The position numbers and the translations under genes were made by a program. This document shows, in pieces, positions 1 to 64,000 of a stretch of 64,000 nucleotides of DNA. The notes below the pieces were generated by a model. It was given only the letters and a program-made list of their open reading frames with translations. It searched no databases and was not told the origin of the DNA. Location of the stretch: positions 480,031 to 544,030 of the forward strand of contig NZ_CP059195.1 in the NCBI RefSeq assembly GCF_014251695.1, read 5' to 3'. The stretch's first letter is position 1. Each line of letters opens with the position of its first letter. This DNA is from Blattabacterium cuenoti (GTDB taxonomy: Bacteria > Bacteroidota > Bacteroidia > Flavobacteriales > Blattabacteriaceae).

Positions 1-1185
1 TGCTATTAATGACCCCATCCCTACATAAGTTTTAAATTTTCTTCCTTGAAAAATAACTTCTTCTCCTGGAGCTTCATCTGTTCCTGCAAATAAACTTCCA
101 ATCATAACAGAACTAGCTCCAGCAGCAATCGCTTTGACCACATCTCCTGAATATCTGATCCCTCCATCAGAAATAACGCTCACATTTCTTTTTTTAGCAT
201 ATTCATATACATCATTAATAGCCGTTATTTGTGGCATCCCTACTCCAGCTATGACTCTCGTTGTACAGATAGACCCAGATCCAATGCCTACTTTTAAAAC
301 AGTTGACCCGGCATCTATCAAATCTTTAGCCCCCTCCATGGTCACTACATTTCCTGTTAATAATGTTATTTTTGGAAAAGAATGTCTAATCAATTTTATT
401 GTTTTTAATATTTTAGAAGAATGACCATGCGCTGAATCTATAGTTATAATATCCGCACCTATCTTCACTAAAGATTCTACTCTTTCTAATGTTCTTTCAT
501 CTATTCCAATAGCCGCACCTACACGTAAACGACCCCTAGAATCTTTGCAAGCGTTAGGATATTCAATTAGATTATCAATATCTCTAATCGTGATTAATCC
601 TACTAATTTATTACAATCATCTACAATAGGCAATTTTTCTATTCTTTCTTTCAATAAAATATTTTTGGCTTCTTCTAGAGTTATATTTTTATTAGATGTA
701 ATTAACTTTTCTTTTGTCATCACTTCTTCAACTAAAGAATCTAAATCAATACGATATTTTATATCTCTTCTGGTAATAATTCCTACTAATGAATAATCTT
801 TTTCTATAACAGGTAATCCAGAAATTTTAAACTTTTTCATAAGATATTGAGCATATCTTAATGTTGAATTTCTAGAAAGAGTAATAGGATCATCTATCAT
901 TCCACTTTCACTTCTTTTAACTCTATAAACCTCTTCAGATTGGTTTTCTATATTCATATTTTTATGAATAATTCCTATTCCTCCTTCTCTAGCTATGGAT
1001 ATAGCTAAAGAGGATCCTGTCACTGTATCCATAGCTGCACTTAATATAGGAATATTCATAGTAATATCAAGTGTTAGAGAAATTTTAAGAGAAACTTCTG
1101 ATGGGAGAATTGAAGAATAAGAAGGAACAAGTAAAACATCATCAAAAGTAAGAGCTTCTTTTAAAATCTTTTTATTTAAAGACAT
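1..1185 (-). CDS. guaB: IMP dehydrogenase (3' end cut by window)
   Basis: Inosine-5'-monophosphate dehydrogenase oxidises IMP to XMP with NAD, the committed step to guanine nucleotides in the cytosol. Translating the minus strand from the ATG at 1185 gives 395 uninterrupted codons running off the left edge. The start [20 protein letters not shown] is the classic IMPDH N-terminus. Two CBS repeats follow at about residues 90-205 (for example [19 protein letters not shown]). The catalytic loop [11 protein letters not shown] carries the active Cys, and [10 protein letters not shown] and the flap-side GMGSL motif are also present. The usual length is about 490 residues, so roughly 95 are missing. 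The gene is divergent from the lipoprotein gene. Confidence 0.97.
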
Positions 1186-1329
1186 AATTTTTATTTTTAA
1201 AATATATAAACGATTTATAAAGACATAATATTCTTATTTTCAAACTAAAGAGAAAAATTAAAATTTAGTTGTCCTTTCTTTTAAAAGGATTACAAATAAT
1301 GATATATTTTTTCATTCCAAATTTTTATA

Positions 1330-1337
1330 TAAATTTG
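1330..1337 (+). promoter_or_regulatory. Bacteroidetes-type -7 promoter element (TAAATTTG)
   Basis: TAAATTTG matches the Bacteroidetes primary-sigma -7 consensus TAnnTTTG exactly and lies 34 bases before the lipoprotein ATG, in the 186-base gap between divergent guaB and the lipoprotein gene. No good -33 TTTG is seen at the expected spacing, only an AT-rich tract. The rest of this gap shows nothing recognisable. Confidence 0.45.
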
Positions 1338-1371
1338 CCCAGAATATGTAATAACTGAAATACTATCGATT

Positions 1372-1641
1372 ATGATGAAAAAATTAAGAATTACAGTCAC
1401 TACGATTTTGTTAGCAATATTTTTATTTACTATTAGTTGTAACAACAAAAATAAAAATGAAAGTAACTCTACTACAACAGAAGAGGAAAAAACAACTAAT
1501 AATAATGAAAATCAAACAGATTCTACTAACACAAATACACCTCCTGCAACTGGGGAGGATTCCTCCAAAAATCATAATGAGGAAAACAACAATGAAAAAG
1601 ACAAAGTAACAACTGAAGAAAACGATAAAAGTAATAAATAG
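1372..1641 (+). CDS. Low-complexity putative lipoprotein, function unknown
   Basis: I do not recognise a family. The 89-residue product has a basic start (MMKKLR), a hydrophobic segment at about residues 7-21 and a Cys at residue 23 in the context FTISC, a relaxed lipobox. It probably becomes a lipid-anchored envelope protein. The remainder is disordered and built almost only of Asn, Thr, Glu, Lys, Ser and Asp. The frame starts at tandem ATGs (1372, 1375), has its own candidate promoter and ends just before a strong palindromic terminator, which supports a real transcription unit. It stands alone between guaB and rplS. The secretion signal is the best evidence that it is a gene and not chance; the function is unknown. 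Confidence 0.7.
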   Translation: MMKKLRITVTTILLAIFLFTISCNNKNKNESNSTTTEEEKTTNNNENQTDSTNTNTPPATGEDSSKNHNEENNNEKDKVTTEENDKSNK

Positions 1642-1675
1642 TACTTCAGAATTAAGAATAAGAAAGTGAATAAGT

Positions 1676-1715
1676 ATAAACGAAAAAAAGAGTATATACT
1701 CTTTTTTTCGTTTAT
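1676..1715. terminator. Bidirectional terminator, perfect 40-nt palindrome
   Basis: A perfect 20+20 inverted repeat is centred on GAGTATATACTC, with seven-base A and T runs flanking the core in each arm. Either strand gives a hairpin with a U-rich 3' side. It sits between the convergent lipoprotein and rplS genes, and its last base is the outer base of the rplS stop codon. Confidence 0.8.
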
Positions 1716-2059
1716 TAACTTTTTACTCTTGCCTTTTTCCCTCTTAGAGATCTAAAATAATAAATTTTAGATCTTCTAACTTTTCCTTTTTTGTTTACTT
1801 CTATTTTTCGTATGTTAGGCTGATTAAAGATGAATATGCGTTCTATTCCTATCCCTGCACTTATTTTACGAATAGTAAATGTTTTAGTTAATCCTTTTCC
1901 TTGTTTTTTTATAACCACACCTTTGAAAGATTGAACTCTTTTTTTTTCTCCTTCTTTAATTTCGAAAAAAATAGTGATTGTATCTCCTGAATAAAACAAT
2001 GGAAAATGATTTTTAGATAAAAATTTATCTTCTGTGTATTTTATAATATTTTGAGACAT
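1715..2059 (-). CDS. rplS: 50S ribosomal protein L19
   Basis: L19 is a large-subunit protein at the 30S-50S interface. The 114-residue product has the family's usual length. It shows the conserved FYSGDTITIFFEIKEGEKKR stretch near residues 22-41, then QSFKGVVIKKQGKG, TFTIRKISAGIGIERIF and the basic tail RSKIYYFRSLRGKKARVK. It is the last gene of the minus-strand series beginning upstream with glmM (22-base gap) and terminates in a palindromic hairpin shared with the convergent lipoprotein gene. Confidence 0.98.
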   Translation of the reverse strand: MSQNIIKYTEDKFLSKNHFPLFYSGDTITIFFEIKEGEKKRVQSFKGVVIKKQGKGLTKTFTIRKISAGIGIERIFIFNQPNIRKIEVNKKGKVRRSKIYYFRSLRGKKARVKS

Positions 2060-2081
2060 GATTTTATTATATTATTATAAT

Positions 2082-3470
2082 TCATAATTTTTTTATTTCA
2101 TATATGATTTTTTTTGATAAAAAATCAGCTCTTTTCCTTGAAGTACTTTCTGTGTGTATTCTAATAATATTTTCAGTATTTGATTTTCTGATATGTATCC
2201 ATTCATTATATTTAAAATAAATTTTAATTCCATCACTAAAATCCATCTTATTTCCTTTATATTTTTTTCTTATTATTGTTAATAACATTTTAATTCGTTC
2301 ATGAGAAGAAAATCTAATTTTTTTTTTCGTCATAAAATAATTAGAATATCGTTTTTTTAATTTAGATAATGGAATATTATCAAGTTTAGCTATTTGAGTT
2401 AAAAATAATGCAATTCCAATCAATGCATCTCTTCCATAACGTAAATTAGGATAAATAATACCTCCATTTCCTTCTCCTCCAACAACAGCATGAACTTCTT
2501 TCATTTTTTTTATAACATGTATTTCTCCAACAGGAGTAGAATAATAAGGAACTCCTTTTTTAACAGAAAGGTCTTTTAATGCATGAGAAGATGATAAAGT
2601 AGAAACAACAGGACCCAATTTATTTTCCAATATATAATCTGCTATGGATACTAAAGTATATTCTTCTCCAAAAAAATCTCCGTTTTCACAAATAAACACG
2701 ACTCGGTCCACATCAGGATCTACGGAAATTCCTAAATCCGCTTTTATTTCCGGTACTTTTTTACATATTTTTTTTAAGTTTTTTTCAATAGGCTCAGGAT
2801 TATGAACAAAATCACCATGAGGATCACAATACATTTTAATAACATGAACCCCTAAATATTTTAATAAAATAGGAACAGCTATCCCTCCTGTAGAATTAAT
2901 TCCGTCAACCACAATTTTTAATTTAGCTCTTTGAATTATATTTTTTTCTATGATAGGCAAGGAAAGAATTTTTTCTATATGTTTCTGAATATAATTTTCT
3001 TTATAAAAAAGATTCCCTAATTTTTTATATGAGGAAAAATTAAAATATTTTTTTTCTGCTATATAGTACAATTTTTTAAAATCTTCTTCAGATAAAAATT
3101 CTCCATAAGAATTAAACATTTTTAATCCGTTCCAATTTTTAGGATTATGGCTTGCCGTTAACATTACACCTCCATCCGCTTTTTCATTCATAACAGCAAT
3201 TCCAACTGTAGGAGTAGTAGATAAACCAATATTTATAACATCAACTCCAAGACTTTGAAAAGTAATTATTAAAAATTGTTGAAATAAAAGAGAAGAAACT
3301 CTTCCGTCTCTACCTAATATGAAAAAAAATTTTTTTTTATTTTTATATTTTCTTTTCATACAGGAAACATATCCTGCTAAAAATTGAATTATATCTATGG
3401 GAGAGAAACCATATCCAACCTTTCCTCCTAATGTTCCTCTTATTCCAGATGAAGATTTTACAAGTGTCAA
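2082..3470 (-). CDS. glmM: Phosphoglucosamine mutase (phosphohexomutase family)
   Basis: It converts glucosamine-6-phosphate to glucosamine-1-phosphate for UDP-GlcNAc and peptidoglycan synthesis. The active-site phosphoserine loop is TASHNPKNWNG, metal binding is DPDVDRV, the sugar loop is GGEGNGGI and the phosphate loop is near the C-terminus (RIHTEST). I place the start at the TTG at 3470 because translation from there (MTLVKSSSGIRGTLGG) matches the family N-terminus. An in-frame TTG ten codons earlier (3500) is possible. No ATG is available. The length of about 462 residues is normal. The Bacteroidetes version may also act on phosphomannose. It pairs functionally with the GlmU-like gene at 51.7 kb. 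Confidence 0.9.
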   Translation of the reverse strand: MTLVKSSSGIRGTLGGKVGYGFSPIDIIQFLAGYVSCMKRKYKNKKKFFFILGRDGRVSSLLFQQFLIITFQSLGVDVINIGLSTTPTVGIAVMNEKADGGVMLTASHNPKNWNGLKMFNSYGEFLSEEDFKKLYYIAEKKYFNFSSYKKLGNLFYKENYIQKHIEKILSLPIIEKNIIQRAKLKIVVDGINSTGGIAVPILLKYLGVHVIKMYCDPHGDFVHNPEPIEKNLKKICKKVPEIKADLGISVDPDVDRVVFICENGDFFGEEYTLVSIADYILENKLGPVVSTLSSSHALKDLSVKKGVPYYSTPVGEIHVIKKMKEVHAVVGGEGNGGIIYPNLRYGRDALIGIALFLTQIAKLDNIPLSKLKKRYSNYFMTKKKIRFSSHERIKMLLTIIRKKYKGNKMDFSDGIKIYFKYNEWIHIRKSNTENIIRIHTESTSRKRADFLSKKIIYEIKKL

Positions 3471-3524
3471 AAACTGATTGAATTTTTTTATTATAAACAA
3501 AAATACAAAATAAAATTTTTTGAT

Positions 3525-4751
3525 TTATTCAAATTCTATAACTTTTATAGGAGATATTTTATTAATAAAAAATAAAGAAGGAAAAAAAATTGTCATAAAA
3601 CAAATCAAAATAACAAATAAGTTTATAATAATAATATGAGGTATTTTTATAAGAATAGGAACAAAATCAACGAAATATTCCATTTTATTTAATGATATTA
3701 AATGAAATTTTTTTTGTAATACTAATAAAGTAATCCCAATACTATTTCCTACAATTAATGCCGGGATCAATATTTGTATGATATAAAACAAAAATATTTT
3801 ATGTATTATTTGATTTTTCGCTCCTAAAGTTTTTAAAATACCTATAGTTCTGATTCTTTCTAAAAGAAGTATTAGAATAAATACAACCATATTAATGGTT
3901 ACGGACGCGAAAATAATAAGACTAATAACGATAATATTTACGTCAAATACATTTATCCATTTTATAATATCATGATGATTCTGAATGGTTTTTACTAAAA
4001 AATTATTAGGAATTTTTTTAAAAATTTTTTTCTTTATGTTATCATAGGAAATAAAAATTTCAAATTTTTCTACAAAATCTTTTTTCCATCCGTAAATCTG
4101 TTGAATAGATTTAATATTTCCAATAATGTATACATCATCAAATTCTGGGATTCCCGTTTCATATAAACCAGAAATTTGAAATTTTTTATAGATAATAATA
4201 GGACCTCTTTTTTTATTAAAAGATAAAAAACCAATTTTAACATTGGATCCAATATTTAATCCTAGTAACAAGGATACTTTTTTAGATAAAAAAATATTTT
4301 TCTTACACAAGAATTTTTTTTTGAAAAAATTATTCGTAATAAAAAAATATTGAAAAAAAACAGGATTATAATCTTCATACAAACCTTTGAATATGTATCT
4401 ATCTATTTTATTATTTGTAGAAATAATCACATTATTTTCTGCAATTCCATGAATTTGTTTAACTAAATTAGATTTAAAAAACTTTTTCAATAAAAATTTC
4501 TTTTTTTTTACAGAAAATTTAGGAAAGCTTATTCTTGAATTATCCTTCTGTATAAGAATTTGTCCCTTAACATTTAAGAGTTTATCTTTTATAATCTCTT
4601 TAAAACCAAATCCTATAGAAAAAGTTAAAAAAGATATAATTAAACCGAAAACTATTGTTGTTTGTGTTATAATGACTATTGTTCGTAGAGTTTTATTTTT
4701 CCTACAATCCTCCCAAACCGTTTTTTTGGCAAAAAACCATTCAAAATTCAA
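3525..4751 (-). CDS. ABC transporter permease, LolC/LolE (FtsX/MacB) family
   Basis: A 408-residue inner-membrane permease has the layout of lipoprotein-releasing LolC/E proteins: one N-terminal membrane helix (about residues 25-50), a large periplasmic domain (about 50-265), then three C-terminal helices (about 268-298, 315-345, 370-395). The loop RIRTIGILKTLGAKNQII is the conserved FtsX-family coupling segment that contacts the ATPase. The TTG start at 4751 gives MNFEWFFAKKT, a typical start for Bacteroidetes homologues. No ATPase partner (LolD) is in this window. Likely role: moving lipoproteins such as the one at 1.4 kb from the inner membrane. Substrate is inferred from family. Confidence 0.85.
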   Translation of the reverse strand: MNFEWFFAKKTVWEDCRKNKTLRTIVIITQTTIVFGLIISFLTFSIGFGFKEIIKDKLLNVKGQILIQKDNSRISFPKFSVKKKKFLLKKFFKSNLVKQIHGIAENNVIISTNNKIDRYIFKGLYEDYNPVFFQYFFITNNFFKKKFLCKKNIFLSKKVSLLLGLNIGSNVKIGFLSFNKKRGPIIIYKKFQISGLYETGIPEFDDVYIIGNIKSIQQIYGWKKDFVEKFEIFISYDNIKKKIFKKIPNNFLVKTIQNHHDIIKWINVFDVNIIVISLIIFASVTINMVVFILILLLERIRTIGILKTLGAKNQIIHKIFLFYIIQILIPALIVGNSIGITLLVLQKKFHLISLNKMEYFVDFVPILIKIPHIIIINLFVILICFMTIFFPSLFFINKISPIKVIEFE

Positions 4752-4766
4752 TTTGATTTTTTAATT

Positions 4767-6329
4767 CTAAATATCTTCATCTAAACAATTATCATTATTA
4801 AAATCCATATTAGATTCCGATAATGTATTATCTTCAATATTTTCATAAGGAGGAGATATAAAAAAATTTTCTTTATCAATAACATTTTTTTTGTAATCTT
4901 CTTCCCAAGCTAATAAAGTATGTTTTTTTTCTTCTAAGTTAATAAACTGAGCTTTATCACTTATAAATTTTAAACGAAATTTATCTAATCCTCCATTTCT
5001 ATGTTTAGCGATTATAATTTCTGCTTGACCTATACAAGAGTCATTATCTTCTTCAGAATCCCAAATTTTAAATCCATAATATTCAGGTCTGTAAATAAAT
5101 AAAACTATATCTGCGTCTTGTTCAATAGCTCCTGATTCTCGTAAATCAGATAATACAGGGCGTTTGCTCCCCCCTCTTGTTTCTACTGCTCTAGAAAGTT
5201 GAGATAAAGCTATTATTGGAATGTCTAATTCTTTGGCTATAGATTTAAGACTTCTAGAAATAACTGATATTTCTTGTTCTCTATTTTGTAATTTAGTCCC
5301 ATGATCATTAATTCCCATCAATTGCATATAATCTATAAATATCAATTGAATTCCATGTTGGGATATTAAACGACGACATTTTGCACGTAAACTAAATATA
5401 GATAAAGATGGGGTATCATCTATAAATAAAGGAACATTCTTCAAATTTTTTGTTTTATGTAACAAACATTCCCAATCTAATTTAGATAAGTTAGCTCTTT
5501 TTATTTTTTCTGAAGAAATACCGGTTTCTGATGAAATTAACTTGGTAATTAATTGAATTGAAGACATTTCTAATGAAAAAATTATCATTGGAATCTTTTG
5601 ATCTACAACTATATTTTTTACCATAGATAACATAAAAGTTGTCTTTCCCATTCCAGGTCTAGAAGCTAATATAATTAAGTCAGAATTTTGCCATCCAGAA
5701 GTAATATGATCCAATTTATGAAATCCAGAAGAAATACCACTTAATCCTTCTTTTTCTGTTTTTTGAATTTTTTCAATAGCTTTTTGTATAAGACATTGAG
5801 TTGTTTCGTATTTTTTGGCTATTAAATATTTTTGATTAATCTCAAAAAGTTTTGATTCAGCATGATCTAAAAGATCAAAAACATCTGTACTTTCCTCATA
5901 ACATTTTTGAATAATACTAGAAGATATACTAATTAATTTTCTTAAAATAAATTTTTGTACTACTATACGACTATGATATTCTATATGTGCAGAAGAAATA
6001 ACTTTTTGTGTTAATCCAATCAAATATAACTCTCCTCCTATTGATTCCAATTTTCCAGTTCTACGAAGTTCATTTAAAACAGTGTATAGATCTATCGGTT
6101 TAGAATTATGATATAATTTTTGTATAGAAATAAATATTTCTTGATGTTTTTTTTTATAAAAAATTTCAGGAAAAAGGATATCAATAACTTCATCTAACCC
6201 TTTTTTATCAATCATAATAGCCCCTATTATAGCTTCTTCTAAATCTAATGCTTGAGGAGGAATTTTACCTTTTTTATTTATTGAATCAAAACAAAATTTA
6301 TTCGTTTCTTCCTGTCTAATCTTACTCAT
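4767..6329 (-). CDS. dnaB: Replicative DNA helicase DnaB
   Basis: The hexameric 5'-3' helicase of the replication fork. The 520-residue product has an N-terminal primase-interaction domain (about 25-125, PPQALDLEEAIIGAIM), a linker, and a RecA-like domain with Walker A SRPGMGKTT near residue 225, IIFSLEMS, Walker B LIFIDYMQLM, ALSQLSRAVE and SDLRESGAIEQDAD. The tail is acidic and variable. No intein interrupts it. It lies between the permease gene (15-base gap) and accA (75-base gap). Confidence 0.98.
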   Translation of the reverse strand: MSKIRQEETNKFCFDSINKKGKIPPQALDLEEAIIGAIMIDKKGLDEVIDILFPEIFYKKKHQEIFISIQKLYHNSKPIDLYTVLNELRRTGKLESIGGELYLIGLTQKVISSAHIEYHSRIVVQKFILRKLISISSSIIQKCYEESTDVFDLLDHAESKLFEINQKYLIAKKYETTQCLIQKAIEKIQKTEKEGLSGISSGFHKLDHITSGWQNSDLIILASRPGMGKTTFMLSMVKNIVVDQKIPMIIFSLEMSSIQLITKLISSETGISSEKIKRANLSKLDWECLLHKTKNLKNVPLFIDDTPSLSIFSLRAKCRRLISQHGIQLIFIDYMQLMGINDHGTKLQNREQEISVISRSLKSIAKELDIPIIALSQLSRAVETRGGSKRPVLSDLRESGAIEQDADIVLFIYRPEYYGFKIWDSEEDNDSCIGQAEIIIAKHRNGGLDKFRLKFISDKAQFINLEEKKHTLLAWEEDYKKNVIDKENFFISPPYENIEDNTLSESNMDFNNDNCLDEDI

Positions 6330-6404
6330 AAAATTTTTTTAAATAAACACAATAAAGTGAAGTATATATAAAATATATTAAATAGTATATAGAATTATGA
6401 AAAT

Positions 6405-7361
6405 TTATTCGTTAAAAAAACCAATAGAAATATACTTATTTTTTCTATTTTGAATAAGGGATTCTATATGAATTTCAGATAATTGCTTATTATATTTAAT
6501 AATTTGTTTTTTAACAAGTTTATAAGCTTTTTCAGGGCAAAAATGAGCTCCTCCTAAAGGTTCTTTGATCACATCATCTATAAGATTCAATTTATGCATG
6601 TTTTCTGCAGTTAATTTCAATGCTTCTGCTGATTTTTCTTTATTATCTCGATTTCCCCAAAGTATTGTAGAACAACTTTCAGGAGAAATAACGGAAAACC
6701 ATGAATTTTCCATCATGGAAACCTTATCTCCTATTCCGATTCCTAAGGCTCCTCCACTAGCTCCCTCTCCTATAATTAGAACAATAATGGGGACTTTTAA
6801 ACACATCATTTCATAAATATTTTTACCAATGGCTTCTCCTTGTCCCCTAGTTTCTGCTTCAATTCCAGGAAAAGCTCCTGGAGTATCAATGAAAGTAATA
6901 ACAGGTTTTTCAAATTTTTCTGCTAATTTCATAAGACGTAAAGCTTTTCTATATCCTTCTGGATTAGGCATACCAAACCTTCTATACTGTCTATCCTTGG
7001 TATTTTTTCCTTTTTGAGTGCCAATTAGCATAAAAGTATGATCCTCAATTTTTCCAAACCCTCCTACGATAGCTTTATCGTCACCAAAATGACGATCTCC
7101 ATGTAATTCTATAAAAGAATCTTTGTTTGTTATGGAATTTATGTAATCTAAAGTATAAGGTCTATTTGGATGTCTAGATAATTGAACTCTTTGCCAAGGG
7201 GTAAGATTACTATGTAATTTTTTAATGGTTTCTTCCAATTTAAATTTCAATTGATTGCAAACTTCTTTCATATTTATCCCACTTTTTTTTTCTATTAGGA
7301 TACAGTTTACATATTGATCCTTAATTTCTTGTATTGGTTTTTCAAAATCTAAATATTCCAT
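6405..7361 (-). CDS. accA: Acetyl-CoA carboxylase carboxyltransferase subunit alpha
   Basis: The alpha subunit of the carboxyltransferase moves CO2 from biotin to acetyl-CoA to give malonyl-CoA for fatty-acid synthesis. I chose the ATG at 7361, giving 318 residues beginning [13 protein letters not shown]. The frame stays open 17 codons further upstream, but that stretch overlaps sdhB and does not match the family. The crotonase-type core shows [33 protein letters not shown] and [15 protein letters not shown], the oxyanion-hole segments. It is 19 bases after sdhB, likely in the same transcript. Confidence 0.97.
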
Positions 7362-7380
7362 TTTCAAAAAAATAACAGAA

Positions 7381-8145
7381 TTAAGTAGCAGTAAATGATT
7401 GAATATACTCACGATTCATAAAAGAAATATGCTCTGTGGATATTCCCTTTGGACATTCAACTTCACATGCTCTGGTATTAGTACAACTTCCAAATCCTTC
7501 TTCATCCATTTTTTTTATCATATTCATAACTCTTTTTTTTCTCTCTATTTTTCCTTGAGGTAACAAAGCAAATTGTGAAACTTTTGCTGAAACAAATAAC
7601 ATTGCCGATCTATTTTTGCATGCAGCTACGCATGCACCGCAACCAATACACGTAGCCGCATCAAAAGCTTTATCTGCTTGTTCTTTGTGAATTGGAATCA
7701 TATTTCCATCTATTGTTTTTCCAAATGTATTTACAGATATGTACCCTCCTGATATAATAATTCTATCAAAAGAAGATCTATCTACGATAAGATCTTTAAT
7801 TATAGGAAAAGGGGTAGCTCTCCAAGGTTCTACATATATAGTTTCTCCATCATGAAAATGACGCATATGAAGTTGACAAGTGGTAATTAAATTATCGGGG
7901 CCATGAGCTCTTCCATTAATATATAGAGAACACATTCCACAAATCCCTTCACGACAATCATGATCAAATGATATAGTAGAAGAATCTTTCTTTTGGCATA
8001 TAATATGATTATTTAAAAGATCTAACATTTCTAAAAATGAACTATCAGGAGAGACATTATAAACTTGATAAGTTTTAAAATTCCCCCTTTCCTCACGGTT
8101 TTTTTGTCTCCATATTTTTAACTTAAACTTCATAAGTTTTTTCAT
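7381..8145 (-). CDS. sdhB: Succinate dehydrogenase iron-sulfur subunit
   Basis: It carries electrons from the FAD subunit to quinone in respiratory complex II. The N-terminal ferredoxin domain binds 2Fe-2S through [12 protein letters not shown] and a later TTCQ Cys (about residues 70-105). The C-terminal domain has [13 protein letters not shown] and [14 protein letters not shown] for the 4Fe-4S and 3Fe-4S clusters. Length 254 is normal. An in-frame ATG at 8133 would give [12 protein letters not shown], which resembles homologues, so the exact start is uncertain by four codons. Gene order sdhC-sdhA-sdhB is tight (9 and 22 bases). Confidence 0.97.
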
Positions 8146-8167
8146 ACAATCTTGGATTATATTTTAT

Positions 8168-10192
8168 TTATTTATAAGAACGGGGCTGTACTTTGATAAA
8201 AGTATAATTTAAATCTTCTTTATGCATAATTTCATCACTTATAAGATGATTTTTCCTGTGTTCCCATATAGAAACATGTTTATAACGAACATCATCACGA
8301 AGAGCTTCTCCTTCTTTTGTTTTATATTCTTCACGAAAATGACTTCCACAAGATTCGTTTCTCTTTAAAGCATCCATAGCCATTAATTCTCCTAATTCTA
8401 AAAAATCAGCAACACGTCCAGCTTTTTCTAATTCAGAGTTTAATCCATCATCAATATTTCCCGGAATAAAAACATTTTTCCAAAATTCATATCGAAGTTC
8501 TTGTATAGCTTTTATAGCTTTATATAAACCTACATGATTTCTACTCATTCCTACATATTTCCACATAATATTTCCAAGTTTTTTATGGAAAAAATCAACT
8601 GACATATTTCCATTATTTTGAATAAGTTTTTGAATTCTATTTTTAACATTTTCTTCTGATAATTGGAAAGCGATATGTTTTGTAGACATTTTTTCTGTGA
8701 TACATTCAGATAAATAATCCGCTATGGTATATGGTAAAATAAAATAACCATCAGCCAATCCCTGCATTAATGCAGAGGCTCCAAGTCTATTTGCTCCATG
8801 ATCAGAAAAATTTGCTTCTCCTATAATATAACATCCAGGAATAGAAGACATTAAATTATAATCAACCCACAATCCTCCCATAGTATAATGTACTGCTGGA
8901 TAAATTTTCATAGGAGTTTTATATGGATTATCATTGGTAATTTTTTCATACATATGAAATAAATTACCATACTTAGATTCCATTATTTCTTCTCCTAATT
9001 TTTGTTTATCTAATGAACTAGGTTCTTGAATTCCAAGTTCATTCGCTTTTTCTTTTCCATATTTTTCTATAGAAAAACTAAAATCTAAAAATACACCTTC
9101 TTTGGTTTCATTGTTTTCTATTCCAAATCCTTTATCACAACGTTCTTTAGCTGCCCTAGAAGCCACATCTCTTGGTACAAGATTTCCAAATGAAGGATAG
9201 CGTCTTTCAAGATAATAGTCTCGATTTTCTTCATTTATCTCCTTAGGTTTTTTAGACCCATTCCGGATGAAAATAACATCTTCTAATTTATTTGGGACCC
9301 ATATTCTTCCATCATTTCTCAATGATTCAGACATTAATGTTAATTTAGATTGATAATTTCCATGTACTGGAATACAAGTAGGATGTATTTGAGTGTAACA
9401 AGGATTGGCAAATAATCCTCCTTTTTTATGAACTTTCCATATAGCGCTTGCATTAGCACCCATTGCATTAGTAGATAAAAAAAATATATTTCCGTACCCT
9501 CCTGAAGCAATGACTATAGCATGTGCTGCGTGCCTTTCTATTTCACCGGAAATAAGATTCCTTGCAATAATACCTTTGGCTACCCCATCTACAACAACTA
9601 AATCTAACATTTCATGACGATTATACATTTTTACCCTTCCTATTTTTATTTGTCTAGACATAGAAGAATAGCATGCTAATAAAAGTTGTTGTCCTGTTTG
9701 TCCTTTTGCATAAAAAGTTCTAGATACTTTTGTTCCACCAAACGATCTAGTTTCTAAATATCCAGCATAATCACGAGCAAATGGAACCCCTTGGGCAACA
9801 CATTGATCTATAATATTAGAAGATATCTCTGCTAAACGATAAACATTTGCTTCTCTAGATCTATAATCTCCACCTTTAATTGTATCATAAAAAAGTTTAT
9901 AAACCGAATCATTATCTCCTTTATAATTTTTAGAAGCGTTAATACCCCCTTGTGCCGCTACAGAATGTGCTCTTCTTGGAGAATCTTGATAACAGAAGGC
10001 TTTCACTCTATATCCTAATTCTGACAACGAAGTGGAAGCTGAAGCACCTGCAAGTCCAGTTCCAACAACAATAATTTCAATCTTGGATCTATTGTTAGGA
10101 GATACCAATTTTAAAGTTGATTTATGATCTTTCCATTTGTTAGGTAACGAACTGACTGGAATTTTCGAATTGAAATTTAAAATATCTTTCAT
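8168..10192 (-). CDS. sdhA: Succinate dehydrogenase flavoprotein subunit
   Basis: It oxidises succinate to fumarate with covalently bound FAD in the TCA cycle. The dinucleotide-binding motif [12 protein letters not shown] is near residue 43, followed by [14 protein letters not shown], which contains the His that anchors FAD. Catalytic-site segments are ETRSFGG, the HPTC region, an Arg-containing GAMG-like loop and HYTMGGLW, and [13 protein letters not shown] near the end of the FAD domain. The 674 residues fit the long non-proteobacterial type-B class. The start is the ATG at 10192, one codon after an in-frame TTG. Confidence 0.98.
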
Positions 10193-10201
10193 CAAAAAAT
10201 A

Positions 10202-10855
10202 TTAGTTATCATTAAAAAAAAACCAAATAGCAATAATAGAAAATCCAGAACAAATAAACCAAAAATACACAAAACCGAATCTTTGTATCCAAACCAATCT
10301 TTTTTTATTGGATAGACCCAAAGATTGAAAAGAAGATTGAAATCCATGATTTAAATGAATCCCCAAAATAAAAAATGAAAATACATATATAAATGTATAA
10401 TAAGGATTCTTGAATAAGGTAACAACTATATCATAATCTGAAATTAAATGACGAGGATCTGAATATTTCATAGGAATCATGAAATTGATAAGATGTAAAC
10501 CCAAAAAACATAAAATTAAAATACCTGTATATACCATTGTTCTACTACTAAATGAAGTAGTTAAATAAGAATTCATAGCATAATCAATTTCTCCTTTTAT
10601 TTTTTTATTTGTTAAATGTAACTGAACTCCTAATAAAATATGAATAAAAAAACCTACAGCAAGAACATATTCCATCATTCGAATAAATATATTTTTTCTC
10701 ATAAAAAAAACAGCTTCGTTAAAAGCTTTTTCTCCTGAAAATAGAAATAAATTAACACTCAAATGCAATAATAAAAAAATCATTAAAAAAATACCTGTAG
10801 TAGCCATAACCACTTTTTTTCCAATAGAGGATTGAAAAAAATTACAATGATTCAC
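10202..10855 (-). CDS. sdhC: Succinate dehydrogenase cytochrome b subunit
   Basis: A single membrane-anchor subunit of type-B complex II that binds two b hemes and reduces menaquinone. The 217 residues contain five predicted membrane helices (about 15-35, 58-78, 107-127, 155-175, 193-213). Histidines positioned for heme binding occur in LLLHLSVNLF, FFIHILLGVQLH, LGLHLI and LGIHLNHGFQS. No separate sdhD is present, as expected for this class. First gene of the sdhCAB-accA run, 61 bases after the cysteine desulfurase gene. Confidence 0.93.
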   Translation of the reverse strand: MNHCNFFQSSIGKKVVMATTGIFLMIFLLLHLSVNLFLFSGEKAFNEAVFFMRKNIFIRMMEYVLAVGFFIHILLGVQLHLTNKKIKGEIDYAMNSYLTTSFSSRTMVYTGILILCFLGLHLINFMIPMKYSDPRHLISDYDIVVTLFKNPYYTFIYVFSFFILGIHLNHGFQSSFQSLGLSNKKRLVWIQRFGFVYFWFICSGFSIIAIWFFFNDN

Positions 10856-10916
10856 TGATTTTAATTTGATTTTAGTAAATATAAATAAGATATTTTATAT
10901 TTATTATTAAAATTTC

Positions 10917-12071
10917 TCATTTTCTAATTTTTTGTAAAGCTTCTACAAGGGTATCTATATCTCCTTTTTCATTAAAAATTCCAAAAGAGATTCTAATAGG
11001 CATTGTTTTATTTAATAAATATCTATCTGTTATCAATTGAATCACATGAGATGTTTTTTTAGGATTACTATTGCAAGAACTTCCTTTAGAAACAGCAACT
11101 CCCATTAAATCTAAATGAAAATATAATAAATAATCTTTTTTCGTAGGATATAAAAAATTTAATATAGAGGGAATACTTTTATCAGGATGAGATGATAATC
11201 CATTAAAAATGATGTTAGGAATTATTTTTTTCAGTTCTGAAATACAATAAGATTTTAAATCTTGCATTTTTTTTATATGTCTTGTAAAAGTGCAACAAGA
11301 TAATCGAAAAGCTTCTGATAATCCTGCTATACCATGTATATTTTCCGTTCCTGAACGAATTCCATATTCTTGAACTCCTCCAGTAATCAAAGGCTTCATT
11401 TTTTTTAAAATATTATTTCTTATAAAAGCAAAACCGACTCCTTTTGGGCCATAAAATTTGTGTGCGCTTGCAGTAGCAAAATCAAAGGATAATTTTTCCA
11501 TATTAATAGGAAGATTTCCTATAACTTGTATGGTATCTGAATGAAAATAAGCATTATATTTTTTGCATAAAAAAACTACTTTATCTACCTCTAATAAATT
11601 CCCAATTTCATTATTAGCATACATTAAACTTACAAGTATTTTTTTATGTATATTGTTTCTCAAAATTTCTTCCATATTATTAAAATCTAATATTCCTTTT
11701 TTATCAATTGAAATAAAATCTACAGATATTTTGTATCTAATAGATAAATCTAAAATTGTTTGTAATACAGATGGATGTTCTAATTGTGAGGTAATAATAT
11801 GTCTTATACCTAAATCTAAAACTGAAGATCTTAATACAAGATTATTAGCTTCAGTTCCTCCTGAAGTAAAAATAATCTCAGAAGGAGAAGCTTTAATATT
11901 TTTTGCAATACAAATTCTAGATTCCTCTAAAATTGAACGAGTTTCTCTTCCATAACTATGCTGTATCGAAGAAGGATTTCCTAATGAATATTTTAATGTA
12001 TGAATTATTACTTTCACAACTTCATTTCTTATAGGAGTGGAAGCTGCGTTATCCAAATATGCTCGTTTCAT
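10917..12071 (-). CDS. Cysteine desulfurase (NifS/IscS class)
   Basis: A PLP enzyme that takes sulfur from cysteine for Fe-S clusters, thiamine or tRNA thiolation. The start MKRAYLDNAASTPIRNEV is typical. The PLP lysine lies in ATASAHKFYGPKGVGF and the persulfide Cys in KGSSCNSNPKK. IFTSGGTEANN and MYANNEIGN are further class I signatures. Length 384 is normal. Its likely acceptor partner SufE is encoded at 49 kb, not adjacent. Whether it should be called iscS, nifS or a tRNA-thiolation desulfurase cannot be decided from the sequence alone. Confidence 0.93.
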   Translation of the reverse strand: MKRAYLDNAASTPIRNEVVKVIIHTLKYSLGNPSSIQHSYGRETRSILEESRICIAKNIKASPSEIIFTSGGTEANNLVLRSSVLDLGIRHIITSQLEHPSVLQTILDLSIRYKISVDFISIDKKGILDFNNMEEILRNNIHKKILVSLMYANNEIGNLLEVDKVVFLCKKYNAYFHSDTIQVIGNLPINMEKLSFDFATASAHKFYGPKGVGFAFIRNNILKKMKPLITGGVQEYGIRSGTENIHGIAGLSEAFRLSCCTFTRHIKKMQDLKSYCISELKKIIPNIIFNGLSSHPDKSIPSILNFLYPTKKDYLLYFHLDLMGVAVSKGSSCNSNPKKTSHVIQLITDRYLLNKTMPIRISFGIFNEKGDIDTLVEALQKIRK

Positions 12072-12320
12072 TTTCTATTGAAAATTTTGTACATATATAT
12101 ACATAAAAATATATAATGTATTCAAATTCTGTTTGTTAAAAATATTTTTTAATAAAAAATCTCATCTTTAATTTTGTATATTTATCCTAATTACATTGGG
12201 GTTTAGTAAAGATATTTTAAAGTAATTTTTAAAAAGAATCCTTATAGATTTTTTTAAATATTTGTTGTTTTAATAATGTCATTAAAATGTCTATTTTATT
12301 TTTATTTAAATTGAGTGAAT
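12072..12320. other. Intergenic region between divergent genes, one promoter-like box
   Basis: A 249-base A/T-rich spacer between the divergent cysteine desulfurase and rny genes. A TAATTTTG at 12169-12176 (+) fits the TAnnTTTG consensus and could drive rny with a leader of about 140 bases, though no -33 TTTG is spaced correctly. I see no small open frame with coding features and no strong hairpin. Confidence 0.4.
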
Positions 12321-13892
12321 ATGAAAATAAATGTTGGATTTTCGGTCATAATGGGGTTTTTGATTGGAATTATTATATGTTATTTTTTTGGAAAAAAAAT
12401 TATATTAAAAAAATATATTCAATTATTAGAAAAAGCTAATTTTCAGGCAAAAAAAATCATAAAAAATGCAGAGAAAGAAGTAGAATCCATAAAAAGAAAA
12501 AAAATGCTTCAAGCAAAAGAAAAATTTGTAGAACTTAAATCTAAACATGAAAAAGATGTTTATTTAAGAGAAAAAAAAATAATTGACACAGAAAATAAAA
12601 CAAGAGAGAAAGAAAATCGATTATCTAGAGAAATAGAAATTTATTTTAAAAAAAATAATCGTTTAGAAGTACAAATACATGATTACGAAAAAAAATATAA
12701 AATTCTTAAAAATAAACAAGAAGAATTTGAAAATATGCATATTCAACAAGTAGAATTACTTGAAAAAATATCTAATTATTCTTCTGAAGAAGCTAAAAAT
12801 GAATTAATTGAAATTCTTAAAGAAGAAGCAAAAGCAAAAGCACAAACTCATATACAAAACATTATAGAAGAATCACAATTAACTGCAAAAATGGAGGCAA
12901 AAAAAATTGTCATTCAAGCTATTCAAAGGATTGGAACAGAACAAGCAGTTGAAAATGCGGTATCCGTTTTTAACATAGAATCAGATGATGTAAAAGGTCG
13001 TATAATTGGACGAGAAGGAAGAAATATAAGAGCTTTAGAAAAAGCAACCGGAGTAGAAATTATTGTAGATGATACTCCAGAAGCTATTCTTTTATCTTGT
13101 TTTAATCCTATACGAAGAGAAATAGCACGATTAGCTCTTCATAAATTAGTTATAGATGGACGTATACATCCAGCTAGAATTGAAGAAATAGTATCTAAAA
13201 CAGAAAAACAAATTGAAGAAGAAATAATAGAAGTAGGAAAAAAAACCATTATAGATTTAGGAATTCATGGAATACATATAGAATTAATCCGAATGGTAGG
13301 AAGAATGAAATATCGTTCTTCTTATGGACAGAATCTTTTACAGCATTCTCGTGAAGTCGCTCATTTATCAGGAATATTAGCTTCTGAATTAGGATTAAAT
13401 TCAAAACTGGCAAAACGAGCTGGATTGTTACATGATATAGGAAAAGTACCTGAAAACGAATCAGAACTTCCTCATGCCATTCTAGGAATGCAATGGGCAG
13501 AAAAATATGGAGAAAATATGGAAGTTAGTAACGCTATAGGTTCACATCATGATGAAATAGAAATGAAAGTATTAATATCTCCCATAGTTCAAGTTTCAGA
13601 TTCTATTAGTGGAGCTCGTCCTGGAGTGAGAAGAAATTCTTTTGAATCTTATTCAAAAAGACTAAAAAATTTGGAAGATATAGCGTTTAGTTTTGATGGA
13701 GTTAATAAAGCATTTGCTATACAAGCAGGAAGAGAATTGCGTGTATTAGTTGAAAGTGATAAAATTGATGATAAAAAAGCTTTTCAATTATCTTGTGATA
13801 TAACAGAAAAAATAAAAAATGAAATGACTTATCCTGGTCAAATTAAAGTGACAGTGATTAGAGAAACTCGAGCTGTACAAATAGCTAAATAA
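12321..13892 (+). CDS. rny: Ribonuclease Y
   Basis: A membrane-anchored endoribonuclease that starts mRNA decay. The N-terminus is one membrane helix (about 6-25). A long Lys/Glu-rich coiled coil follows to about residue 200, then a KH domain with [17 protein letters not shown]. The HD phosphohydrolase domain has [17 protein letters not shown] near 375 and GSHHDEIE. Length of about 523 residues is typical. I chose the ATG at 12321; a GTG two codons earlier is in frame. The next gene begins eight bases after the stop. Confidence 0.97.
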
Positions 13893-13900
13893 TAAAAATT

Positions 13901-14875
13901 ATGAAAGACTCTCCTATTACTTTTTTTATTAAAAAATACTTTCTTCATTTCAATGCTTTAACTTTATCAGAAGCAGCTAAAGCATATAAATATCATATTC
14001 AAAATAACGGAAAAATGATGATTACACTAGCAGGAGCAATGAGTACGGCAGAATTAGGAAAAATATTATCTGAAATGATACGAAAAAATAAAGTTCACAT
14101 CATTTCTTGTACAGGAGCTAATTTAGAAGAAGATATATTAAATTTAATAGCTCATTCTCATTACAAAAAAATCCCTCATTATAGAGATTTAACTCCTTAT
14201 GAGGAAAAAAATTTTTTAAAAAAAGGATATTATAGAGTTACAGATACTTGTATTCCAGAAGAACAAGCTTTTAAAGAATTACAAAAACATATGTTAAAAG
14301 TATGGATAAGAGCTAAAAAAAAATCAAAACGTTATTTTCCTCATGAGTATATTTATCAACTATTATTAGAAAATATTTTAGAACCCTATTACAATATAGA
14401 TTCAGAAGATAGTTGGGTATTAGCTGCAGCAAAAAAAAATATACCCTTAATAGTCCCAGGATGGGAAGATAGTACAATAGGAAATATTTTTGCTTCATTT
14501 TGTATGAAAAAACTATTTCAACCGATTCTTGTAAAAACCGGAATCGAATATATGCTATTTTTAGCAAAATGGTATCAAAAAGAATCAATCAAACATAAAA
14601 TAGGGTTTTTCCAAATTGGAGGTGGAATATCAGGAGATTTTCCTATCTGTGTAGTCCCTATGTTGTCTCAAGATATAGGATTTCATCCTACTCCGTTTTG
14701 GTCTTATTTTTGTCAAATTTCTGATTCCACAACCAGTTATGGATCTTATTCTGGAGCTATTCCTAACGAAAAAATTACTTGGGGGAAACTTGATAAAGAT
14801 ACTCCAAAATTTATCATTGAATCAGATGCAACTATAGTGGCTCCGCTTATTTTTGCATATATATTAAATATGTAA
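13901..14875 (+). CDS. Deoxyhypusine synthase-like protein
   Basis: It belongs to the deoxyhypusine synthase fold, which uses NAD to transfer the aminobutyl part of spermidine; some bacterial members instead make homospermidine. Visible signatures are MITLAGAMSTAELG, the NAD-site SCTGANLEEDI, GSYSGAIPNE, and TWGKL, whose Lys (residue 296, codon 14786-14788) aligns with the catalytic lysine of the human enzyme. The segment aligned with the human catalytic His pair reads GGGISGDF, so that His appears absent. Bacteria lack eIF5A, so the substrate is unknown. The 324 residues appear complete. It is cotranscribed with rny (8-base gap). Confidence 0.85.
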   Translation: MKDSPITFFIKKYFLHFNALTLSEAAKAYKYHIQNNGKMMITLAGAMSTAELGKILSEMIRKNKVHIISCTGANLEEDILNLIAHSHYKKIPHYRDLTPYEEKNFLKKGYYRVTDTCIPEEQAFKELQKHMLKVWIRAKKKSKRYFPHEYIYQLLLENILEPYYNIDSEDSWVLAAAKKNIPLIVPGWEDSTIGNIFASFCMKKLFQPILVKTGIEYMLFLAKWYQKESIKHKIGFFQIGGGISGDFPICVVPMLSQDIGFHPTPFWSYFCQISDSTTSYGSYSGAIPNEKITWGKLDKDTPKFIIESDATIVAPLIFAYILNM

Positions 14876-14896
14876 CTTAATATTAAATATAATGTC

Positions 14897-16318
14897 ATGA
14901 ATAATTTATATGATCTTGTTGTTATTGGTTCTGGTCCAGGTGGATATATATCCGCTATTAGGGCTAGCCAATTGGGTCTTCGTACTGCTATTATAGAAAA
15001 GTATCAAGAATTAGGCGGAACATGTTTAAATGTAGGGTGCATTCCTTCTAAATCTTTTTTAGATTCTTCTAAATATTTTTCATTAGCTAAAAATAATTAT
15101 TCTTCGCATGGAATTTTTTTTAAAGAATTATTTTTTGATTTTAGGAAAATGATAGATAGAAAAAATGAAATAATAAAAAATATTAATAATGGGATAAAAT
15201 ATTTAATAAAAAAAAACAATATTGATTTGTATCAAGGAATAGGTTCATTTAAAACAAAAAATATTTTATCTATAACAAATAGAAAATTATTGAAAGAAAA
15301 AAAAGAAATACAATTTCAATATTGCATAATTTCCACAGGTTCTAAACCTTTATGTTTACCCCATTTAAATTTTGATATAGAAAATAAAATTATTTCTTCT
15401 ACAGAAGCTCTAAACTTAAAAAAAATTCCAAAGAAATTAATTATAATTGGAGGAGGGATAATTGGATTAGAATTAGGCTCTATTTTTAATAGATTGGGAA
15501 GCAAAATTACTATCATAGAAACTATGGATAAAATAATATCAAATATGGATGATTCTTTAAGTCAAGAAATGAAAAAAATTTTAGAAAAATCTGGAATTCA
15601 AATAGAAACCTCTCTATCTATTATCAGTACATTTAAAAAAAATAATGAAGAAATATCTATTCTTGCAAAAGATCATAATGGAAATAACGTTAATTTCATA
15701 GGAAATTATTGTCTCCTATCAATAGGAAGAACTCCGTATACAAAAAATCTAGGCTTGGAAAATATAAAAATTGAAATAAATCAAAAAGGATTCATATTGG
15801 TAAATGATCATTTACAAACTTCTATCAACAACATATATGCTATAGGAGATGTTATAGGAGGAAAAATGTTGGCTCATAAGGCTGAAGAAGAAGGGTTATA
15901 TGTAATAGAACATATAGTGGGACAAAAACCAAACAAATTAAATTACAATTTAATTCCATCAATAATTTATACTTATCCTGAAGTAGCCAGTATTGGACAA
16001 TCAGAAAATGAAATTAAAAAAGATAAAATAGAATATAATATAGGAATTTTTCCTATGAAAATCTTAGGAAAAGCTCGTACAAGTGGTTCTACAGATGGTT
16101 TTTTAAAAATGATTTCTAACAAAAAAACAGATGAAATATTAGGGGTTCATATAATTGGAGATCATGCATCAGATATGATTATGGAAGCATCTGTTGCTAT
16201 GGAATTTAGATCCTCTTCAGAGGATATATATAGAATATGTCATCCTCATCCAACTCTCAGTGAAGCATTTAAAGAAGCAGCTCAACTTAATTTTGAGAAT
16301 CGCACTATACATATCTAA
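14897..16318 (+). CDS. lpdA: Dihydrolipoyl dehydrogenase (E3)
   Basis: A FAD enzyme that reoxidises dihydrolipoamide in pyruvate/2-oxoglutarate dehydrogenase complexes and the glycine cleavage system. The start MNNLYDLVVIGSGPGGYISA binds FAD, and the redox disulfide is GGTCLNVGCIPSK (residues about 41-53). The NAD site is IIGGGIIGLELGSIF, the second FAD loop is NIYAIGDVIGG, and the C-terminal His-Glu pair is in HPHPTLSEAFKEA. Length 473 is normal. The other complex subunits are not in this window. Confidence 0.98.
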   Translation: MNNLYDLVVIGSGPGGYISAIRASQLGLRTAIIEKYQELGGTCLNVGCIPSKSFLDSSKYFSLAKNNYSSHGIFFKELFFDFRKMIDRKNEIIKNINNGIKYLIKKNNIDLYQGIGSFKTKNILSITNRKLLKEKKEIQFQYCIISTGSKPLCLPHLNFDIENKIISSTEALNLKKIPKKLIIIGGGIIGLELGSIFNRLGSKITIIETMDKIISNMDDSLSQEMKKILEKSGIQIETSLSIISTFKKNNEEISILAKDHNGNNVNFIGNYCLLSIGRTPYTKNLGLENIKIEINQKGFILVNDHLQTSINNIYAIGDVIGGKMLAHKAEEEGLYVIEHIVGQKPNKLNYNLIPSIIYTYPEVASIGQSENEIKKDKIEYNIGIFPMKILGKARTSGSTDGFLKMISNKKTDEILGVHIIGDHASDMIMEASVAMEFRSSSEDIYRICHPHPTLSEAFKEAAQLNFENRTIHI

Positions 16319-16443
16319 ATATTTATAAATTCAAATTCATAATTTTTTTTCCTATTTTTTTTTAAAAAATAAAAAATTTAAATACAAAAAACACCATATA
16401 AACAGAAAAAATAAGATAGGGGGAGAAATTTTAATATTCATTC

Positions 16444-16460
16444 TGGAATAAGGAATTCCA
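16444..16460 (+). terminator. Possible weak terminator downstream of lpdA
   Basis: TGGAAT and ATTCCA form a six-base stem with a five-base loop, followed after about 10 bases by a run of eight T (within 16471-16480). It lies in the 180-base gap between convergent lpdA and the ferredoxin gene. The stem is short, so this is tentative. Confidence 0.25.
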
Positions 16461-16498
16461 ATTTATATTGTATTTTTTTTAGTCTCATAATTCATTGA

Positions 16499-16834
16499 TT
16501 AATGACCTCCATGTAAAAAATTCTTTTTTTTCATAAGTTTATCTTTATTTTCAAAATTTTTTTTATCTTGAATACAACATTGAACTGGACAAACTATAAC
16601 ACATTGTGGTACGTCATAAAATCCTACACATTCTGTACATTTTTCCGTAACAACAAAATATATATCTTTTTTTTTGGGTTTTTGAAATATAGTTGAATCC
16701 AATATTTTATTCTTTTTCAAAGAAGTCCCATCTGACATCCTCCATTTTTTTCCTCCTTCATAAATTGCTGTATTCGGACATTCCGGTTCACAAGCCCCAC
16801 AATTTATACATTTGTTTGTAATTTTTATGGCCAT
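16499..16834 (-). CDS. 4Fe-4S dicluster ferredoxin
   Basis: A small 111-residue electron carrier. The first cluster motif is [17 protein letters not shown] (residues 9-25). The second is split: [22 protein letters not shown], with an insertion between the first Cys pair and the later Cys residues, as in FdxA-type ferredoxins of Bacteroidetes. The C-terminal tail is Lys/His-rich. It is divergent from the acyl-CoA reductase gene with only 23 bases between start codons, an arrangement I recall from other Flavobacteriales. Its redox partner cannot be named from sequence. Confidence 0.92.
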
Positions 16835-16857
16835 TTATTTAAAAATTAAAAAAAATA

Positions 16858-17901
16858 ATGATTAAAACTTTTGATAAGTTAGGCTCCTTCTTAAGAGAAG
16901 TTAGTAAATTTTATGCACATGATAAGTATTTATCAAAATATTATAAAAAGTTTTTTCCTTCTTTTCAAAAGGTTCTTAAAAAAGTAACTATTAAAAATAG
17001 TTGGTTTAGAATAGAAGATTTATTAATAACATTTGATCAATGGGGAGAAACTCTTAAAAAAGAAAAGTTAAAATGTTGGATGAGTAAATATTATTTGACA
17101 AAAAAAAAATATAAAAAAATTCTTGTTATTATGCCTGGAAATGTCCCAATGGTAGGATTTCATGATTTTTTGTGTATTATTTTATCAGGACATAAAATTA
17201 TAATCAAATTATCTGAAGAAGATAATTTATTACTTCCATTTTTATGTAAAATCATAATACATGAAAACCCAATATTAAAAAATAAAATTAAATTTACAAA
17301 TAACATTTTTAATGAAAAATTTGATTATGTAATAGCCACTGGAAACAATAATACTGCCCGTTATTTTGAATATTTTTTTCGAAAAAATCCTATTTTACTA
17401 AGAAAAAGTAGAACCTCTATAGCAGTGTTACAAGGGACTGAAACAGAAAAGGAATTAATTTCTTTAAATAGAGATATGTTAACTTATTCAGGAAGAGGGT
17501 GTAGAAATGTAGGAAAAATATTTATACCTCATCATTATGATGTTCATTTAATTTTAAAAAAATCATTTATATCCGAATATATTACAAAAAATTATAAATA
17601 TATAGATAATTATAAATATTATCTATCCATTTATACTATGAATAAAGTTTCTTTTCAAAAAAATCATTTTATTCTTTTTAAAGAAGAAAAAAATTATCAT
17701 AGTCCAATATCTGTAGTATATTATGAATTTTATGATAATTTCCATAAATTAAAAAAAATAATTTTAAAAAACAAGAATCATATACAATGTATAGTATCTA
17801 AAAATTTTTTAGAGAAAGAAATACTTTTTGGTAAAACACAATATCCAAAGTTAGAAGATTATGCAGATGAAATCGATACAATTCAATTTTTAAATCGATA
17901 A
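16858..17901 (+). CDS. Acyl-CoA reductase (LuxC-like family)
   Basis: A member of the aldehyde-dehydrogenase-fold acyl-CoA reductase family (LuxC type), which makes a fatty aldehyde or acyl-enzyme from acyl-CoA. Signatures include LVIMPGNVPMVGFHD (nucleotide-side loop, about residues 84-98), ATGNNNTARYFEYFF, RKSRTSIAVLQG and SGRGCRNVGKIFIP with the nucleophile Cys. At 347 residues it is close to the usual Bacteroidetes length. Its last 12 bases overlap the end of ribD on the other strand. The physiological substrate in a reduced genome is unclear. Confidence 0.87.
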   Translation: MIKTFDKLGSFLREVSKFYAHDKYLSKYYKKFFPSFQKVLKKVTIKNSWFRIEDLLITFDQWGETLKKEKLKCWMSKYYLTKKKYKKILVIMPGNVPMVGFHDFLCIILSGHKIIIKLSEEDNLLLPFLCKIIIHENPILKNKIKFTNNIFNEKFDYVIATGNNNTARYFEYFFRKNPILLRKSRTSIAVLQGTETEKELISLNRDMLTYSGRGCRNVGKIFIPHHYDVHLILKKSFISEYITKNYKYIDNYKYYLSIYTMNKVSFQKNHFILFKEEKNYHSPISVVYYEFYDNFHKLKKIILKNKNHIQCIVSKNFLEKEILFGKTQYPKLEDYADEIDTIQFLNR

Positions 17902-18918
17902 TTTAATAATAAGTTTATCTTTATCCAAATTTATTTTTTTTGATATGATTCCTTCTATTTCAGGTGCTTTTAATCCATTTTTTAATACAACTTCGCATAC
18001 AAAAATGCGAGATTCATCCCAAATATTTTCTTTTATAAAATGTTCTAAAGTTTCTTTTCCTCCTTCCACTATTAAAGATAGTATTTGTTTTTTATGCAAA
18101 AAATTCAATATTTGATTTATTATTTTTTCTTTAAAAGAAATTTTAATATATTCTATATTTTTTTGATTTTCTTCACTTTTTTCTGTAAATATAATAGTAT
18201 GTTGAGATCCATCCATAATGAAATAAGAATTAGAAATGCTTAGTTTCTGATCAATGAAAATTCTGATAGGATTTTTCCCAAACCATTTTCTAACATTTAA
18301 TTTTGGATTATCATTTAATACTGTTTTTCTTCCTACCAAGATTCCATCTTCTTCAGATCTCCATTTATGATTTAGTTGTCTAGCATGTATTCCACTAATC
18401 CAATTATTTTTTTGATTTTCTGAATATATAAAACCATCATCACTTTGTGCCCATTTTAATATGATATAAGGACGTTTTTTTTCATAGAAAGTAAAAAAAC
18501 GTTTATTTAAAATTCTACATTGATTTATTAAAACATTTTCTATAACTTCTATTCCATATTTTCTTAATTTTTTTATTCCTAATCCTTTGACTTTATCACA
18601 AGGATCTTCTATCCCCACTATTACTCTTGGTATATTTTTTCTAATTATCAAATCAACACAAGGAGAAGTTTCTCCAAAATGAACACATGGCTCCAATGTA
18701 ACATATAGAGTACAATCAAGAAATAAGTATTCGTTTTTTACATTATGAATAGCTAAAAATTCAGCATGATACATTCCTTTTTTGTAATGCCATCCTTCTG
18801 ACAAAACTAATCCATTTCTTTCTATAACACATCCAACCATAGGATTAGGAGATGTAAATCCTAATCCGTTTTTAGCTAATTGTATGGCTCTTCTCATGAA
18901 AATTTCTTTATATTTCAT
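17890..18918 (-). CDS. ribD: Riboflavin biosynthesis deaminase/reductase RibD
   Basis: A bifunctional enzyme for the second and third steps from GTP to riboflavin. The N-terminal cytidine-deaminase-like domain binds zinc through HAEFLAI and PCVHFGETSPC. The C-terminal reductase domain shows PYIILKWAQSDDG, RSEEDGILVGRKTVLNDNP and LIVEGGKETLEHF. The ATG at 18918 is chosen because it forms an ATGA overlap with the aroE stop and begins MKYKEIFMRRAIQLA; in-frame upstream codons lie inside aroE. The 342 residues are a full-length protein. No riboswitch is visible, as expected for an operon-internal gene. Confidence 0.96.
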   Translation of the reverse strand: MKYKEIFMRRAIQLAKNGLGFTSPNPMVGCVIERNGLVLSEGWHYKKGMYHAEFLAIHNVKNEYLFLDCTLYVTLEPCVHFGETSPCVDLIIRKNIPRVIVGIEDPCDKVKGLGIKKLRKYGIEVIENVLINQCRILNKRFFTFYEKKRPYIILKWAQSDDGFIYSENQKNNWISGIHARQLNHKWRSEEDGILVGRKTVLNDNPKLNVRKWFGKNPIRIFIDQKLSISNSYFIMDGSQHTIIFTEKSEENQKNIEYIKISFKEKIINQILNFLHKKQILSLIVEGGKETLEHFIKENIWDESRIFVCEVVLKNGLKAPEIEGIISKKINLDKDKLIIKLSI

Positions 18919-19673
18919 AAATTTTTCCATATTTTCCAAGATCCCTCAGCTTGAAGATATAACATTTCTAATCCATTTTTTATTAAAGCTCCCTTTTTTT
19001 CTCCATTTTTTAAAAACAAGGTTTTATTGGGATTATAAATTAGGTCATAAAAATAATGTTCAGAAGAAACATATTGATATGGTAAAGATGGACATAAATT
19101 TATATTAGGATATGTTCCTACAGGAGTACAATTAATGATAATTTTGTATTCTTTCAATAAATTTTTATTTATATCTTCATAAATGAAATACCCTCTATTT
19201 TTTTTTCTAGAAACATATTGATATGGAATTTGTAATTTATTTAAAACAAATGAAACCGTTTTAGAAACTCCTCCCGTCCCTAAAATTAATGCTTTTAAAT
19301 TTTTTTTATTTACAAACCGGTTTAAATCTTTTTTAAAAGAATATTCAAAGCCTAAAACATCAGTATTAAATCCAATTCTACATTTATTAGTAATTTTTAC
19401 TACATTTACGGATCCTATAGATTTTGCTTCAGGCATAATTTTAGTTAAAAAAGGAATAATACTTGTTTTGTAAGGAATAGTTATATTACATCCTTTTAAA
19501 TAAGGATTTTGGAATATAAATGATACATTTTCTATTTTTGGAATATCAAAAATTTTATAATCTATATTGATAATAGATTCTTTTTTAAATTTTTTTAAAA
19601 AAAATTTTCTAGAAAAAGAATACTTAATATCTTTTCCTATCAGACCATAAATCCTAATTTTTTCATGTGTCAT
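18915..19673 (-). CDS. aroE: Shikimate dehydrogenase
   Basis: It reduces 3-dehydroshikimate to shikimate with NADPH in chorismate synthesis. The shikimate-binding serines fall in IYGLIGKDIKYSFSRKFF, the catalytic Lys is in CNITIPYKTSI and the Asp in GFNTDVLGFEYS. The NADP site is ALILGTGGVSKTVSFVL, and the tail KNGLEMLYLQAEGSWKIW carries the conserved Gln. At 252 residues it is slightly short but complete. The stop overlaps the ribD start by four bases, so the two are probably translationally coupled. Confidence 0.94.
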   Translation of the reverse strand: MTHEKIRIYGLIGKDIKYSFSRKFFLKKFKKESIINIDYKIFDIPKIENVSFIFQNPYLKGCNITIPYKTSIIPFLTKIMPEAKSIGSVNVVKITNKCRIGFNTDVLGFEYSFKKDLNRFVNKKNLKALILGTGGVSKTVSFVLNKLQIPYQYVSRKKNRGYFIYEDINKNLLKEYKIIINCTPVGTYPNINLCPSLPYQYVSSEHYFYDLIYNPNKTLFLKNGEKKGALIKNGLEMLYLQAEGSWKIWKNL

Positions 19674-19695
19674 ATGTTATAAAAAAATATGAAGT

Positions 19696-19893
19696 CTATT
19701 CTTCTTTTTTTAATTTCATACGTTCTCTATATTTTGCTCTCAAAATCTCATTTCTTCTTCCTTCAGAAGGTTTTATATATTGTTGTTTTTCTCTAAACTC
19801 TTTTAGAATTCTAGTCTTATCAAATTTTTTTTTACATTTTTTTAAAGCTTTATCAATGGATTCTCCTTCTCTAACAGTAGTAATTAAAATCAT
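19696..19893 (-). CDS. rpsU: 30S ribosomal protein S21
   Basis: A small basic subunit protein needed for translation initiation. From the ATG at 19893 it is 65 residues: MILITTVREGESIDKALKK, then CKKKFDKT and a basic helix ending KYRERMKLKKEE. This start matches the family; the open frame extends 12 codons further to 19929, but that stretch lies next to the tRNA-Val 3' end and is not part of S21. It sits 29 bases downstream of tRNA-Val on the same strand and may be read from the tRNA promoter. Confidence 0.95.
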   Translation of the reverse strand: MILITTVREGESIDKALKKCKKKFDKTRILKEFREKQQYIKPSEGRRNEILRAKYRERMKLKKEE

Positions 19894-19922
19894 AAAAAAA
19901 TAAATAAAATGAACAATTTTTG

Positions 19923-19997
19923 TGGACATTATCGGATTTGAACCGATGACCTCTACTCTGTCAAAGTAGTGCTCTAAACCTACTGAGCTAAATGTCC
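19923..19997 (-). tRNA. tRNA-Val (anticodon GAC)
   Basis: On the minus strand the acceptor arms GGACATT and AATGTCC pair fully, with discriminator A at 19923. The D arm is AGCTCAGTAGGTTTAGAGC, the anticodon arm is CTACT-TTGACAG-AGTAG giving GAC, and the T arm contains the GGTTCAAATCC loop. CCA is not encoded. GAC reads GUU and GUC codons. Confidence 0.96.
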
Positions 19998-20009
19998 TTT
20001 AAAATCAAA

Positions 20010-20017
20010 CAAAATTA
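20010..20017 (-). promoter_or_regulatory. -7 promoter element of the tRNA-Val/rpsU unit
   Basis: Read on the minus strand this is TAATTTTG, an exact TAnnTTTG match ending 12 bases before the tRNA-Val 5' end. A start point about seven bases downstream would leave a pre-tRNA leader of only a few bases. No clear -33 TTTG is seen. Confidence 0.5.
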
Positions 20018-20058
20018 AGTATTTTTTGATATATAACGGATTATAATTTATTTTTATT

Positions 20059-22128
20059 ATGTCCTGCAATATTATAAAAAAATCTATAAAATATTTAAAA
20101 GGATTAAGTTTAAAGAAAGCTTATTTATTTAATACGGAATTAAACCTTTATACATACGAAGATTTACTTTTTTTTTATCCTAAAGGATATATGCATATAT
20201 CTACATTAAAAAATATATCAGAATTATCAAATAATAATAATAATAATTTTATACAAATACTAGGGAAAATAACTAAGATTGAAGAAATAAACTATAAAAA
20301 TAAAAAAGGAAAAATGTTAATAGCATATTTGGAGGATAAAACAGGTTTTATTGAATTAGTTTGGTTTCAAAAAAATAATTTTGTAAAAAATATAACAAAA
20401 AACATCACAGTTATAGTTTCTGGAAGAGTTAAATATTTTAAAAATAAAATTCAAATCATTCATCCAAATATTAAAGAATTTCATTCTTCAATAAAGAATC
20501 ATTCTGTATTTCCTGTATATTCCATTCCTAAAAATTTAAAAGAAAAAGGAATCAATAATTCTTTTATGATTAATGTATTACAAAATCTCATAAAAGAGTT
20601 AAAAAATAACATAAATGAATTTTTTTTTCAAGATTTTCTTAATAAAAAATTAATGTCAAGAAAAAAAGCTTTAGTTCAAATTCATTTTCCAGAATCTTTA
20701 GACTCCTTATTACAAGCACAACATTCTTTAAAATTTGAAGAGTTATTCTTATTGAAACTATTTTTTTTATCTAAAAAAAAAGTAGCCTATAGTTCTCCTT
20801 TTACAAAATTAGGAAAAAATTTTCATGATTTTTACAAATATTTTATCCCTTTTCCTTTAACAGAAGAACAAAAAAAAGTATTTAAAGAAATATGGAATGA
20901 TTTGAAAAAACCTATCCAAATGAATCGATTATTACAAGGAGAAGTGGGGTGTGGAAAAACTATCATAGCTGTGTTATCGATGCTTGTAGCTTTAGATAAT
21001 GGATTTCAAACTTGTTTGATGGCTCCTACTGAAGTTTTAGCCATACAACATTATTATTCTATAAAAAAAATGTTTTCAAAAATTGGAATTAAAATAGCTT
21101 TATTAACAAGTTCTATTTCGGATTCTATACGAAAATCTCTTTATAATGAAATATTAACAGGAAAAATTTCTGTTATAATAGGAACACATTCTTTAATTCA
21201 AGAAAAAGTTAGATTCCAAAATCTTGGATTAGCAATAATAGATGAAGAACAACGTTTTGGAGTAGAACAAAGAGAGAAAATTTGGAAAAAAGATGATAAA
21301 CCACCTCATATTTTAATTATGACAGCGACCCCTATCCCTAGAACTTTAGCAAAAATTATTTACCATGATTTAAATATTTCTATTATAAAAAAACTGCCTT
21401 TAGGAAGAAAACCTATTAAAACTATTCATTTTTGGAATAAAAATAGGGATAAAGCTTTTAAAATAGTGAAAGATCAAATTTCAATAGGGAGGCAAATTTA
21501 TATTATATATCCCACCATAAATACTTCTATGAAATATCAAAATTTAATGAAAGGATATCAGGAGATGAAATATAGGTTTCAAAATTTTGAAAATGAAATT
21601 GGAATTTTGCATGGAAAAATGAATTTTCAAGAAAAAAATATACAAATTAACCGATTTTTACGTGGAAAAACTAAAATTTTAATAGCAACTACAGTAATAG
21701 AAGTAGGAGTTAATGTTCCTAACGCATCAGTTATTTTAATAGAAAATGCAGATTTTTTCGGATTATCTCAATTGCATCAATTAAGAGGAAGAGTAGGAAG
21801 AGGGATTCACGAAAGTTACTGTATTCTTATTACTGATCATAAGATCAGTGTAGAAGGTCTTTTCAGAATAAAAAAAATGTGTGAAACAAATAAAGGATTA
21901 GAAATTGCTAAAGAAGATCTAAAATTACGTGGAGGAGGAGATTTGATAGGAACTAAACAAAGTGGAAAAAATTATTTTCGTATTATAAATTTGGTAAAAG
22001 ATTATAAATTAATAAAAGAAGTTTTTCCAATTGCTAAAATTTTTTTTCAGAAAAATCCTAATTTTTTAAAAAATACAAAAAATATTTTTTATGAAAACTA
22101 TAAAAAGAAATGGGAAATTTATAAATAA
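20059..22128 (+). CDS. recG: ATP-dependent DNA helicase RecG
   Basis: A branch-migrating helicase that remodels stalled forks and Holliday junctions. The N-terminal wedge (OB fold, about residues 60-160) is followed by helicase motifs: LLQGEVGCGKTIIA (Walker A, near 295), MAPTEVLAIQH, IIDEEQRFGVEQRE (DEEQ box), MTATPIPRTLAKII, IATTVIEVGVNVPNASVI and HQLRGRVGRGIHES. Length 689 matches the family. An AAT microsatellite encodes a run of Asn near residue 60. The stop codon shares one base with the next start (TAATG). Confidence 0.98.
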   Translation: MSCNIIKKSIKYLKGLSLKKAYLFNTELNLYTYEDLLFFYPKGYMHISTLKNISELSNNNNNNFIQILGKITKIEEINYKNKKGKMLIAYLEDKTGFIELVWFQKNNFVKNITKNITVIVSGRVKYFKNKIQIIHPNIKEFHSSIKNHSVFPVYSIPKNLKEKGINNSFMINVLQNLIKELKNNINEFFFQDFLNKKLMSRKKALVQIHFPESLDSLLQAQHSLKFEELFLLKLFFLSKKKVAYSSPFTKLGKNFHDFYKYFIPFPLTEEQKKVFKEIWNDLKKPIQMNRLLQGEVGCGKTIIAVLSMLVALDNGFQTCLMAPTEVLAIQHYYSIKKMFSKIGIKIALLTSSISDSIRKSLYNEILTGKISVIIGTHSLIQEKVRFQNLGLAIIDEEQRFGVEQREKIWKKDDKPPHILIMTATPIPRTLAKIIYHDLNISIIKKLPLGRKPIKTIHFWNKNRDKAFKIVKDQISIGRQIYIIYPTINTSMKYQNLMKGYQEMKYRFQNFENEIGILHGKMNFQEKNIQINRFLRGKTKILIATTVIEVGVNVPNASVILIENADFFGLSQLHQLRGRVGRGIHESYCILITDHKISVEGLFRIKKMCETNKGLEIAKEDLKLRGGGDLIGTKQSGKNYFRIINLVKDYKLIKEVFPIAKIFFQKNPNFLKNTKNIFYENYKKKWEIYK

Positions 22129-24272
22129 TGAGTAACCCCATGAATTCTCTAAATAGTTCTCAACGTAAAATTATAGAAACTATTAATGGCCCCATACTAG
22201 TTCTTGCTGGAGCAGGATCAGGAAAAACTCGTGTTATTACACACCGGATTATTCATATGATTCAAAATATAGGAATATCTCCTTCTAATATATTGGCTTT
22301 AACTTTTACCAAAAAAGCTGCTCAAGAAATGAAAAATCGTATTTCTAACATGATAATGGAACAAATAGATTTTCATAAAATAACACTAGGAACTTTTCAT
22401 TCTATATTTTCCAGTATTCTAAGAAAAGAATCTCATTGGTTAGGATTCAAATCAAATTATACTATCTATGACCATAAGGATTCAGAAAATGTCATAAAAC
22501 AAATATTAAAAGATATAAACATAGATATATCCTTGAATTATAAAGAAATAAGAATCAGAATTTCTAAGTATAAAAATAATTTGTATTATTTATATAATAA
22601 TAAATTAAAGGATAAAAAATTAGAATTTTTTACTAAAATTTATAAATGTTATATGAAACGTTGTTTTCAAGCAAATGCATTAGATTTTGACGATATATTA
22701 CTTCATACCAATCATTTGTTTCTTTATTTTCCAAATGTACTTAAAAAGTATCAAAAAAAATTTAAATACATATTAATTGATGAATATCAAGATACTAATT
22801 TATCTCAATATACTATTATAAAAAATTTAGTTTCTATGCATAAAAATCTTTTTGTAGTAGGAGATGACGCTCAAAGTATTTATGCTTTTCGTGGAGCTAA
22901 TATTTCCAATATTTTAAATTTTCATATCGATTATCATAATGCTAAAATTTTTCGTTTAGAACAAAATTATCGTTCTACTAACCATATAGTACAAGCTTCT
23001 AACAGCATTATTTCTTTTAATAAAAATCAAATCATAAAAAAAATATGGACAAATAATGAAAAAGGAGAAAAAATTCAAATATATTGCGCTTCTTCTGAAT
23101 CAGAAGAAGCGCAATATATTGCTTCTTCTATTCTATCAATAAAAAGAAAAAAAAATTTACAATTTGAAAACTTTGCGATTCTTTATAGAGCAAATATACA
23201 ATCACATATTATAGAATCTTATCTAAAAAAGAAAAACATTCCATATCATATATATGGTTCCATTTCGTTTTTTAAACGAAAGGAAATTCGGGATCTTTTA
23301 GCTTATTTAAGAGTTATTGTCAATCCAAATGATGAAGCATCTTTATTACGCATTATAAAAAAAGTAAATCAAAAAATATTAAAAAATATATTAAGTTTAT
23401 CTAAAAAAAAAGAAAATACAATTTACAGTGTAATAAAAAATATTGAAAATTATAAACATTTATTGAAAATAAATAATAAAACAATAAATAAATTTACAAG
23501 TTTATTTTTTACAATAGAAAAATTACGTGTTAACGCAACACAAGATAATGCATACATAGTAGTGAAAAAATTGCTTAATTTTTTATTAAAAAAAAATTAT
23601 AACAATTATAATCATGAAGATTTTAAATATATACTTGATCATATATTTCAATACGTTAAAGAACAAAAAAAATTAAAAAATAATGGAGATACAAGTTTAT
23701 TTGGTTTTTTACAATGTTTTTATTTAGAAATAAATGAAGATATCAATCATAAAAAAAATGAAAGGAATAAAGTGTCATTAATGACAGTTCATTTATCCAA
23801 AGGATTAGAATTTTCCATTGTTTTTATTGCAGGATTAGAAGAAAATTTGTTTCCATCAAAATCTAGTTTTGAAAATCAGTTAAAAATAGAGGAAGAACGT
23901 CGTTTATTTTATGTTGCTTTAACTAGAGCACAAAAAAAAGCAGTGCTTACTTATGCTAAGTATAGATTTATATGGGGTGAAAAAAAAGAAAATATCCCTA
24001 GTCGTTTTATTAACGAACTTAATAAAAATTTTATTGATATAGAAAATCATAAATATATATCCAAAAAAAAAGAAATTCATTCTTTGAATCATTTTAATCA
24101 TGAAAATTCTAAATATTTAGAAATTAAAAAAGGAATAAAAGTTTTTCATAAAAATTTCGGAGTAGGAACCATTGTAGAATTACAAAATCAAAATAAAATA
24201 GCTTTAATCAAATTTCAGAAATCGGGAGAAAAAAGAATTTTTCTAAAATTGGATAAACTTGTTATTTACTAA
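22128..24272 (+). CDS. UvrD/PcrA-type superfamily 1 DNA helicase
   Basis: A 3'-5' helicase of mismatch/excision repair and replication restart. All SF1A motifs are present in order: Q motif LNSSQRKII, Walker A LAGAGSGKTRVITHRI, DEYQDTN, FVVGDDAQSIYAFRGAN, LEQNYRST, MTVHLSKGLEFSIVFIAG and RLFYVALTRAQKK. The C-terminus FHKNFGVGTIVEL is the Tudor-like RNA-polymerase-binding tail of PcrA proteins. Length 714 is typical. A perfect 43-nt palindrome lies inside the gene (23078-23120), encoding part of motif region ASSESEEAQYIASS. Translation starts on the last base of the recG stop. Confidence 0.97.
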   Translation: MSNPMNSLNSSQRKIIETINGPILVLAGAGSGKTRVITHRIIHMIQNIGISPSNILALTFTKKAAQEMKNRISNMIMEQIDFHKITLGTFHSIFSSILRKESHWLGFKSNYTIYDHKDSENVIKQILKDINIDISLNYKEIRIRISKYKNNLYYLYNNKLKDKKLEFFTKIYKCYMKRCFQANALDFDDILLHTNHLFLYFPNVLKKYQKKFKYILIDEYQDTNLSQYTIIKNLVSMHKNLFVVGDDAQSIYAFRGANISNILNFHIDYHNAKIFRLEQNYRSTNHIVQASNSIISFNKNQIIKKIWTNNEKGEKIQIYCASSESEEAQYIASSILSIKRKKNLQFENFAILYRANIQSHIIESYLKKKNIPYHIYGSISFFKRKEIRDLLAYLRVIVNPNDEASLLRIIKKVNQKILKNILSLSKKKENTIYSVIKNIENYKHLLKINNKTINKFTSLFFTIEKLRVNATQDNAYIVVKKLLNFLLKKNYNNYNHEDFKYILDHIFQYVKEQKKLKNNGDTSLFGFLQCFYLEINEDINHKKNERNKVSLMTVHLSKGLEFSIVFIAGLEENLFPSKSSFENQLKIEEERRLFYVALTRAQKKAVLTYAKYRFIWGEKKENIPSRFINELNKNFIDIENHKYISKKKEIHSLNHFNHENSKYLEIKKGIKVFHKNFGVGTIVELQNQNKIALIKFQKSGEKRIFLKLDKLVIY
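23078..23120. repeat. Perfect 43-nt palindrome inside the uvrD/pcrA coding region
   Basis: Two 21-base arms are perfect reverse complements around a single central A at 23099. The inner part of the left arm reads TTGCGCTTCTTCTGA and the right arm TCAGAAGAAGCGCAA, followed outward by AT-rich AATATA/TATATT. The reading frame is intact across it. The arms are G+C-richer than their surroundings and would form a very stable hairpin in mRNA or single-stranded DNA. Confidence 0.95.
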
Positions 24273-24278
24273 CAATTC

Positions 24279-25283
24279 ATGAATGATTCAAAAAAAATTA
24301 AATTAAATCTTAATTTTCAGAAAATAATTTGTTTTGTAGCAATTATTTTCTTTTTTATCAAATTCATTACTTGGCATATTACTTCTTCACTTTCTATATT
24401 TAGTGATGCTATGGAAAGTTTGATTAATATTATTAGCGGTTTTGTTGGATTATGTAGCCTTTACATATCATCTTTACCTAAAGATAAAAATCATCCATAT
24501 GGACATGGTAAAATAGAATTTATATCAACAGCTATAGAAGGGGTTTTAATTTCTATAGTAGGAATTACTATTTTTATTAATACTTTTATACGTATTAAAG
24601 ATAACATGGATGGAATTCTTTTATCTAGATTAGATTATGGTGTTCTTTTGATGTCTTTTACTGGAATTATTAATTATTTTTTAGGATTTTTAGCCTGTAA
24701 AATAGGACATAAAAATGGGGCTTTAACATTAATAGCTAGCGGAAAACATCTTAAAATAGATACGTATTCTACTTTTGGTATAGTTGTAGGATTGATTTTA
24801 TTAAACATTACCAAATGTACATGGATAGACCCTATGATTTCTATGGTTTTTTCATCCGTTATTTTGTATACAGGATTCCAATTATTGAGGAATGCTACAG
24901 CTGGAATTATGGATGAATCTGATAAAAAACTTTTAAAAAAATTATCGTTTTACCTAAACGAAAAAAGAGATATTCATTGGATCGATCTTCATAATTTAAA
25001 AATCATTAAATATGGGAGTGCATTGCATATAGATTGTCATCTAACCGTTCCATGGTTTTTTAATATAAAAAAAGCTAATCAAGAAGTTAAAAAGTTAACT
25101 CAATTAACTAAAAATGAATTTGGATCTAAAGTAGAACTATCGGTTCATGTTGAAGCTTGTTCTAATAATCATTGTACACTTTGTTTTAACCGTTTTTGTA
25201 AAGTAAGAAAAAATATTTTTCAACAAAAAATTCTTTGGACTTTAGATAAAACGTCTTATGAAAACAATAATATTAAATTTTAA
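24279..25283 (+). CDS. Cation diffusion facilitator family metal transporter
   Basis: An inner-membrane antiporter exporting divalent metals (zinc, iron or manganese). Six helices are expected in the first 215 residues. The metal site is FSDAMESLINI on helix 2 and GKHLKIDTYST on helix 5 (an H...D pair), with the histidine-bearing loop HPYGHGKIEF. The cytosolic C-terminal domain ends in a Cys/His cluster, HVEACSNNHCTLCFNRFC, which I read as an added metal site common in Bacteroidetes homologues. The gene starts six bases after the helicase gene. The transported metal cannot be fixed from sequence. Confidence 0.93.
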   Translation: MNDSKKIKLNLNFQKIICFVAIIFFFIKFITWHITSSLSIFSDAMESLINIISGFVGLCSLYISSLPKDKNHPYGHGKIEFISTAIEGVLISIVGITIFINTFIRIKDNMDGILLSRLDYGVLLMSFTGIINYFLGFLACKIGHKNGALTLIASGKHLKIDTYSTFGIVVGLILLNITKCTWIDPMISMVFSSVILYTGFQLLRNATAGIMDESDKKLLKKLSFYLNEKRDIHWIDLHNLKIIKYGSALHIDCHLTVPWFFNIKKANQEVKKLTQLTKNEFGSKVELSVHVEACSNNHCTLCFNRFCKVRKNIFQQKILWTLDKTSYENNNIKF

Positions 25284-25292
25284 ATAAATATT

Positions 25293-25895
25293 ATGGAATA
25301 CAATACTAATCGTTTAAAATTGGTCATACCAGAATATGGAAGAAATATTCATAAAATGATAGACTATGCTATACAAATAAAAAACAGAAAACAAAGAAAC
25401 CGTTGTGCATGGGGTATTATTAAATTAATGACGGGGTCTCTTAATCCTAAATTTCATAATAAGTCAATTCATTTTTTTCAACATAAACTATGGAATCAAT
25501 TATTGATTATGTCTAAATATCAATTAGATATTGATACTCCTTTCCAAAACAAAAAAGAACCCTTAAAAATGAATTTTTGTAACAAAAAAGTAGTATACCC
25601 TGAGTATTTAACTAATTTTAGATATTATGGAAAAATAATAAGAAACATGATACACGCAGCAATACGTTGTAAAGATACGCAAAAAAAAGAAGGATTATTT
25701 TATGCTATTGCTAATACAATGAAAAAAAACTACTTAAGGTGGAATAAAAATATAGTGGAAGATGATGTAATATTCAAAGATTTAAAAGAACTTTCAAAAG
25801 GAAAAATATGTTTAATGAAAAATACTGATCCATTATTACAATGTTCTCATATTTTAAAATATAAAAAAAAATTTTTTAAAAATAATAAAGTATAA
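25293..25895 (+). CDS. DUF4290 family protein
   Basis: A 200-residue cytosolic protein resembling the Bacteroidetes-restricted DUF4290 family, which I recognise by EYNTNRLKLVIPEYGRNIHK at the start, the AIQIKNRKQRNRCAWGII helix and PEYLTNFRYYGKIIRNMI in the middle. No signal peptide, membrane helix or catalytic motif is visible. It is rich in helix-forming basic residues. It sits tightly between the CDF transporter (9 bases) and murA (15 bases), an arrangement with murA that I recall from relatives. Function unknown. Confidence 0.83.
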   Translation: MEYNTNRLKLVIPEYGRNIHKMIDYAIQIKNRKQRNRCAWGIIKLMTGSLNPKFHNKSIHFFQHKLWNQLLIMSKYQLDIDTPFQNKKEPLKMNFCNKKVVYPEYLTNFRYYGKIIRNMIHAAIRCKDTQKKEGLFYAIANTMKKNYLRWNKNIVEDDVIFKDLKELSKGKICLMKNTDPLLQCSHILKYKKKFFKNNKV

Positions 25896-25910
25896 AAAAG
25901 TTTCATTATA

Positions 25911-27224
25911 ATGGGGTCTTTTAAAATAAAAGGTGGATTTCCTTTAAAAGGAGAAATAAAACCACAAGGGGCTAAAAATGAATCTTTGCAGGTATTATGC
26001 GCCGTATTACTAACTTCAGAAAAATTAAGAATTAAAAATATTCCAGAAATAGGAGATGTTAAATGTTTGATACAAATTCTTAAAGAGTTAGAAGTAATGG
26101 TAAAACAAAATGGAATTGGAGATTATACTTTTCAAGCCAAAAATATAAATACAGAATATTTAAATACAAAAAAATTTCGTGAACATGGAAAGTCCATTAG
26201 AGGATCAATTATGATTGCAGGTCCTTTACTTGCTAGATTTGGAAAAGTTTGTATTCCAATTCCTGGAGGAGATCGGATAGGAAGACGACGTTTAGATGCT
26301 CATTTAACAGGATTGAGATTATTAGGAAGTAATATCCATTATCATAATGAATCCAAATATTTTGATTTAAGAATGACTAAAAATAGTCTAACGGGAGAGT
26401 ATATTTTAATGGAAGAAGCTTCTATTACGGGAACAGCTAATGTCATTATGGCTGCTACTCTAGCTAAAGGAAAAACGACTATTTACAATGCTGCTTGCGA
26501 ACCTTATATTCAACAGTTATGTAGGTTATTAAACAAAATGGGAGCAAAAATTAGAGGAATAGGATCTAATTTAATTAATATAACTGGAGTCAAAGAATTA
26601 GGAGGATGTGAACATACCATATTACCTGATATGGTAGAAATAGGGAGTTGGATAGGGTTAGCTGCTATTACTTCTTCTGAAATTTTAATTAAAAATGTTA
26701 GTTGGAAAAATTTAGGAATTGTTCCTAATACATTTCATAAAATGGGGATTAAATTAGAAAAAGAAAAAGATAACATTTATATTCCATCACAAAAATCTTA
26801 TAAAATTAAAAAATCATTAAATAACGCAATATTAACAATATCTGATGCTCCATGGCCTGGATTAACACCAGATTTATTAAGCATTTTAACTGTAGTAGCC
26901 ACTCAAGCTAAAGGAAGTGTTCTCATTCATCAAAAAATGTTTGAAAGTAGGCTATTTTTTGTAGATAAACTTATTGAAATGGGAGCTCAAATTATATTAT
27001 GTGATCCTCATAGAGCTACTGTTATAGGACTGAATCATAAATCTCCTCTTAGAGGAGCTATATTAAATTCTCCAGATATTAGAGCAGGAATCTCTCTTCT
27101 CATAGCCGCTCTTTCTGCTAAAGGAACTAGTATTATTAGAAATATAGAACAAATAGATAGAGGATATGAAAATATAGATCAAAGATTACGTATTTTAGGA
27201 GCAGATATTATAAGAATAAAATGA
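25911..27224 (+). CDS. murA: UDP-N-acetylglucosamine 1-carboxyvinyltransferase
   Basis: It transfers enolpyruvate to UDP-GlcNAc, the first committed step of peptidoglycan synthesis. The start is followed by KIKGGFPLKGEIKPQGAKNE with the substrate-binding Lys-Asn pair. The active-site loop reads PGGDRIGRRRLD, so residue 121 is Asp where Escherichia coli has the fosfomycin-reactive Cys115. SITGTANVIMAA and PDLLSILTVVATQA are further conserved blocks. The 437 residues are full length. Together with ddl and murF in this window it indicates a working murein pathway. Confidence 0.97.
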   Translation: MGSFKIKGGFPLKGEIKPQGAKNESLQVLCAVLLTSEKLRIKNIPEIGDVKCLIQILKELEVMVKQNGIGDYTFQAKNINTEYLNTKKFREHGKSIRGSIMIAGPLLARFGKVCIPIPGGDRIGRRRLDAHLTGLRLLGSNIHYHNESKYFDLRMTKNSLTGEYILMEEASITGTANVIMAATLAKGKTTIYNAACEPYIQQLCRLLNKMGAKIRGIGSNLINITGVKELGGCEHTILPDMVEIGSWIGLAAITSSEILIKNVSWKNLGIVPNTFHKMGIKLEKEKDNIYIPSQKSYKIKKSLNNAILTISDAPWPGLTPDLLSILTVVATQAKGSVLIHQKMFESRLFFVDKLIEMGAQIILCDPHRATVIGLNHKSPLRGAILNSPDIRAGISLLIAALSAKGTSIIRNIEQIDRGYENIDQRLRILGADIIRIK

Positions 27225-27579
27225 TAAAATATTTCTTTAATATAAAGATAGAAAAAATTCACTTTTATACACGAACAAGCCAATTTTCTTTCATAAAAAA
27301 AAATATGAATTTATGTATAGTCATAGACTATCATTATTTTTTCACAATTTGTGAGAGAATAGAAATAAATAAATAAAACAAAAACACAAAAATTCGTAAT
27401 TTTAATTTAATCAAAATGTGATATTATATTTTTTTTATTAAATGTTTTTAAATAAAAGATGATATATTTCTTATTATGTATGAAACATATTTATTATTTC
27501 AAAATCATATAACTTTATATATCATATAAATAGATAAATTGAATGAAAAAGATCAGAAGAAAAATAATAATGAAAAATT
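27225..27579. other. Longest intergenic region (355 bases): small dyads, no gene seen
   Basis: This spacer separates murA and greA, both plus strand. It holds ATAGTC-ATA-GACTAT at 27317-27331 followed by a T-rich stretch, a possible weak murA terminator. A 13-base palindrome TCACAATTTGTGA lies at 27342-27354. The rest is A/T-rich. I find no open frame with coding character, no exact TAnnTTTG before greA, and no tRNA or recognisable ncRNA fold. Confidence 0.5.
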
Positions 27580-28062
27580 ATGACAAAATTTGAATATATA
27601 ACTAAAGAAGGATTAGAAAAATTACAAAAAGAAATAGAAAGATTAGAAAACATAGAACGTCCGAAAATATCTATGCAAATAGCGGAAGCGAGAGATAAAG
27701 GAGATTTATCAGAAAATGCAGAATATGATGCCATAAAAGAGGCTCAAGGTTTTTTAGAAATGAATATAGCTAAGTTAAAAAAAAAATTATCCAATGCGCG
27801 TATCATAGATGGATCACAAATTAATAGAACTAGAGTTTCTATTCTTTCTACAGTAAGAGTAAAAAATTTGACCTATGGGGGAGAACAAATATATACCTTA
27901 GTTCCAGAGGGAGAAACAGACTTAAAATCAGGAAAAATATCCATAAACACTCCTATATCAACAGGATTACTTGGGAAACAAGTAGGACAAATTGCCCATG
28001 TGAAGTTACCTAATAAAATGATACTTGATTATGAAATTTTAGAAATAGCATTTAGTGAATAA
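27580..28062 (+). CDS. greA: Transcription elongation factor GreA
   Basis: It enters the secondary channel of RNA polymerase and stimulates cleavage of backtracked RNA. The N-terminal coiled coil carries ARDKGDLSENAEYDAIKE with the acidic tip residues needed for cleavage (about residues 37-54). The C-terminal FKBP-like domain shows TLVPEGETDLKSGKIS and STGLLGKQVGQIA. Length 160 is normal. Its last eight bases overlap the GTG start of the HIT gene. Confidence 0.98.
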   Translation: MTKFEYITKEGLEKLQKEIERLENIERPKISMQIAEARDKGDLSENAEYDAIKEAQGFLEMNIAKLKKKLSNARIIDGSQINRTRVSILSTVRVKNLTYGGEQIYTLVPEGETDLKSGKISINTPISTGLLGKQVGQIAHVKLPNKMILDYEILEIAFSE

Positions 28063-28462
28063 TAATATATTTAAAAAAATCATTAATAATGAAATTTTAG
28101 CTTATAAAGTAGCGGAAAATTCTGATCATTTAGCTTTTTTAGACATTTATCCCATAAAAATAGGACACACCTTGGTAATACCGAAAAAAAGTAATAGAGA
28201 TAAAATTTTTTCTTTATCGGAAAAAGAATTTATCTCTATTATGTCTTTTACAAGAAAAATAGCTATAGGTATAGAAAAAATTATACCTTGCAATCGTGTT
28301 GGTATATTTGTTATTGGATTCGAAATTCCTCATGTCCATATTCATTTAATTCCTATGGATAAAGAAAGTGATGGAAATTTTTTCAAAAAAAGAATGGTTT
28401 TATCTTCAAAAAATTTTCAAATATTGTCAAAAAAAATAAAAAAATCTATTCAAAAAATATAA
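28055..28462 (+). CDS. HIT family nucleotide-binding hydrolase
   Basis: A histidine-triad protein that hydrolyses nucleoside phosphoramidates or adenylates. The triad is HVHIHLIP near residue 93, preceded by the conserved FLDIYPIKIGHTLVIPKK segment. It starts with GTG at 28055, inside the greA stop region, giving MNNNIFKKIINNEILAYKV, the expected HIT N-terminus; no ATG fits. The 135 residues are typical. GreA and HIT genes are often adjacent in Flavobacteriales, as far as I recall. Exact substrate unknown. Confidence 0.93.
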   Translation: MNNNIFKKIINNEILAYKVAENSDHLAFLDIYPIKIGHTLVIPKKSNRDKIFSLSEKEFISIMSFTRKIAIGIEKIIPCNRVGIFVIGFEIPHVHIHLIPMDKESDGNFFKKRMVLSSKNFQILSKKIKKSIQKI

Positions 28463-28485
28463 ATGAAAATTTTCATTTATATTTT
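28454..28485. terminator. Bidirectional terminator, perfect 32-nt palindrome
   Basis: Perfect 16+16 inverted repeat centred on GAAAATTTTC, with arms running AAAATATAAATG/CATTTATATTTT. It overlaps both the HIT stop (28460-28462) and the coaX stop (28484-28486) of these convergent genes. All-A/T stem except one G-C pair, so strength is moderate. Confidence 0.65.
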
Positions 28486-29257
28486 AATGATTCCAATGAA
28501 ATAGGATCTTTAACCCTTTTATTGTGTGTAGTTTATCTTTTATATGAATTTGTTTCGTTAAAGGTGTATATATATGAGAAAGACCTCCGGTTGCAATAAC
28601 AAAACAATTTGTTTTAAGTTCTTGATTAATTCTGTTTATGAATCCTTCTACCATACTTAAATACCCATATATAATTCCACTTTGAATACATGTTTCTGTA
28701 TACTGTCCTAATATACTAGGAGGTTTTTTTAATTCAATTTGTGATAATTGAGCTGTATTTCCAATTAATGCGGTTAAAGAACTATTGACTCCTGGAGCAA
28801 TAATAACACCTTGAATTACCCCATATTGATCTATACAGGTAAAACTTAATGCAGTTCCGAAATCCACTACTAGAGTAGTATTTTTATTATTATTATATAA
28901 TGTATATGCAGCTATAGCATTCGCATATAAATCTGTCCCTAATTGATGAGAATCATGTTTTATAGGAGAGGCTGAGTTTCTATCAACTACAATAGGTTTT
29001 ATTCTATGTATTTCATATAAAGATTGTTCCACAATATTTGTCAGAGGAGGGACTACTGATCCAATGATAATATTTTGTATCAATTTGGGAATAATACCAT
29101 ATTGTTGATATATATTTCTAAATAACAAAATATATTCATCTAATGATTTATGTGGATTACTATTAATAATCCACGAGCAATTACATTCTAAATTAGAATT
29201 ATTATCAAATAGGCCAAAACGGATACTGGAATTTCCAATGTTTATTGTTAACAACAT
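28484..29257 (-). CDS. coaX: Type III pantothenate kinase
   Basis: It phosphorylates pantothenate in the first step of CoA synthesis and is not feedback-inhibited by CoA in known members. The ASKHA-fold signatures are MLLTINIGNSSIRFG at the N-terminus, HQLGTDLYANAIAAY in the middle and VVDFGTALSFTCID. The first motif has Asn at position 6 where family members usually have a catalytic Asp (DxGNT), and the GxDR motif reads GTDL. I start at 29257 since MLLT matches homologues; ATG at 29266 is the alternative. The length of about 257 residues is normal. Confidence 0.9.
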   Translation of the reverse strand: MLLTINIGNSSIRFGLFDNNSNLECNCSWIINSNPHKSLDEYILLFRNIYQQYGIIPKLIQNIIIGSVVPPLTNIVEQSLYEIHRIKPIVVDRNSASPIKHDSHQLGTDLYANAIAAYTLYNNNKNTTLVVDFGTALSFTCIDQYGVIQGVIIAPGVNSSLTALIGNTAQLSQIELKKPPSILGQYTETCIQSGIIYGYLSMVEGFINRINQELKTNCFVIATGGLSHIYTPLTKQIHIKDKLHTIKGLKILFHWNH

Positions 29258-29281
29258 GATTCCCATAATTTTTGAATATTA

Positions 29282-29289
29282 CAAATGTA
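29282..29289 (-). promoter_or_regulatory. -7 promoter element of coaX within a small dyad
   Basis: On the minus strand it reads TACATTTG, an exact TAnnTTTG match 16-25 bases before the two candidate coaX starts. It is embedded in TACAAAT-GTA-ATTTGTA (29280-29296), a symmetric element between coaX and the divergent hydrolase gene. No -33 TTTG is visible. Confidence 0.5.
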
Positions 29290-29331
29290 ATTTGTATTAA
29301 AATATTATTTTTTTAATATATATTCATTTAT

Positions 29332-30123
29332 ATGACTAATATTTGTAAAATAAATTTAAAAATAAGAGGAGAAGGAATTCCTATAGTGTTATTACATGGA
29401 TTCATGGAAAATTTAGAAATATGGAAGTATGTATATAACAGTATTTCTAATAAATATAAAGTTCTTTCAATTGATCTTCCTGGTCATGGGAAAAGTATTT
29501 ATACATTAGAAAAAAATGCAGTTTTTACGATGGAAAAAGCTGCAGAAATTGTTAAAAAAATTTTAGAAAAAAAAAATATACAAAAAGCTGTTTTTATAGG
29601 CCATTCTATGGGGGGATATATTGCTTTAGCTATGGCAGAAAAATATCCAGAAATGTTTTTAGGCTTGTGTTTACTTCATTCAACAACAGAATCAGATCCA
29701 CTTGAAAAAAAAAAAAGGCGAATTAAGTCTATTCAATTAGCAATTAACAATTATCCATTATTCATCTCCACAAGTATAAAAAAGTTATTTAATAATGAAA
29801 AATTATCTTCTTTACAAGAAGAAATTGATTTTGTGAATAAAATAGCTTTTCATACTCATATTAATAGCGTCATTTCTTTTTTAAGAGGAATGGCAATTCG
29901 AAAAAATAGAAAATTTTTATTAAAAAAAACTCAATTTCCAAAATTATATATAGCTGGTTTATACGATTTAATTCTTGATATAAGAAAAATTTATGAAGAA
30001 ATTAAAAATGGAAATCAAATTTATTTTTTTGCAATACCTACAGGTCATATGGGGCACATAGAACAACCTAAAGAAATAATAAAAATATTAGAAAATTTTA
30101 TAGATTTTTCTATTCTGAAATGA
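29332..30123 (+). CDS. Alpha/beta hydrolase
   Basis: A cytosolic esterase/lipase-like enzyme of unknown substrate. The fold signatures are IVLLHGFMENLEIW (oxyanion loop, about residue 18), VLSIDLPGHGKS, the nucleophile elbow FIGHSMGGYIALA (Ser near 96), an Asp in AGLYDLILD and a late His in PTGHMGHIEQP. The 263 residues are a complete protein. A run of 12 A at 29705-29716 lies in frame in the cap region. It overlaps the next gene by ATGA, suggesting coupling with 5-formyl-THF cyclo-ligase. Confidence 0.9.
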   Translation: MTNICKINLKIRGEGIPIVLLHGFMENLEIWKYVYNSISNKYKVLSIDLPGHGKSIYTLEKNAVFTMEKAAEIVKKILEKKNIQKAVFIGHSMGGYIALAMAEKYPEMFLGLCLLHSTTESDPLEKKKRRIKSIQLAINNYPLFISTSIKKLFNNEKLSSLQEEIDFVNKIAFHTHINSVISFLRGMAIRKNRKFLLKKTQFPKLYIAGLYDLILDIRKIYEEIKNGNQIYFFAIPTGHMGHIEQPKEIIKILENFIDFSILK

Positions 30124-30734
30124 ATAAAAAAAAATTACGTAAAAAATATTTATATATGAGAAAATCTATTTCTCAAAAGGAAATTAGAAAAATGAGTTAT
30201 GAAATTTTTTTTCATTTAAAGGAAATATTTTTTATATGGGGAAAGACATATTATCATATTTTTTTACCCATACGTGAATATAAAGAAGTAGATACGTTTA
30301 TAATAATTAATTTTTTACTAAAAAAAGAAAAATGTGTTACGATCCCCTGTTCTAATTTTTGTAAATTATCTATGTATAATTGTTTATTTCATAAAAATAT
30401 TATATTAACAAAAACAAAATATGGAATTTTAGAACCTATTCCTATGCATCAATCTATTGTTTCAATCTCTCTTATTGAAGTTATCTTTATCCCTTTATTA
30501 ATATTTGACTCAAAAGGTTATAGAATAGGTTATGGAAAAGGTTTTTATGATAGGTTTATTCCTTTATGTAAAAAAAATATTATTAAAATAGGTTTAAGTT
30601 TTTTTTATCCCATAAAAAAAATTAAAGATATACATAAAAATGACTTATTGATAGATATAGGAATTACTCCCCATCATATTTTTTTCTTTAAAAAATTCAA
30701 TAAAGAAAAACTTTTAAAATATCCCAAATTATGA
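30120..30734 (+). CDS. 5-formyltetrahydrofolate cyclo-ligase
   Basis: It converts 5-formyl-THF to 5,10-methenyl-THF with ATP, returning folate to the active pool. Family marks are the basic start KKKLRKKYLYMRKSIS, FLPIREYKEVDT, and the ATP/metal motif GYRIGYGKGFYDRF near residue 140. Length 204 is normal. It links to folP at 61.5 kb and to metE in one-carbon metabolism. Its final 38 bases overlap the 3' end of rseP on the opposite strand, an unusually large convergent overlap. Confidence 0.92.
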   Translation: MNKKKLRKKYLYMRKSISQKEIRKMSYEIFFHLKEIFFIWGKTYYHIFLPIREYKEVDTFIIINFLLKKEKCVTIPCSNFCKLSMYNCLFHKNIILTKTKYGILEPIPMHQSIVSISLIEVIFIPLLIFDSKGYRIGYGKGFYDRFIPLCKKNIIKIGLSFFYPIKKIKDIHKNDLLIDIGITPHHIFFFKKFNKEKLLKYPKL

Positions 30735-32037
30735 TAGACATCATAATTAAACTAATTATTACAAATCCGTAAATAGTACAACGTTCAATAATTTCTTCAT
30801 TTATTTTCTTTCTTGTTATCATTTCTATCATAATAAATAATATATAACCGCCATCTAATGATGGAATAGGAAATAAATTTAAAAAAGCTAACCAAATGGA
30901 TAAAGTAGCAGTTAAAGTCCAAAAAATATCCCAATTCCATTTAGATGGAAATTCTTTAGCTATGGAAAAAAAACTACCTATTTGTTTATAAGCTTTAGTT
31001 TCAATATGAAAAACATTTTTCAAAAAAAAAATTTGATTTTTCAAAACATCCCAAGCTTTTTTTATCCCATGAGGTATACTATCAAAAAAAGAATAACTCT
31101 TTTTTTCAAATAAAAAAATTTGATCTAAATCCATAAAATTTTTTAAATAAACACCTAAAAAACCTTTTGAGTTTAAAAAAATTTCTTTTTGAATAAGTTT
31201 TCCATTTCTGTTAATGGATATTAATATGTTTTCATTTTTATATTTTGATAAAAAATATTTTAATTGATCAGAAAAAAGAATAAAATCAGAATTTATAGCT
31301 AATATTTCATCATTATTTCTTAATCCATACTTTTCCGCTTCAGAATTTTTGATCACATCATTGATTATAGGAGGAACACGAGGCTTAATAAAAAAATTAA
31401 GTTCTTTTCTATCAAAAAGAAATTTTTTCTTATTATTATTTAATGATAATTGTATAACATTTCCCATACGATCTACCGTAATAGAATTTCCAAAAAGAAT
31501 AGCTCTAGGAATATCATTGAAATAGGGAACATATTTTCCGTTTACAAATAAAATTTTATCTCCATTTTTCAATCCTATTTTTTCTCCTAAAGAATCAACT
31601 TCTATTCCGTATTTAACATTTTTTGTAGGAAGATAAGTTTCCCCGTATTTAAATAATAAAAAAGTAAAAATTAAAACGGATAACAATATGTTAAAAAGAA
31701 TTCCTCCAAAAATAATCAAAAATCTTTTAATTGCTGATTTAGAACGAAATTCCCAATTTTTAATTATTTTTTTTGATAAAATATTTTTATCATCTTTATC
31801 ATCCATCATCATTCCAGATATTTTAACATATCCTCCTAAAGGTAACCACCCAATTCCATAAACAGTATGTCCTATCTTTTTTTTTAAAATAGAAAACCAA
31901 GGATCAAAAAATAAAAAAAATCTTTCAACTCTTACTTTAAATAGTTGAGCTAAAATAAAATGACCTAATTCATGAACAACAACTAATATAGAAATGCTAA
32001 GTAGCAATTGTATAGATCTAATTAAAATTGATGACAT
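30697..32037 (-). CDS. rseP: Site-2 zinc metalloprotease RseP family
   Basis: A polytopic inner-membrane protease that cuts transmembrane segments of anti-sigma factors or leftover signal peptides. The zinc site is VVVHELGHFILAQ near residue 20; the second motif NLFPIPSLDGGYILF lies near 390. The GGYVKISGM beta-hairpin and two PDZ-like regions (about 120-200 and 215-300) lie between. Length 446 matches the family. The minus-strand TAAATTTG at 32042-32049 lies almost at the start codon, so any such promoter would give a nearly leaderless mRNA. Client proteins are unknown here. Confidence 0.95.
   Translation of the reverse strand: MSSILIRSIQLLLSISILVVVHELGHFILAQLFKVRVERFFLFFDPWFSILKKKIGHTVYGIGWLPLGGYVKISGMMMDDKDDKNILSKKIIKNWEFRSKSAIKRFLIIFGGILFNILLSVLIFTFLLFKYGETYLPTKNVKYGIEVDSLGEKIGLKNGDKILFVNGKYVPYFNDIPRAILFGNSITVDRMGNVIQLSLNNNKKKFLFDRKELNFFIKPRVPPIINDVIKNSEAEKYGLRNNDEILAINSDFILFSDQLKYFLSKYKNENILISINRNGKLIQKEIFLNSKGFLGVYLKNFMDLDQIFLFEKKSYSFFDSIPHGIKKAWDVLKNQIFFLKNVFHIETKAYKQIGSFFSIAKEFPSKWNWDIFWTLTATLSIWLAFLNLFPIPSLDGGYILFIMIEMITRKKINEEIIERCTIYGFVIISLIMMSIIIWDILKVFLY
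30727..30748. terminator. Hairpin at overlapping gene ends (30727-30748)
   Basis: AATTATGAT and ATCATAATT form a nine-base stem around AGAC. It covers the stop of the cyclo-ligase gene and lies inside the 3' coding part of rseP. It could end plus-strand transcription but has no long T run after it. Confidence 0.35.
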
Positions 32038-32099
32038 TTTTCAAATTTAAAAAATAAAAAAGATAAATTTAAACCTTTATTCCAAAATAAAAATATATT

Positions 32100-32345
32100 T
32101 TGAATTTATCTGATCTTAAAAAAGGAGAAAAAGGAATTATTAAGGGGTATAAAAATGACAATTTTCCCATAAAATTATTAGAATTAGGAATTTTACCTGG
32201 AGTAAAATTCGAAATCCTTTTTGTTTCTATTTTTTACGATCCATTATGTATAAGCTATGATCAATCTTGTTTAGCTTTACGAAAAGAAGAAGCTGAAAAT
32301 ATCATAATAGAACCTATTATTCAGATCAATGATGTCAAAAATTAA
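32100..32345 (+). CDS. feoA: Ferrous iron transport protein A
   Basis: A small SH3-like cytosolic partner of FeoB. The product (81 residues) reads MNLSDLKKGEKGIIKGY, then LLELGILPGVKFEI and a core with DPLCISY and CLALRKEEAENI, the standard FeoA pattern. It must begin with TTG at 32100; there is no ATG. Its last 17 bases overlap feoB. Ferrous import implies a microaerobic or reducing host compartment. Confidence 0.93.
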   Translation: MNLSDLKKGEKGIIKGYKNDNFPIKLLELGILPGVKFEILFVSIFYDPLCISYDQSCLALRKEEAENIIIEPIIQINDVKN

Positions 32346-34383
32346 ATTAGCGCTTGTTGGAAATCCAAATGTAGGAAAAACTTCTTTGTTCAATCAATTA
32401 ACTGGACTCAATCAAAAAGTTGGAAATTATATAGGAGTAACAGTAGATAAAAAAATAGGACATTTTTGTTTTGAAAATACATTTTATAAAATTATAGATC
32501 TTCCTGGAACTTATAGTATATATCCTTCATCTGAATATGAAGAAGTCGTTTGCAGATTGCTATGCAATCTAAATGATTTAGATTATCCAGATAAAATTAT
32601 AGTAGTAGCAGATTCCTCAAATATAAAAAAAAGCCTTCTTTTACTTAGACAAGTGCAAGATTTAGGGTTTCCTGTTCTTTTTGTATTAAACATGCTTGAT
32701 GAAGCAAAAAAAAAGGGTATATCTATTAATATAGAAGAATTAAAAAAAATTCTAAAAATAGAAATTGTATTGATCAACGCAAGAAAAGGGATTGGGTTGA
32801 ATAAAGTTAAAATAAAAATAAAAAACTTAAATAATAAAAAAACAAAAAAAACCTATTTTTTTAATCCAGGATTACATTATTCTCTGGCTATTAACGATGT
32901 TAAAAATAATTATAAAGTAAATACTTATCAAGCTTGGTTTTATTTATCTCATAACAAAAAACTTTTAAAAGAAGACTCTTTATTACATGAAATAAAAAAA
33001 AAATACAATATTATCCCAAAAAGATTACAGATTAAGGAAACATTAGATAGATATGAAGAAATAAAAAAAATTTTATCAAAAACAGTTTCAGAATTAATTC
33101 CGGATAAAAAAAAAACCTATTTAGAATTTTCTAAAAAAATAGATAATTATTTAATTGTACATCCTTTTTGGGGTTATTTTCTTTTTTTATTTTTTTTATT
33201 TTTCATTTTTCAATGTATTTTTTTTTGGGCCGAAATTCCTAAACAATTTATAGAGTTTTTTTTTTCTTTTGTACAAAAAAAATTAGATCCTGTTTCTCCT
33301 GGTCCTTTAAATAATTTTCTTTTGCAAGGAATATTACCTGCAATTAGTACGATTATATCTTTTATTCCACAAATTTCTATTTTACTATTTTTTATTCTTA
33401 TAATGGAAGAAAGTGGGTACATAAGCAGAGTTGTTTTTTTAATGGATAGAATCATGCGCCCTTTTGGTTTAAATGGAAAAAGTGTTGTTCCACTTATTTC
33501 TAGCATGGCTTGCGCTATTCCTGCCATCATATCTGCTAGACATATAGAGAACCCCAGAGATCGTTTAATTACTATTTTAGCTACCCCTTTTATAACTTGT
33601 TCTGCAAGATTACCTGTTTACACTCTAATTATATCTATAATTATACCAGATAAAAAATGGTATTTTATTCAACTAAGAGGAATAATCCTCATGGCTATGT
33701 ATATGTTAGGAATTATATCTGCTTTGAGTGTATCAATAATTTTACATCAATTTTTAAAGAAAAATTATAAAAGTCATCTTATAATGGAAATTCCCACTTA
33801 TAAAATTCCTATGTTAAAAAATATATTGATCACTCTATGGATGAATCTTAAATCGTTTATTATAAATGCAGGAAAAATGATTTTATTGATTAACATATTA
33901 ATTTGGGGATTGGGATCCTTTGGCCCTTCAGAAAATTCATCAAATCAAAATTCGATCATGAATATAATACAAAAAAAAGAATTACCTCATTCTTATTTAG
34001 GTATATTAGGAAAAAAAATAGAACCTGTAATTCATCCATTAGGATACGATTGGAAAATTGGAATAGGATTACTTTCATCTTTTGTAGCAAGAGAAGTTTT
34101 TGTCAGTACTATGATTTCTGTATATAATATAGAAGAAAAAGAAAATTTTTTAAAGGAAAAAATGAAAAAAGAAAGATCCCCTATAACTAAAAAACCTATT
34201 TATAATTTAGCTACAGGAATTTCTTTACTATTTTTTTATGCATTTTCTATGCAATGTATGAGTACTTTGTCCATAATAAGAAAAGAAACAAAATCTTGGA
34301 AATGGCCAATCCTACAATTTATTTTTATGACTTTTTTAGCTTATATGGCTTCGTTATTAACATATCAAATATTTAAACCATAA
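32329..34383 (+). CDS. feoB: Ferrous iron transporter FeoB
   Basis: The inner-membrane Fe(II) permease with an N-terminal GTPase. G motifs: LVGNPNVGKTSLFNQL (G1, residues about 8-23), GVTVDKK (G2), DLPGTYS (G3), LNMLDEA (G4) and INARKGIG (G5). The membrane part begins near 280 and contains the Gate motif CAIPAIISARHI, then LITILATPFITCSARLPVY. The length of 684 is in the lower family range. Tandem ATGs at 32329 and 32332 start it. The operon feoA-feoB-Cys-rich peptide is intact. Confidence 0.97.
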   Translation: MMSKIKLALVGNPNVGKTSLFNQLTGLNQKVGNYIGVTVDKKIGHFCFENTFYKIIDLPGTYSIYPSSEYEEVVCRLLCNLNDLDYPDKIIVVADSSNIKKSLLLLRQVQDLGFPVLFVLNMLDEAKKKGISINIEELKKILKIEIVLINARKGIGLNKVKIKIKNLNNKKTKKTYFFNPGLHYSLAINDVKNNYKVNTYQAWFYLSHNKKLLKEDSLLHEIKKKYNIIPKRLQIKETLDRYEEIKKILSKTVSELIPDKKKTYLEFSKKIDNYLIVHPFWGYFLFLFFLFFIFQCIFFWAEIPKQFIEFFFSFVQKKLDPVSPGPLNNFLLQGILPAISTIISFIPQISILLFFILIMEESGYISRVVFLMDRIMRPFGLNGKSVVPLISSMACAIPAIISARHIENPRDRLITILATPFITCSARLPVYTLIISIIIPDKKWYFIQLRGIILMAMYMLGIISALSVSIILHQFLKKNYKSHLIMEIPTYKIPMLKNILITLWMNLKSFIINAGKMILLINILIWGLGSFGPSENSSNQNSIMNIIQKKELPHSYLGILGKKIEPVIHPLGYDWKIGIGLLSSFVAREVFVSTMISVYNIEEKENFLKEKMKKERSPITKKPIYNLATGISLLFFYAFSMQCMSTLSIIRKETKSWKWPILQFIFMTFLAYMASLLTYQIFKP

Positions 34384-34396
34384 TATAAAAAATGAA

Positions 34397-34522
34397 ATGT
34401 GGCAATACATTATAATAGGTTTATTTTTTTTATATTCAGTTTTTTGTTTATTTAGAAAATTATTGGATTTTTTATGTAAAAAAAATTTTTCATGCAAAAA
34501 AAAATGCAATTGTAAATTATAA
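34397..34522 (+). CDS. FeoB-associated Cys-rich membrane peptide
   Basis: A 41-residue frame starting MWQYIIIGLFFLYSVFCLFR begins 13 bases after the feoB stop. It has one N-terminal membrane helix followed by a basic tail with four Cys, CKKNFSCKKKCNCK. Position, size and layout match the FeoB-associated Cys-rich membrane protein family of Bacteroidetes and Firmicutes, thought to sit in the Feo complex. It ends four bases before the ddl stop on the other strand. Basis is layout and context; the sequence is too short for motif proof. Confidence 0.7.
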   Translation: MWQYIIIGLFFLYSVFCLFRKLLDFLCKKNFSCKKKCNCKL

Positions 34523-34526
34523 ATTT

Positions 34527-35513
34527 TTATTTATTCATTTTTTCAATGGAAGTATATATGGAGTTTTTAAATACATCGGATAAAGATATTCCAACTATTT
34601 TCAATTGTTTTGGAAAAATGCTTTCTTCTGAAAGCCCAGGAACTGTGTTTATTTCCAAGAAAAAAGGTTCTTCATTTACAATAATATATTCCGCTCTAGA
34701 TATTCCTGATAAATTGAGATATTTATATACTTTTTTTGCTGTTTTTCGTATTTTATTCTCAATATTAGGTAACAATTTTGCTGGAGTTATTTCTTTAGAT
34801 TTACCAGAATATTTTGATTCAAAATCAAAAAAATCATTTTGACTAATTATTTCTGTAATTGGTAATACAATCACTTCATTTTTAAATGAAAAAACACCTA
34901 CTGATACTTCCTTTCCTTCAAGGAAGGATTCGATAATAATTTCTTCATCTTCTATAAAAGCCTTTTGGACTGCATCAAATAAATCTTTTTTTTCATAAAC
35001 TTTACTTATACCTAAACTAGATCCAGATCTATTAGGTTTTACAAAACAAGGAAGCCCTACTTTGTTTAAAATTTTTTTACTACAAAAAATTTGATTTTTA
35101 TTTAAAAAAAAAGATTCAGCTATTTTAATTCCAAAATGTTTCAATAAAGTTAAACAATACTTTTTATTAAAAGTTAGATTAGCATGATGAAAATTACATC
35201 CTGTATAAGGAATTCTTAATAACTCAAAATAAGCTTGTAAGACTCCGTCTTCTCCTGGAGTTCCATGTATAGCATTAAATACACAATCAAATTTTAGATG
35301 TTTCATTCCTAAAATAGTAAAATCTTGTTTATTTATAGAATATTCTTTATTTCCCTCATCTTTATCTTTCATAAACCATTTATCTTTTAAAAGATATATT
35401 TTATAAGGATCAAATTCTTTTCTACACAAATTTTCATAAACAACTTTTCCACTTTTTAGTGAAATAATAGATTCTTTTGAATATCCACCCATTAGAACCG
35501 CTATTTTTTTCAT
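34527..35513 (-). CDS. ddl: D-alanine--D-alanine ligase
   Basis: An ATP-grasp enzyme making the D-Ala-D-Ala end of the murein stem peptide, which MurF then adds. Signatures: IAVLMGGYSKESIISLKSG, NAIHGTPGEDGVLQAYFELL (HG..GEDG), PYTGCN, LPCFVKPNRSGSSLGISK, and FFLEINTVPGLSEESIFPKQ with metal-binding Glu-x-Asn. Length 328 is normal. In other D-Ala ligases a Tyr or Phe around the active loop sets specificity; that part (FDFESKYSGKSKEITPA) is ordinary for D-Ala. Divergent from the PASTA gene. Confidence 0.96.
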   Translation of the reverse strand: MKKIAVLMGGYSKESIISLKSGKVVYENLCRKEFDPYKIYLLKDKWFMKDKDEGNKEYSINKQDFTILGMKHLKFDCVFNAIHGTPGEDGVLQAYFELLRIPYTGCNFHHANLTFNKKYCLTLLKHFGIKIAESFFLNKNQIFCSKKILNKVGLPCFVKPNRSGSSLGISKVYEKKDLFDAVQKAFIEDEEIIIESFLEGKEVSVGVFSFKNEVIVLPITEIISQNDFFDFESKYSGKSKEITPAKLLPNIENKIRKTAKKVYKYLNLSGISRAEYIIVNEEPFFLEINTVPGLSEESIFPKQLKIVGISLSDVFKNSIYTSIEKMNK

Positions 35514-35577
35514 TATTTATTTTTAATTTTATTGGTTTTTTATGTCAAAACATTTTTATTAAATATTTATTTTTTTC

Positions 35578-36486
35578 ATGAATTATTCAAAATATTTTGT
35601 AATATTTATCATAAACTTTTTAAGTTCCATATTTATTTTATATAAAATTACTCAATTGGCATTAAAATGGGTAGATGTTTATACAAAACATGGATCTTAT
35701 GTAGTCGTACCTAATTTAAGAGGGTTTCCTTTATCTAAATCTATATCTATTTTAAAAAAAATAGGTCTAAAATATGATATAGATACATCACATTATGATC
35801 CTAATTTTAAAATTAATCAAATTATATCCTTTTCTCCAGAAGCTGGGGATCATGTCAAAGAAGGAAGACATATATATATACAAGTTAATTCTAAATCATC
35901 CCAATCTGTTCTCCCTAATATTATAAATAAAGACAAACAAATGGTTATAAAATTGCTTCATGCTAATCATATATCCGTTAAAGAAATTAGATATATTAAC
36001 AATATGAAGAAAAATATTGTTTTAAAGGTTTTATACGGAAAAAAATCTATTCCATTTGGATATAGGTTTCCTCCTAATCCAGATGGAATCACTTTAATTA
36101 TTGGAAAAGGATATGAAAAAAATAATTTTGAAGTACCTAATGTTATTGGAATGTCTTTATATTCAGCTATTTATACTTTAAAAAGTCAATTATTTCATGT
36201 AATTAATTTTTACTATGATCATGCAATACAAAATCATGAAAAAAATGTAATTGTCTATCGTCAAAAACCTGATCCTGGAACTATTTATGATAAAAATAAA
36301 TCTATTGAACTTTGGTTAAGTTCAAAAAACTTATTAGATCATTTAATCAAAATAGAAGAACAAGATTCTAAAAATAAAACAGAAAAAATTAAAATAGAAG
36401 AACAAGATTCTAAAAATAAAACAGAAAAAATTAAAATAGAAGAACAAGATTCTAAAAATAAAACAGACAATATAGAATCAAATTAA
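35578..36486 (+). CDS. PASTA domain membrane protein
   Basis: A single-pass protein (helix about residues 8-30) with three extracytoplasmic PASTA repeats: VVVPNLRGFPLSKSISIL, QSVLPNIINKDKQMVIKLL and FEVPNVIGMSLYSAIYTL, each followed by the usual beta strands (for example INQIISFSPEAGDHVKEG). PASTA domains bind muropeptides or penicillin-like ligands in known proteins; no kinase or transpeptidase domain is fused here. The tail (about residues 258-300) is a three-fold 14-residue repeat, KIEEQDSKNKTEKI. The ddl-PASTA-rluD neighbourhood fits Bacteroidetes. Confidence 0.9.
   Translation: MNYSKYFVIFIINFLSSIFILYKITQLALKWVDVYTKHGSYVVVPNLRGFPLSKSISILKKIGLKYDIDTSHYDPNFKINQIISFSPEAGDHVKEGRHIYIQVNSKSSQSVLPNIINKDKQMVIKLLHANHISVKEIRYINNMKKNIVLKVLYGKKSIPFGYRFPPNPDGITLIIGKGYEKNNFEVPNVIGMSLYSAIYTLKSQLFHVINFYYDHAIQNHEKNVIVYRQKPDPGTIYDKNKSIELWLSSKNLLDHLIKIEEQDSKNKTEKIKIEEQDSKNKTEKIKIEEQDSKNKTDNIESN
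36349..36467 (+). repeat. 42-bp tandem repeat, 2.8 copies, in the PASTA gene tail
   Basis: Units begin at 36349, 36391 and 36433. The first two are identical over 42 bases and the third matches for its first 35 before diverging. Each unit encodes 14 residues (KIEEQDSKNKTEKI), so the copy number can change without a frameshift. Confidence 0.95.
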
Positions 36487-37488
36487 ATGAAAAAAATTAA
36501 AATCATTGCAAAAAAAAATCAAAAAGAAATTCGCCTTGATAAGTTTTTGAAATGTTATATAAAAAATATTAGCCGAAATCAAATTCAAAAATTAACTGTT
36601 TCAGGACAAGTTATAGTAAATCAACATATTGTAAAAAAAAATTATAAAATTAAACCTTTTGATTTTGTAGAAATAGAAATTTCTAATATAAAAATATTAG
36701 ATCATTTAGAATATAAAAATATTATTGCAGAAAAAATAAATATTGATATTCTTTATGAAGATGAAGATGTTATTGTAGTAAATAAACCTGCAGGAATGGT
36801 AGTACATCCTGGATTTGGAAATGAGAGAGGAACATTAATTCATGGAATAAAATATCATTTTCAAAACTCAAACTTATACAATTTTGATTTATATAGAAGT
36901 GGGTTAGTTCATAGATTAGATAAGGATACATCAGGTTTATTAGTTTTAGCCAAAAATGAATATTCTAAAAAATATTTATTTAAACAATTTTATTCAAAAA
37001 CAATTCAAAGAGAATATAGAGCTTTAATATGGGGAAATATACTTGAAGAAAAAGGAATTATCACTGGTTTTATTGGAAGAGATCCTAAAAATAGAAAAAG
37101 AATGACTATTTTTAGAAATAGTGAATCTCATAAAGGAAAATATTCTATAACATATTATAAAGTGTTAGAAAGGTTTAAATATTTAACATATGTTTCTTGC
37201 AATCTAAAAACAGGAAAAACACATCAAATAAGGGCTCATTTCAAATATTTAGGACATCCATTATTTCATGACTCTATGTATGGGGGGGATAAAATTTTTA
37301 TGAAAAAAAAGTGTTCAAATAAAAATATAAAATTTTTGAAAACTTGTTTAAAGATATTAACCAGACAAGCTTTACATGCTATATCTCTTTCTTTTATCCA
37401 TCCAAAAAATGAAAAATGTTATTTTTATTGTCCAATCCCTGAAGATTTTAAAATCGTTCTACAAAAATGTAGAAAAACTTTATTGTAA
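36487..37488 (+). CDS. rluD: RluD-type 23S rRNA pseudouridine synthase
   Basis: It isomerises uridines in large-subunit rRNA. The N-terminal S4-like domain (about residues 14-70, RLDKFLKCYIKNISRNQI) is followed by the catalytic core with VVNKPAGMVVHPG and LVHRLDKDTSGLLVLAK, which holds the catalytic Asp, then GKTHQIRAHFKYLGHPL. Length 333 is typical. It begins directly after the PASTA stop codon and its end overlaps mgtE by nine bases. The exact rRNA positions are inferred from family only. Confidence 0.93.
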   Translation: MKKIKIIAKKNQKEIRLDKFLKCYIKNISRNQIQKLTVSGQVIVNQHIVKKNYKIKPFDFVEIEISNIKILDHLEYKNIIAEKINIDILYEDEDVIVVNKPAGMVVHPGFGNERGTLIHGIKYHFQNSNLYNFDLYRSGLVHRLDKDTSGLLVLAKNEYSKKYLFKQFYSKTIQREYRALIWGNILEEKGIITGFIGRDPKNRKRMTIFRNSESHKGKYSITYYKVLERFKYLTYVSCNLKTGKTHQIRAHFKYLGHPLFHDSMYGGDKIFMKKKCSNKNIKFLKTCLKILTRQALHAISLSFIHPKNEKCYFYCPIPEDFKIVLQKCRKTLL

Positions 37489-37495
37489 TAAAGTT
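37476..37495. terminator. Convergent terminator hairpin between rluD and mgtE
   Basis: AACTTTATT-GT-AATAAAGTT is a nine-base perfect stem with a two-base loop (effective loop larger). It spans both stop codons of the overlapping convergent genes rluD and mgtE. There is no long T run, so efficiency is uncertain. Confidence 0.4.
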
Positions 37496-38829
37496 CCATG
37501 CAAAAGAAGATAAGATATAGAAAAATATATTATTAATCCAACAACATCTACTAATGTAGCTACAAAAGGAGCTGAAGAACTAGCGGGGTCTCCTCTTAAT
37601 TTTTTAATTATAAAAGGTAACATTGCTCCGCTTAAAGTCCCCCATAATACTACTCCAATCAATGAAAAAAAAACCGTTAATCCTAATAATATCCAATGAG
37701 TTCCATAATTAAATAAATGAATTTTGTGCCAAGCTACTACACGTATAAAACCTGTTAATCCTAAAATACTACCTAAAAAAAAACCGCAAATAATTTCTCT
37801 TCGCATTACAATCCACCAATCTTTTATTTTAACTTCTCCCAAAGCCATTGCTTGTATAATTAAACTTGCAGCTTGAGAACCACTATTCCCCCCACTTGAA
37901 ACAACTAAAGGAATGAATAAAGCAAGAACTACAGCTTTTTCTATAACACTTGAAAATTTTTGCATGACTGTTGTAGTCAACATTTCTCCTATAAACAATA
38001 AAATTAACCATCCAGCTCTTTTTTTAATAAGTTTATATAAAGGAACATTTAAATAAGATTGATTCGAAGCTTCCATCCCCCCTTTTTTTTGAAAATATTC
38101 TCTGCTATTTTTATTTACAAAAATATCATCTAAAGTTACTATTCCTAATAAATAATTATGATCGTCTATAACTGGAAATGAAATTCTGTTACTCATAGAA
38201 AACATTTTAGTAGCTTCTTTCTCTGTATCTGTTGTAATATTTAAAGTTTCAATATGCTGTCCATTTATTAAATCAGACACTTTTGTATCTGGATCTACTA
38301 ATAAAAATTCTCGTATTTTTATATTATTTATTAATTTTCCTTTTTTGTCTACTATATAGACTATTTCTATAAAATCACTATTTTTTACTTCTTTTCGAAT
38401 ATAATCCAAAACTTCTTGTACACTCCAAGTTTTTTGAACAGCAAGATAATATGGAATTATAAAACGACCTATACTATTTTTAGGATATCCTAGAGATACT
38501 AAAGTTTTATATTTATCTTCTGGACTTAAATATTTTATTAAATATTTTAAAAAATTTTTGGGTATTTTTTCTAAAAAATATACACGATCATCTATCGATA
38601 GATTATTTAATAATTCCATTTTTTTAATAGAAGGCAAGCCTTTTATAATTTTTTTTTTTACAGAAAAATCTAATTTTCTAAAAATATAAATTGCTTTATA
38701 TAATTTTAAAAAACTAAATATTTTAACAACATTATTAGGATTGTGATGAATAATTTTCATCAATCTACTTACAGTTTGACTATTTAGAAATTTATCGTTA
38801 TTTAAATAATCTTGATCCTCATTAAACAT
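37480..38829 (-). CDS. mgtE: Magnesium transporter MgtE
   Basis: A magnesium-gated Mg2+ channel. The cytosolic N domain (about 1-130) has the superhelical repeats. Two CBS domains follow (about 135-255, for example NRISFPVIDDHNYLLGIVTLDD). The membrane domain (about 280-449) has five helices, with the pore motif SSGGNSGSQAASLIIQAMALGE and ATLVDVVGLIIYF at the end. The 449 residues are full length. It is divergent from leuS. The N domain senses cytosolic Mg2+ in characterised homologues. Confidence 0.96.
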   Translation of the reverse strand: MFNEDQDYLNNDKFLNSQTVSRLMKIIHHNPNNVVKIFSFLKLYKAIYIFRKLDFSVKKKIIKGLPSIKKMELLNNLSIDDRVYFLEKIPKNFLKYLIKYLSPEDKYKTLVSLGYPKNSIGRFIIPYYLAVQKTWSVQEVLDYIRKEVKNSDFIEIVYIVDKKGKLINNIKIREFLLVDPDTKVSDLINGQHIETLNITTDTEKEATKMFSMSNRISFPVIDDHNYLLGIVTLDDIFVNKNSREYFQKKGGMEASNQSYLNVPLYKLIKKRAGWLILLFIGEMLTTTVMQKFSSVIEKAVVLALFIPLVVSSGGNSGSQAASLIIQAMALGEVKIKDWWIVMRREIICGFFLGSILGLTGFIRVVAWHKIHLFNYGTHWILLGLTVFFSLIGVVLWGTLSGAMLPFIIKKLRGDPASSSAPFVATLVDVVGLIIYFSISYLLLHGTLLQ

Positions 38830-38896
38830 TTTTTTTTATTTAAAAAAATTTTTTGAGTATTTATTTATAATGATTGGATTCATTTTCGAAGAAAAT

Positions 38897-38920
38897 AAAA
38901 ACAATTTTTATATTGTTTTT
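38897..38920 (+). promoter_or_regulatory. Hairpin in the leuS upstream region
   Basis: AAAAACAAT and ATTGTTTTT form a nine-base stem with a six-base loop, 70 bases before the leuS ATG. The 3' arm ends in five T, so it resembles a weak terminator or leader hairpin. No T-box sequence elements are seen. Regulatory meaning is a guess. Confidence 0.25.
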
Positions 38921-38990
38921 CAGAAAAAAATTAAAATTACGTAATAAAATCATTGTAATATTTATATGCATAGTCTTAAAAAAAATAAAA

Positions 38991-41774
38991 ATGGAATATA
39001 ATTTTCGTGAAATAGAAAAACGTTGGCAAAGATACTGGAAAAAACATAACGTATTTCATGCAAAAGAGAATAAAAAAAGAAAATACTATATTTTGAATAT
39101 GTTCCCTTATCCTTCTGGAACTGGCCTTCATGTAGGACATTGTTTAGGATATATAGCCTCAGATGTTTATGCTAGATATAAACTTGCAAAAGGATATAAT
39201 GTTTTAAATCCTATAGGATTTGATTCTTTTGGACTTCCTGCAGAACAATATGCTATACAAACTGGAAAACATCCTTGCGATACTATTATTGAAAATTCAC
39301 GAAGATACAAAGAACAAATGAATAAAATAGGACTTTCTTTTAATTGGAATAGAGAAGTATATACTAGCAATCCTAATTATTATCATTGGACTCAGTGGAT
39401 GTTTATTCAAATTTTTAATTCTTGGTACGATAAAAATAGTGAACAAGCTAAACCTATAAATCTTTTGATTGAAGAATTTAATAAAAAAGGAAATAATTTT
39501 ATTAACGCAAGTACTACGTCAAATTATAAATTCAATTCAACAACATGGAAACAATTAAATTCATATGAAAAAGAATCTATTCTTCTAGATTATAGATTAG
39601 CTTTTTTATGTAAAAATACAGTTAATTGGTGTCCAAATTTAGGAACAGTATTAGCTAATGATGAAATAAAAAACGGAAAAAGTGAAAGAGGTGGGTATCC
39701 TGTTTATAAAAAAAAAATGTTACAATGGCATATAAGAATTAGTGCATATGCAGAAAGACTTATAAAAGGATTCAATCTTATTGATTGTTCTCAATCTTTG
39801 AAAAGATTACAATGTAATTGGATAGGAAAATCAATAGGGACTTCTATTTTATTAAAAATTATTTATCCTATTAGTGGATTTCATAAAATTGAATTATTTA
39901 CTTTTTATCCAGAAATGATGTTTGGAATGACTTTCATTATATTATCTACAGATCATCCACTTGCAGATAAAATAAGTATTTTTTCTTTACACCACAAAAA
40001 TGTTTTAACATATCTTAATAAAGAATTTTCTGTAGATGTAAATTCAAAAAATATTTCGGGAATTTTTACAGGAAATTATGTTCTCCATCCTTTTATTAAG
40101 GATAAAAAGATTCCTATTTACATTAGTAATTTTTTTACTATAAATAATACAACAAAATCTATAATAGGAATACCTGGACATGAAGAAAAAAGTAAAAAAT
40201 TTGCCCAAAAATTTAATATAGAAATTGTAAAAGTTTTAGATTTTAATGAAAAGTGTATTAATTCTAATTTTTTAAATGGATTAAATCGTCAACAAGCAAA
40301 AGAAAAAATAATAAAAATTTTAATAAATAATAAAATAGGAGAAATTAAAATTAGTTATAAAATTCGTGATTCTATTTTTTCCAGACAAAGATATTGGGGA
40401 GAACCAATTCCAATTTATTTTAAAAATAAAATTCCAAAAACGATTCCCATAGATAAATTACCTATAATCCTTCCAAAAATAGATAATTTTCATCCTAAAA
40501 ATGGAAAATCTCCATTAGTTAGAGCTAAAAATTGGGCTTGGGATGAACAAAATATGAAGATAGTTCCTAATTTTCTTATTGATCATAAATATGTGTTTCC
40601 AATAGAGACGAATACAATGCCTTGTTGGGCGGGATCAAGTTGGTATTTTCTTAGATATATGGATGTACATAACAATCGATTTTTTCTTGAAAAAGAAAAA
40701 GAAAATTATTGGAAAAATGTTGATTTATATATTGGGGGTTCTGAACATAGTACTGGTCATTTGATTTATGCGAGATTTTGGCATAAATTTTTATTTGATA
40801 GAGGATGGGTAACTACTGATGAGCCTTTCAAAAAAATATTAAATCAAGGAATGATTTTGAGTTATTCTGCTATAATACTCAAAGTGATAGGAGAAAATAT
40901 CTTTATGTCTTATGGATTAAAAAATAAAAAACACACATATTCTTCTTTTCAAGAAATATATGTAGATCTTTCTTTAATTAAAAAGAACAATGAATTAGAT
41001 ATTTATAGGTTTAAAAAATGTAGACCTGAATTTTATTCATCTGTTTTTATTTTAGAAAGAGGAGTTTTTATTTGTAAAAGAAAATTAGAAAAAATGTCAA
41101 AATCTAAATATAATGTAATAAATCCTGATGATATTTATGAAAAATATGGATCAGATATATTTCGTATGTATGAAATGTTTTTAGGTCCTATTAATAAATC
41201 TAAACCTTGGGATGAAAAAAAAATAAATGGTATAAAAAATTTTATAAATAAATTTTGGTCTTTATTTTATAAAAATAAAATTTTTCAAGTAAGTGAAATC
41301 AATCCAACATTACAAGAATTTCAAATTTTACATGATACTATAAAAAAAATAGAAAATAAGATGGAATCTTTTTCTTGGAATAGTTCTATTAGTTTATTAA
41401 TGATTATGACTAATAAATTAACTGCGTTAAAATGCAATAAAAGAAAAATATTAGAACCTTTAGTTCAACTTATCGCTCCATTTGCACCTCATATATCCGA
41501 AGAATTATGGTATAAACTGGGTAAAAAAAAATCTATTATATTTTATAATCTTCCAGTTTTTAATAAAAAATATATAGTGAAAAAAGAAATAACATATCCG
41601 ATTATGTTTAATGGAAAATTAAAATTTTTGGAAAAATTTGATTCTAGCACTTCAATAGAAAATATAAAAAATAAAATATTGAATCATCCTAAAACAAAAT
41701 TGTTTTTGAAAGAAAAAACCTTAAACAAATTTATTTTAATACCTAAAAAAATAATCAATATTTTATTAAAATAA
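38991..41774 (+). CDS. leuS: Leucyl-tRNA synthetase
   Basis: It charges tRNA-Leu. The start is the ATG at 38991, giving MEYNFREIEKRWQRYW and 927 residues; the frame is open 39 codons further upstream, but only from a TTG and without family similarity. Class I motifs are FPYPSGTGLHVGHCLGY (HIGH) and KMSKSKYN (KMSKS, near residue 703). The editing domain contains LSTDHPLAD, the tRNA-linked DPFG-like region SGLPAEQ equivalent reads FGLPAEQYA, and APHISEELW marks the anticodon domain. Confidence 0.97.
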   Translation: MEYNFREIEKRWQRYWKKHNVFHAKENKKRKYYILNMFPYPSGTGLHVGHCLGYIASDVYARYKLAKGYNVLNPIGFDSFGLPAEQYAIQTGKHPCDTIIENSRRYKEQMNKIGLSFNWNREVYTSNPNYYHWTQWMFIQIFNSWYDKNSEQAKPINLLIEEFNKKGNNFINASTTSNYKFNSTTWKQLNSYEKESILLDYRLAFLCKNTVNWCPNLGTVLANDEIKNGKSERGGYPVYKKKMLQWHIRISAYAERLIKGFNLIDCSQSLKRLQCNWIGKSIGTSILLKIIYPISGFHKIELFTFYPEMMFGMTFIILSTDHPLADKISIFSLHHKNVLTYLNKEFSVDVNSKNISGIFTGNYVLHPFIKDKKIPIYISNFFTINNTTKSIIGIPGHEEKSKKFAQKFNIEIVKVLDFNEKCINSNFLNGLNRQQAKEKIIKILINNKIGEIKISYKIRDSIFSRQRYWGEPIPIYFKNKIPKTIPIDKLPIILPKIDNFHPKNGKSPLVRAKNWAWDEQNMKIVPNFLIDHKYVFPIETNTMPCWAGSSWYFLRYMDVHNNRFFLEKEKENYWKNVDLYIGGSEHSTGHLIYARFWHKFLFDRGWVTTDEPFKKILNQGMILSYSAIILKVIGENIFMSYGLKNKKHTYSSFQEIYVDLSLIKKNNELDIYRFKKCRPEFYSSVFILERGVFICKRKLEKMSKSKYNVINPDDIYEKYGSDIFRMYEMFLGPINKSKPWDEKKINGIKNFINKFWSLFYKNKIFQVSEINPTLQEFQILHDTIKKIENKMESFSWNSSISLLMIMTNKLTALKCNKRKILEPLVQLIAPFAPHISEELWYKLGKKKSIIFYNLPVFNKKYIVKKEITYPIMFNGKLKFLEKFDSSTSIENIKNKILNHPKTKLFLKEKTLNKFILIPKKIINILLK

Positions 41775-41915
41775 ATTTGTTTAAAATGAACTTTTATTTT
41801 AATCCATTTCGATATAGATTAAAATTTCTACATAAAATGTAGATTTGTACTCAATAATTTAGCATTCATTTTTGTATTTTTTTTCATTCTATAGAAATGT
41901 ATAAAAACTTTTTTT

Positions 41916-43343
41916 ATGTCAAAAAACCAAAATAAAACTGGTGCATATAGTTTTTTTAATTGTATAGAAAAAAATTTTGATAAAGCTGCACGATTTATTT
42001 CTATTGAAAAAGGTCTTCTAGAACAAATTAAAGCTTGCAATGCAGTATATCGTATACATTTTCCTGTGAAAATAGGAAAAGAAATAAAAGTTATTGAAGC
42101 ATATAGAGTTCAACACTCTCATCATAAACTTCCTTGTAAAGGAGGAATTCGATATAGTGTTAAAGTTAATCAAGATGAAGTTATGACTTTAGCGGCTTTA
42201 ATGACCTATAAATGTGCTATAGTTGATGTTCCTTTTGGAGGAGCTAAAGGTGGAATAAAAATAGATCCACAAACTATGTCCGCAGAAAATATAGAAAAAA
42301 TAACACGCCGTTATACCTCTGAATTAATTAAAAAAAATTTCATAGGACCGGGAATAGATGTTCCCGCTCCTGATTATGGAACTGGAGAAAGAGAGATGAG
42401 TTGGATTTTTGATACTTTTTTATCTCTTCGTTCTGGAGACGTAGATGCATTAGCTTGTGTTACAGGAAAACCAGTTTCTCAAGGAGGTGTAAGAGGGAGG
42501 AAAGAAGCAACAGGATTAGGTGTATTTTATGGAATAAGAGAATTATGTCATGTAAAAGAAGACATGTTTTCTGTTGGTCTTGATGTAGGATTAGTTGGTA
42601 AAAAAATTATCATACAAGGATTAGGAAATGTTGGATATCATGCATCCACTTTTTTTCACGAAGCGGGAGCTATTATAATAGCTTTAGCAGAAAGGGAAGG
42701 TGCTATTTATAATGAAAAAGGATTAAATGTATCTAAAGTTTTTTTACATTTAAAAAACACTGGATCCATATTGAATTTTCCAGAAGCAAAAAATATAGAG
42801 AATACGGAAAAGGCTTTAGAATTAGAATGTGATATTTTAATACCAGCTGCATTAGAAAATGTAATACATAAACATAATGCCAATCATATTAAGGCTAAAA
42901 TTATTGGAGAAGCAGCAAATGGACCTATTACTCCTGAAGCTGATGAAATTTTAGAAAAAAAAGGTATTATTATTGTTCCTGATATTTATTTAAATGCAGG
43001 AGGAGTTACTGTTTCCTATTTTGAATGGTTAAAAAACTTAAGTCATGTACGTTATGGACGTATGGAAAAAAAATTTAGCGAAAATATGAATGCAGAACTA
43101 TTGCAAGTTATAGAAACAGTTTGTAAGAAAAAAATTTCAACAGAAGAAAAAAAAATTATTTTAAGAGGAGCAAGAGAAATAGATTTGGTACGTAGTGGAT
43201 TAGAAGATACAATGATCAATGGATTTCATAAAATTCGTGATCTAAAAAAATCATCAAAAATAGAAAATATGCGTACGGCAGCATTTGTATTAGCAATAAA
43301 TAAAATTATTGATTCTTATGAGAAACTAGGAATTTTTCCATAA
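41916..43343 (+). CDS. gdhA: Glutamate dehydrogenase
   Basis: It interconverts 2-oxoglutarate plus ammonia and glutamate. Substrate-binding Lys residues occur in KLPCKGGIRYSV and TYKCAIVDVPFGGAKGGIKI, with the catalytic Asp in GIDVPAPDYGTGE. The dinucleotide fold is KKIIIQGLGNVGYHA, and EAANGPITPEADE follows. The length of 475 fits the hexameric family; cofactor choice (NAD or NADP) is not certain from the loop AEREGA. In a cockroach symbiont this enzyme would assimilate ammonia from urea breakdown. It has its own 141-base upstream gap containing a CTACAT/ATGTAG hairpin near 41835. Confidence 0.96.
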   Translation: MSKNQNKTGAYSFFNCIEKNFDKAARFISIEKGLLEQIKACNAVYRIHFPVKIGKEIKVIEAYRVQHSHHKLPCKGGIRYSVKVNQDEVMTLAALMTYKCAIVDVPFGGAKGGIKIDPQTMSAENIEKITRRYTSELIKKNFIGPGIDVPAPDYGTGEREMSWIFDTFLSLRSGDVDALACVTGKPVSQGGVRGRKEATGLGVFYGIRELCHVKEDMFSVGLDVGLVGKKIIIQGLGNVGYHASTFFHEAGAIIIALAEREGAIYNEKGLNVSKVFLHLKNTGSILNFPEAKNIENTEKALELECDILIPAALENVIHKHNANHIKAKIIGEAANGPITPEADEILEKKGIIIVPDIYLNAGGVTVSYFEWLKNLSHVRYGRMEKKFSENMNAELLQVIETVCKKKISTEEKKIILRGAREIDLVRSGLEDTMINGFHKIRDLKKSSKIENMRTAAFVLAINKIIDSYEKLGIFP

Positions 43344-43381
43344 TATCCTTGATTTTAAAAAAACGCTAAAATATATTTTTC

Positions 43382-44104
43382 ATGAAGTACAAAAGATCAT
43401 TATTGAAATTAAGTGGAGAAGCTCTTATGGGAGATAACGAATTTGGACTTCATTCTACTCGTCTTCAACAATATGCTGAAGAAGTCAAAAAAGTGGTAGA
43501 TATGGGAGCTCAAGTAGCTATAGTTATTGGAGGTGGGAATATATTTAGAGGATTTTCTAGAATAAAGGAAAAAACTATAACTATAAATCGTATCAAAGGA
43601 GATTATATGGGAATGTTAGCCACTGTTATTAACGGCATAGCCTTTCAATCATATTTAGAAAATATAGGAATATGTACCTATATTCAAACAGCAATTAGAA
43701 TGGATGAAATTGCAGAACCTTTTGGAAAAGATAGAGCGATCCATCACCTTGAAAAAGGAAGAGTTGTAATATTTGTAGCTGGATTAGGAAATCCTTATTT
43801 TACTACAGATACAGCCGCTGTTTTACGTGCTATTGAAATCAGAGCTGATGTATTATTAAAAGGGACTAGAGTGGATGGAATTTACACAACAGATCCAGAA
43901 AAAGATAAATATGCTAAAAAACTTAAAAATATATCTTTTGATATGGCATATCATATGGGAATCAGAGTTATGGATCAAACTGCTTTTATTTTAGGAAATG
44001 AAAATGATTTACCGATGATTATTTTTGATATTAACAGAAAAGGAAATTTTAAAAAAGTAATTTCTGGAGAAGAAATCGGAACTATGGTTTCTAAAAAAAA
44101 ATAA
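43382..44104 (+). CDS. pyrH: UMP kinase
   Basis: It phosphorylates UMP to UDP. The amino-acid-kinase fold shows YKRSLLKLSGEALMGD at the start, QVAIVIGGGNIFRG, GDYMGMLATVINGIA, and TTDTAAVLRAIEIRADVLLKGT. Length 240 is typical. It heads the compact pyrH-frr-asnS-rpoN run with gaps of only 1-4 bases. pyrH next to frr is a widely conserved arrangement. Confidence 0.98.
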   Translation: MKYKRSLLKLSGEALMGDNEFGLHSTRLQQYAEEVKKVVDMGAQVAIVIGGGNIFRGFSRIKEKTITINRIKGDYMGMLATVINGIAFQSYLENIGICTYIQTAIRMDEIAEPFGKDRAIHHLEKGRVVIFVAGLGNPYFTTDTAAVLRAIEIRADVLLKGTRVDGIYTTDPEKDKYAKKLKNISFDMAYHMGIRVMDQTAFILGNENDLPMIIFDINRKGNFKKVISGEEIGTMVSKKK

Positions 44105-44108
44105 AATT

Positions 44109-44663
44109 ATGGATGAATTAAAAGACATTTTTTCCTCGTGTAAGGAGGATATGGATAAAATTTTGAAACAGCTAAAAAACGAAATTCATAGAGTTCGATT
44201 AGGCAGTCAATCTGTATCTTCTTTTTTAGGTAAAATAAAAATAAAATGCTATGACACCTTTTTTACACTTATAGAAGTAGCCAACATTTCTATTATAGAT
44301 AATATGAATATTTCAATTCATCCTTGGGATCGCTCTATTATTTCAGATATAGAAAAAGCCATTATAAATGCTAATCTAGGTTTTATGCCAACTAATAAAG
44401 GAGATATGATTCATATACATTTACCTATAATCACAGAAGAAAGCAGAAAAAATTTAATGAAAAAAATAAAATTACAAACAGAACATGCCAAAATTCTTGT
44501 TAGAAACATTAGAAAAAAAAAAAATCAATATATAAAAAAATTGAAACTATCAGAAGATATTTATAAAACAGGTGAAAATCATATACAAAAAATGACTAGT
44601 GAATCTATACAAGAAATAGAAAATTTCTTTCTTCATAAGGAAAAAGAAATATTGAGAATATAA
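44109..44663 (+). CDS. frr: Ribosome recycling factor
   Basis: With EF-G it splits post-termination ribosomes. The 184-residue product aligns along its length, with LKNEIHRVRLGSQSVSSFLG, a central IHPWDRSIISDIEKAI and the helix-forming tail. The central segment RNIRKKKNQYIKKLK is encoded by a stretch with 12 consecutive A (44513-44524). The usual length is 185, so no residues appear lost. Confidence 0.95.
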   Translation: MDELKDIFSSCKEDMDKILKQLKNEIHRVRLGSQSVSSFLGKIKIKCYDTFFTLIEVANISIIDNMNISIHPWDRSIISDIEKAIINANLGFMPTNKGDMIHIHLPIITEESRKNLMKKIKLQTEHAKILVRNIRKKKNQYIKKLKLSEDIYKTGENHIQKMTSESIQEIENFFLHKEKEILRI

Positions 44664-44664
44664 A

Positions 44665-46074
44665 ATGGTAAAAAAATATTCAGTTAAAGAATTATTAAAT
44701 AAAGGAAAGTATTTTATAGATAAAAAAGTATTAGTTGAAGGATGGATCCGTTCTTTTCGTTATTCTATTTTTATTACTTTGAATGATGGATCTACTATTA
44801 AAAATCTGCAGATTATTTTATCCAATAAATTGGATAAAATAATTATCAAAAAAATAACAATTGGAAGTTCAATTAGAGTTATAGGAATAATAAAAAAAAG
44901 TATTGGAACAAAACAATATATTGAACTCCAATCTTTGGATATAATTATATATGAATCAGTAGATCCAAAAATTCTTCAAAAATCTATTTTGCAACCTAAA
45001 AAACATAGTTTTGAAAAACTTCGTGAACAAGCTCATTTACGTTTTCGTACAAACATTTTTAGTTGTGTTATGCGAATCCGTCATCATATAGCTATTTGTA
45101 TACATAGATATTTTCATGAAAATGGTTTTTTTTATCTTCATACTCCAATTATTACTACTTCAAATTGTGAAGGAACAGGAAAAATGTTCCAGATTACAAC
45201 TATGGATTTAAAAAATAAATCAATAAATTATGCAGAAGATTTTTTTAAATGTAAAACTTATCTCAGTGTATCCGGACAATTAGAAGCAGAGACCGCTTCT
45301 TTAGGATTAGGGAAAGTGTATACTTTTGGCCCTGTATTTAGGGCAGAAAATTCCAATACTTCACGCCATTTATCTGAATTTTGGATGATTGAACCTGAAA
45401 TTGCTTTTTATCATCTTGAAGAAAACATAAATTTAGCTGAAAATTTTCTTAAGTTTATAATCAAATATATTATTGATAATAGCATAGAAGATTTGATTTT
45501 TTTGAATCAATGTTTGGAAAAATGGAATAAAAAGAAAAAAAATTACCTTTTAGAAAAATTAGAACTTATCTTAAAATTTCCATTCAAAAAAATTAGTTAT
45601 ACAGAAGCTATAAAAATTCTTGATCAAGAAGAAAAGAAAAAAAATATAAAATTTTTACATTCAATTATTTGGGGAATGGATTTACAATCTGAACATGAGC
45701 AATATTTGGTAGATAAGTATTTTAAAATTCCTGTAATTATATTTGATTATCCTTGTAGCATTAAAGCTTTTTATATGCGGATGAATAATGATGGAAAAAC
45801 TGTTAGAGCTATGGATATTTTATTCCCTGAAATAGGAGAAATTATTGGTGGATCTCAAAGAGAAGAACGTTATGATATATTATTACAACGAATGAAAGAT
45901 ACAAAGACTGACCAAAATATACTTTGGTGGTATTTAGATACACGTCGTTTTGGTTCTGTCCCTCATAGTGGATTTGGATTAGGTTTCGATCGTTTAGTTC
46001 AATTTATCACAGGAATGAATAATATTCGTGATGTTATCCCATTTCCAAGAACTCCAAAAAATGCAGAATTTTAA
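44665..46074 (+). CDS. asnS: Asparaginyl-tRNA synthetase
   Basis: It charges tRNA-Asn directly, so the amidotransferase route is not needed for Asn. The N-terminal OB fold (about 20-110) is VLVEGWIRSFRYSIFITLNDG. Class II motifs: FRTNIFSCVMRIRH...FFYLHTPII (motif 1 region), VFRAENSNTSRHLSEFWMIEPE (motif 2) and GFGLGFDRLVQFITG (motif 3). GSQREERYD is the Asn-specific segment. Length 469 is normal. It begins one base after the frr stop. Confidence 0.97.
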   Translation: MVKKYSVKELLNKGKYFIDKKVLVEGWIRSFRYSIFITLNDGSTIKNLQIILSNKLDKIIIKKITIGSSIRVIGIIKKSIGTKQYIELQSLDIIIYESVDPKILQKSILQPKKHSFEKLREQAHLRFRTNIFSCVMRIRHHIAICIHRYFHENGFFYLHTPIITTSNCEGTGKMFQITTMDLKNKSINYAEDFFKCKTYLSVSGQLEAETASLGLGKVYTFGPVFRAENSNTSRHLSEFWMIEPEIAFYHLEENINLAENFLKFIIKYIIDNSIEDLIFLNQCLEKWNKKKKNYLLEKLELILKFPFKKISYTEAIKILDQEEKKKNIKFLHSIIWGMDLQSEHEQYLVDKYFKIPVIIFDYPCSIKAFYMRMNNDGKTVRAMDILFPEIGEIIGGSQREERYDILLQRMKDTKTDQNILWWYLDTRRFGSVPHSGFGLGFDRLVQFITGMNNIRDVIPFPRTPKNAEF

Positions 46075-46077
46075 AAC

Positions 46078-47529
46078 ATGTTAAAACAACAATTATTGCA
46101 AAAAGGGCAACATAAGCTTTCTCCACAACAAATCAGATTAATGAAATTGGTTCAATTATCTACTTTAGATTTTGAACAAAGAGTTCAACAAGAATTGGAA
46201 GAAAACCCCGCTTTAGAAGAAGAAAATTGTTCGGAATTAGAAGAATATTCAGATATCTTAGAAAATGATATTGATATCACAGAAGATCAAAATCAGTCTG
46301 TAGATTTATCTGAAATAGATGAATATTTAAGTGATGATGAAATTGAAGATTTTCAAATCAATAATCAAAATTATAATGTAAAAAAACATATTCCTATTAT
46401 TTCTGGAATTTCTTTTCAAGAATATTTAAAAAATCAATTACATACATTTCGTTTAAATGAAAACGATTTATTAATTGCTGATTTTATATTAGGAAATATA
46501 GATAATGATGGTTATATTAGAAGAAAAACTACATCTATATCGGACGATATTTTTTTAATACTTGGAATATCTGTCTCTATAGAAAAAGTAGAAAAATTGA
46601 TTGTAAATTATATACAAAAATTAGATCCTATAGGTGTAGGATCCAGAAATTTACAAGAATGTTTGCTAATTCAATTAGAGAAAAAAAAAATGACTAAAGA
46701 AGTTTTTTTATCAAAAAAAATTATAGGATATCATTTTGAATTTTTTGTAAAAAAACATTATCAAAAATTGCAAAAAAAATTGGGAATAACCAAAAAAAAT
46801 TTACGAAAAGTTATTGATCAAATAAGAAAATTAAATCCTAAACCAGGAAAAATTTATTCTGATAACTCTAAAAATTTGGATCATATTACTCCTGATTTTA
46901 ATATTTATATTTCTTCAGATGAAAAATTAGAACTTTCTTTAAATCAAATAAATATTCCAGAATTAAAAGTATCATCTTTATATTTAGATATGTTAAAATC
47001 TTATAAATCAGAAAAAAATATCAAAAAAAATGAAGGAACCATTGTATTTTTAAAACAAAAAATAGATTCAGCAAAATGGTTTGTTGATGCAATTAAACAA
47101 CGTCAGAATACATTGATGCTAACAATGAATGCTATTATGAATTATCAAAAAGAATATTTTTTAACTGGAGATCCATTGAAAATAAAACCTATGATTTTAA
47201 AAAATATTTCACAAAAAATTGGAGTAGGTATTTCCACTGTTTCGCGTGTAGCTAATAGTAAATATGTTAATACGCCATATGGTACTTTTTTAATTAAAAG
47301 TTTTTTTTCTGAAAAAATGATTAACCGAGAAGGAAAAGAAATTTCCTCTATTGAAATAAAAAAACTTTTGGGAGAATCAATAACTAAAGAAGATAAAAAA
47401 AAACCTTTAACTGATGAAAAATTATCAAAAATACTTAAAAAAAAAGGCTATTTAGTAGCTAGAAGAACTATTGCAAAATATAGAGATCAAATGCATATTC
47501 CTGTTGCAAGAATGCGAAAAAAATTATGA
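46078..47529 (+). CDS. rpoN: RNA polymerase sigma-54 factor
   Basis: The alternative sigma factor that needs an AAA+ activator to open promoters. Region I is KLSPQQIRLMKLVQLSTLDFE, which contacts activators and core. An acidic stretch follows to about residue 105, then the core-binding domain (about 120-300), the HTH GVGISTVSRVANSKYV, and the RpoN box ARRTIAKYRDQMHIPVARMR at the end. It is intact at 483 residues. No activator gene (sigma-54 interaction ATPase) lies in this window. The last six bases overlap the aldehyde dehydrogenase gene. Confidence 0.96.
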   Translation: MLKQQLLQKGQHKLSPQQIRLMKLVQLSTLDFEQRVQQELEENPALEEENCSELEEYSDILENDIDITEDQNQSVDLSEIDEYLSDDEIEDFQINNQNYNVKKHIPIISGISFQEYLKNQLHTFRLNENDLLIADFILGNIDNDGYIRRKTTSISDDIFLILGISVSIEKVEKLIVNYIQKLDPIGVGSRNLQECLLIQLEKKKMTKEVFLSKKIIGYHFEFFVKKHYQKLQKKLGITKKNLRKVIDQIRKLNPKPGKIYSDNSKNLDHITPDFNIYISSDEKLELSLNQINIPELKVSSLYLDMLKSYKSEKNIKKNEGTIVFLKQKIDSAKWFVDAIKQRQNTLMLTMNAIMNYQKEYFLTGDPLKIKPMILKNISQKIGVGISTVSRVANSKYVNTPYGTFLIKSFFSEKMINREGKEISSIEIKKLLGESITKEDKKKPLTDEKLSKILKKKGYLVARRTIAKYRDQMHIPVARMRKKL

Positions 47530-48882
47530 TTTTTTTATAATTACAGTTTTCCAATTAGAAAATTCTTTAATAGATAAAGCTGATAATTCTCTTCCATATC
47601 CGGATTTTTTTACCCCTCCAAAAGGAAAACGTAAATCTGATTTTACTACTTCATTAATAAAAACCATCCCCGTATCTATTTTTTTTGATATTTCTTCCGC
47701 TTTTTCTAAATCATTTGTCCAAATGGAGGTTCCAAGTCCGTATGGTGTATTGTTTACAATATCAGGAATTCTTTTTTCTTGGGAAAAAGAAGAAATCATT
47801 CCTATTGGACCAAATATTTCTTCTTTCTGAACAATTTTGTTATCATTTTCTATTTTTAATAAAGAAGGATAAAAAAAATTACCATCTTTGGTAATTTCTA
47901 AACATATTTTTCCTCCATTTAGGATAATATTTTTGTATTGCTGATGCAATTTATCAGATAAATCATGACGGGAAATATAACCTATTTTAGTTGATTCATT
48001 ATATAAATTTCCTCTCTTATATGTTCTCATTTCTTGTATTACTGCGTCTGTAAAATCATCCATTATAGTTTGATCTACAATAAATCTTTTTGCAGAAATA
48101 CATGTTTGTCCTGTATTATTTAATCTAGATTCTGTCGCTAATTTTGCTATTTTTTCTATATTTTTTACGTCTTTCATGACTACAAAAGCATCATTTCCTC
48201 CTAATTCTAAAATAGATTTTTTAATATATTTTCCGGATAATGATCCTATAATGCTTCCCACAAAAGCACTTCCTGTAAAAGTGACTCCTTGTATTGTAGA
48301 GTGAGCTATAACAGATTCTATCTGATTCTGATCTATTAATAAAATCTGAAAAATTCCTTTAGGAAAACCAGATTCTAAAAATATTTTTTCTAAAATAAGA
48401 GAACATTCTGTTGTATTCAGAGCTGGTTTAATGAGAATTACATTTCCTAATAATAAATTAGGAATAGTAGACCTGATTGTTTGCCAAATAGGATAATTCC
48501 AAGGCATAATTCCTAATATAGGGCCTATAGATTCAAACTTAACATAAGAAATTTTATATTCAGTAAAAATTTTTTGAATAAAAATAGATTCTTTTAATTC
48601 ACAATAATATTTACATAAATTAATGCTTTTGTTTATTTCTGCATGAGACTGAGTAATCGGTTTCCCCATTTCTTGGGTAATAGAGTAAGCTATAATATCT
48701 ATAGCTTTTTGCATACAGAAACAGAATTTTATTAAACATTGAATCTTTGAATCGAAGGAATAATCTTTCCATTTTTTATATGCATTTTTAGCTTCAGATA
48801 ATTTAATATTAATGTTTTTATTAGATAAATAATGATAAGTTTTTAATACATTATTGTCTACAGGATTAATGGTTTGAAACAT
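47524..48882 (-). CDS. NAD(P)-dependent aldehyde dehydrogenase, succinate-semialdehyde type
   Basis: It oxidises an aldehyde to an acid. Catalytic residues: Glu in SILELGGNDAFVV and Cys in NTGQTCISAKRF (near residue 255), with the nucleotide loop TFTGSAFVGSIIG and IMPWNYPIWQ. EEIFGPIGMIS and FPFGGVKKSGYGRELS complete the fold. At 452 residues it is in the range of short GabD/Sad-type enzymes, which act on succinate semialdehyde. That substrate is inferred from resemblance; no GABA transaminase is present here. Ten bases separate it from sufE. Confidence 0.9.
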   Translation of the reverse strand: MFQTINPVDNNVLKTYHYLSNKNINIKLSEAKNAYKKWKDYSFDSKIQCLIKFCFCMQKAIDIIAYSITQEMGKPITQSHAEINKSINLCKYYCELKESIFIQKIFTEYKISYVKFESIGPILGIMPWNYPIWQTIRSTIPNLLLGNVILIKPALNTTECSLILEKIFLESGFPKGIFQILLIDQNQIESVIAHSTIQGVTFTGSAFVGSIIGSLSGKYIKKSILELGGNDAFVVMKDVKNIEKIAKLATESRLNNTGQTCISAKRFIVDQTIMDDFTDAVIQEMRTYKRGNLYNESTKIGYISRHDLSDKLHQQYKNIILNGGKICLEITKDGNFFYPSLLKIENDNKIVQKEEIFGPIGMISSFSQEKRIPDIVNNTPYGLGTSIWTNDLEKAEEISKKIDTGMVFINEVVKSDLRFPFGGVKKSGYGRELSALSIKEFSNWKTVIIKKS

Positions 48883-48892
48883 CTCATTTTTT

Positions 48893-49336
48893 TTAAGTTT
48901 GGCTATTTAAGCTAACAGAAATTTTAGTATTAAAAGCTATTGCATAAAATTTTATTTTTTTTAAAAATAAAAACATTCCGTTAGCTCTAATTGGAGATAA
49001 AAAAGTTTGAAATCCTATTTCATAAATAAAATTAGCATTAGAAGAAATAATTTCAAAAGGAAAAAGGCCTGAATATACTCGAATCATAAGTGCAGCCATT
49101 CCTCTAGGTAATAAAGCATCACTGTCTCCTTCAAAAAAAATACGTGAACCATTTAATTTTGCCTTTAACCAAACTTTTGATTGACACCCATGAATTAATT
49201 TATCTTCAGACCTAAATATAGATGATTTTTTGGACAATTTTTTTCCCAAATTTATCAAATATTCATATTTTTCCTCCCAATTTTTAAGAACTTGAAATTC
49301 CTTTTTTATTATTTCTTCTTTTTTATGCAAAGTCAT
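48893..49336 (-). CDS. sufE: SufE family sulfur acceptor
   Basis: It takes persulfide sulfur from a SufS-type cysteine desulfurase and passes it to the SufBCD scaffold. The family centre is KLIHGCQSKVWLKAKL, with the acceptor Cys near residue 52, and IFFEGDSDALLPRGMAALMI follows. Length 147 is normal. The desulfurase partner is probably the gene at 10.9 kb. It lies between metE (46-base gap) and the aldehyde dehydrogenase gene. Confidence 0.94.
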   Translation of the reverse strand: MTLHKKEEIIKKEFQVLKNWEEKYEYLINLGKKLSKKSSIFRSEDKLIHGCQSKVWLKAKLNGSRIFFEGDSDALLPRGMAALMIRVYSGLFPFEIISSNANFIYEIGFQTFLSPIRANGMFLFLKKIKFYAIAFNTKISVSLNSQT

Positions 49337-49381
49337 TTCTAAATTTTTATATCAACATGAAAATATACACTTTTCTTCTTT

Positions 49382-51688
49382 TTAAGAATGGGGGCTTAAT
49401 TTTATTCTAGCCATTTTTGCTGCTTTTGTCATATTTTTTAGAGAGATCAATACTTCCTTCCATTTCCTAGTTTTTAATCCACAATCTGGATTTATCCAAA
49501 TATTTTTTATAGGTAATTTTTTTGAAGCTTTTTCTATTAAATCAAAAATTTCTTCTACGGTAGGGATTCTTGGAGAATGAATATCATATACTCCTGGACC
49601 TATTTCATTAGGATAAGAAAAAACTGAAAAGGCTTTTAACAATTCCATTTTAGATCTAGAAGTCTCCATAGTAATGACATCGGCATCCAGATCTGCTATA
49701 TGTTTAAAGATATCATTAAATTCACTGTAACACATATGCGTATGTATTTGAGTTTCATCTTTCACTACACTTGAAGACAGACGAAAGGCCTTAATAGACC
49801 AATCAAAATAAGATTTCCAATTCTTTTTTTTCAAAGGCAATCCTTCTCTTAGGGCAGGTTCATCAATTTGAATCATTTGAATTCCAGATTTTTCCAAAGA
49901 TAAAACTTCTTCTCTAATAGCCCAAGCTATTTGATAAGCAGTAAGAGAAATAGGTTGATCATCTCTTACAAAAGACCATTGTAAAATTGTCACTGGTCCA
50001 GTTAGCATTCCTTTTATTAATTTTTTTGTTTTAGATTGGGCAAAACATATCCATTCTACAGTCATATCTCCAACACGATCAATATCTCCATAAATAACAG
50101 GAGGTTTAACACAACGGCTCCCATAACTTTGAACCCACCCATTATCAGTAGATAGTATTCCTTTTAGTTTATCGGAAAAATATTCTACCATATCAGTTCT
50201 TTCAAATTCTCCATGAACTAATACATCTAAATCTATTTTTTCTTGCTCTTTAATAACATATATAATAAAATTTTTAATTTTTTCATCATATTTTTCTTGA
50301 CTAAGTTCTTTTTTTCGAAATTTATTTCGTAAAGAACGTATTTCTTTCGTTTGAGGAAAAGATCCTATAGTAGTAGTGGGGAATAAAGGAAGATGAAATT
50401 TTTTTTTCTGCTTTTTTTGTCTAATATGAAAAGGATTCTTTCTTTGTATATCTTGCTCTGTTATTTTGGTTGTTCTTTCCTTTATTTTTTTATCATGAAA
50501 AATAGAGGATGATTTTTTTAGTATATAAGAATTACTAAGTAAAATACTTTTATTTCCTTTTACAATTTTTTCTAAATCATTTAATTCATAAATTTTTTGT
50601 TTTGCAAAAGACATTTTATTTTTTATATCTATATGAATGGAATTTTCATATTCTATGTCTATAGGGACGTGCAAAAGAGAACAATTAGGAGCTATCATAA
50701 CTCTATCTTCTCCTATAGATTCTATGGTTCTTTTTATCTTTTGAATAGAATTAGCGTAATTGTTTTTCCATATATTTCTTCCATCAATAAGCCCCAAAGA
50801 TAAAATCATTTTTGACTCTTTTGAAAAAAAAGAAAGAACTTGTTCTAATTGATTTGAATTTTCCACTAAATCGATATGTAAAGCTTGAACAGATACATCT
50901 TGTAAAAGAGATATATTTTCTGATATACCATCAAAATAAGAAGTTAACAGAATATTTATTTTAGAACAAAATTTAGAGATTTCTCCATAAGCATATTTAA
51001 AAACTTTTTTTTCTTTTTCAGACATATCTAAAACTAAAATAGGTTCATCTAATTGAATCCAATTAATTCCTTTATCTTTTAATTTGTTGATAATTTTTAT
51101 ATAAATAGGAATAATATTTTCTATTAAATCCATCTTATGAAAAGATTTTTCTTTTTCTTTTCCTAAAAATAAATAAGATACAGGTCCAATTAATACAGGT
51201 TTAATTTTTTTTATCGATTTCAATATATTTTTAGATTCCTCTAATTCATCAAAAATTTTATTTGAAAAAATAGAAAATTTTTGATTTTTATCAAATTCTG
51301 GAACAATATAATGATAGTTAGTATTAAACCATTTGGTCATTTCCATCGCTTTAATATCCCATCCATTTTTTTGAAATCCTCTAGCCATAGAAAAATATAG
51401 ATCAATATTATTATTATGATTATGAATCACTGGAATAGAAAGATATGGTTCTGAAACAACTCCTAATAATAAAGACATATCTAAAACATGATCATAAAAA
51501 CTGAAATCATTACATGGAATTAAATCTAAATCAGCTTTATCTTGCGTCTTCCAATTTTCTTCTCTTATTTTTTTCCCTACTTCAAACAAAGCATTAGAAT
51601 CAATTTTATTTGACCAATAAGCTTCACAAACTTTTTTTAACTCTCTTCGTATACCTATCCTAGGATAACCCAAATTATGTTTCAGCAT
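49382..51688 (-). CDS. metE: Cobalamin-independent methionine synthase
   Basis: It methylates homocysteine from 5-methyl-THF polyglutamate without B12. The two halves are the N-terminal barrel starting LGYPRIGIRRELKKV and the catalytic barrel PTTTIGSFPQTKEIR. Zinc ligands are visible as IHTHMCYSEFND (His and Cys) and NPDCGLKTRKW (Cys), with a Glu between. MIQIDEPALREGLP is also conserved. Length 768 is full. It connects to the folate genes and means methionine can be made without B12. No SAM or B12 riboswitch is seen upstream. Confidence 0.97.
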   Translation of the reverse strand: MLKHNLGYPRIGIRRELKKVCEAYWSNKIDSNALFEVGKKIREENWKTQDKADLDLIPCNDFSFYDHVLDMSLLLGVVSEPYLSIPVIHNHNNNIDLYFSMARGFQKNGWDIKAMEMTKWFNTNYHYIVPEFDKNQKFSIFSNKIFDELEESKNILKSIKKIKPVLIGPVSYLFLGKEKEKSFHKMDLIENIIPIYIKIINKLKDKGINWIQLDEPILVLDMSEKEKKVFKYAYGEISKFCSKINILLTSYFDGISENISLLQDVSVQALHIDLVENSNQLEQVLSFFSKESKMILSLGLIDGRNIWKNNYANSIQKIKRTIESIGEDRVMIAPNCSLLHVPIDIEYENSIHIDIKNKMSFAKQKIYELNDLEKIVKGNKSILLSNSYILKKSSSIFHDKKIKERTTKITEQDIQRKNPFHIRQKKQKKKFHLPLFPTTTIGSFPQTKEIRSLRNKFRKKELSQEKYDEKIKNFIIYVIKEQEKIDLDVLVHGEFERTDMVEYFSDKLKGILSTDNGWVQSYGSRCVKPPVIYGDIDRVGDMTVEWICFAQSKTKKLIKGMLTGPVTILQWSFVRDDQPISLTAYQIAWAIREEVLSLEKSGIQMIQIDEPALREGLPLKKKNWKSYFDWSIKAFRLSSSVVKDETQIHTHMCYSEFNDIFKHIADLDADVITMETSRSKMELLKAFSVFSYPNEIGPGVYDIHSPRIPTVEEIFDLIEKASKKLPIKNIWINPDCGLKTRKWKEVLISLKNMTKAAKMARIKLSPHS

Positions 51689-51747
51689 AAAATAATAATT
51701 TTTATTATTTAAATTTTATTTCCAATTATATGATAAAGAAAAATTAA

Positions 51748-52938
51748 CTAAATATCCAATAATTGATATAAATATTCTAAAATTTTTTTATCTAAAAAAG
51801 AAAAATTAACATTTCTTCTGTTCATCATAATTTCAGCAGTTTCACAAACTTTATTGAAAGGAATTCTTTTTTTACTTTGAATCCCTCCCAAAGAAAAAGA
51901 AGGAATATATCTAGGAGGAAATCCATATCCAAAAATACTATTACTAACACCTACGATCGTAGCTGTATTAAATTGAGAATTTATTGCTGATTTGGAATGA
52001 TCCCCCATTATTACACCAATAAATTGAAAATTTGTAGGAACAAAATCTTTTTTTTCATAATTCCAAACTGTTACTTTTCGATAATCGTTTCTCAAATTAG
52101 AAATATTTGTTCCAGCTCCTAAATTACACCATTCTCCCAAAACTGAATTTCCTAAAAATCCATCATGTCCCTTGTTAGAATAGGAAAAAATAACAGAGTT
52201 AAAAATTTCTCCTCCTATTTTACAAAAAGAAGCAATAGTTGTCCCTCCATATATTTTTGATCCTATATTCAATGTAGTATTTTTTCCAATTGCTACGGGA
52301 CCCCTGATTATAGATCCTTCCATAATAACAACTTTTTTATCAATATATATGGGCCCATCTTTAGCATTTAATACTACATTATTTGTTTTTATATTTTCTT
52401 CCAGAAAAATTTTATCCCTACAAATAATATTATTATTTCCTAATAAAGAAAAAGATTTTTTTCCTTTTGTGAAAAACATAAAATCCTTTTTTAGTACAGT
52501 TTCATTATTTATAAATATATCCCATGGAGATTGAATATGAATAACTTCTTTTACAGAATATGTTTTTTTACACTTTTTTAAAGGAAAAGAAAGAATGTCT
52601 TCTTTTCCTTTAAAAAAATTCTTTTTTATAGCAATCATTTTTTCTTGAAAAAAAATGGTTTCGTTTTCTTTCAAAGAAAAAAGAATTTGAATTAACTCTT
52701 CATTGGGAAGAAACGAAGAATTAATTAATAATATATTATCAAAAAAAGAAAATTCTTCTTTTGAATATTTTTTTGAAAGAAATGGTTGTGTAATAACATC
52801 TTCAACATTTTTTTTCATGTATTTTTCCCATCTTTCTTTTATCGTACATAAACCCAATATGATTTCTGATACAGGTCTAGTAAGTGTTATGGGAAATAAT
52901 TTTTTCCATTCTACTCCATCATATAATATAAAATTCAT
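51748..52938 (-). CDS. GlmU-like sugar nucleotidyltransferase/acetyltransferase family protein
   Basis: A Bacteroidetes GlmU-type protein thought to carry out glucosamine-1-phosphate acetylation and UDP transfer. The C-terminal part (about residues 175-340) is a left-handed beta helix with hexapeptide repeats (VVIMEGSIIRGPVAIGKNTT, KIYGGTTIASFCKIGGEI, GVIMGDHSKSAINSQF). The N-terminal half starts NFILYDGVEWKKLFPITLTRPVSEI and lacks the canonical LxxGxGTxM nucleotide loop, as I recall for this family. The length of 396 is shorter than E. coli GlmU. Whether both activities remain is uncertain. Confidence 0.8.
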   Translation of the reverse strand: MNFILYDGVEWKKLFPITLTRPVSEIILGLCTIKERWEKYMKKNVEDVITQPFLSKKYSKEEFSFFDNILLINSSFLPNEELIQILFSLKENETIFFQEKMIAIKKNFFKGKEDILSFPLKKCKKTYSVKEVIHIQSPWDIFINNETVLKKDFMFFTKGKKSFSLLGNNNIICRDKIFLEENIKTNNVVLNAKDGPIYIDKKVVIMEGSIIRGPVAIGKNTTLNIGSKIYGGTTIASFCKIGGEIFNSVIFSYSNKGHDGFLGNSVLGEWCNLGAGTNISNLRNDYRKVTVWNYEKKDFVPTNFQFIGVIMGDHSKSAINSQFNTATIVGVSNSIFGYGFPPRYIPSFSLGGIQSKKRIPFNKVCETAEIMMNRRNVNFSFLDKKILEYLYQLLDI

Positions 52939-52950
52939 ATGAATATATCT

Positions 52951-53205
52951 CTATAATTTTTTATATTTTTCATATTTCTTTTTAAACTTCTCAGCTGGAC
53001 CTGTTTTCCCTAAAAATCTTTTTTCTCCAGTAAAAAATGGATGTGAATAACTAGAAATTTCCATTTTGTATAATGGATAATCATTTCCATCTATGTGTAT
53101 CAAATCTTTTGTTATTACAGTCGATTTACAAATAATCATTTTGTCATTATTAATATCTTTAAAAACAACAGGTCTGTAATTTTTTGGATGTGTTTTTTTT
53201 TTCAT
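52951..53205 (-). CDS. rpmE2: 50S ribosomal protein L31 type B
   Basis: The zinc-free paralogue type of L31. The 84 residues show THPKNYRPVVFKDINNDKM, DYPLYKMEISSYSHPFFTG and FKKKYEKY, without the Cys-rich zinc motif, which marks type B. The start overlaps the FabH-like stop by ATGA. No type A copy is in the window. Confidence 0.97.
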   Translation of the reverse strand: MKKKTHPKNYRPVVFKDINNDKMIICKSTVITKDLIHIDGNDYPLYKMEISSYSHPFFTGEKRFLGKTGPAEKFKKKYEKYKKL

Positions 53206-54317
53206 ATTTGTTTTTTTTTAGGAAAACGATAAATCATTCCATTAATATTCATTCCAGCGCCTAAAGAAGCCATAAGAATAGTATCTCCAGGGTTAATTTC
53301 ATGAGGAGTCATTTTCCCTTTAAGAATTAAATCCAATAAAGTAGGAACGGTAGCTACAGAAGAATTTCCAAATTTTTGTATTGTTGTAGGCATAATTTGA
53401 TATAAAAAATCTTCGCTTAAGAATCTGTAATTATATAATTTCAACAATCTTTTTAAGATTGCATAATCCATTTTAGCATTAGCTTGATGAATCAAAATTT
53501 TTTTTATATCCTTTAGATTTAAATTAGCATGATCAAGTATATTTTTTAGCATTTTTGGAACTTCTGTTAATGCATATTCATAAATTCTTCTTCCATTCAT
53601 TCTAATATGAACTAAAGATTTTTTATAATTTGGATTTAAAGAAGGTCCATTAGTTAAATAATATAATTTTTCATTATTATCACATTGAGTATCATAATGA
53701 ATAATCCCATGTTTTTCGTTTTCTTCGTTTTCCAAATATTCTACTGCAGATAGAACAGCCGCTCCTGCTCCATCGGAAAAAATCATTGCATTTCTATCAT
53801 GTGGATCAATTACTTTAGACAAAGTTTCGGAACTAGTAATTAATATATTCTTAGCATATTTAGATCGTAAAAGTTGATCCGCAAGAATCATCCCTTCTAT
53901 CCATCCTGTACAACCAAAAATCATATCATATGGTCTACATTTTTTATTTTTTATTTGAAGTTTATTTTTTACTTTAGCAGCTACGGAAGGCATCAAATCA
54001 GATTGATAAGAAATGGGATTAATGTCTCCATAGTTATGAGCCGATATGATATAATCTATTTTTTCTTGATTAATTTTAGAATTAATCAAAGCTCTTTTTG
54101 CTGCTATTGCAGCAATATCAGAATTAAATAAACCTTTATTTATATATCTTCTTTCCTCTATTTCTGTTATTTTTTGAAATTTATTAATGATTTCTTCATT
54201 AGATTTTTTAATTTTTAATCCTTTTTTATCGTAAAATTTATGTTTAAAAAAATAATCTTTTTTTATAATTTTATTTGGTAAATAATGTCCTGTTCCTGTA
54301 ATGATTGATCGAATCAT
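53202..54317 (-). CDS. 3-oxoacyl-ACP synthase III-like (FabH-type) enzyme
   Basis: A thiolase-fold condensing enzyme. The FabH triad is Cys in IFGCTGWIEG (near residue 137), His in LIHQANAKMDY and Asn in KFGNSSVATVPTLLDL; MASLGAGMNINGMIYRF closes the fold. At 371 residues it is longer than classical FabH (about 320) and resembles the variant clade of Bacteroidetes, so the acyl substrate may differ. It may start fatty-acid synthesis with accA. Divergent from ubiE across 84 bases. Confidence 0.87.
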   Translation of the reverse strand: MIRSIITGTGHYLPNKIIKKDYFFKHKFYDKKGLKIKKSNEEIINKFQKITEIEERRYINKGLFNSDIAAIAAKRALINSKINQEKIDYIISAHNYGDINPISYQSDLMPSVAAKVKNKLQIKNKKCRPYDMIFGCTGWIEGMILADQLLRSKYAKNILITSSETLSKVIDPHDRNAMIFSDGAGAAVLSAVEYLENEENEKHGIIHYDTQCDNNEKLYYLTNGPSLNPNYKKSLVHIRMNGRRIYEYALTEVPKMLKNILDHANLNLKDIKKILIHQANAKMDYAILKRLLKLYNYRFLSEDFLYQIMPTTIQKFGNSSVATVPTLLDLILKGKMTPHEINPGDTILMASLGAGMNINGMIYRFPKKKQI

Positions 54318-54401
54318 TTTTTAAAAAATTTAGTAATAAAATAAAAAAAATAAATTTTTGTAAAATAAAAGAATTAAATAACTATTTTTTCATATATATA
54401 T

Positions 54402-55148
54402 ATGAAGTATATTCCAAATATTATGAACAAATATTCTCTTTATTCAAAAGAAAAAAAATTAAAAAATATGTTTGATCATATCGCTAATAAATATGATTTA
54501 ATCAATCATATGTTATCATTTGGAATAGATTTTATATGGAGAAAAAAAGTAATTCATTTATTATACAAATTTAGTGAAATAAGAATTAAAAAAATATTAG
54601 ATTTAGCTACTGGTACTGGAGATTTAGCTATCTTGTTAGCTCATCAATTTAAACACGCTTATATTACAGGATTAGATCCATCTGATAAAATGCTTAAAAT
54701 AGCTAAACAAAAAATAAAAAACAATTTTTTTGAAAAAAGAGTTCAAATCATTCAAGGTTATTCGCAAAATATTCCGTTTCGGAATGAAACTTTTGAGATA
54801 GTGACTATTGCTTTCGGAATCAGAAATTTTCAATATATACATCATTCTATTAAAGAAATATATAGAATTTTAAAACCTTCAGGTATTTTAGCCATTTTAG
54901 AGTTTTCTCAACCTTCTAATTACTGGATAATGAAAATTTATTATTTTTATTTTTATTTTGTAAAAAAAATTGGAAATTTTATTTCAAAAAATCATTTTGC
55001 CTATAATTATTTAAAAGAATCTATATTATCTTTTCCCTATTGCAACAATAAAATGAACAAACTTTTAAAATACCATCAATTCAATCCAATTCATATACAA
55101 AAATTAACTTTTGGAATTGTTTCTATTTACTTAGTCAAGAAAAAATAA
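54402..55148 (+). CDS. ubiE: Demethylmenaquinone (ubiquinone/menaquinone) methyltransferase
   Basis: A SAM-dependent methyltransferase finishing menaquinone, the quinone that complex II would reduce. Motif I is KILDLATGTGDLAILLAHQ (residues about 64-82), followed by ITGLDPSDKMLKIAKQK, NIPFRNETFEIVTIAFGIRN and RILKPSGILAILEFSQP, the UbiE signatures. The length of 248 is normal; an in-frame ATG at 54423 is a possible start. In a menaquinone user the gene is also called menG. Confidence 0.94.
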   Translation: MKYIPNIMNKYSLYSKEKKLKNMFDHIANKYDLINHMLSFGIDFIWRKKVIHLLYKFSEIRIKKILDLATGTGDLAILLAHQFKHAYITGLDPSDKMLKIAKQKIKNNFFEKRVQIIQGYSQNIPFRNETFEIVTIAFGIRNFQYIHHSIKEIYRILKPSGILAILEFSQPSNYWIMKIYYFYFYFVKKIGNFISKNHFAYNYLKESILSFPYCNNKMNKLLKYHQFNPIHIQKLTFGIVSIYLVKKK

Positions 55149-55196
55149 ATAATAGAAATTTATTTTAACAATTTTTAACTAAAATATTTTTTCATA

Positions 55197-56717
55197 ATGA
55201 TCAAGTATTTATCTGGATATTTTACATCTGCATTTCTTAAAAAAAGAATTAAGAGTATAGAATTTTTTATGCGTTATCCAATAGAAATACAAAATCAATT
55301 AATCAATAAATTGGTTTTTTACGCAAAAAATACCGAATTTGGAAAAAAATATGGATTTTGTGATATCAAAAAATATCAGCAATTTTCCGAAAGAATTCCT
55401 ATATGTAAATACTCTGATTTACAATTTATTATAAAAAGAATTCGTCATGGAGAGAAAAATATATTATGGCCAGGGAAAGTCATATGGTTCGCAAGATCCT
55501 CTGGAACAACTAATACAAGAAGTAAATATATTCCTATCACCAGGTTGTCAATGGATACATGTCATTATAAAGCAGGAAAAGATATGTTGTCTATCTATAT
55601 TCATAATCATCCAAAAACAAAAATTTTTTTCGGAAAAGCTGTTCGTTTAGGAGGAAGTTATGAATTACATAAAAAATATAACACCTTTTATGGTGATTTA
55701 TCTTCCATTTTAATTAAAAATATGCCTTTTTGGGTAGAAAATATTTGTGTTCCTAGAAAAAAAATAGCTTTAATGAGTGAATGGGAAAAAAAATTAGAAA
55801 ACATAGTAAAAGAAACAGGATATAAAGATGTTAGAATTTTGTTAGGTGTTTGTTCATGGTTATTGATCTTTTTAAATAAATTGTTAAAAGAGTTTGACAA
55901 AAAAAAAATAAATGAAATATGGCCTAATATAGAGGTAATATTTCATGGAGGAGTGAGTTTAAGGCCTTATATTTACCAATATAAAAAATTATTTGACAAA
56001 TCTATAAATTATTACGATGTATACAGTGCGTCAGAAGGTTTTTTCGCTATACAAGATCAAAAAAATGTTGAAGATCTATTATTATTATTAAATCATGGTA
56101 TATTTTATGAATTTATTCCTGCAGAAGAAATAGATCATGCGGATCCTAAAATATTTCCTATTGATAAAGTAGAATTAAATAAAAATTATGCACTTGTCAT
56201 TTCTACTAATGCAGGATTATGGAGGTATATAGTTGGAGATACTGTTAGGTTTACTAGTTTATCTCCATATCGAATTTCTATTTCAGGAAGAACGACTCAT
56301 TACATTAATTCTTTCGGGGAAGAATTAATTGTTGAAAATGCAGAAAAAGCTTTGAATAAAGCATGTATACAAACAAATTCTATTATTCATGAATATACAG
56401 CGGGCCCTGTATATATGAATCAAAAAAATTCTGGAGCCCATGAATGGATTATAGAATTTGAAAAAAAACCGAAAAATTTATGTGATTTTAGGAATATTTT
56501 GGATAATGAATTAAAATCTTTGAATTCAGATTACGAAATTAAACGATACAAAAATATGGTTTTAGGTCCTCCTATCATATATGTAGCTAGAAATGGTTTA
56601 TTTTATGATTGGCTAAAAAAATATAAAAAATTAGGGGGACAAAATAAAGTCCCTCGTTTATCCAATGATAGAAAATACATTAATTCCATTCTAGAAATGG
56701 AAAATAATAAAGAATAA
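55197..56717 (+). CDS. GH3 auxin-responsive promoter superfamily protein
   Basis: It resembles the GH3 family of acyl-adenylate-forming enzymes, which in plants join carboxylic acids such as indoleacetate or jasmonate to amino acids. Nucleotide motifs are intact: ARSSGTTNTRSKYIPIT (motif I), YDVYSASEGFFAIQD (motif II, YxxSE) and WRYIVGDTVRFT (motif III). The C-terminal domain includes ISGRTTHYINSFGEELIVEN. The 506 residues are typical for Bacteroidetes members, whose substrate I do not know. Neighbours are ubiE and rpsO. Confidence 0.88.
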   Translation: MIKYLSGYFTSAFLKKRIKSIEFFMRYPIEIQNQLINKLVFYAKNTEFGKKYGFCDIKKYQQFSERIPICKYSDLQFIIKRIRHGEKNILWPGKVIWFARSSGTTNTRSKYIPITRLSMDTCHYKAGKDMLSIYIHNHPKTKIFFGKAVRLGGSYELHKKYNTFYGDLSSILIKNMPFWVENICVPRKKIALMSEWEKKLENIVKETGYKDVRILLGVCSWLLIFLNKLLKEFDKKKINEIWPNIEVIFHGGVSLRPYIYQYKKLFDKSINYYDVYSASEGFFAIQDQKNVEDLLLLLNHGIFYEFIPAEEIDHADPKIFPIDKVELNKNYALVISTNAGLWRYIVGDTVRFTSLSPYRISISGRTTHYINSFGEELIVENAEKALNKACIQTNSIIHEYTAGPVYMNQKNSGAHEWIIEFEKKPKNLCDFRNILDNELKSLNSDYEIKRYKNMVLGPPIIYVARNGLFYDWLKKYKKLGGQNKVPRLSNDRKYINSILEMENNKE

Positions 56718-56752
56718 TTTAAAAAAAATATTTTTAACTTTATAGTTTCATT

Positions 56753-57016
56753 ATGACAGTAGAAAAAAAAAAAGAAATATTCAAAACTTATGGAACATCT
56801 GTTTACGATACGGGTTCTTCTAAAGTTCAGATTGCTTTGTTCACTTATCGGATCAATCATTTAAATAATCATCTTAAAAATAATAGAAAAGATTTTAACA
56901 CGGAAAGAGCTTTAGTTAAGATGGTGGGAAAAAGAAAAAAATTGCTAAAATATATAGAAAAACATGATATCAATAGTTATAAAAATATAATTAAACATTT
57001 AGGGTTAAGAAAATAA
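56753..57016 (+). CDS. rpsO: 30S ribosomal protein S15
   Basis: A primary 16S-binding protein. The 87 residues show YGTSVYDTGSSKVQIALFTY, INHLNNHLKNNRKDFNTERAL and KRKKLLKYIEKHD, standard S15. The rpsO-pnp order, with a 45-base gap, is widely conserved. Confidence 0.98.
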   Translation: MTVEKKKEIFKTYGTSVYDTGSSKVQIALFTYRINHLNNHLKNNRKDFNTERALVKMVGKRKKLLKYIEKHDINSYKNIIKHLGLRK

Positions 57017-57061
57017 TATTAATAAAATATTTCTATAGTTTTTATATAGAAAATAAAAAAT

Positions 57062-59221
57062 ATGTCAGATATAGTAAAAGAAATCATATCTATGAAAGAT
57101 GGTCGTACTATCATAATAGAAACAGGAAGATTAGCAAAACAAGCGGATGGAGCAGTTATAGTACGAGAAAAAAATACAATGCTTTTAGCAACTGTGGTAG
57201 TATCTAAGGAAACAAGAAATGAAATCAATTTTTTACCCTTAACAGTTGATTATAGAGAAAAATATTCTGCTGGAGGAAAAATTCCTGGAGGGTTTATAAA
57301 AAGAGAGGGAAGACCTTCTGATGAAGAAATTTTAACAATGAGATTAGTAGATCGTGTTTTAAGACCAACATTTCCAGATTCTTTTAAAAAAGAAATACAA
57401 ATTATGATTTCGTTACTTTCATATGATAAAACTGTTTTGCCTGATGGGTTAGCCGGATTAGCTGCGTCTACAGCTTTATCAGTAGCAGGAGTTCCTTTTA
57501 ATGGCCCTATATCAGAAATACGTATTATACGTTTAAATGGAAAATTTTTTATTAATCCTAGCTTAGATCAGTTAAAAAAAGCGGACATAGATTTGATAGT
57601 AGGAGCTTCAAATCATTCTATTATTATGATAGAAGGGGAAATGAAAGAAATAAAAGAAAATGAATTTTTGGAAACTATAATTAAAGCTCATAAAGCAATC
57701 AAACTTCAAATTGAAGCTCAACTACGTTTAGTTGAGAAACTATCAAACAATCGTACTTTTTTATTTGATGATAAAAAATCAATGAATTCTTCTGAAAAAA
57801 ATAAAATATTAAAAAAAGAACTTTTTTTATTTTCACATGAAAAAATTGAAAAAATTTATCAAAATTGTCTGGACAAAAAAACTAGATCTATTCAAGAAAA
57901 AATTGTACTAAACGATTTTAAAAAAAATTTTTTAACAGAAGAAGAAATAGAGAAAAAAGAAACTTTTATAGACCAATTTTTTGAAGATATTAGAAAAAAA
58001 ATAATCAGAAATTTAATTTTAAGGAAAGGGATTCGATTGGATGGTCGAACTAGTGAACAAATACGTTCAATATCTAGTTTTGTTGATTACTTACCTGGAG
58101 TGCACGGTTCAGCTTTATTCTCAAGAGGAGAAACTCAGTCTTTAACTACAGTTACATTAGGATCATCTTTAGATGCTAACAGAATTGATAATGTTATTAT
58201 GGAAAATCATGAAAAATTCTATTTACATTATAATTTTCCACCTTTTTCTACAGGAGAAATACGTTCTATAAGAGGAGTTTCTAGACGTGAAGTCGGTCAT
58301 GGAAATTTAGCTCAACGTGCATTAAAAAATATTATTCCCAGTACCACCCCATATACAATTCGTGTTGTTTCGGATATTCTAGAATCTAATGGATCGTCTT
58401 CTATGGCTACAGTTTGTGCTGCCAGTTTAGCATTAATGGATGCTGGAATCCCTATCAAAAATCCTGTTTCCGGAATTGCTATGGGATTGTTTATGGAAAA
58501 TGAAAAAAAAGTTATTATATCTGACATAATAGGAGAAGAAGATCATTTCGGCGATTTAGATTTTAAAGTAACAGGAACTAAATATGGGATTACAGCTTGT
58601 CAAATGGATGTGAAAACAATACAAGGAGTTACATACGATTTGCTGAATCAAATTTTAATACAAGCTCTAGAAGGTCGTATTTTTATTTTAAAAAGAATGT
58701 TAGAAGCCTTACCTGAATATAGAAAAAAAATGAAACCTAATGCTCCCAAAATATATACTTTTAACATCCCAAAATATTTTATAGGTTCAGTTATAGGTCC
58801 TGGTGGAAAAGTCATTCAAGAAATACAGTCATGTACAAACACGAATATACTCATTGAAGAAAAAGGGGACTTAGGTTACATTGAAATTATCGGAAAAGAT
58901 GATGAAAAAATAGAGATAGCTATCAATAAAATTAAACAAATTGCTTTTGTCCCTGAATTAGGAAAAATTTATAAAGCAAAAGTAAAATCTATAAAAGATT
59001 TTGGTGCTTTTGTTGAAATTTCTAAAGGAGTAGAAGGGTTGCTACATATTTCTGAAATAGGATGGAAAAGATTGAATAATATAGAAGAAGAGTTTCGTAT
59101 AGGAGATATCATCGACGTTAAATTTATGGGAATGGATGAAAAAAATAAAAAAATGAAACTTTCTAGAAAAGTACTTTTACCCCGTCCTGGAAAAAAAAAT
59201 GAATCAAAAGAAAAAATATGA
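57062..59221 (+). CDS. pnp: Polyribonucleotide nucleotidyltransferase
   Basis: A phosphorolytic 3'-5' exoribonuclease that complements RNase Y in mRNA decay. It has two RNase PH domains (about residues 10-230 and 320-550; KFYLHYNFPPFSTGEI and IIGEEDHFGDLDFKVTGT with catalytic Asp residues), a KH domain (FIGSVIGPGGKVIQEI) and an S1 domain (KSIKDFGAFVEISKGVEGLL). The length of 719 is full. The stop overlaps the rpoD start by four bases. Confidence 0.98.
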   Translation: MSDIVKEIISMKDGRTIIIETGRLAKQADGAVIVREKNTMLLATVVVSKETRNEINFLPLTVDYREKYSAGGKIPGGFIKREGRPSDEEILTMRLVDRVLRPTFPDSFKKEIQIMISLLSYDKTVLPDGLAGLAASTALSVAGVPFNGPISEIRIIRLNGKFFINPSLDQLKKADIDLIVGASNHSIIMIEGEMKEIKENEFLETIIKAHKAIKLQIEAQLRLVEKLSNNRTFLFDDKKSMNSSEKNKILKKELFLFSHEKIEKIYQNCLDKKTRSIQEKIVLNDFKKNFLTEEEIEKKETFIDQFFEDIRKKIIRNLILRKGIRLDGRTSEQIRSISSFVDYLPGVHGSALFSRGETQSLTTVTLGSSLDANRIDNVIMENHEKFYLHYNFPPFSTGEIRSIRGVSRREVGHGNLAQRALKNIIPSTTPYTIRVVSDILESNGSSSMATVCAASLALMDAGIPIKNPVSGIAMGLFMENEKKVIISDIIGEEDHFGDLDFKVTGTKYGITACQMDVKTIQGVTYDLLNQILIQALEGRIFILKRMLEALPEYRKKMKPNAPKIYTFNIPKYFIGSVIGPGGKVIQEIQSCTNTNILIEEKGDLGYIEIIGKDDEKIEIAINKIKQIAFVPELGKIYKAKVKSIKDFGAFVEISKGVEGLLHISEIGWKRLNNIEEEFRIGDIIDVKFMGMDEKNKKMKLSRKVLLPRPGKKNESKEKI

Positions 59222-60081
59222 GACAACTTAAAATTACTAAACAAGTAACAAATCGTGAATCTGAATCGTTAGATAAATACCTTCATGAAATAGGGAAAAT
59301 TCCATTACTAACTCCTGAAGAAGAAGTAGAATACGCTCGAAGAGCAAGAGAAGGGGATGGTACTGCTATAGATAAACTTGTCAATGCTAATTTACGTTTT
59401 GTTGTTTCTGTAGCTAAACAATATCAAAATCAAGGATTGAGTTTATGTGATTTAATTAATGAAGGAAATTTAGGTTTGATAAAAGGAATATTACGCTTTG
59501 ATGAAACAAGAGGATTCAAATGTATTTCCTATGTTGTATGGTGGATCAGACAAGCTATTTTACAAGCTATTGCTGAACAATCACGTTCTATTAGACAACC
59601 AACAAATAAATTAGCTTTATTAAATAAAATACTAAAAACACTTGCTCAATTAGAACAAGAATTGCAAAGGACTCCTTCTGCAAGAGAAATAGCAGAATAT
59701 TTAGATATGAATGAGAAAGATGTTGAAGAGTCTATAAAAAACTCAGGAAGACATATCTCAATGGATGCACCATTAATAGAAGGAGAAGATTCTAATTTAT
59801 ATGATTTAGTTCGATCTGATGAATCACCTCGTCCAGATGAACATTTAGAAAAAGAATCTTTACGTAAAGACATAAGGAGAATTTTAGAAACTTTAAGTGA
59901 AAGAGAACGTCGTGTTATCATTTTACATTTTGGATTAAATGGATCCCCTCCCATGACTTTAGAAGAAGTGGGACAATCTTGCGATTTAACAAGAGAACGT
60001 GTCAGACAAATCGAAAGTATAGCTTTAAAAAGATTAAAACATTCTTCTAGAAGCAAAATATTGAAACCTTATTTAGGATAA
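59218..60081 (+). CDS. rpoD: Primary sigma factor RpoD (short, sigma-70/A type)
   Basis: The housekeeping sigma factor. The 287 residues contain region 1.2 (DKYLHEIGKIPLLTPEEE), region 2 (NLRFVVSVAKQYQNQGLSL, GFKCISYVVWWIRQAI), region 3 and region 4 with the HTH EEVGQSCDLTRERVRQIE. Region 1.1 and the large non-conserved insert are missing, as usual for Bacteroidetes, which use TTTG/TAnnTTTG promoters. It starts as ATGA overlapping the pnp stop, and its end lies two bases from the convergent tRNA-Arg. Confidence 0.97.
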   Translation: MRQLKITKQVTNRESESLDKYLHEIGKIPLLTPEEEVEYARRAREGDGTAIDKLVNANLRFVVSVAKQYQNQGLSLCDLINEGNLGLIKGILRFDETRGFKCISYVVWWIRQAILQAIAEQSRSIRQPTNKLALLNKILKTLAQLEQELQRTPSAREIAEYLDMNEKDVEESIKNSGRHISMDAPLIEGEDSNLYDLVRSDESPRPDEHLEKESLRKDIRRILETLSERERRVIILHFGLNGSPPMTLEEVGQSCDLTRERVRQIESIALKRLKHSSRSKILKPYLG

Positions 60082-60083
60082 TG

Positions 60084-60157
60084 CGACCTCGAAGGGATTC
60101 GAACCCATAACCTTCTGATCCGTAGTCAGATGCTCTATCCAATTAAGCTACGAGGCC
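60084..60157 (-). tRNA. tRNA-Arg (anticodon ACG)
   Basis: Minus-strand acceptor arms GGCCTCG and CGAGGTC pair with one G-U, discriminator G. The anticodon stem TCTGA/TCAGA encloses CTACGGA, giving ACG, which after deamination to inosine reads CGU, CGC and CGA. The T loop is GGGTTCGAATCCC. CCA is not encoded. Confidence 0.96.
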
Positions 60158-60202
60158 TATATAAATAATATAAAATAAATACGACTAACTACCTAATAAA
60201 TA

Positions 60203-60961
60203 TCATGATTGAATAATTTTCAAAAACTTTTCAAGGTTCAATGACGAATTCCCTACAAGACCACCATCTATATCCTTTTGATAAAAAAGATTTTTTGCAT
60301 TAATATCATTAATACTTCCTCCATATAGAATAGATATCTCATTAGAAATATTTTTTCCGTATTTTTCTAAAAATAAGGAACGAATAAATTTATGCATCGT
60401 CTGAGCTTGTTCAGATGTAGCCGTTTTTCCTGTTCCAATTGCCCATATAGGTTCATATGCTATATAAAAAGATTTTATTTCATCTGAAGTACAATGAAAA
60501 ACAGTTTCTGTTAATTGATTTTGAACAATTTTAAATTGTTTATTATTAGATCTTTCTAAATCTGATTCTCCTACACAGAAAATAATATTTAAACCATATT
60601 TTAATGCTATTTTTATTTTTTCTAATAAAATATTATTTTTTTCCAAAAAAAATTCCCTACGTTCACTATGTCCTAGTATAACTTTTTGAATGCCTATTGA
60701 CTTTAACATATAAGCTGATATTTCTCCTGTATAGGAACCTTTGTTCTTTTGATGAATATTTTGAGCCGCTATATTCAAAGTTGTTCCTTGTAAAATTTGA
60801 TTTGAAATATGCAAAAAAGGAAACGAGGGAGCTATAATGATTTCTTTTTTATGATTTATTTTTTTCTCAAAAACAATTCTTAAAAAATTTCTAATAAAAT
60901 AAGTTGTTTCATGAAAGTCATAATTCATTTTCCAATTTGCAATGATAACTTTTCTCCTCAT
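60203..60961 (-). CDS. tpiA: Triosephosphate isomerase
   Basis: It interconverts dihydroxyacetone phosphate and glyceraldehyde 3-phosphate in glycolysis/gluconeogenesis. Catalytic residues are Lys in ANWKMN, His in ILGHSERREFF and Glu in IAYEPIWAIGTGKTA, with the phosphate loop ILYGGSINDINA and GGLVGNSSL. Length 252 is normal. With the DUF1599 gene upstream it forms the folP-DUF1599-tpiA block. Confidence 0.98.
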   Translation of the reverse strand: MRRKVIIANWKMNYDFHETTYFIRNFLRIVFEKKINHKKEIIIAPSFPFLHISNQILQGTTLNIAAQNIHQKNKGSYTGEISAYMLKSIGIQKVILGHSERREFFLEKNNILLEKIKIALKYGLNIIFCVGESDLERSNNKQFKIVQNQLTETVFHCTSDEIKSFYIAYEPIWAIGTGKTATSEQAQTMHKFIRSLFLEKYGKNISNEISILYGGSINDINAKNLFYQKDIDGGLVGNSSLNLEKFLKIIQS

Positions 60962-60999
60962 TTTTTAAATATAAATATAAAAATTTGTAATTTTTTAAA

Positions 61000-61497
61000 T
61001 TAAATATTTTGTTTTAACAAAAAAATGATTTCAACCAGTATTTTAAAACAAAATTTTTCTAATTCTTTAAAATTAATTTTTTCCTCATTTTTTTTTAAAA
61101 ACAAAATATTTTCCAAAACATTATTTACGGAAAATTTATTTAAAATTTTATCCATTCCATCTATATAATTTTTTATTTTTTTTAATTTATTATTATAAAT
61201 AAAAATAACATTATCATGTGAGATTTTATGAAAATTGGACGTAAAAAAAATATCCAATTTGATTAAAATAATTATTAAATAATTGACAATATCTATATAC
61301 GTATCTATTATTTTTTCTTCTTTTATTTTTTGATATCCTTTTGATTGAATATTTTTTATTCGGATTACTTTAATTAAAATTTGATCTATTATAGAATAAT
61401 TATGAAAAAATTTCCATGATAATCCATAATCTTTTAATTTTTCTAAAAAAAGGTTTTTACATTTTTGAACAATAAAATCAATAGAATAAAAATTCAT
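61000..61497 (-). CDS. DUF1599 family protein, partly degenerate
   Basis: A 165-residue cytosolic protein. The first half matches the DUF1599 repeat of Bacteroidetes (nucleotide-modification-associated domain): KCKNLFLEKLKDYGLSWKFF, IDQILIKVIRIKNIQS and DIVNYLIIILIKL. In homologues I recall a second similar repeat with another DYG-x-W motif; here the C-terminal half (from about residue 105) keeps only helical character and lacks that motif. The position between folP and tpiA supports identity. Function unknown; the second domain may have decayed. Confidence 0.72.
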   Translation of the reverse strand: MNFYSIDFIVQKCKNLFLEKLKDYGLSWKFFHNYSIIDQILIKVIRIKNIQSKGYQKIKEEKIIDTYIDIVNYLIIILIKLDIFFTSNFHKISHDNVIFIYNNKLKKIKNYIDGMDKILNKFSVNNVLENILFLKKNEEKINFKELEKFCFKILVEIIFLLKQNI

Positions 61498-61538
61498 GTC
61501 ATTTAATTTTATAATAAATTACAATAAATAATTTATCA

Positions 61539-62372
61539 ATGACAATTAATTGTGCAGGCACTTTATTACATTTAAAAGAACCAAAAGTAATGGGAATAGT
61601 TAATTTAACTCCTGATTCATTTTATGATGGGGGTAAATTATGTTCTGAACACAATATACTACAACATATAGAAATTTTATTAAATGAAGGAACTGATTTT
61701 ATAGATATTGGAGGTTGTTCCACGCGACCAGGATCTAGATTTATAACAAAAGAAGAAGAAATAAAAAGAATTGCAAAACCTATTCGTACTATCATAAAAA
61801 GTTTCCCGAATGTTAAAATATCTATAGATACCTTTCGTAGTGAAGTAGCTAAAATAGCAGTAGAAGAAGGAGCAATAATGATAAATGATATATCAGGAGG
61901 TAACTTCGATAAAAATATGTTTCCCTTATTAGGAAAACTTAAAATTCCATATATATTAAATCATATCAAGGGAATCCCTAAAAATATGCAAAAAAATATA
62001 TCCTATCATGAAAATATCATAACAGAAATAAATAATTTTTTTTCTAAAAAAATTTACTATTTAAAACAACATGGAATTCAAGATATTATTTTAGATCCTG
62101 GATTTGGTTTTGGAAAAACATCAGAACAAAATTTCCAATTATTAAAACATTTATCTTTATTAGGGTTTCAAGATTATCCAATTTTAGTTGGTATTTCTAG
62201 AAAATCTATGATTCAATTCATTTTGAAAACTTCTTATGAAGAATCATTAAATGCAACTTCCATTATTCATACTATAGCAATTTTAAATGGATCCAAATTT
62301 TTACGTGTACATGATGTTAAAGAAGCAGTAGAATGTATTAAATTAGTACAATATTATAAAAAAATTTTATAA
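61539..62372 (+). CDS. folP: Dihydropteroate synthase
   Basis: It joins p-aminobenzoate to 6-hydroxymethyl-dihydropterin diphosphate in folate synthesis. The TIM barrel shows MGIVNLTPDSFYDGGKL, FIDIGGCSTRPGSRFI, ISIDTFRSEVAK, INDISGG, DIILDPGFGFGKTSEQN, LVGISRKSMI and LRVHDVKEAVE, the full set of pterin and phosphate loops. Length 277 is normal. Plus strand, divergent from the DUF1599 gene across 41 bases. Confidence 0.97.
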   Translation: MTINCAGTLLHLKEPKVMGIVNLTPDSFYDGGKLCSEHNILQHIEILLNEGTDFIDIGGCSTRPGSRFITKEEEIKRIAKPIRTIIKSFPNVKISIDTFRSEVAKIAVEEGAIMINDISGGNFDKNMFPLLGKLKIPYILNHIKGIPKNMQKNISYHENIITEINNFFSKKIYYLKQHGIQDIILDPGFGFGKTSEQNFQLLKHLSLLGFQDYPILVGISRKSMIQFILKTSYEESLNATSIIHTIAILNGSKFLRVHDVKEAVECIKLVQYYKKIL

Positions 62373-62414
62373 TTCACCAATACTTATATTATTTTTACGT
62401 GAAGCTTTTTTTCA

Positions 62415-63185
62415 TTGTTACATTTATTGAAAATTTCTTTCATTGATATTTTAGATATTTTTTTAGTAACCATTATTTTATTTCAAGTATACAGACTGGT
62501 TTACAGAACTGCAGCTTTAAATATTTTTTACGGAATCATTGCTACTTTTATTTTCTGGAAAATAGTAGAAATCTATAAAATGAAACTTCTCAGCATAGTT
62601 ATCAGTGCTTTTTTTAAAGGAGGTTTCTTAGCTTTAATCATTGTGTTCCAACCAGAAATTAGAAAATTTCTTCTCATAGTAGGAAGTAGAATTTTTTTTA
62701 AAAAATTTATATTTTCTCTATTTAAAAAAACAGGAGTATCGATTAAAACTGAAACTATAGATAGCATTGTGAATGCTTGTGCTATTTTTTCAGGAGATAA
62801 AACAGGAGTTTTAATGGTCATTCAATTACATCAAGATTTAAAAGAATTTATACAAAATGGAGATGAAATGGATGCCAAAGTTAATATTTCTATTTTGGAA
62901 AGCATTTTCTATAAAAATAGTCCATTACATGATGGAGCAGTAGTTATTAAAGAAAACAAAATAATAAAAACAAGAGCAATTCTTCCTGTTTCTTACAATA
63001 AAGAAATTCCATCTCGTTTGGGATTACGACATCGAGCTGCCATTGGGTTATCTGAAAAAACAGATGCTATATGTCTTGTAATATCCGAAGAAACAGGTTA
63101 TATATCTTATATAAAAGATCAAAAAAGAACTGTTATCACTAACATTAATAATTTAAAAATGAAACTAGAAGAAGATTTACTTTAA
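62415..63185 (+). CDS. cdaA: Diadenylate cyclase CdaA (c-di-AMP synthase)
   Basis: A membrane enzyme making the second messenger c-di-AMP from two ATP. Three helices occupy about residues 1-80 (SFIDILDIFLVTIILFQVYR first). The DAC domain follows with the DGA motif SPLHDGAVVIKENK and the RHR motif GLRHRAAIGLSEKT, both intact, so it should be active. Translation most likely starts at TTG 62415 (MLHLLKISFIDI); no ATG fits. The length of 256 is typical. It lies 42 bases after folP. No phosphodiesterase or receptor is visible in the window. Confidence 0.95.
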   Translation: MLHLLKISFIDILDIFLVTIILFQVYRLVYRTAALNIFYGIIATFIFWKIVEIYKMKLLSIVISAFFKGGFLALIIVFQPEIRKFLLIVGSRIFFKKFIFSLFKKTGVSIKTETIDSIVNACAIFSGDKTGVLMVIQLHQDLKEFIQNGDEMDAKVNISILESIFYKNSPLHDGAVVIKENKIIKTRAILPVSYNKEIPSRLGLRHRAAIGLSEKTDAICLVISEETGYISYIKDQKRTVITNINNLKMKLEEDLL

Positions 63186-63215
63186 TTATTTATTTTCAAT
63201 AAAAAAATTCATTAT

Positions 63216-64000
63216 ATGATTTATGAAAATCTTCATAAGATATATCAATTATATTCTATTTGTTCTGGTATAGAAATAAACAGTAAAAAAGTTAAAATAG
63301 GATCTATATTTATAGCTTTTAAAGGAAAAAATTTTGATGGGAATCAATTTGCGGATGAAGCGATTTCAAATGGGGCAATACTTGCTATAGTTGATAATAA
63401 AAAATATGCTTTACGAAAAAAAATTATTGTTGTGGACAATACATTACATTTTTTACATGAATTAGCAATGTATCATAGATATAGATTACTTCACATTCCT
63501 ATTATAGCTATCACTGGAAGTAATGGAAAAACTACTACAAAAGAATTGACGACAGCTATTCTAGCTAAAAAATATAAAAATGTTCACTGTACAAAAAATA
63601 ATTTTAATAATCATATAGGAATTCCATTAACTATACTTTCTATGTCCATAAAAACACAAATATCTGTAATAGAAATTGGAGCTAATCATGAAAAAGAAAT
63701 AGAAAAAATGTGTTCTATTATTAATCCAGATTATGGATATATAACCAATTTTGGAAAAGCTCATTTAGAAGGATTTAAAAATATAGAAGGAATCATACGC
63801 AGTAAATTGGAGTTATATGATTTTTTAAAAAAAAATAAAAAAATGGTATTTATCAATGGAGATGATCCGATACAATTGTTGAATAGTATGGGAATGAGAA
63901 GACATATTTTTTCAGGAAAAAAAAAAAAATCAGATATAAATGTTAAATATATATGGGAAAAAAATAGTATAAAATCTATTCTATATATTAAAAATATAAA
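63216..64000 (+). CDS. murF: UDP-MurNAc-tripeptide--D-Ala-D-Ala ligase (3' end cut by window)
   Basis: It adds the D-Ala-D-Ala made by Ddl to the UDP-MurNAc-tripeptide. The frame from ATG 63216 runs 261 codons off the right edge without a stop. MIYENLHKIYQLYSICSGI starts it; the N-terminal domain has SIFIAFKGKNFDGNQFADEA; the ATP loop is IAITGSNGKTTTKELTTAIL (near 108); then NNHIGIPLTILSM, EIGANHEKEI and NFGKAHLEGF. A run of 13 A at 63917-63929 lies in frame. Usual length is about 430. Confidence 0.95.
   Translation, partial: MIYENLHKIYQLYSICSGIEINSKKVKIGSIFIAFKGKNFDGNQFADEAISNGAILAIVDNKKYALRKKIIVVDNTLHFLHELAMYHRYRLLHIPIIAITGSNGKTTTKELTTAILAKKYKNVHCTKNNFNNHIGIPLTILSMSIKTQISVIEIGANHEKEIEKMCSIINPDYGYITNFGKAHLEGFKNIEGIIRSKLELYDFLKKNKKMVFINGDDPIQLLNSMGMRRHIFSGKKKKSDINVKYIWEKNSIKSILYIKNI

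Follow-up and report, generated by a model that had tools for sequence, protein, structure and literature searches.

A perfect 43-nt palindrome in the uvrD/pcrA gene of Blattabacterium: a probable case of template-switch correction of an inherited coding quasi-palindrome

Why does the coding sequence of a conserved helicase contain a long palindrome without a single error? In Blattabacterium cuenoti, positions 23078-23120 of the window (the whole stretch of 64,000 nucleotides that was analysed, 480031-544030 of a single-contig genome of 630,624 bp) form an exact 43-nt palindrome, with 21-nt arms that are 100% complementary and a spacer of 1 nt. An earlier sequence-only reading had described this palindrome as perfect within an intact frame and as richer in G+C than its surroundings, and both descriptions hold: the 714-aa ORF is uninterrupted, and the arms have a G+C content of 33%, compared with 22.3% in the gene and 25.5% in the genome. 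The same reading considered the repeat very unlikely by chance and proposed an mRNA hairpin, a protein or structure site in the DNA, templated mutation by strand switching, or an assembly artefact as its possible meanings. These proposals are weighed below, and the features on which the argument depends are compiled in Table 1.

Table 1. Window coordinates of the host gene, the palindrome arms, the informative bases and the overlapping repeat.
Feature	Position	Strand	Remarks
uvrD/pcrA helicase gene, 714 aa, intact	22128..24272	+	ORF and Pfam
Left arm, AATATATTGCGCTTCTTCTGA	23078..23098	+	Codes for (Q)IYCASSE
Centre base, A (A23099)	23099..23099	none	
Right arm, TCAGAAGAAGCGCAATATATT	23100..23120	+	Codes for SEEAQYI
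Third base of Cys320 (TGC), synonymous	23087		Partner of 23111; most congeners have T
Third base of Ala328 (GCG), synonymous	23111		Mirror of 23087; most congeners have A
Second base of Ser325 codon TCA	23101		Single base perfecting the arms relative to sister G016 (TTA, Leu)
Overlapping second inverted repeat, AGAAGAAGC-(10 nt)-GCTTCTTCT	23102..23129	+	Read from the sequence

The product of the host gene matches the Pfam families UvrD-helicase (5.4e-84) and UvrD_C (1.6e-63). The palindrome begins at the last base of the Gln317 codon and runs to Ile331 (codons 317-331), encodes the peptide QIYCASSESEEAQYI, and sits between the conserved helicase blocks QNYRST (279-284) and TVHLSKGLE (about 553-561). 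The motif recurs a third time 3' of the palindrome, as GCTTCTTCT in the IASS codons, which gives the right arm two possible pairing partners and may turn the site into a hotspot of switching.

For comparison, we used 36 congeners of similar genome size together with free-living relatives of the same order; G000 denotes the genome carrying the perfect palindrome, and G016 and G019 its sister genomes. Orthologues of uvrD/pcrA are present in 33 of the 36 congeners, with identities of 55-84%. Of the other three (G025, G033 and G036), two have no UvrD/PcrA match and the third has only a weak match to another helicase, while the match in G031 (L017) has a TAA codon in frame and is truncated. Some lineages of the genus seem to have lost the helicase or to carry a decaying copy.

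The orthologous 43 nt were collected from 34 genomes of the genus, including G000. The arms have no mismatch in G000, one in G016, two in G019 and G005, and from 3 to 11 in the remaining genomes, so that the sisters G016 and G019 keep 20/21 and 19/21 pairs at the same codons. The peptide IYCASSExEEAQYI is found with variations throughout the genus. In 20 free-living relatives the quasi-palindrome is absent, with 8-19 mismatches, close to what unrelated sequence gives. Judged from these alignments, the quasi-palindrome is a feature of the genus that many lineages carry and that is weak or lost in others. The sister G016 is one base short of perfection, having TTA instead of TCA. At 23087 and 23111, G000 and G019 have C and G, whereas most congeners, including G016, have T and A; this difference is paired and doubly synonymous (TGC..GCG versus TGT..GCA).

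How much of the symmetry is due to the protein, how much to codon choice, and how much could be chance? Among perfect inverted repeats of G000 with spacers of at most 8 nt, the uvrD palindrome is the longest located wholly within an ORF and the second longest overall. Permuting codons among synonymous positions within each gene, which keeps the proteins and each gene's codon set, gave arms of 21 nt or longer in about 1/200 shuffled genomes (0.005 per genome). Given the peptide and the codon usage of the genome, perfect symmetry has a probability of 0.0017. The peptide alone, nevertheless, implies an expected 16.0 of the 21 pairs, and codon choice adds the remainder. Taken together, these two figures divide the problem into two puzzles: a stretch of protein that is nearly palindromic, and codons that complete its symmetry. 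Given each species' own protein, codons are biased towards pairing in 32 of the 34; the species are related and do not amount to 34 independent cases. When every possible centre was scanned for symmetry driven by codons, the uvrD site did not stand out, because the protein already supplies most pairs. The claim that chance is very unlikely is thus borne out by the calculated probability and the shuffled genomes, but it is qualified by the share of the symmetry held by the protein and by in-frame palindromes of similar size elsewhere in the genome (for example, one with 20-nt arms in the gene 277917-278933). The related claim, that the symmetry came from codon choice with the protein left unchanged, stands for the remainder supplied by codons; it does not stand for the pairs given by the protein, nor for relatives in which mirrored changes replace both residues (Cys/Gln to Ser/Glu or Leu/Arg).

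On a uvrD tree built without the palindrome site, we counted the minimum number of changes for each column and each column pair, and took left plus right minus pair as the changes falling on shared branches. The mirror columns have 16 shared-branch changes, compared with a mean of 7.2 under permutation (P=0.002) and with 9 for the best slid pairing; when the permutation is restricted to columns of the same codon position, the excess persists (P=0.007). Covariation between mirror positions in alignment A1 is 0.110, against 0.063 (sd 0.007) after shuffling and at most 0.072 in slid pairings. The individual cases are of both kinds, synonymous pairs and paired amino-acid replacements. G024, G027 and G032 have TCT/AGA where others have TGT/ACA (Ser and Glu instead of Cys and Gln), and G024 has three mirrored bases within the arms. 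In G002, CTA/TAG replaces TGT/ACA (Leu and Arg), as part of three adjacent mirrored bases, CTAGC/GCTAG for TGTGC/GCACA; genome-wide, no lineage-specific excess of substitutions stands beside this triple change. G014 and G004 have TAC with CAG or CGG instead of TAT with CAA. None of these six lineages played a part in choosing the site. Sign tests on independent pairs were underpowered for single uvrD columns.

In-frame perfect inverted repeats with arms of at least 14 nt number 11 in G000, 12 in G016 and 11 in G019, compared with about 1.3 in each by synonymous shuffling. The repeats are scattered along genes, with no clustering at gene ends. By spacer, the excess is 2.7-fold at 0-2 nt, 2.2-fold at 3-5 nt, about 2-2.4-fold up to 12 nt and 1.2-1.4-fold beyond; an excess that is strongest at short spacers is the pattern expected of a hairpin-mediated process. 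For arms of 8 nt, the excess is 1.05 and 1.12 in two free-living relatives, against 1.35-1.45 in the genus, the free-living samples comprising about 170-180 kb of coding sequence each, with numbers too few for long arms. Of all 39 sites, most reach perfection in a single lineage and fall short of it in the others, which at 10% divergence is expected either way. Where a repeat is perfect in one lineage only, substitutions in that lineage are not raised (0.058 versus 0.054 per nt), and double changes that keep a pair show a modest enrichment genome-wide that is inconsistent across genome pairs.

Three further coding palindromes were traced across 30 species, in genes whose sequences suggest thiamine pyrophosphokinase, murB and lysS. 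The palindrome of the putative thiamine pyrophosphokinase, which is old and widespread, exhibits mirrored change (P = 0.012/0.003), and those of murB and lysS give no mirrored-change signal. The first is a 46-nt quasi-palindrome at gene nt 399-444 of G000:C1:27319-27945 (L251; orthologues L252-L280), with 23/23 pairs in four congeners and near-perfect pairing in most of the 30; its synonymous conservation is 0.88, versus about 0.75 in the rest of the gene. The murB-like gene has a perfect in-frame inverted repeat at G000:C1:278792-278833, with 20-nt arms and a 2-nt spacer, which is imperfect in 29 congeners.

On these observations, we consider the uvrD palindrome to be probably an inherited coding quasi-palindrome that has been corrected by template switching, and not a functional signal (probability of about 0.6). 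Of the four origins proposed beforehand, templated mutation is the one best supported, by the inherited quasi-palindrome, the mirrored changes and the short-spacer excess. The starting point is the near-inverted-repeat DNA that encodes IYCASSExEEAQYI. During replication, the nascent strand would fold back, or the polymerase would jump, and one arm would serve as template for the other, such that a change in one arm would be copied to its mirror position. The co-changes of mirror positions on shared branches, synonymous and amino-acid-replacing alike, are what such copying would leave, and G000 now has all 21 pairs, beside 20 in G016 and 19 in G019. The palindrome would have no function by itself and would be tolerated since the protein remains workable. 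Our confidence is held at this level because no lineage-specific burst is seen, because the genome-wide double changes are modest and inconsistent, and because murB and lysS lack the signal. At the present divergence, templating would not be separable from slow stepwise change, and an origin in a single event is unproven.

The enzymes that process hairpins and ends could also bear on this reading. In profile searches, SbcD and RecJ had no match in any of 37 genus genomes, and SbcC and XseA had none in the 23 searched for them; G000 does have MutS and RNase Y. A role for the loss of SbcC/SbcD/RecJ/ExoVII-type enzymes in promoting arm correction is only suggestive, because the sensitivity of the nuclease profiles is uneven in the phylum, several free-living relatives being likewise without matches. 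As a wider and tentative proposal, which we regard as rather doubtful, template switching in these reduced genomes, which lack matches to several hairpin- and end-processing nucleases, would be frequent enough to drive paired amino-acid changes in conserved proteins across the genus, and the arms of coding palindromes such as those of uvrD and thiamine pyrophosphokinase would have undergone concerted evolution for as long as the symbiosis has existed.

The main rival to templating remains coincidence, in which the peptide happens to be near-palindromic, codon usage is A+T-rich, and point mutation and drift completed the symmetry by luck. The 16.0 pairs implied by the protein are in its favour, as are a probability of completion of about 0.002 given that protein, the many genes and genomes open to inspection, and the missing burst. 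It does not account for the mirrored co-changes in six lineages that are independent of the choice of the G000 site, nor for the genome-wide excess of in-frame repeats over a null that preserves proteins, and we judge it possible but unlikely. An mRNA hairpin under selection because it alters translation or decay, with RNase Y as one conceivable agent, is improbable. Its predicted stem is strong in G000 (-28.1 kcal/mol for 43 nt; z = -7.7 for 103 nt), compensatory pairs are present and the genome encodes RNase Y; yet nothing connects that enzyme with the palindrome, and the predicted stem energy is just -4 to -8 kcal/mol in six congeners. In pairs 1-19, 86 cells are unpaired against 19 that are G-U, so G-U pairs are not preferred as intermediates. 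Many congeners have lost the symmetry, codon identity at the same amino acid is an ordinary 0.77 within the site versus 0.74 and 0.76 in the flanks, and no T-run follows the stem. An intrinsic terminator was also considered and rejected, given the mid-gene position and the downstream sequence GCTTCTTCTATTC, which contains no T-run.

A selected DNA site, either a cruciform or the target of a dimeric protein, is very improbable: the symmetry is perfect and the predicted DNA hairpin reaches -20.6 kcal/mol, but the genome holds a single copy, with no further one besides its own reverse strand, and the sequence drifts among congeners until it is gone in several (up to 11 mismatches), with the same ordinary synonymous conservation. 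An assembly or sequencing artefact is hardly credible, because, although palindromes can disturb assembly, as reported in Blochmannia (PMC3017870), the frame is intact, the protein is normal and the independent assemblies of the sisters have 19-20/21 pairs at the same codons.

The uvrD palindrome is probably a further case of a known process, instead of a new kind or system. A survey of bacterial genomes placed Blattabacterium among the outliers in inverted-repeat frequency at a given G+C (PMC10434271), and homogenisation of arms through template switching is well known from phage, E. coli and yeast; in yeast it has been followed within coding genes, where amino acids were replaced (PMC8604942). 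With quasipalindrome correction, or template-switch mutation, as described by van Noort et al. 2003 (cited in PMC10434271) and with E. coli reporters (PMC7202029), our case shares an imperfect short-spacer inverted repeat, arms that become more alike and a genome-wide excess of perfect repeats; it differs in being seen as an evolutionary pattern and not as a measured mutation. With the yeast genes (PMC8604942), it shares in-gene homogenisation of arms and neighbouring amino-acid replacements. The yeast strains let single events be placed on branches, whereas here the uvrD events cannot be dated because even sister genomes differ by about 10%. The coding palindromes of Nematomorpha mitochondria (PMC6649704) are likewise perfect inverted repeats in open frames of small genomes, but they are numerous and reach 284 bp, compared with 43 nt in uvrD. 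RNA hairpins proposed to originate and be maintained by template switching (PMC8794818) also involve compensatory double changes explained by templating and not by selection on intermediates; the uvrD case differs in that its gene codes for protein and nothing points to a function as RNA. The uvrD palindrome itself is a curiosity. It is a probable instance of a mutational process shaping a protein, in which residues change in pairs owing to their mirrored DNA, a pattern that can pass for compensatory or positive selection. With over 30 genomes, the genus allows this mutational shaping of protein to be measured.

Three other long repeats of this genome lie at gene ends. The longest perfect inverted repeat with a spacer of at most 8 nt, at G000:C1:251077-251135 (26-nt arms, 7-nt spacer), lies at the end of the ORF 251122-251928. 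In the window, a perfect spacerless 40-nt palindrome at 1676-1715 comes just past the stop codon of ORF 1715-2059 (minus strand) and resembles a bidirectional terminator, and perfect 21-nt arms 22 nt apart at 41721-41784, across the end of the ORF 38874-41774, are probably a terminator overlapping the stop.
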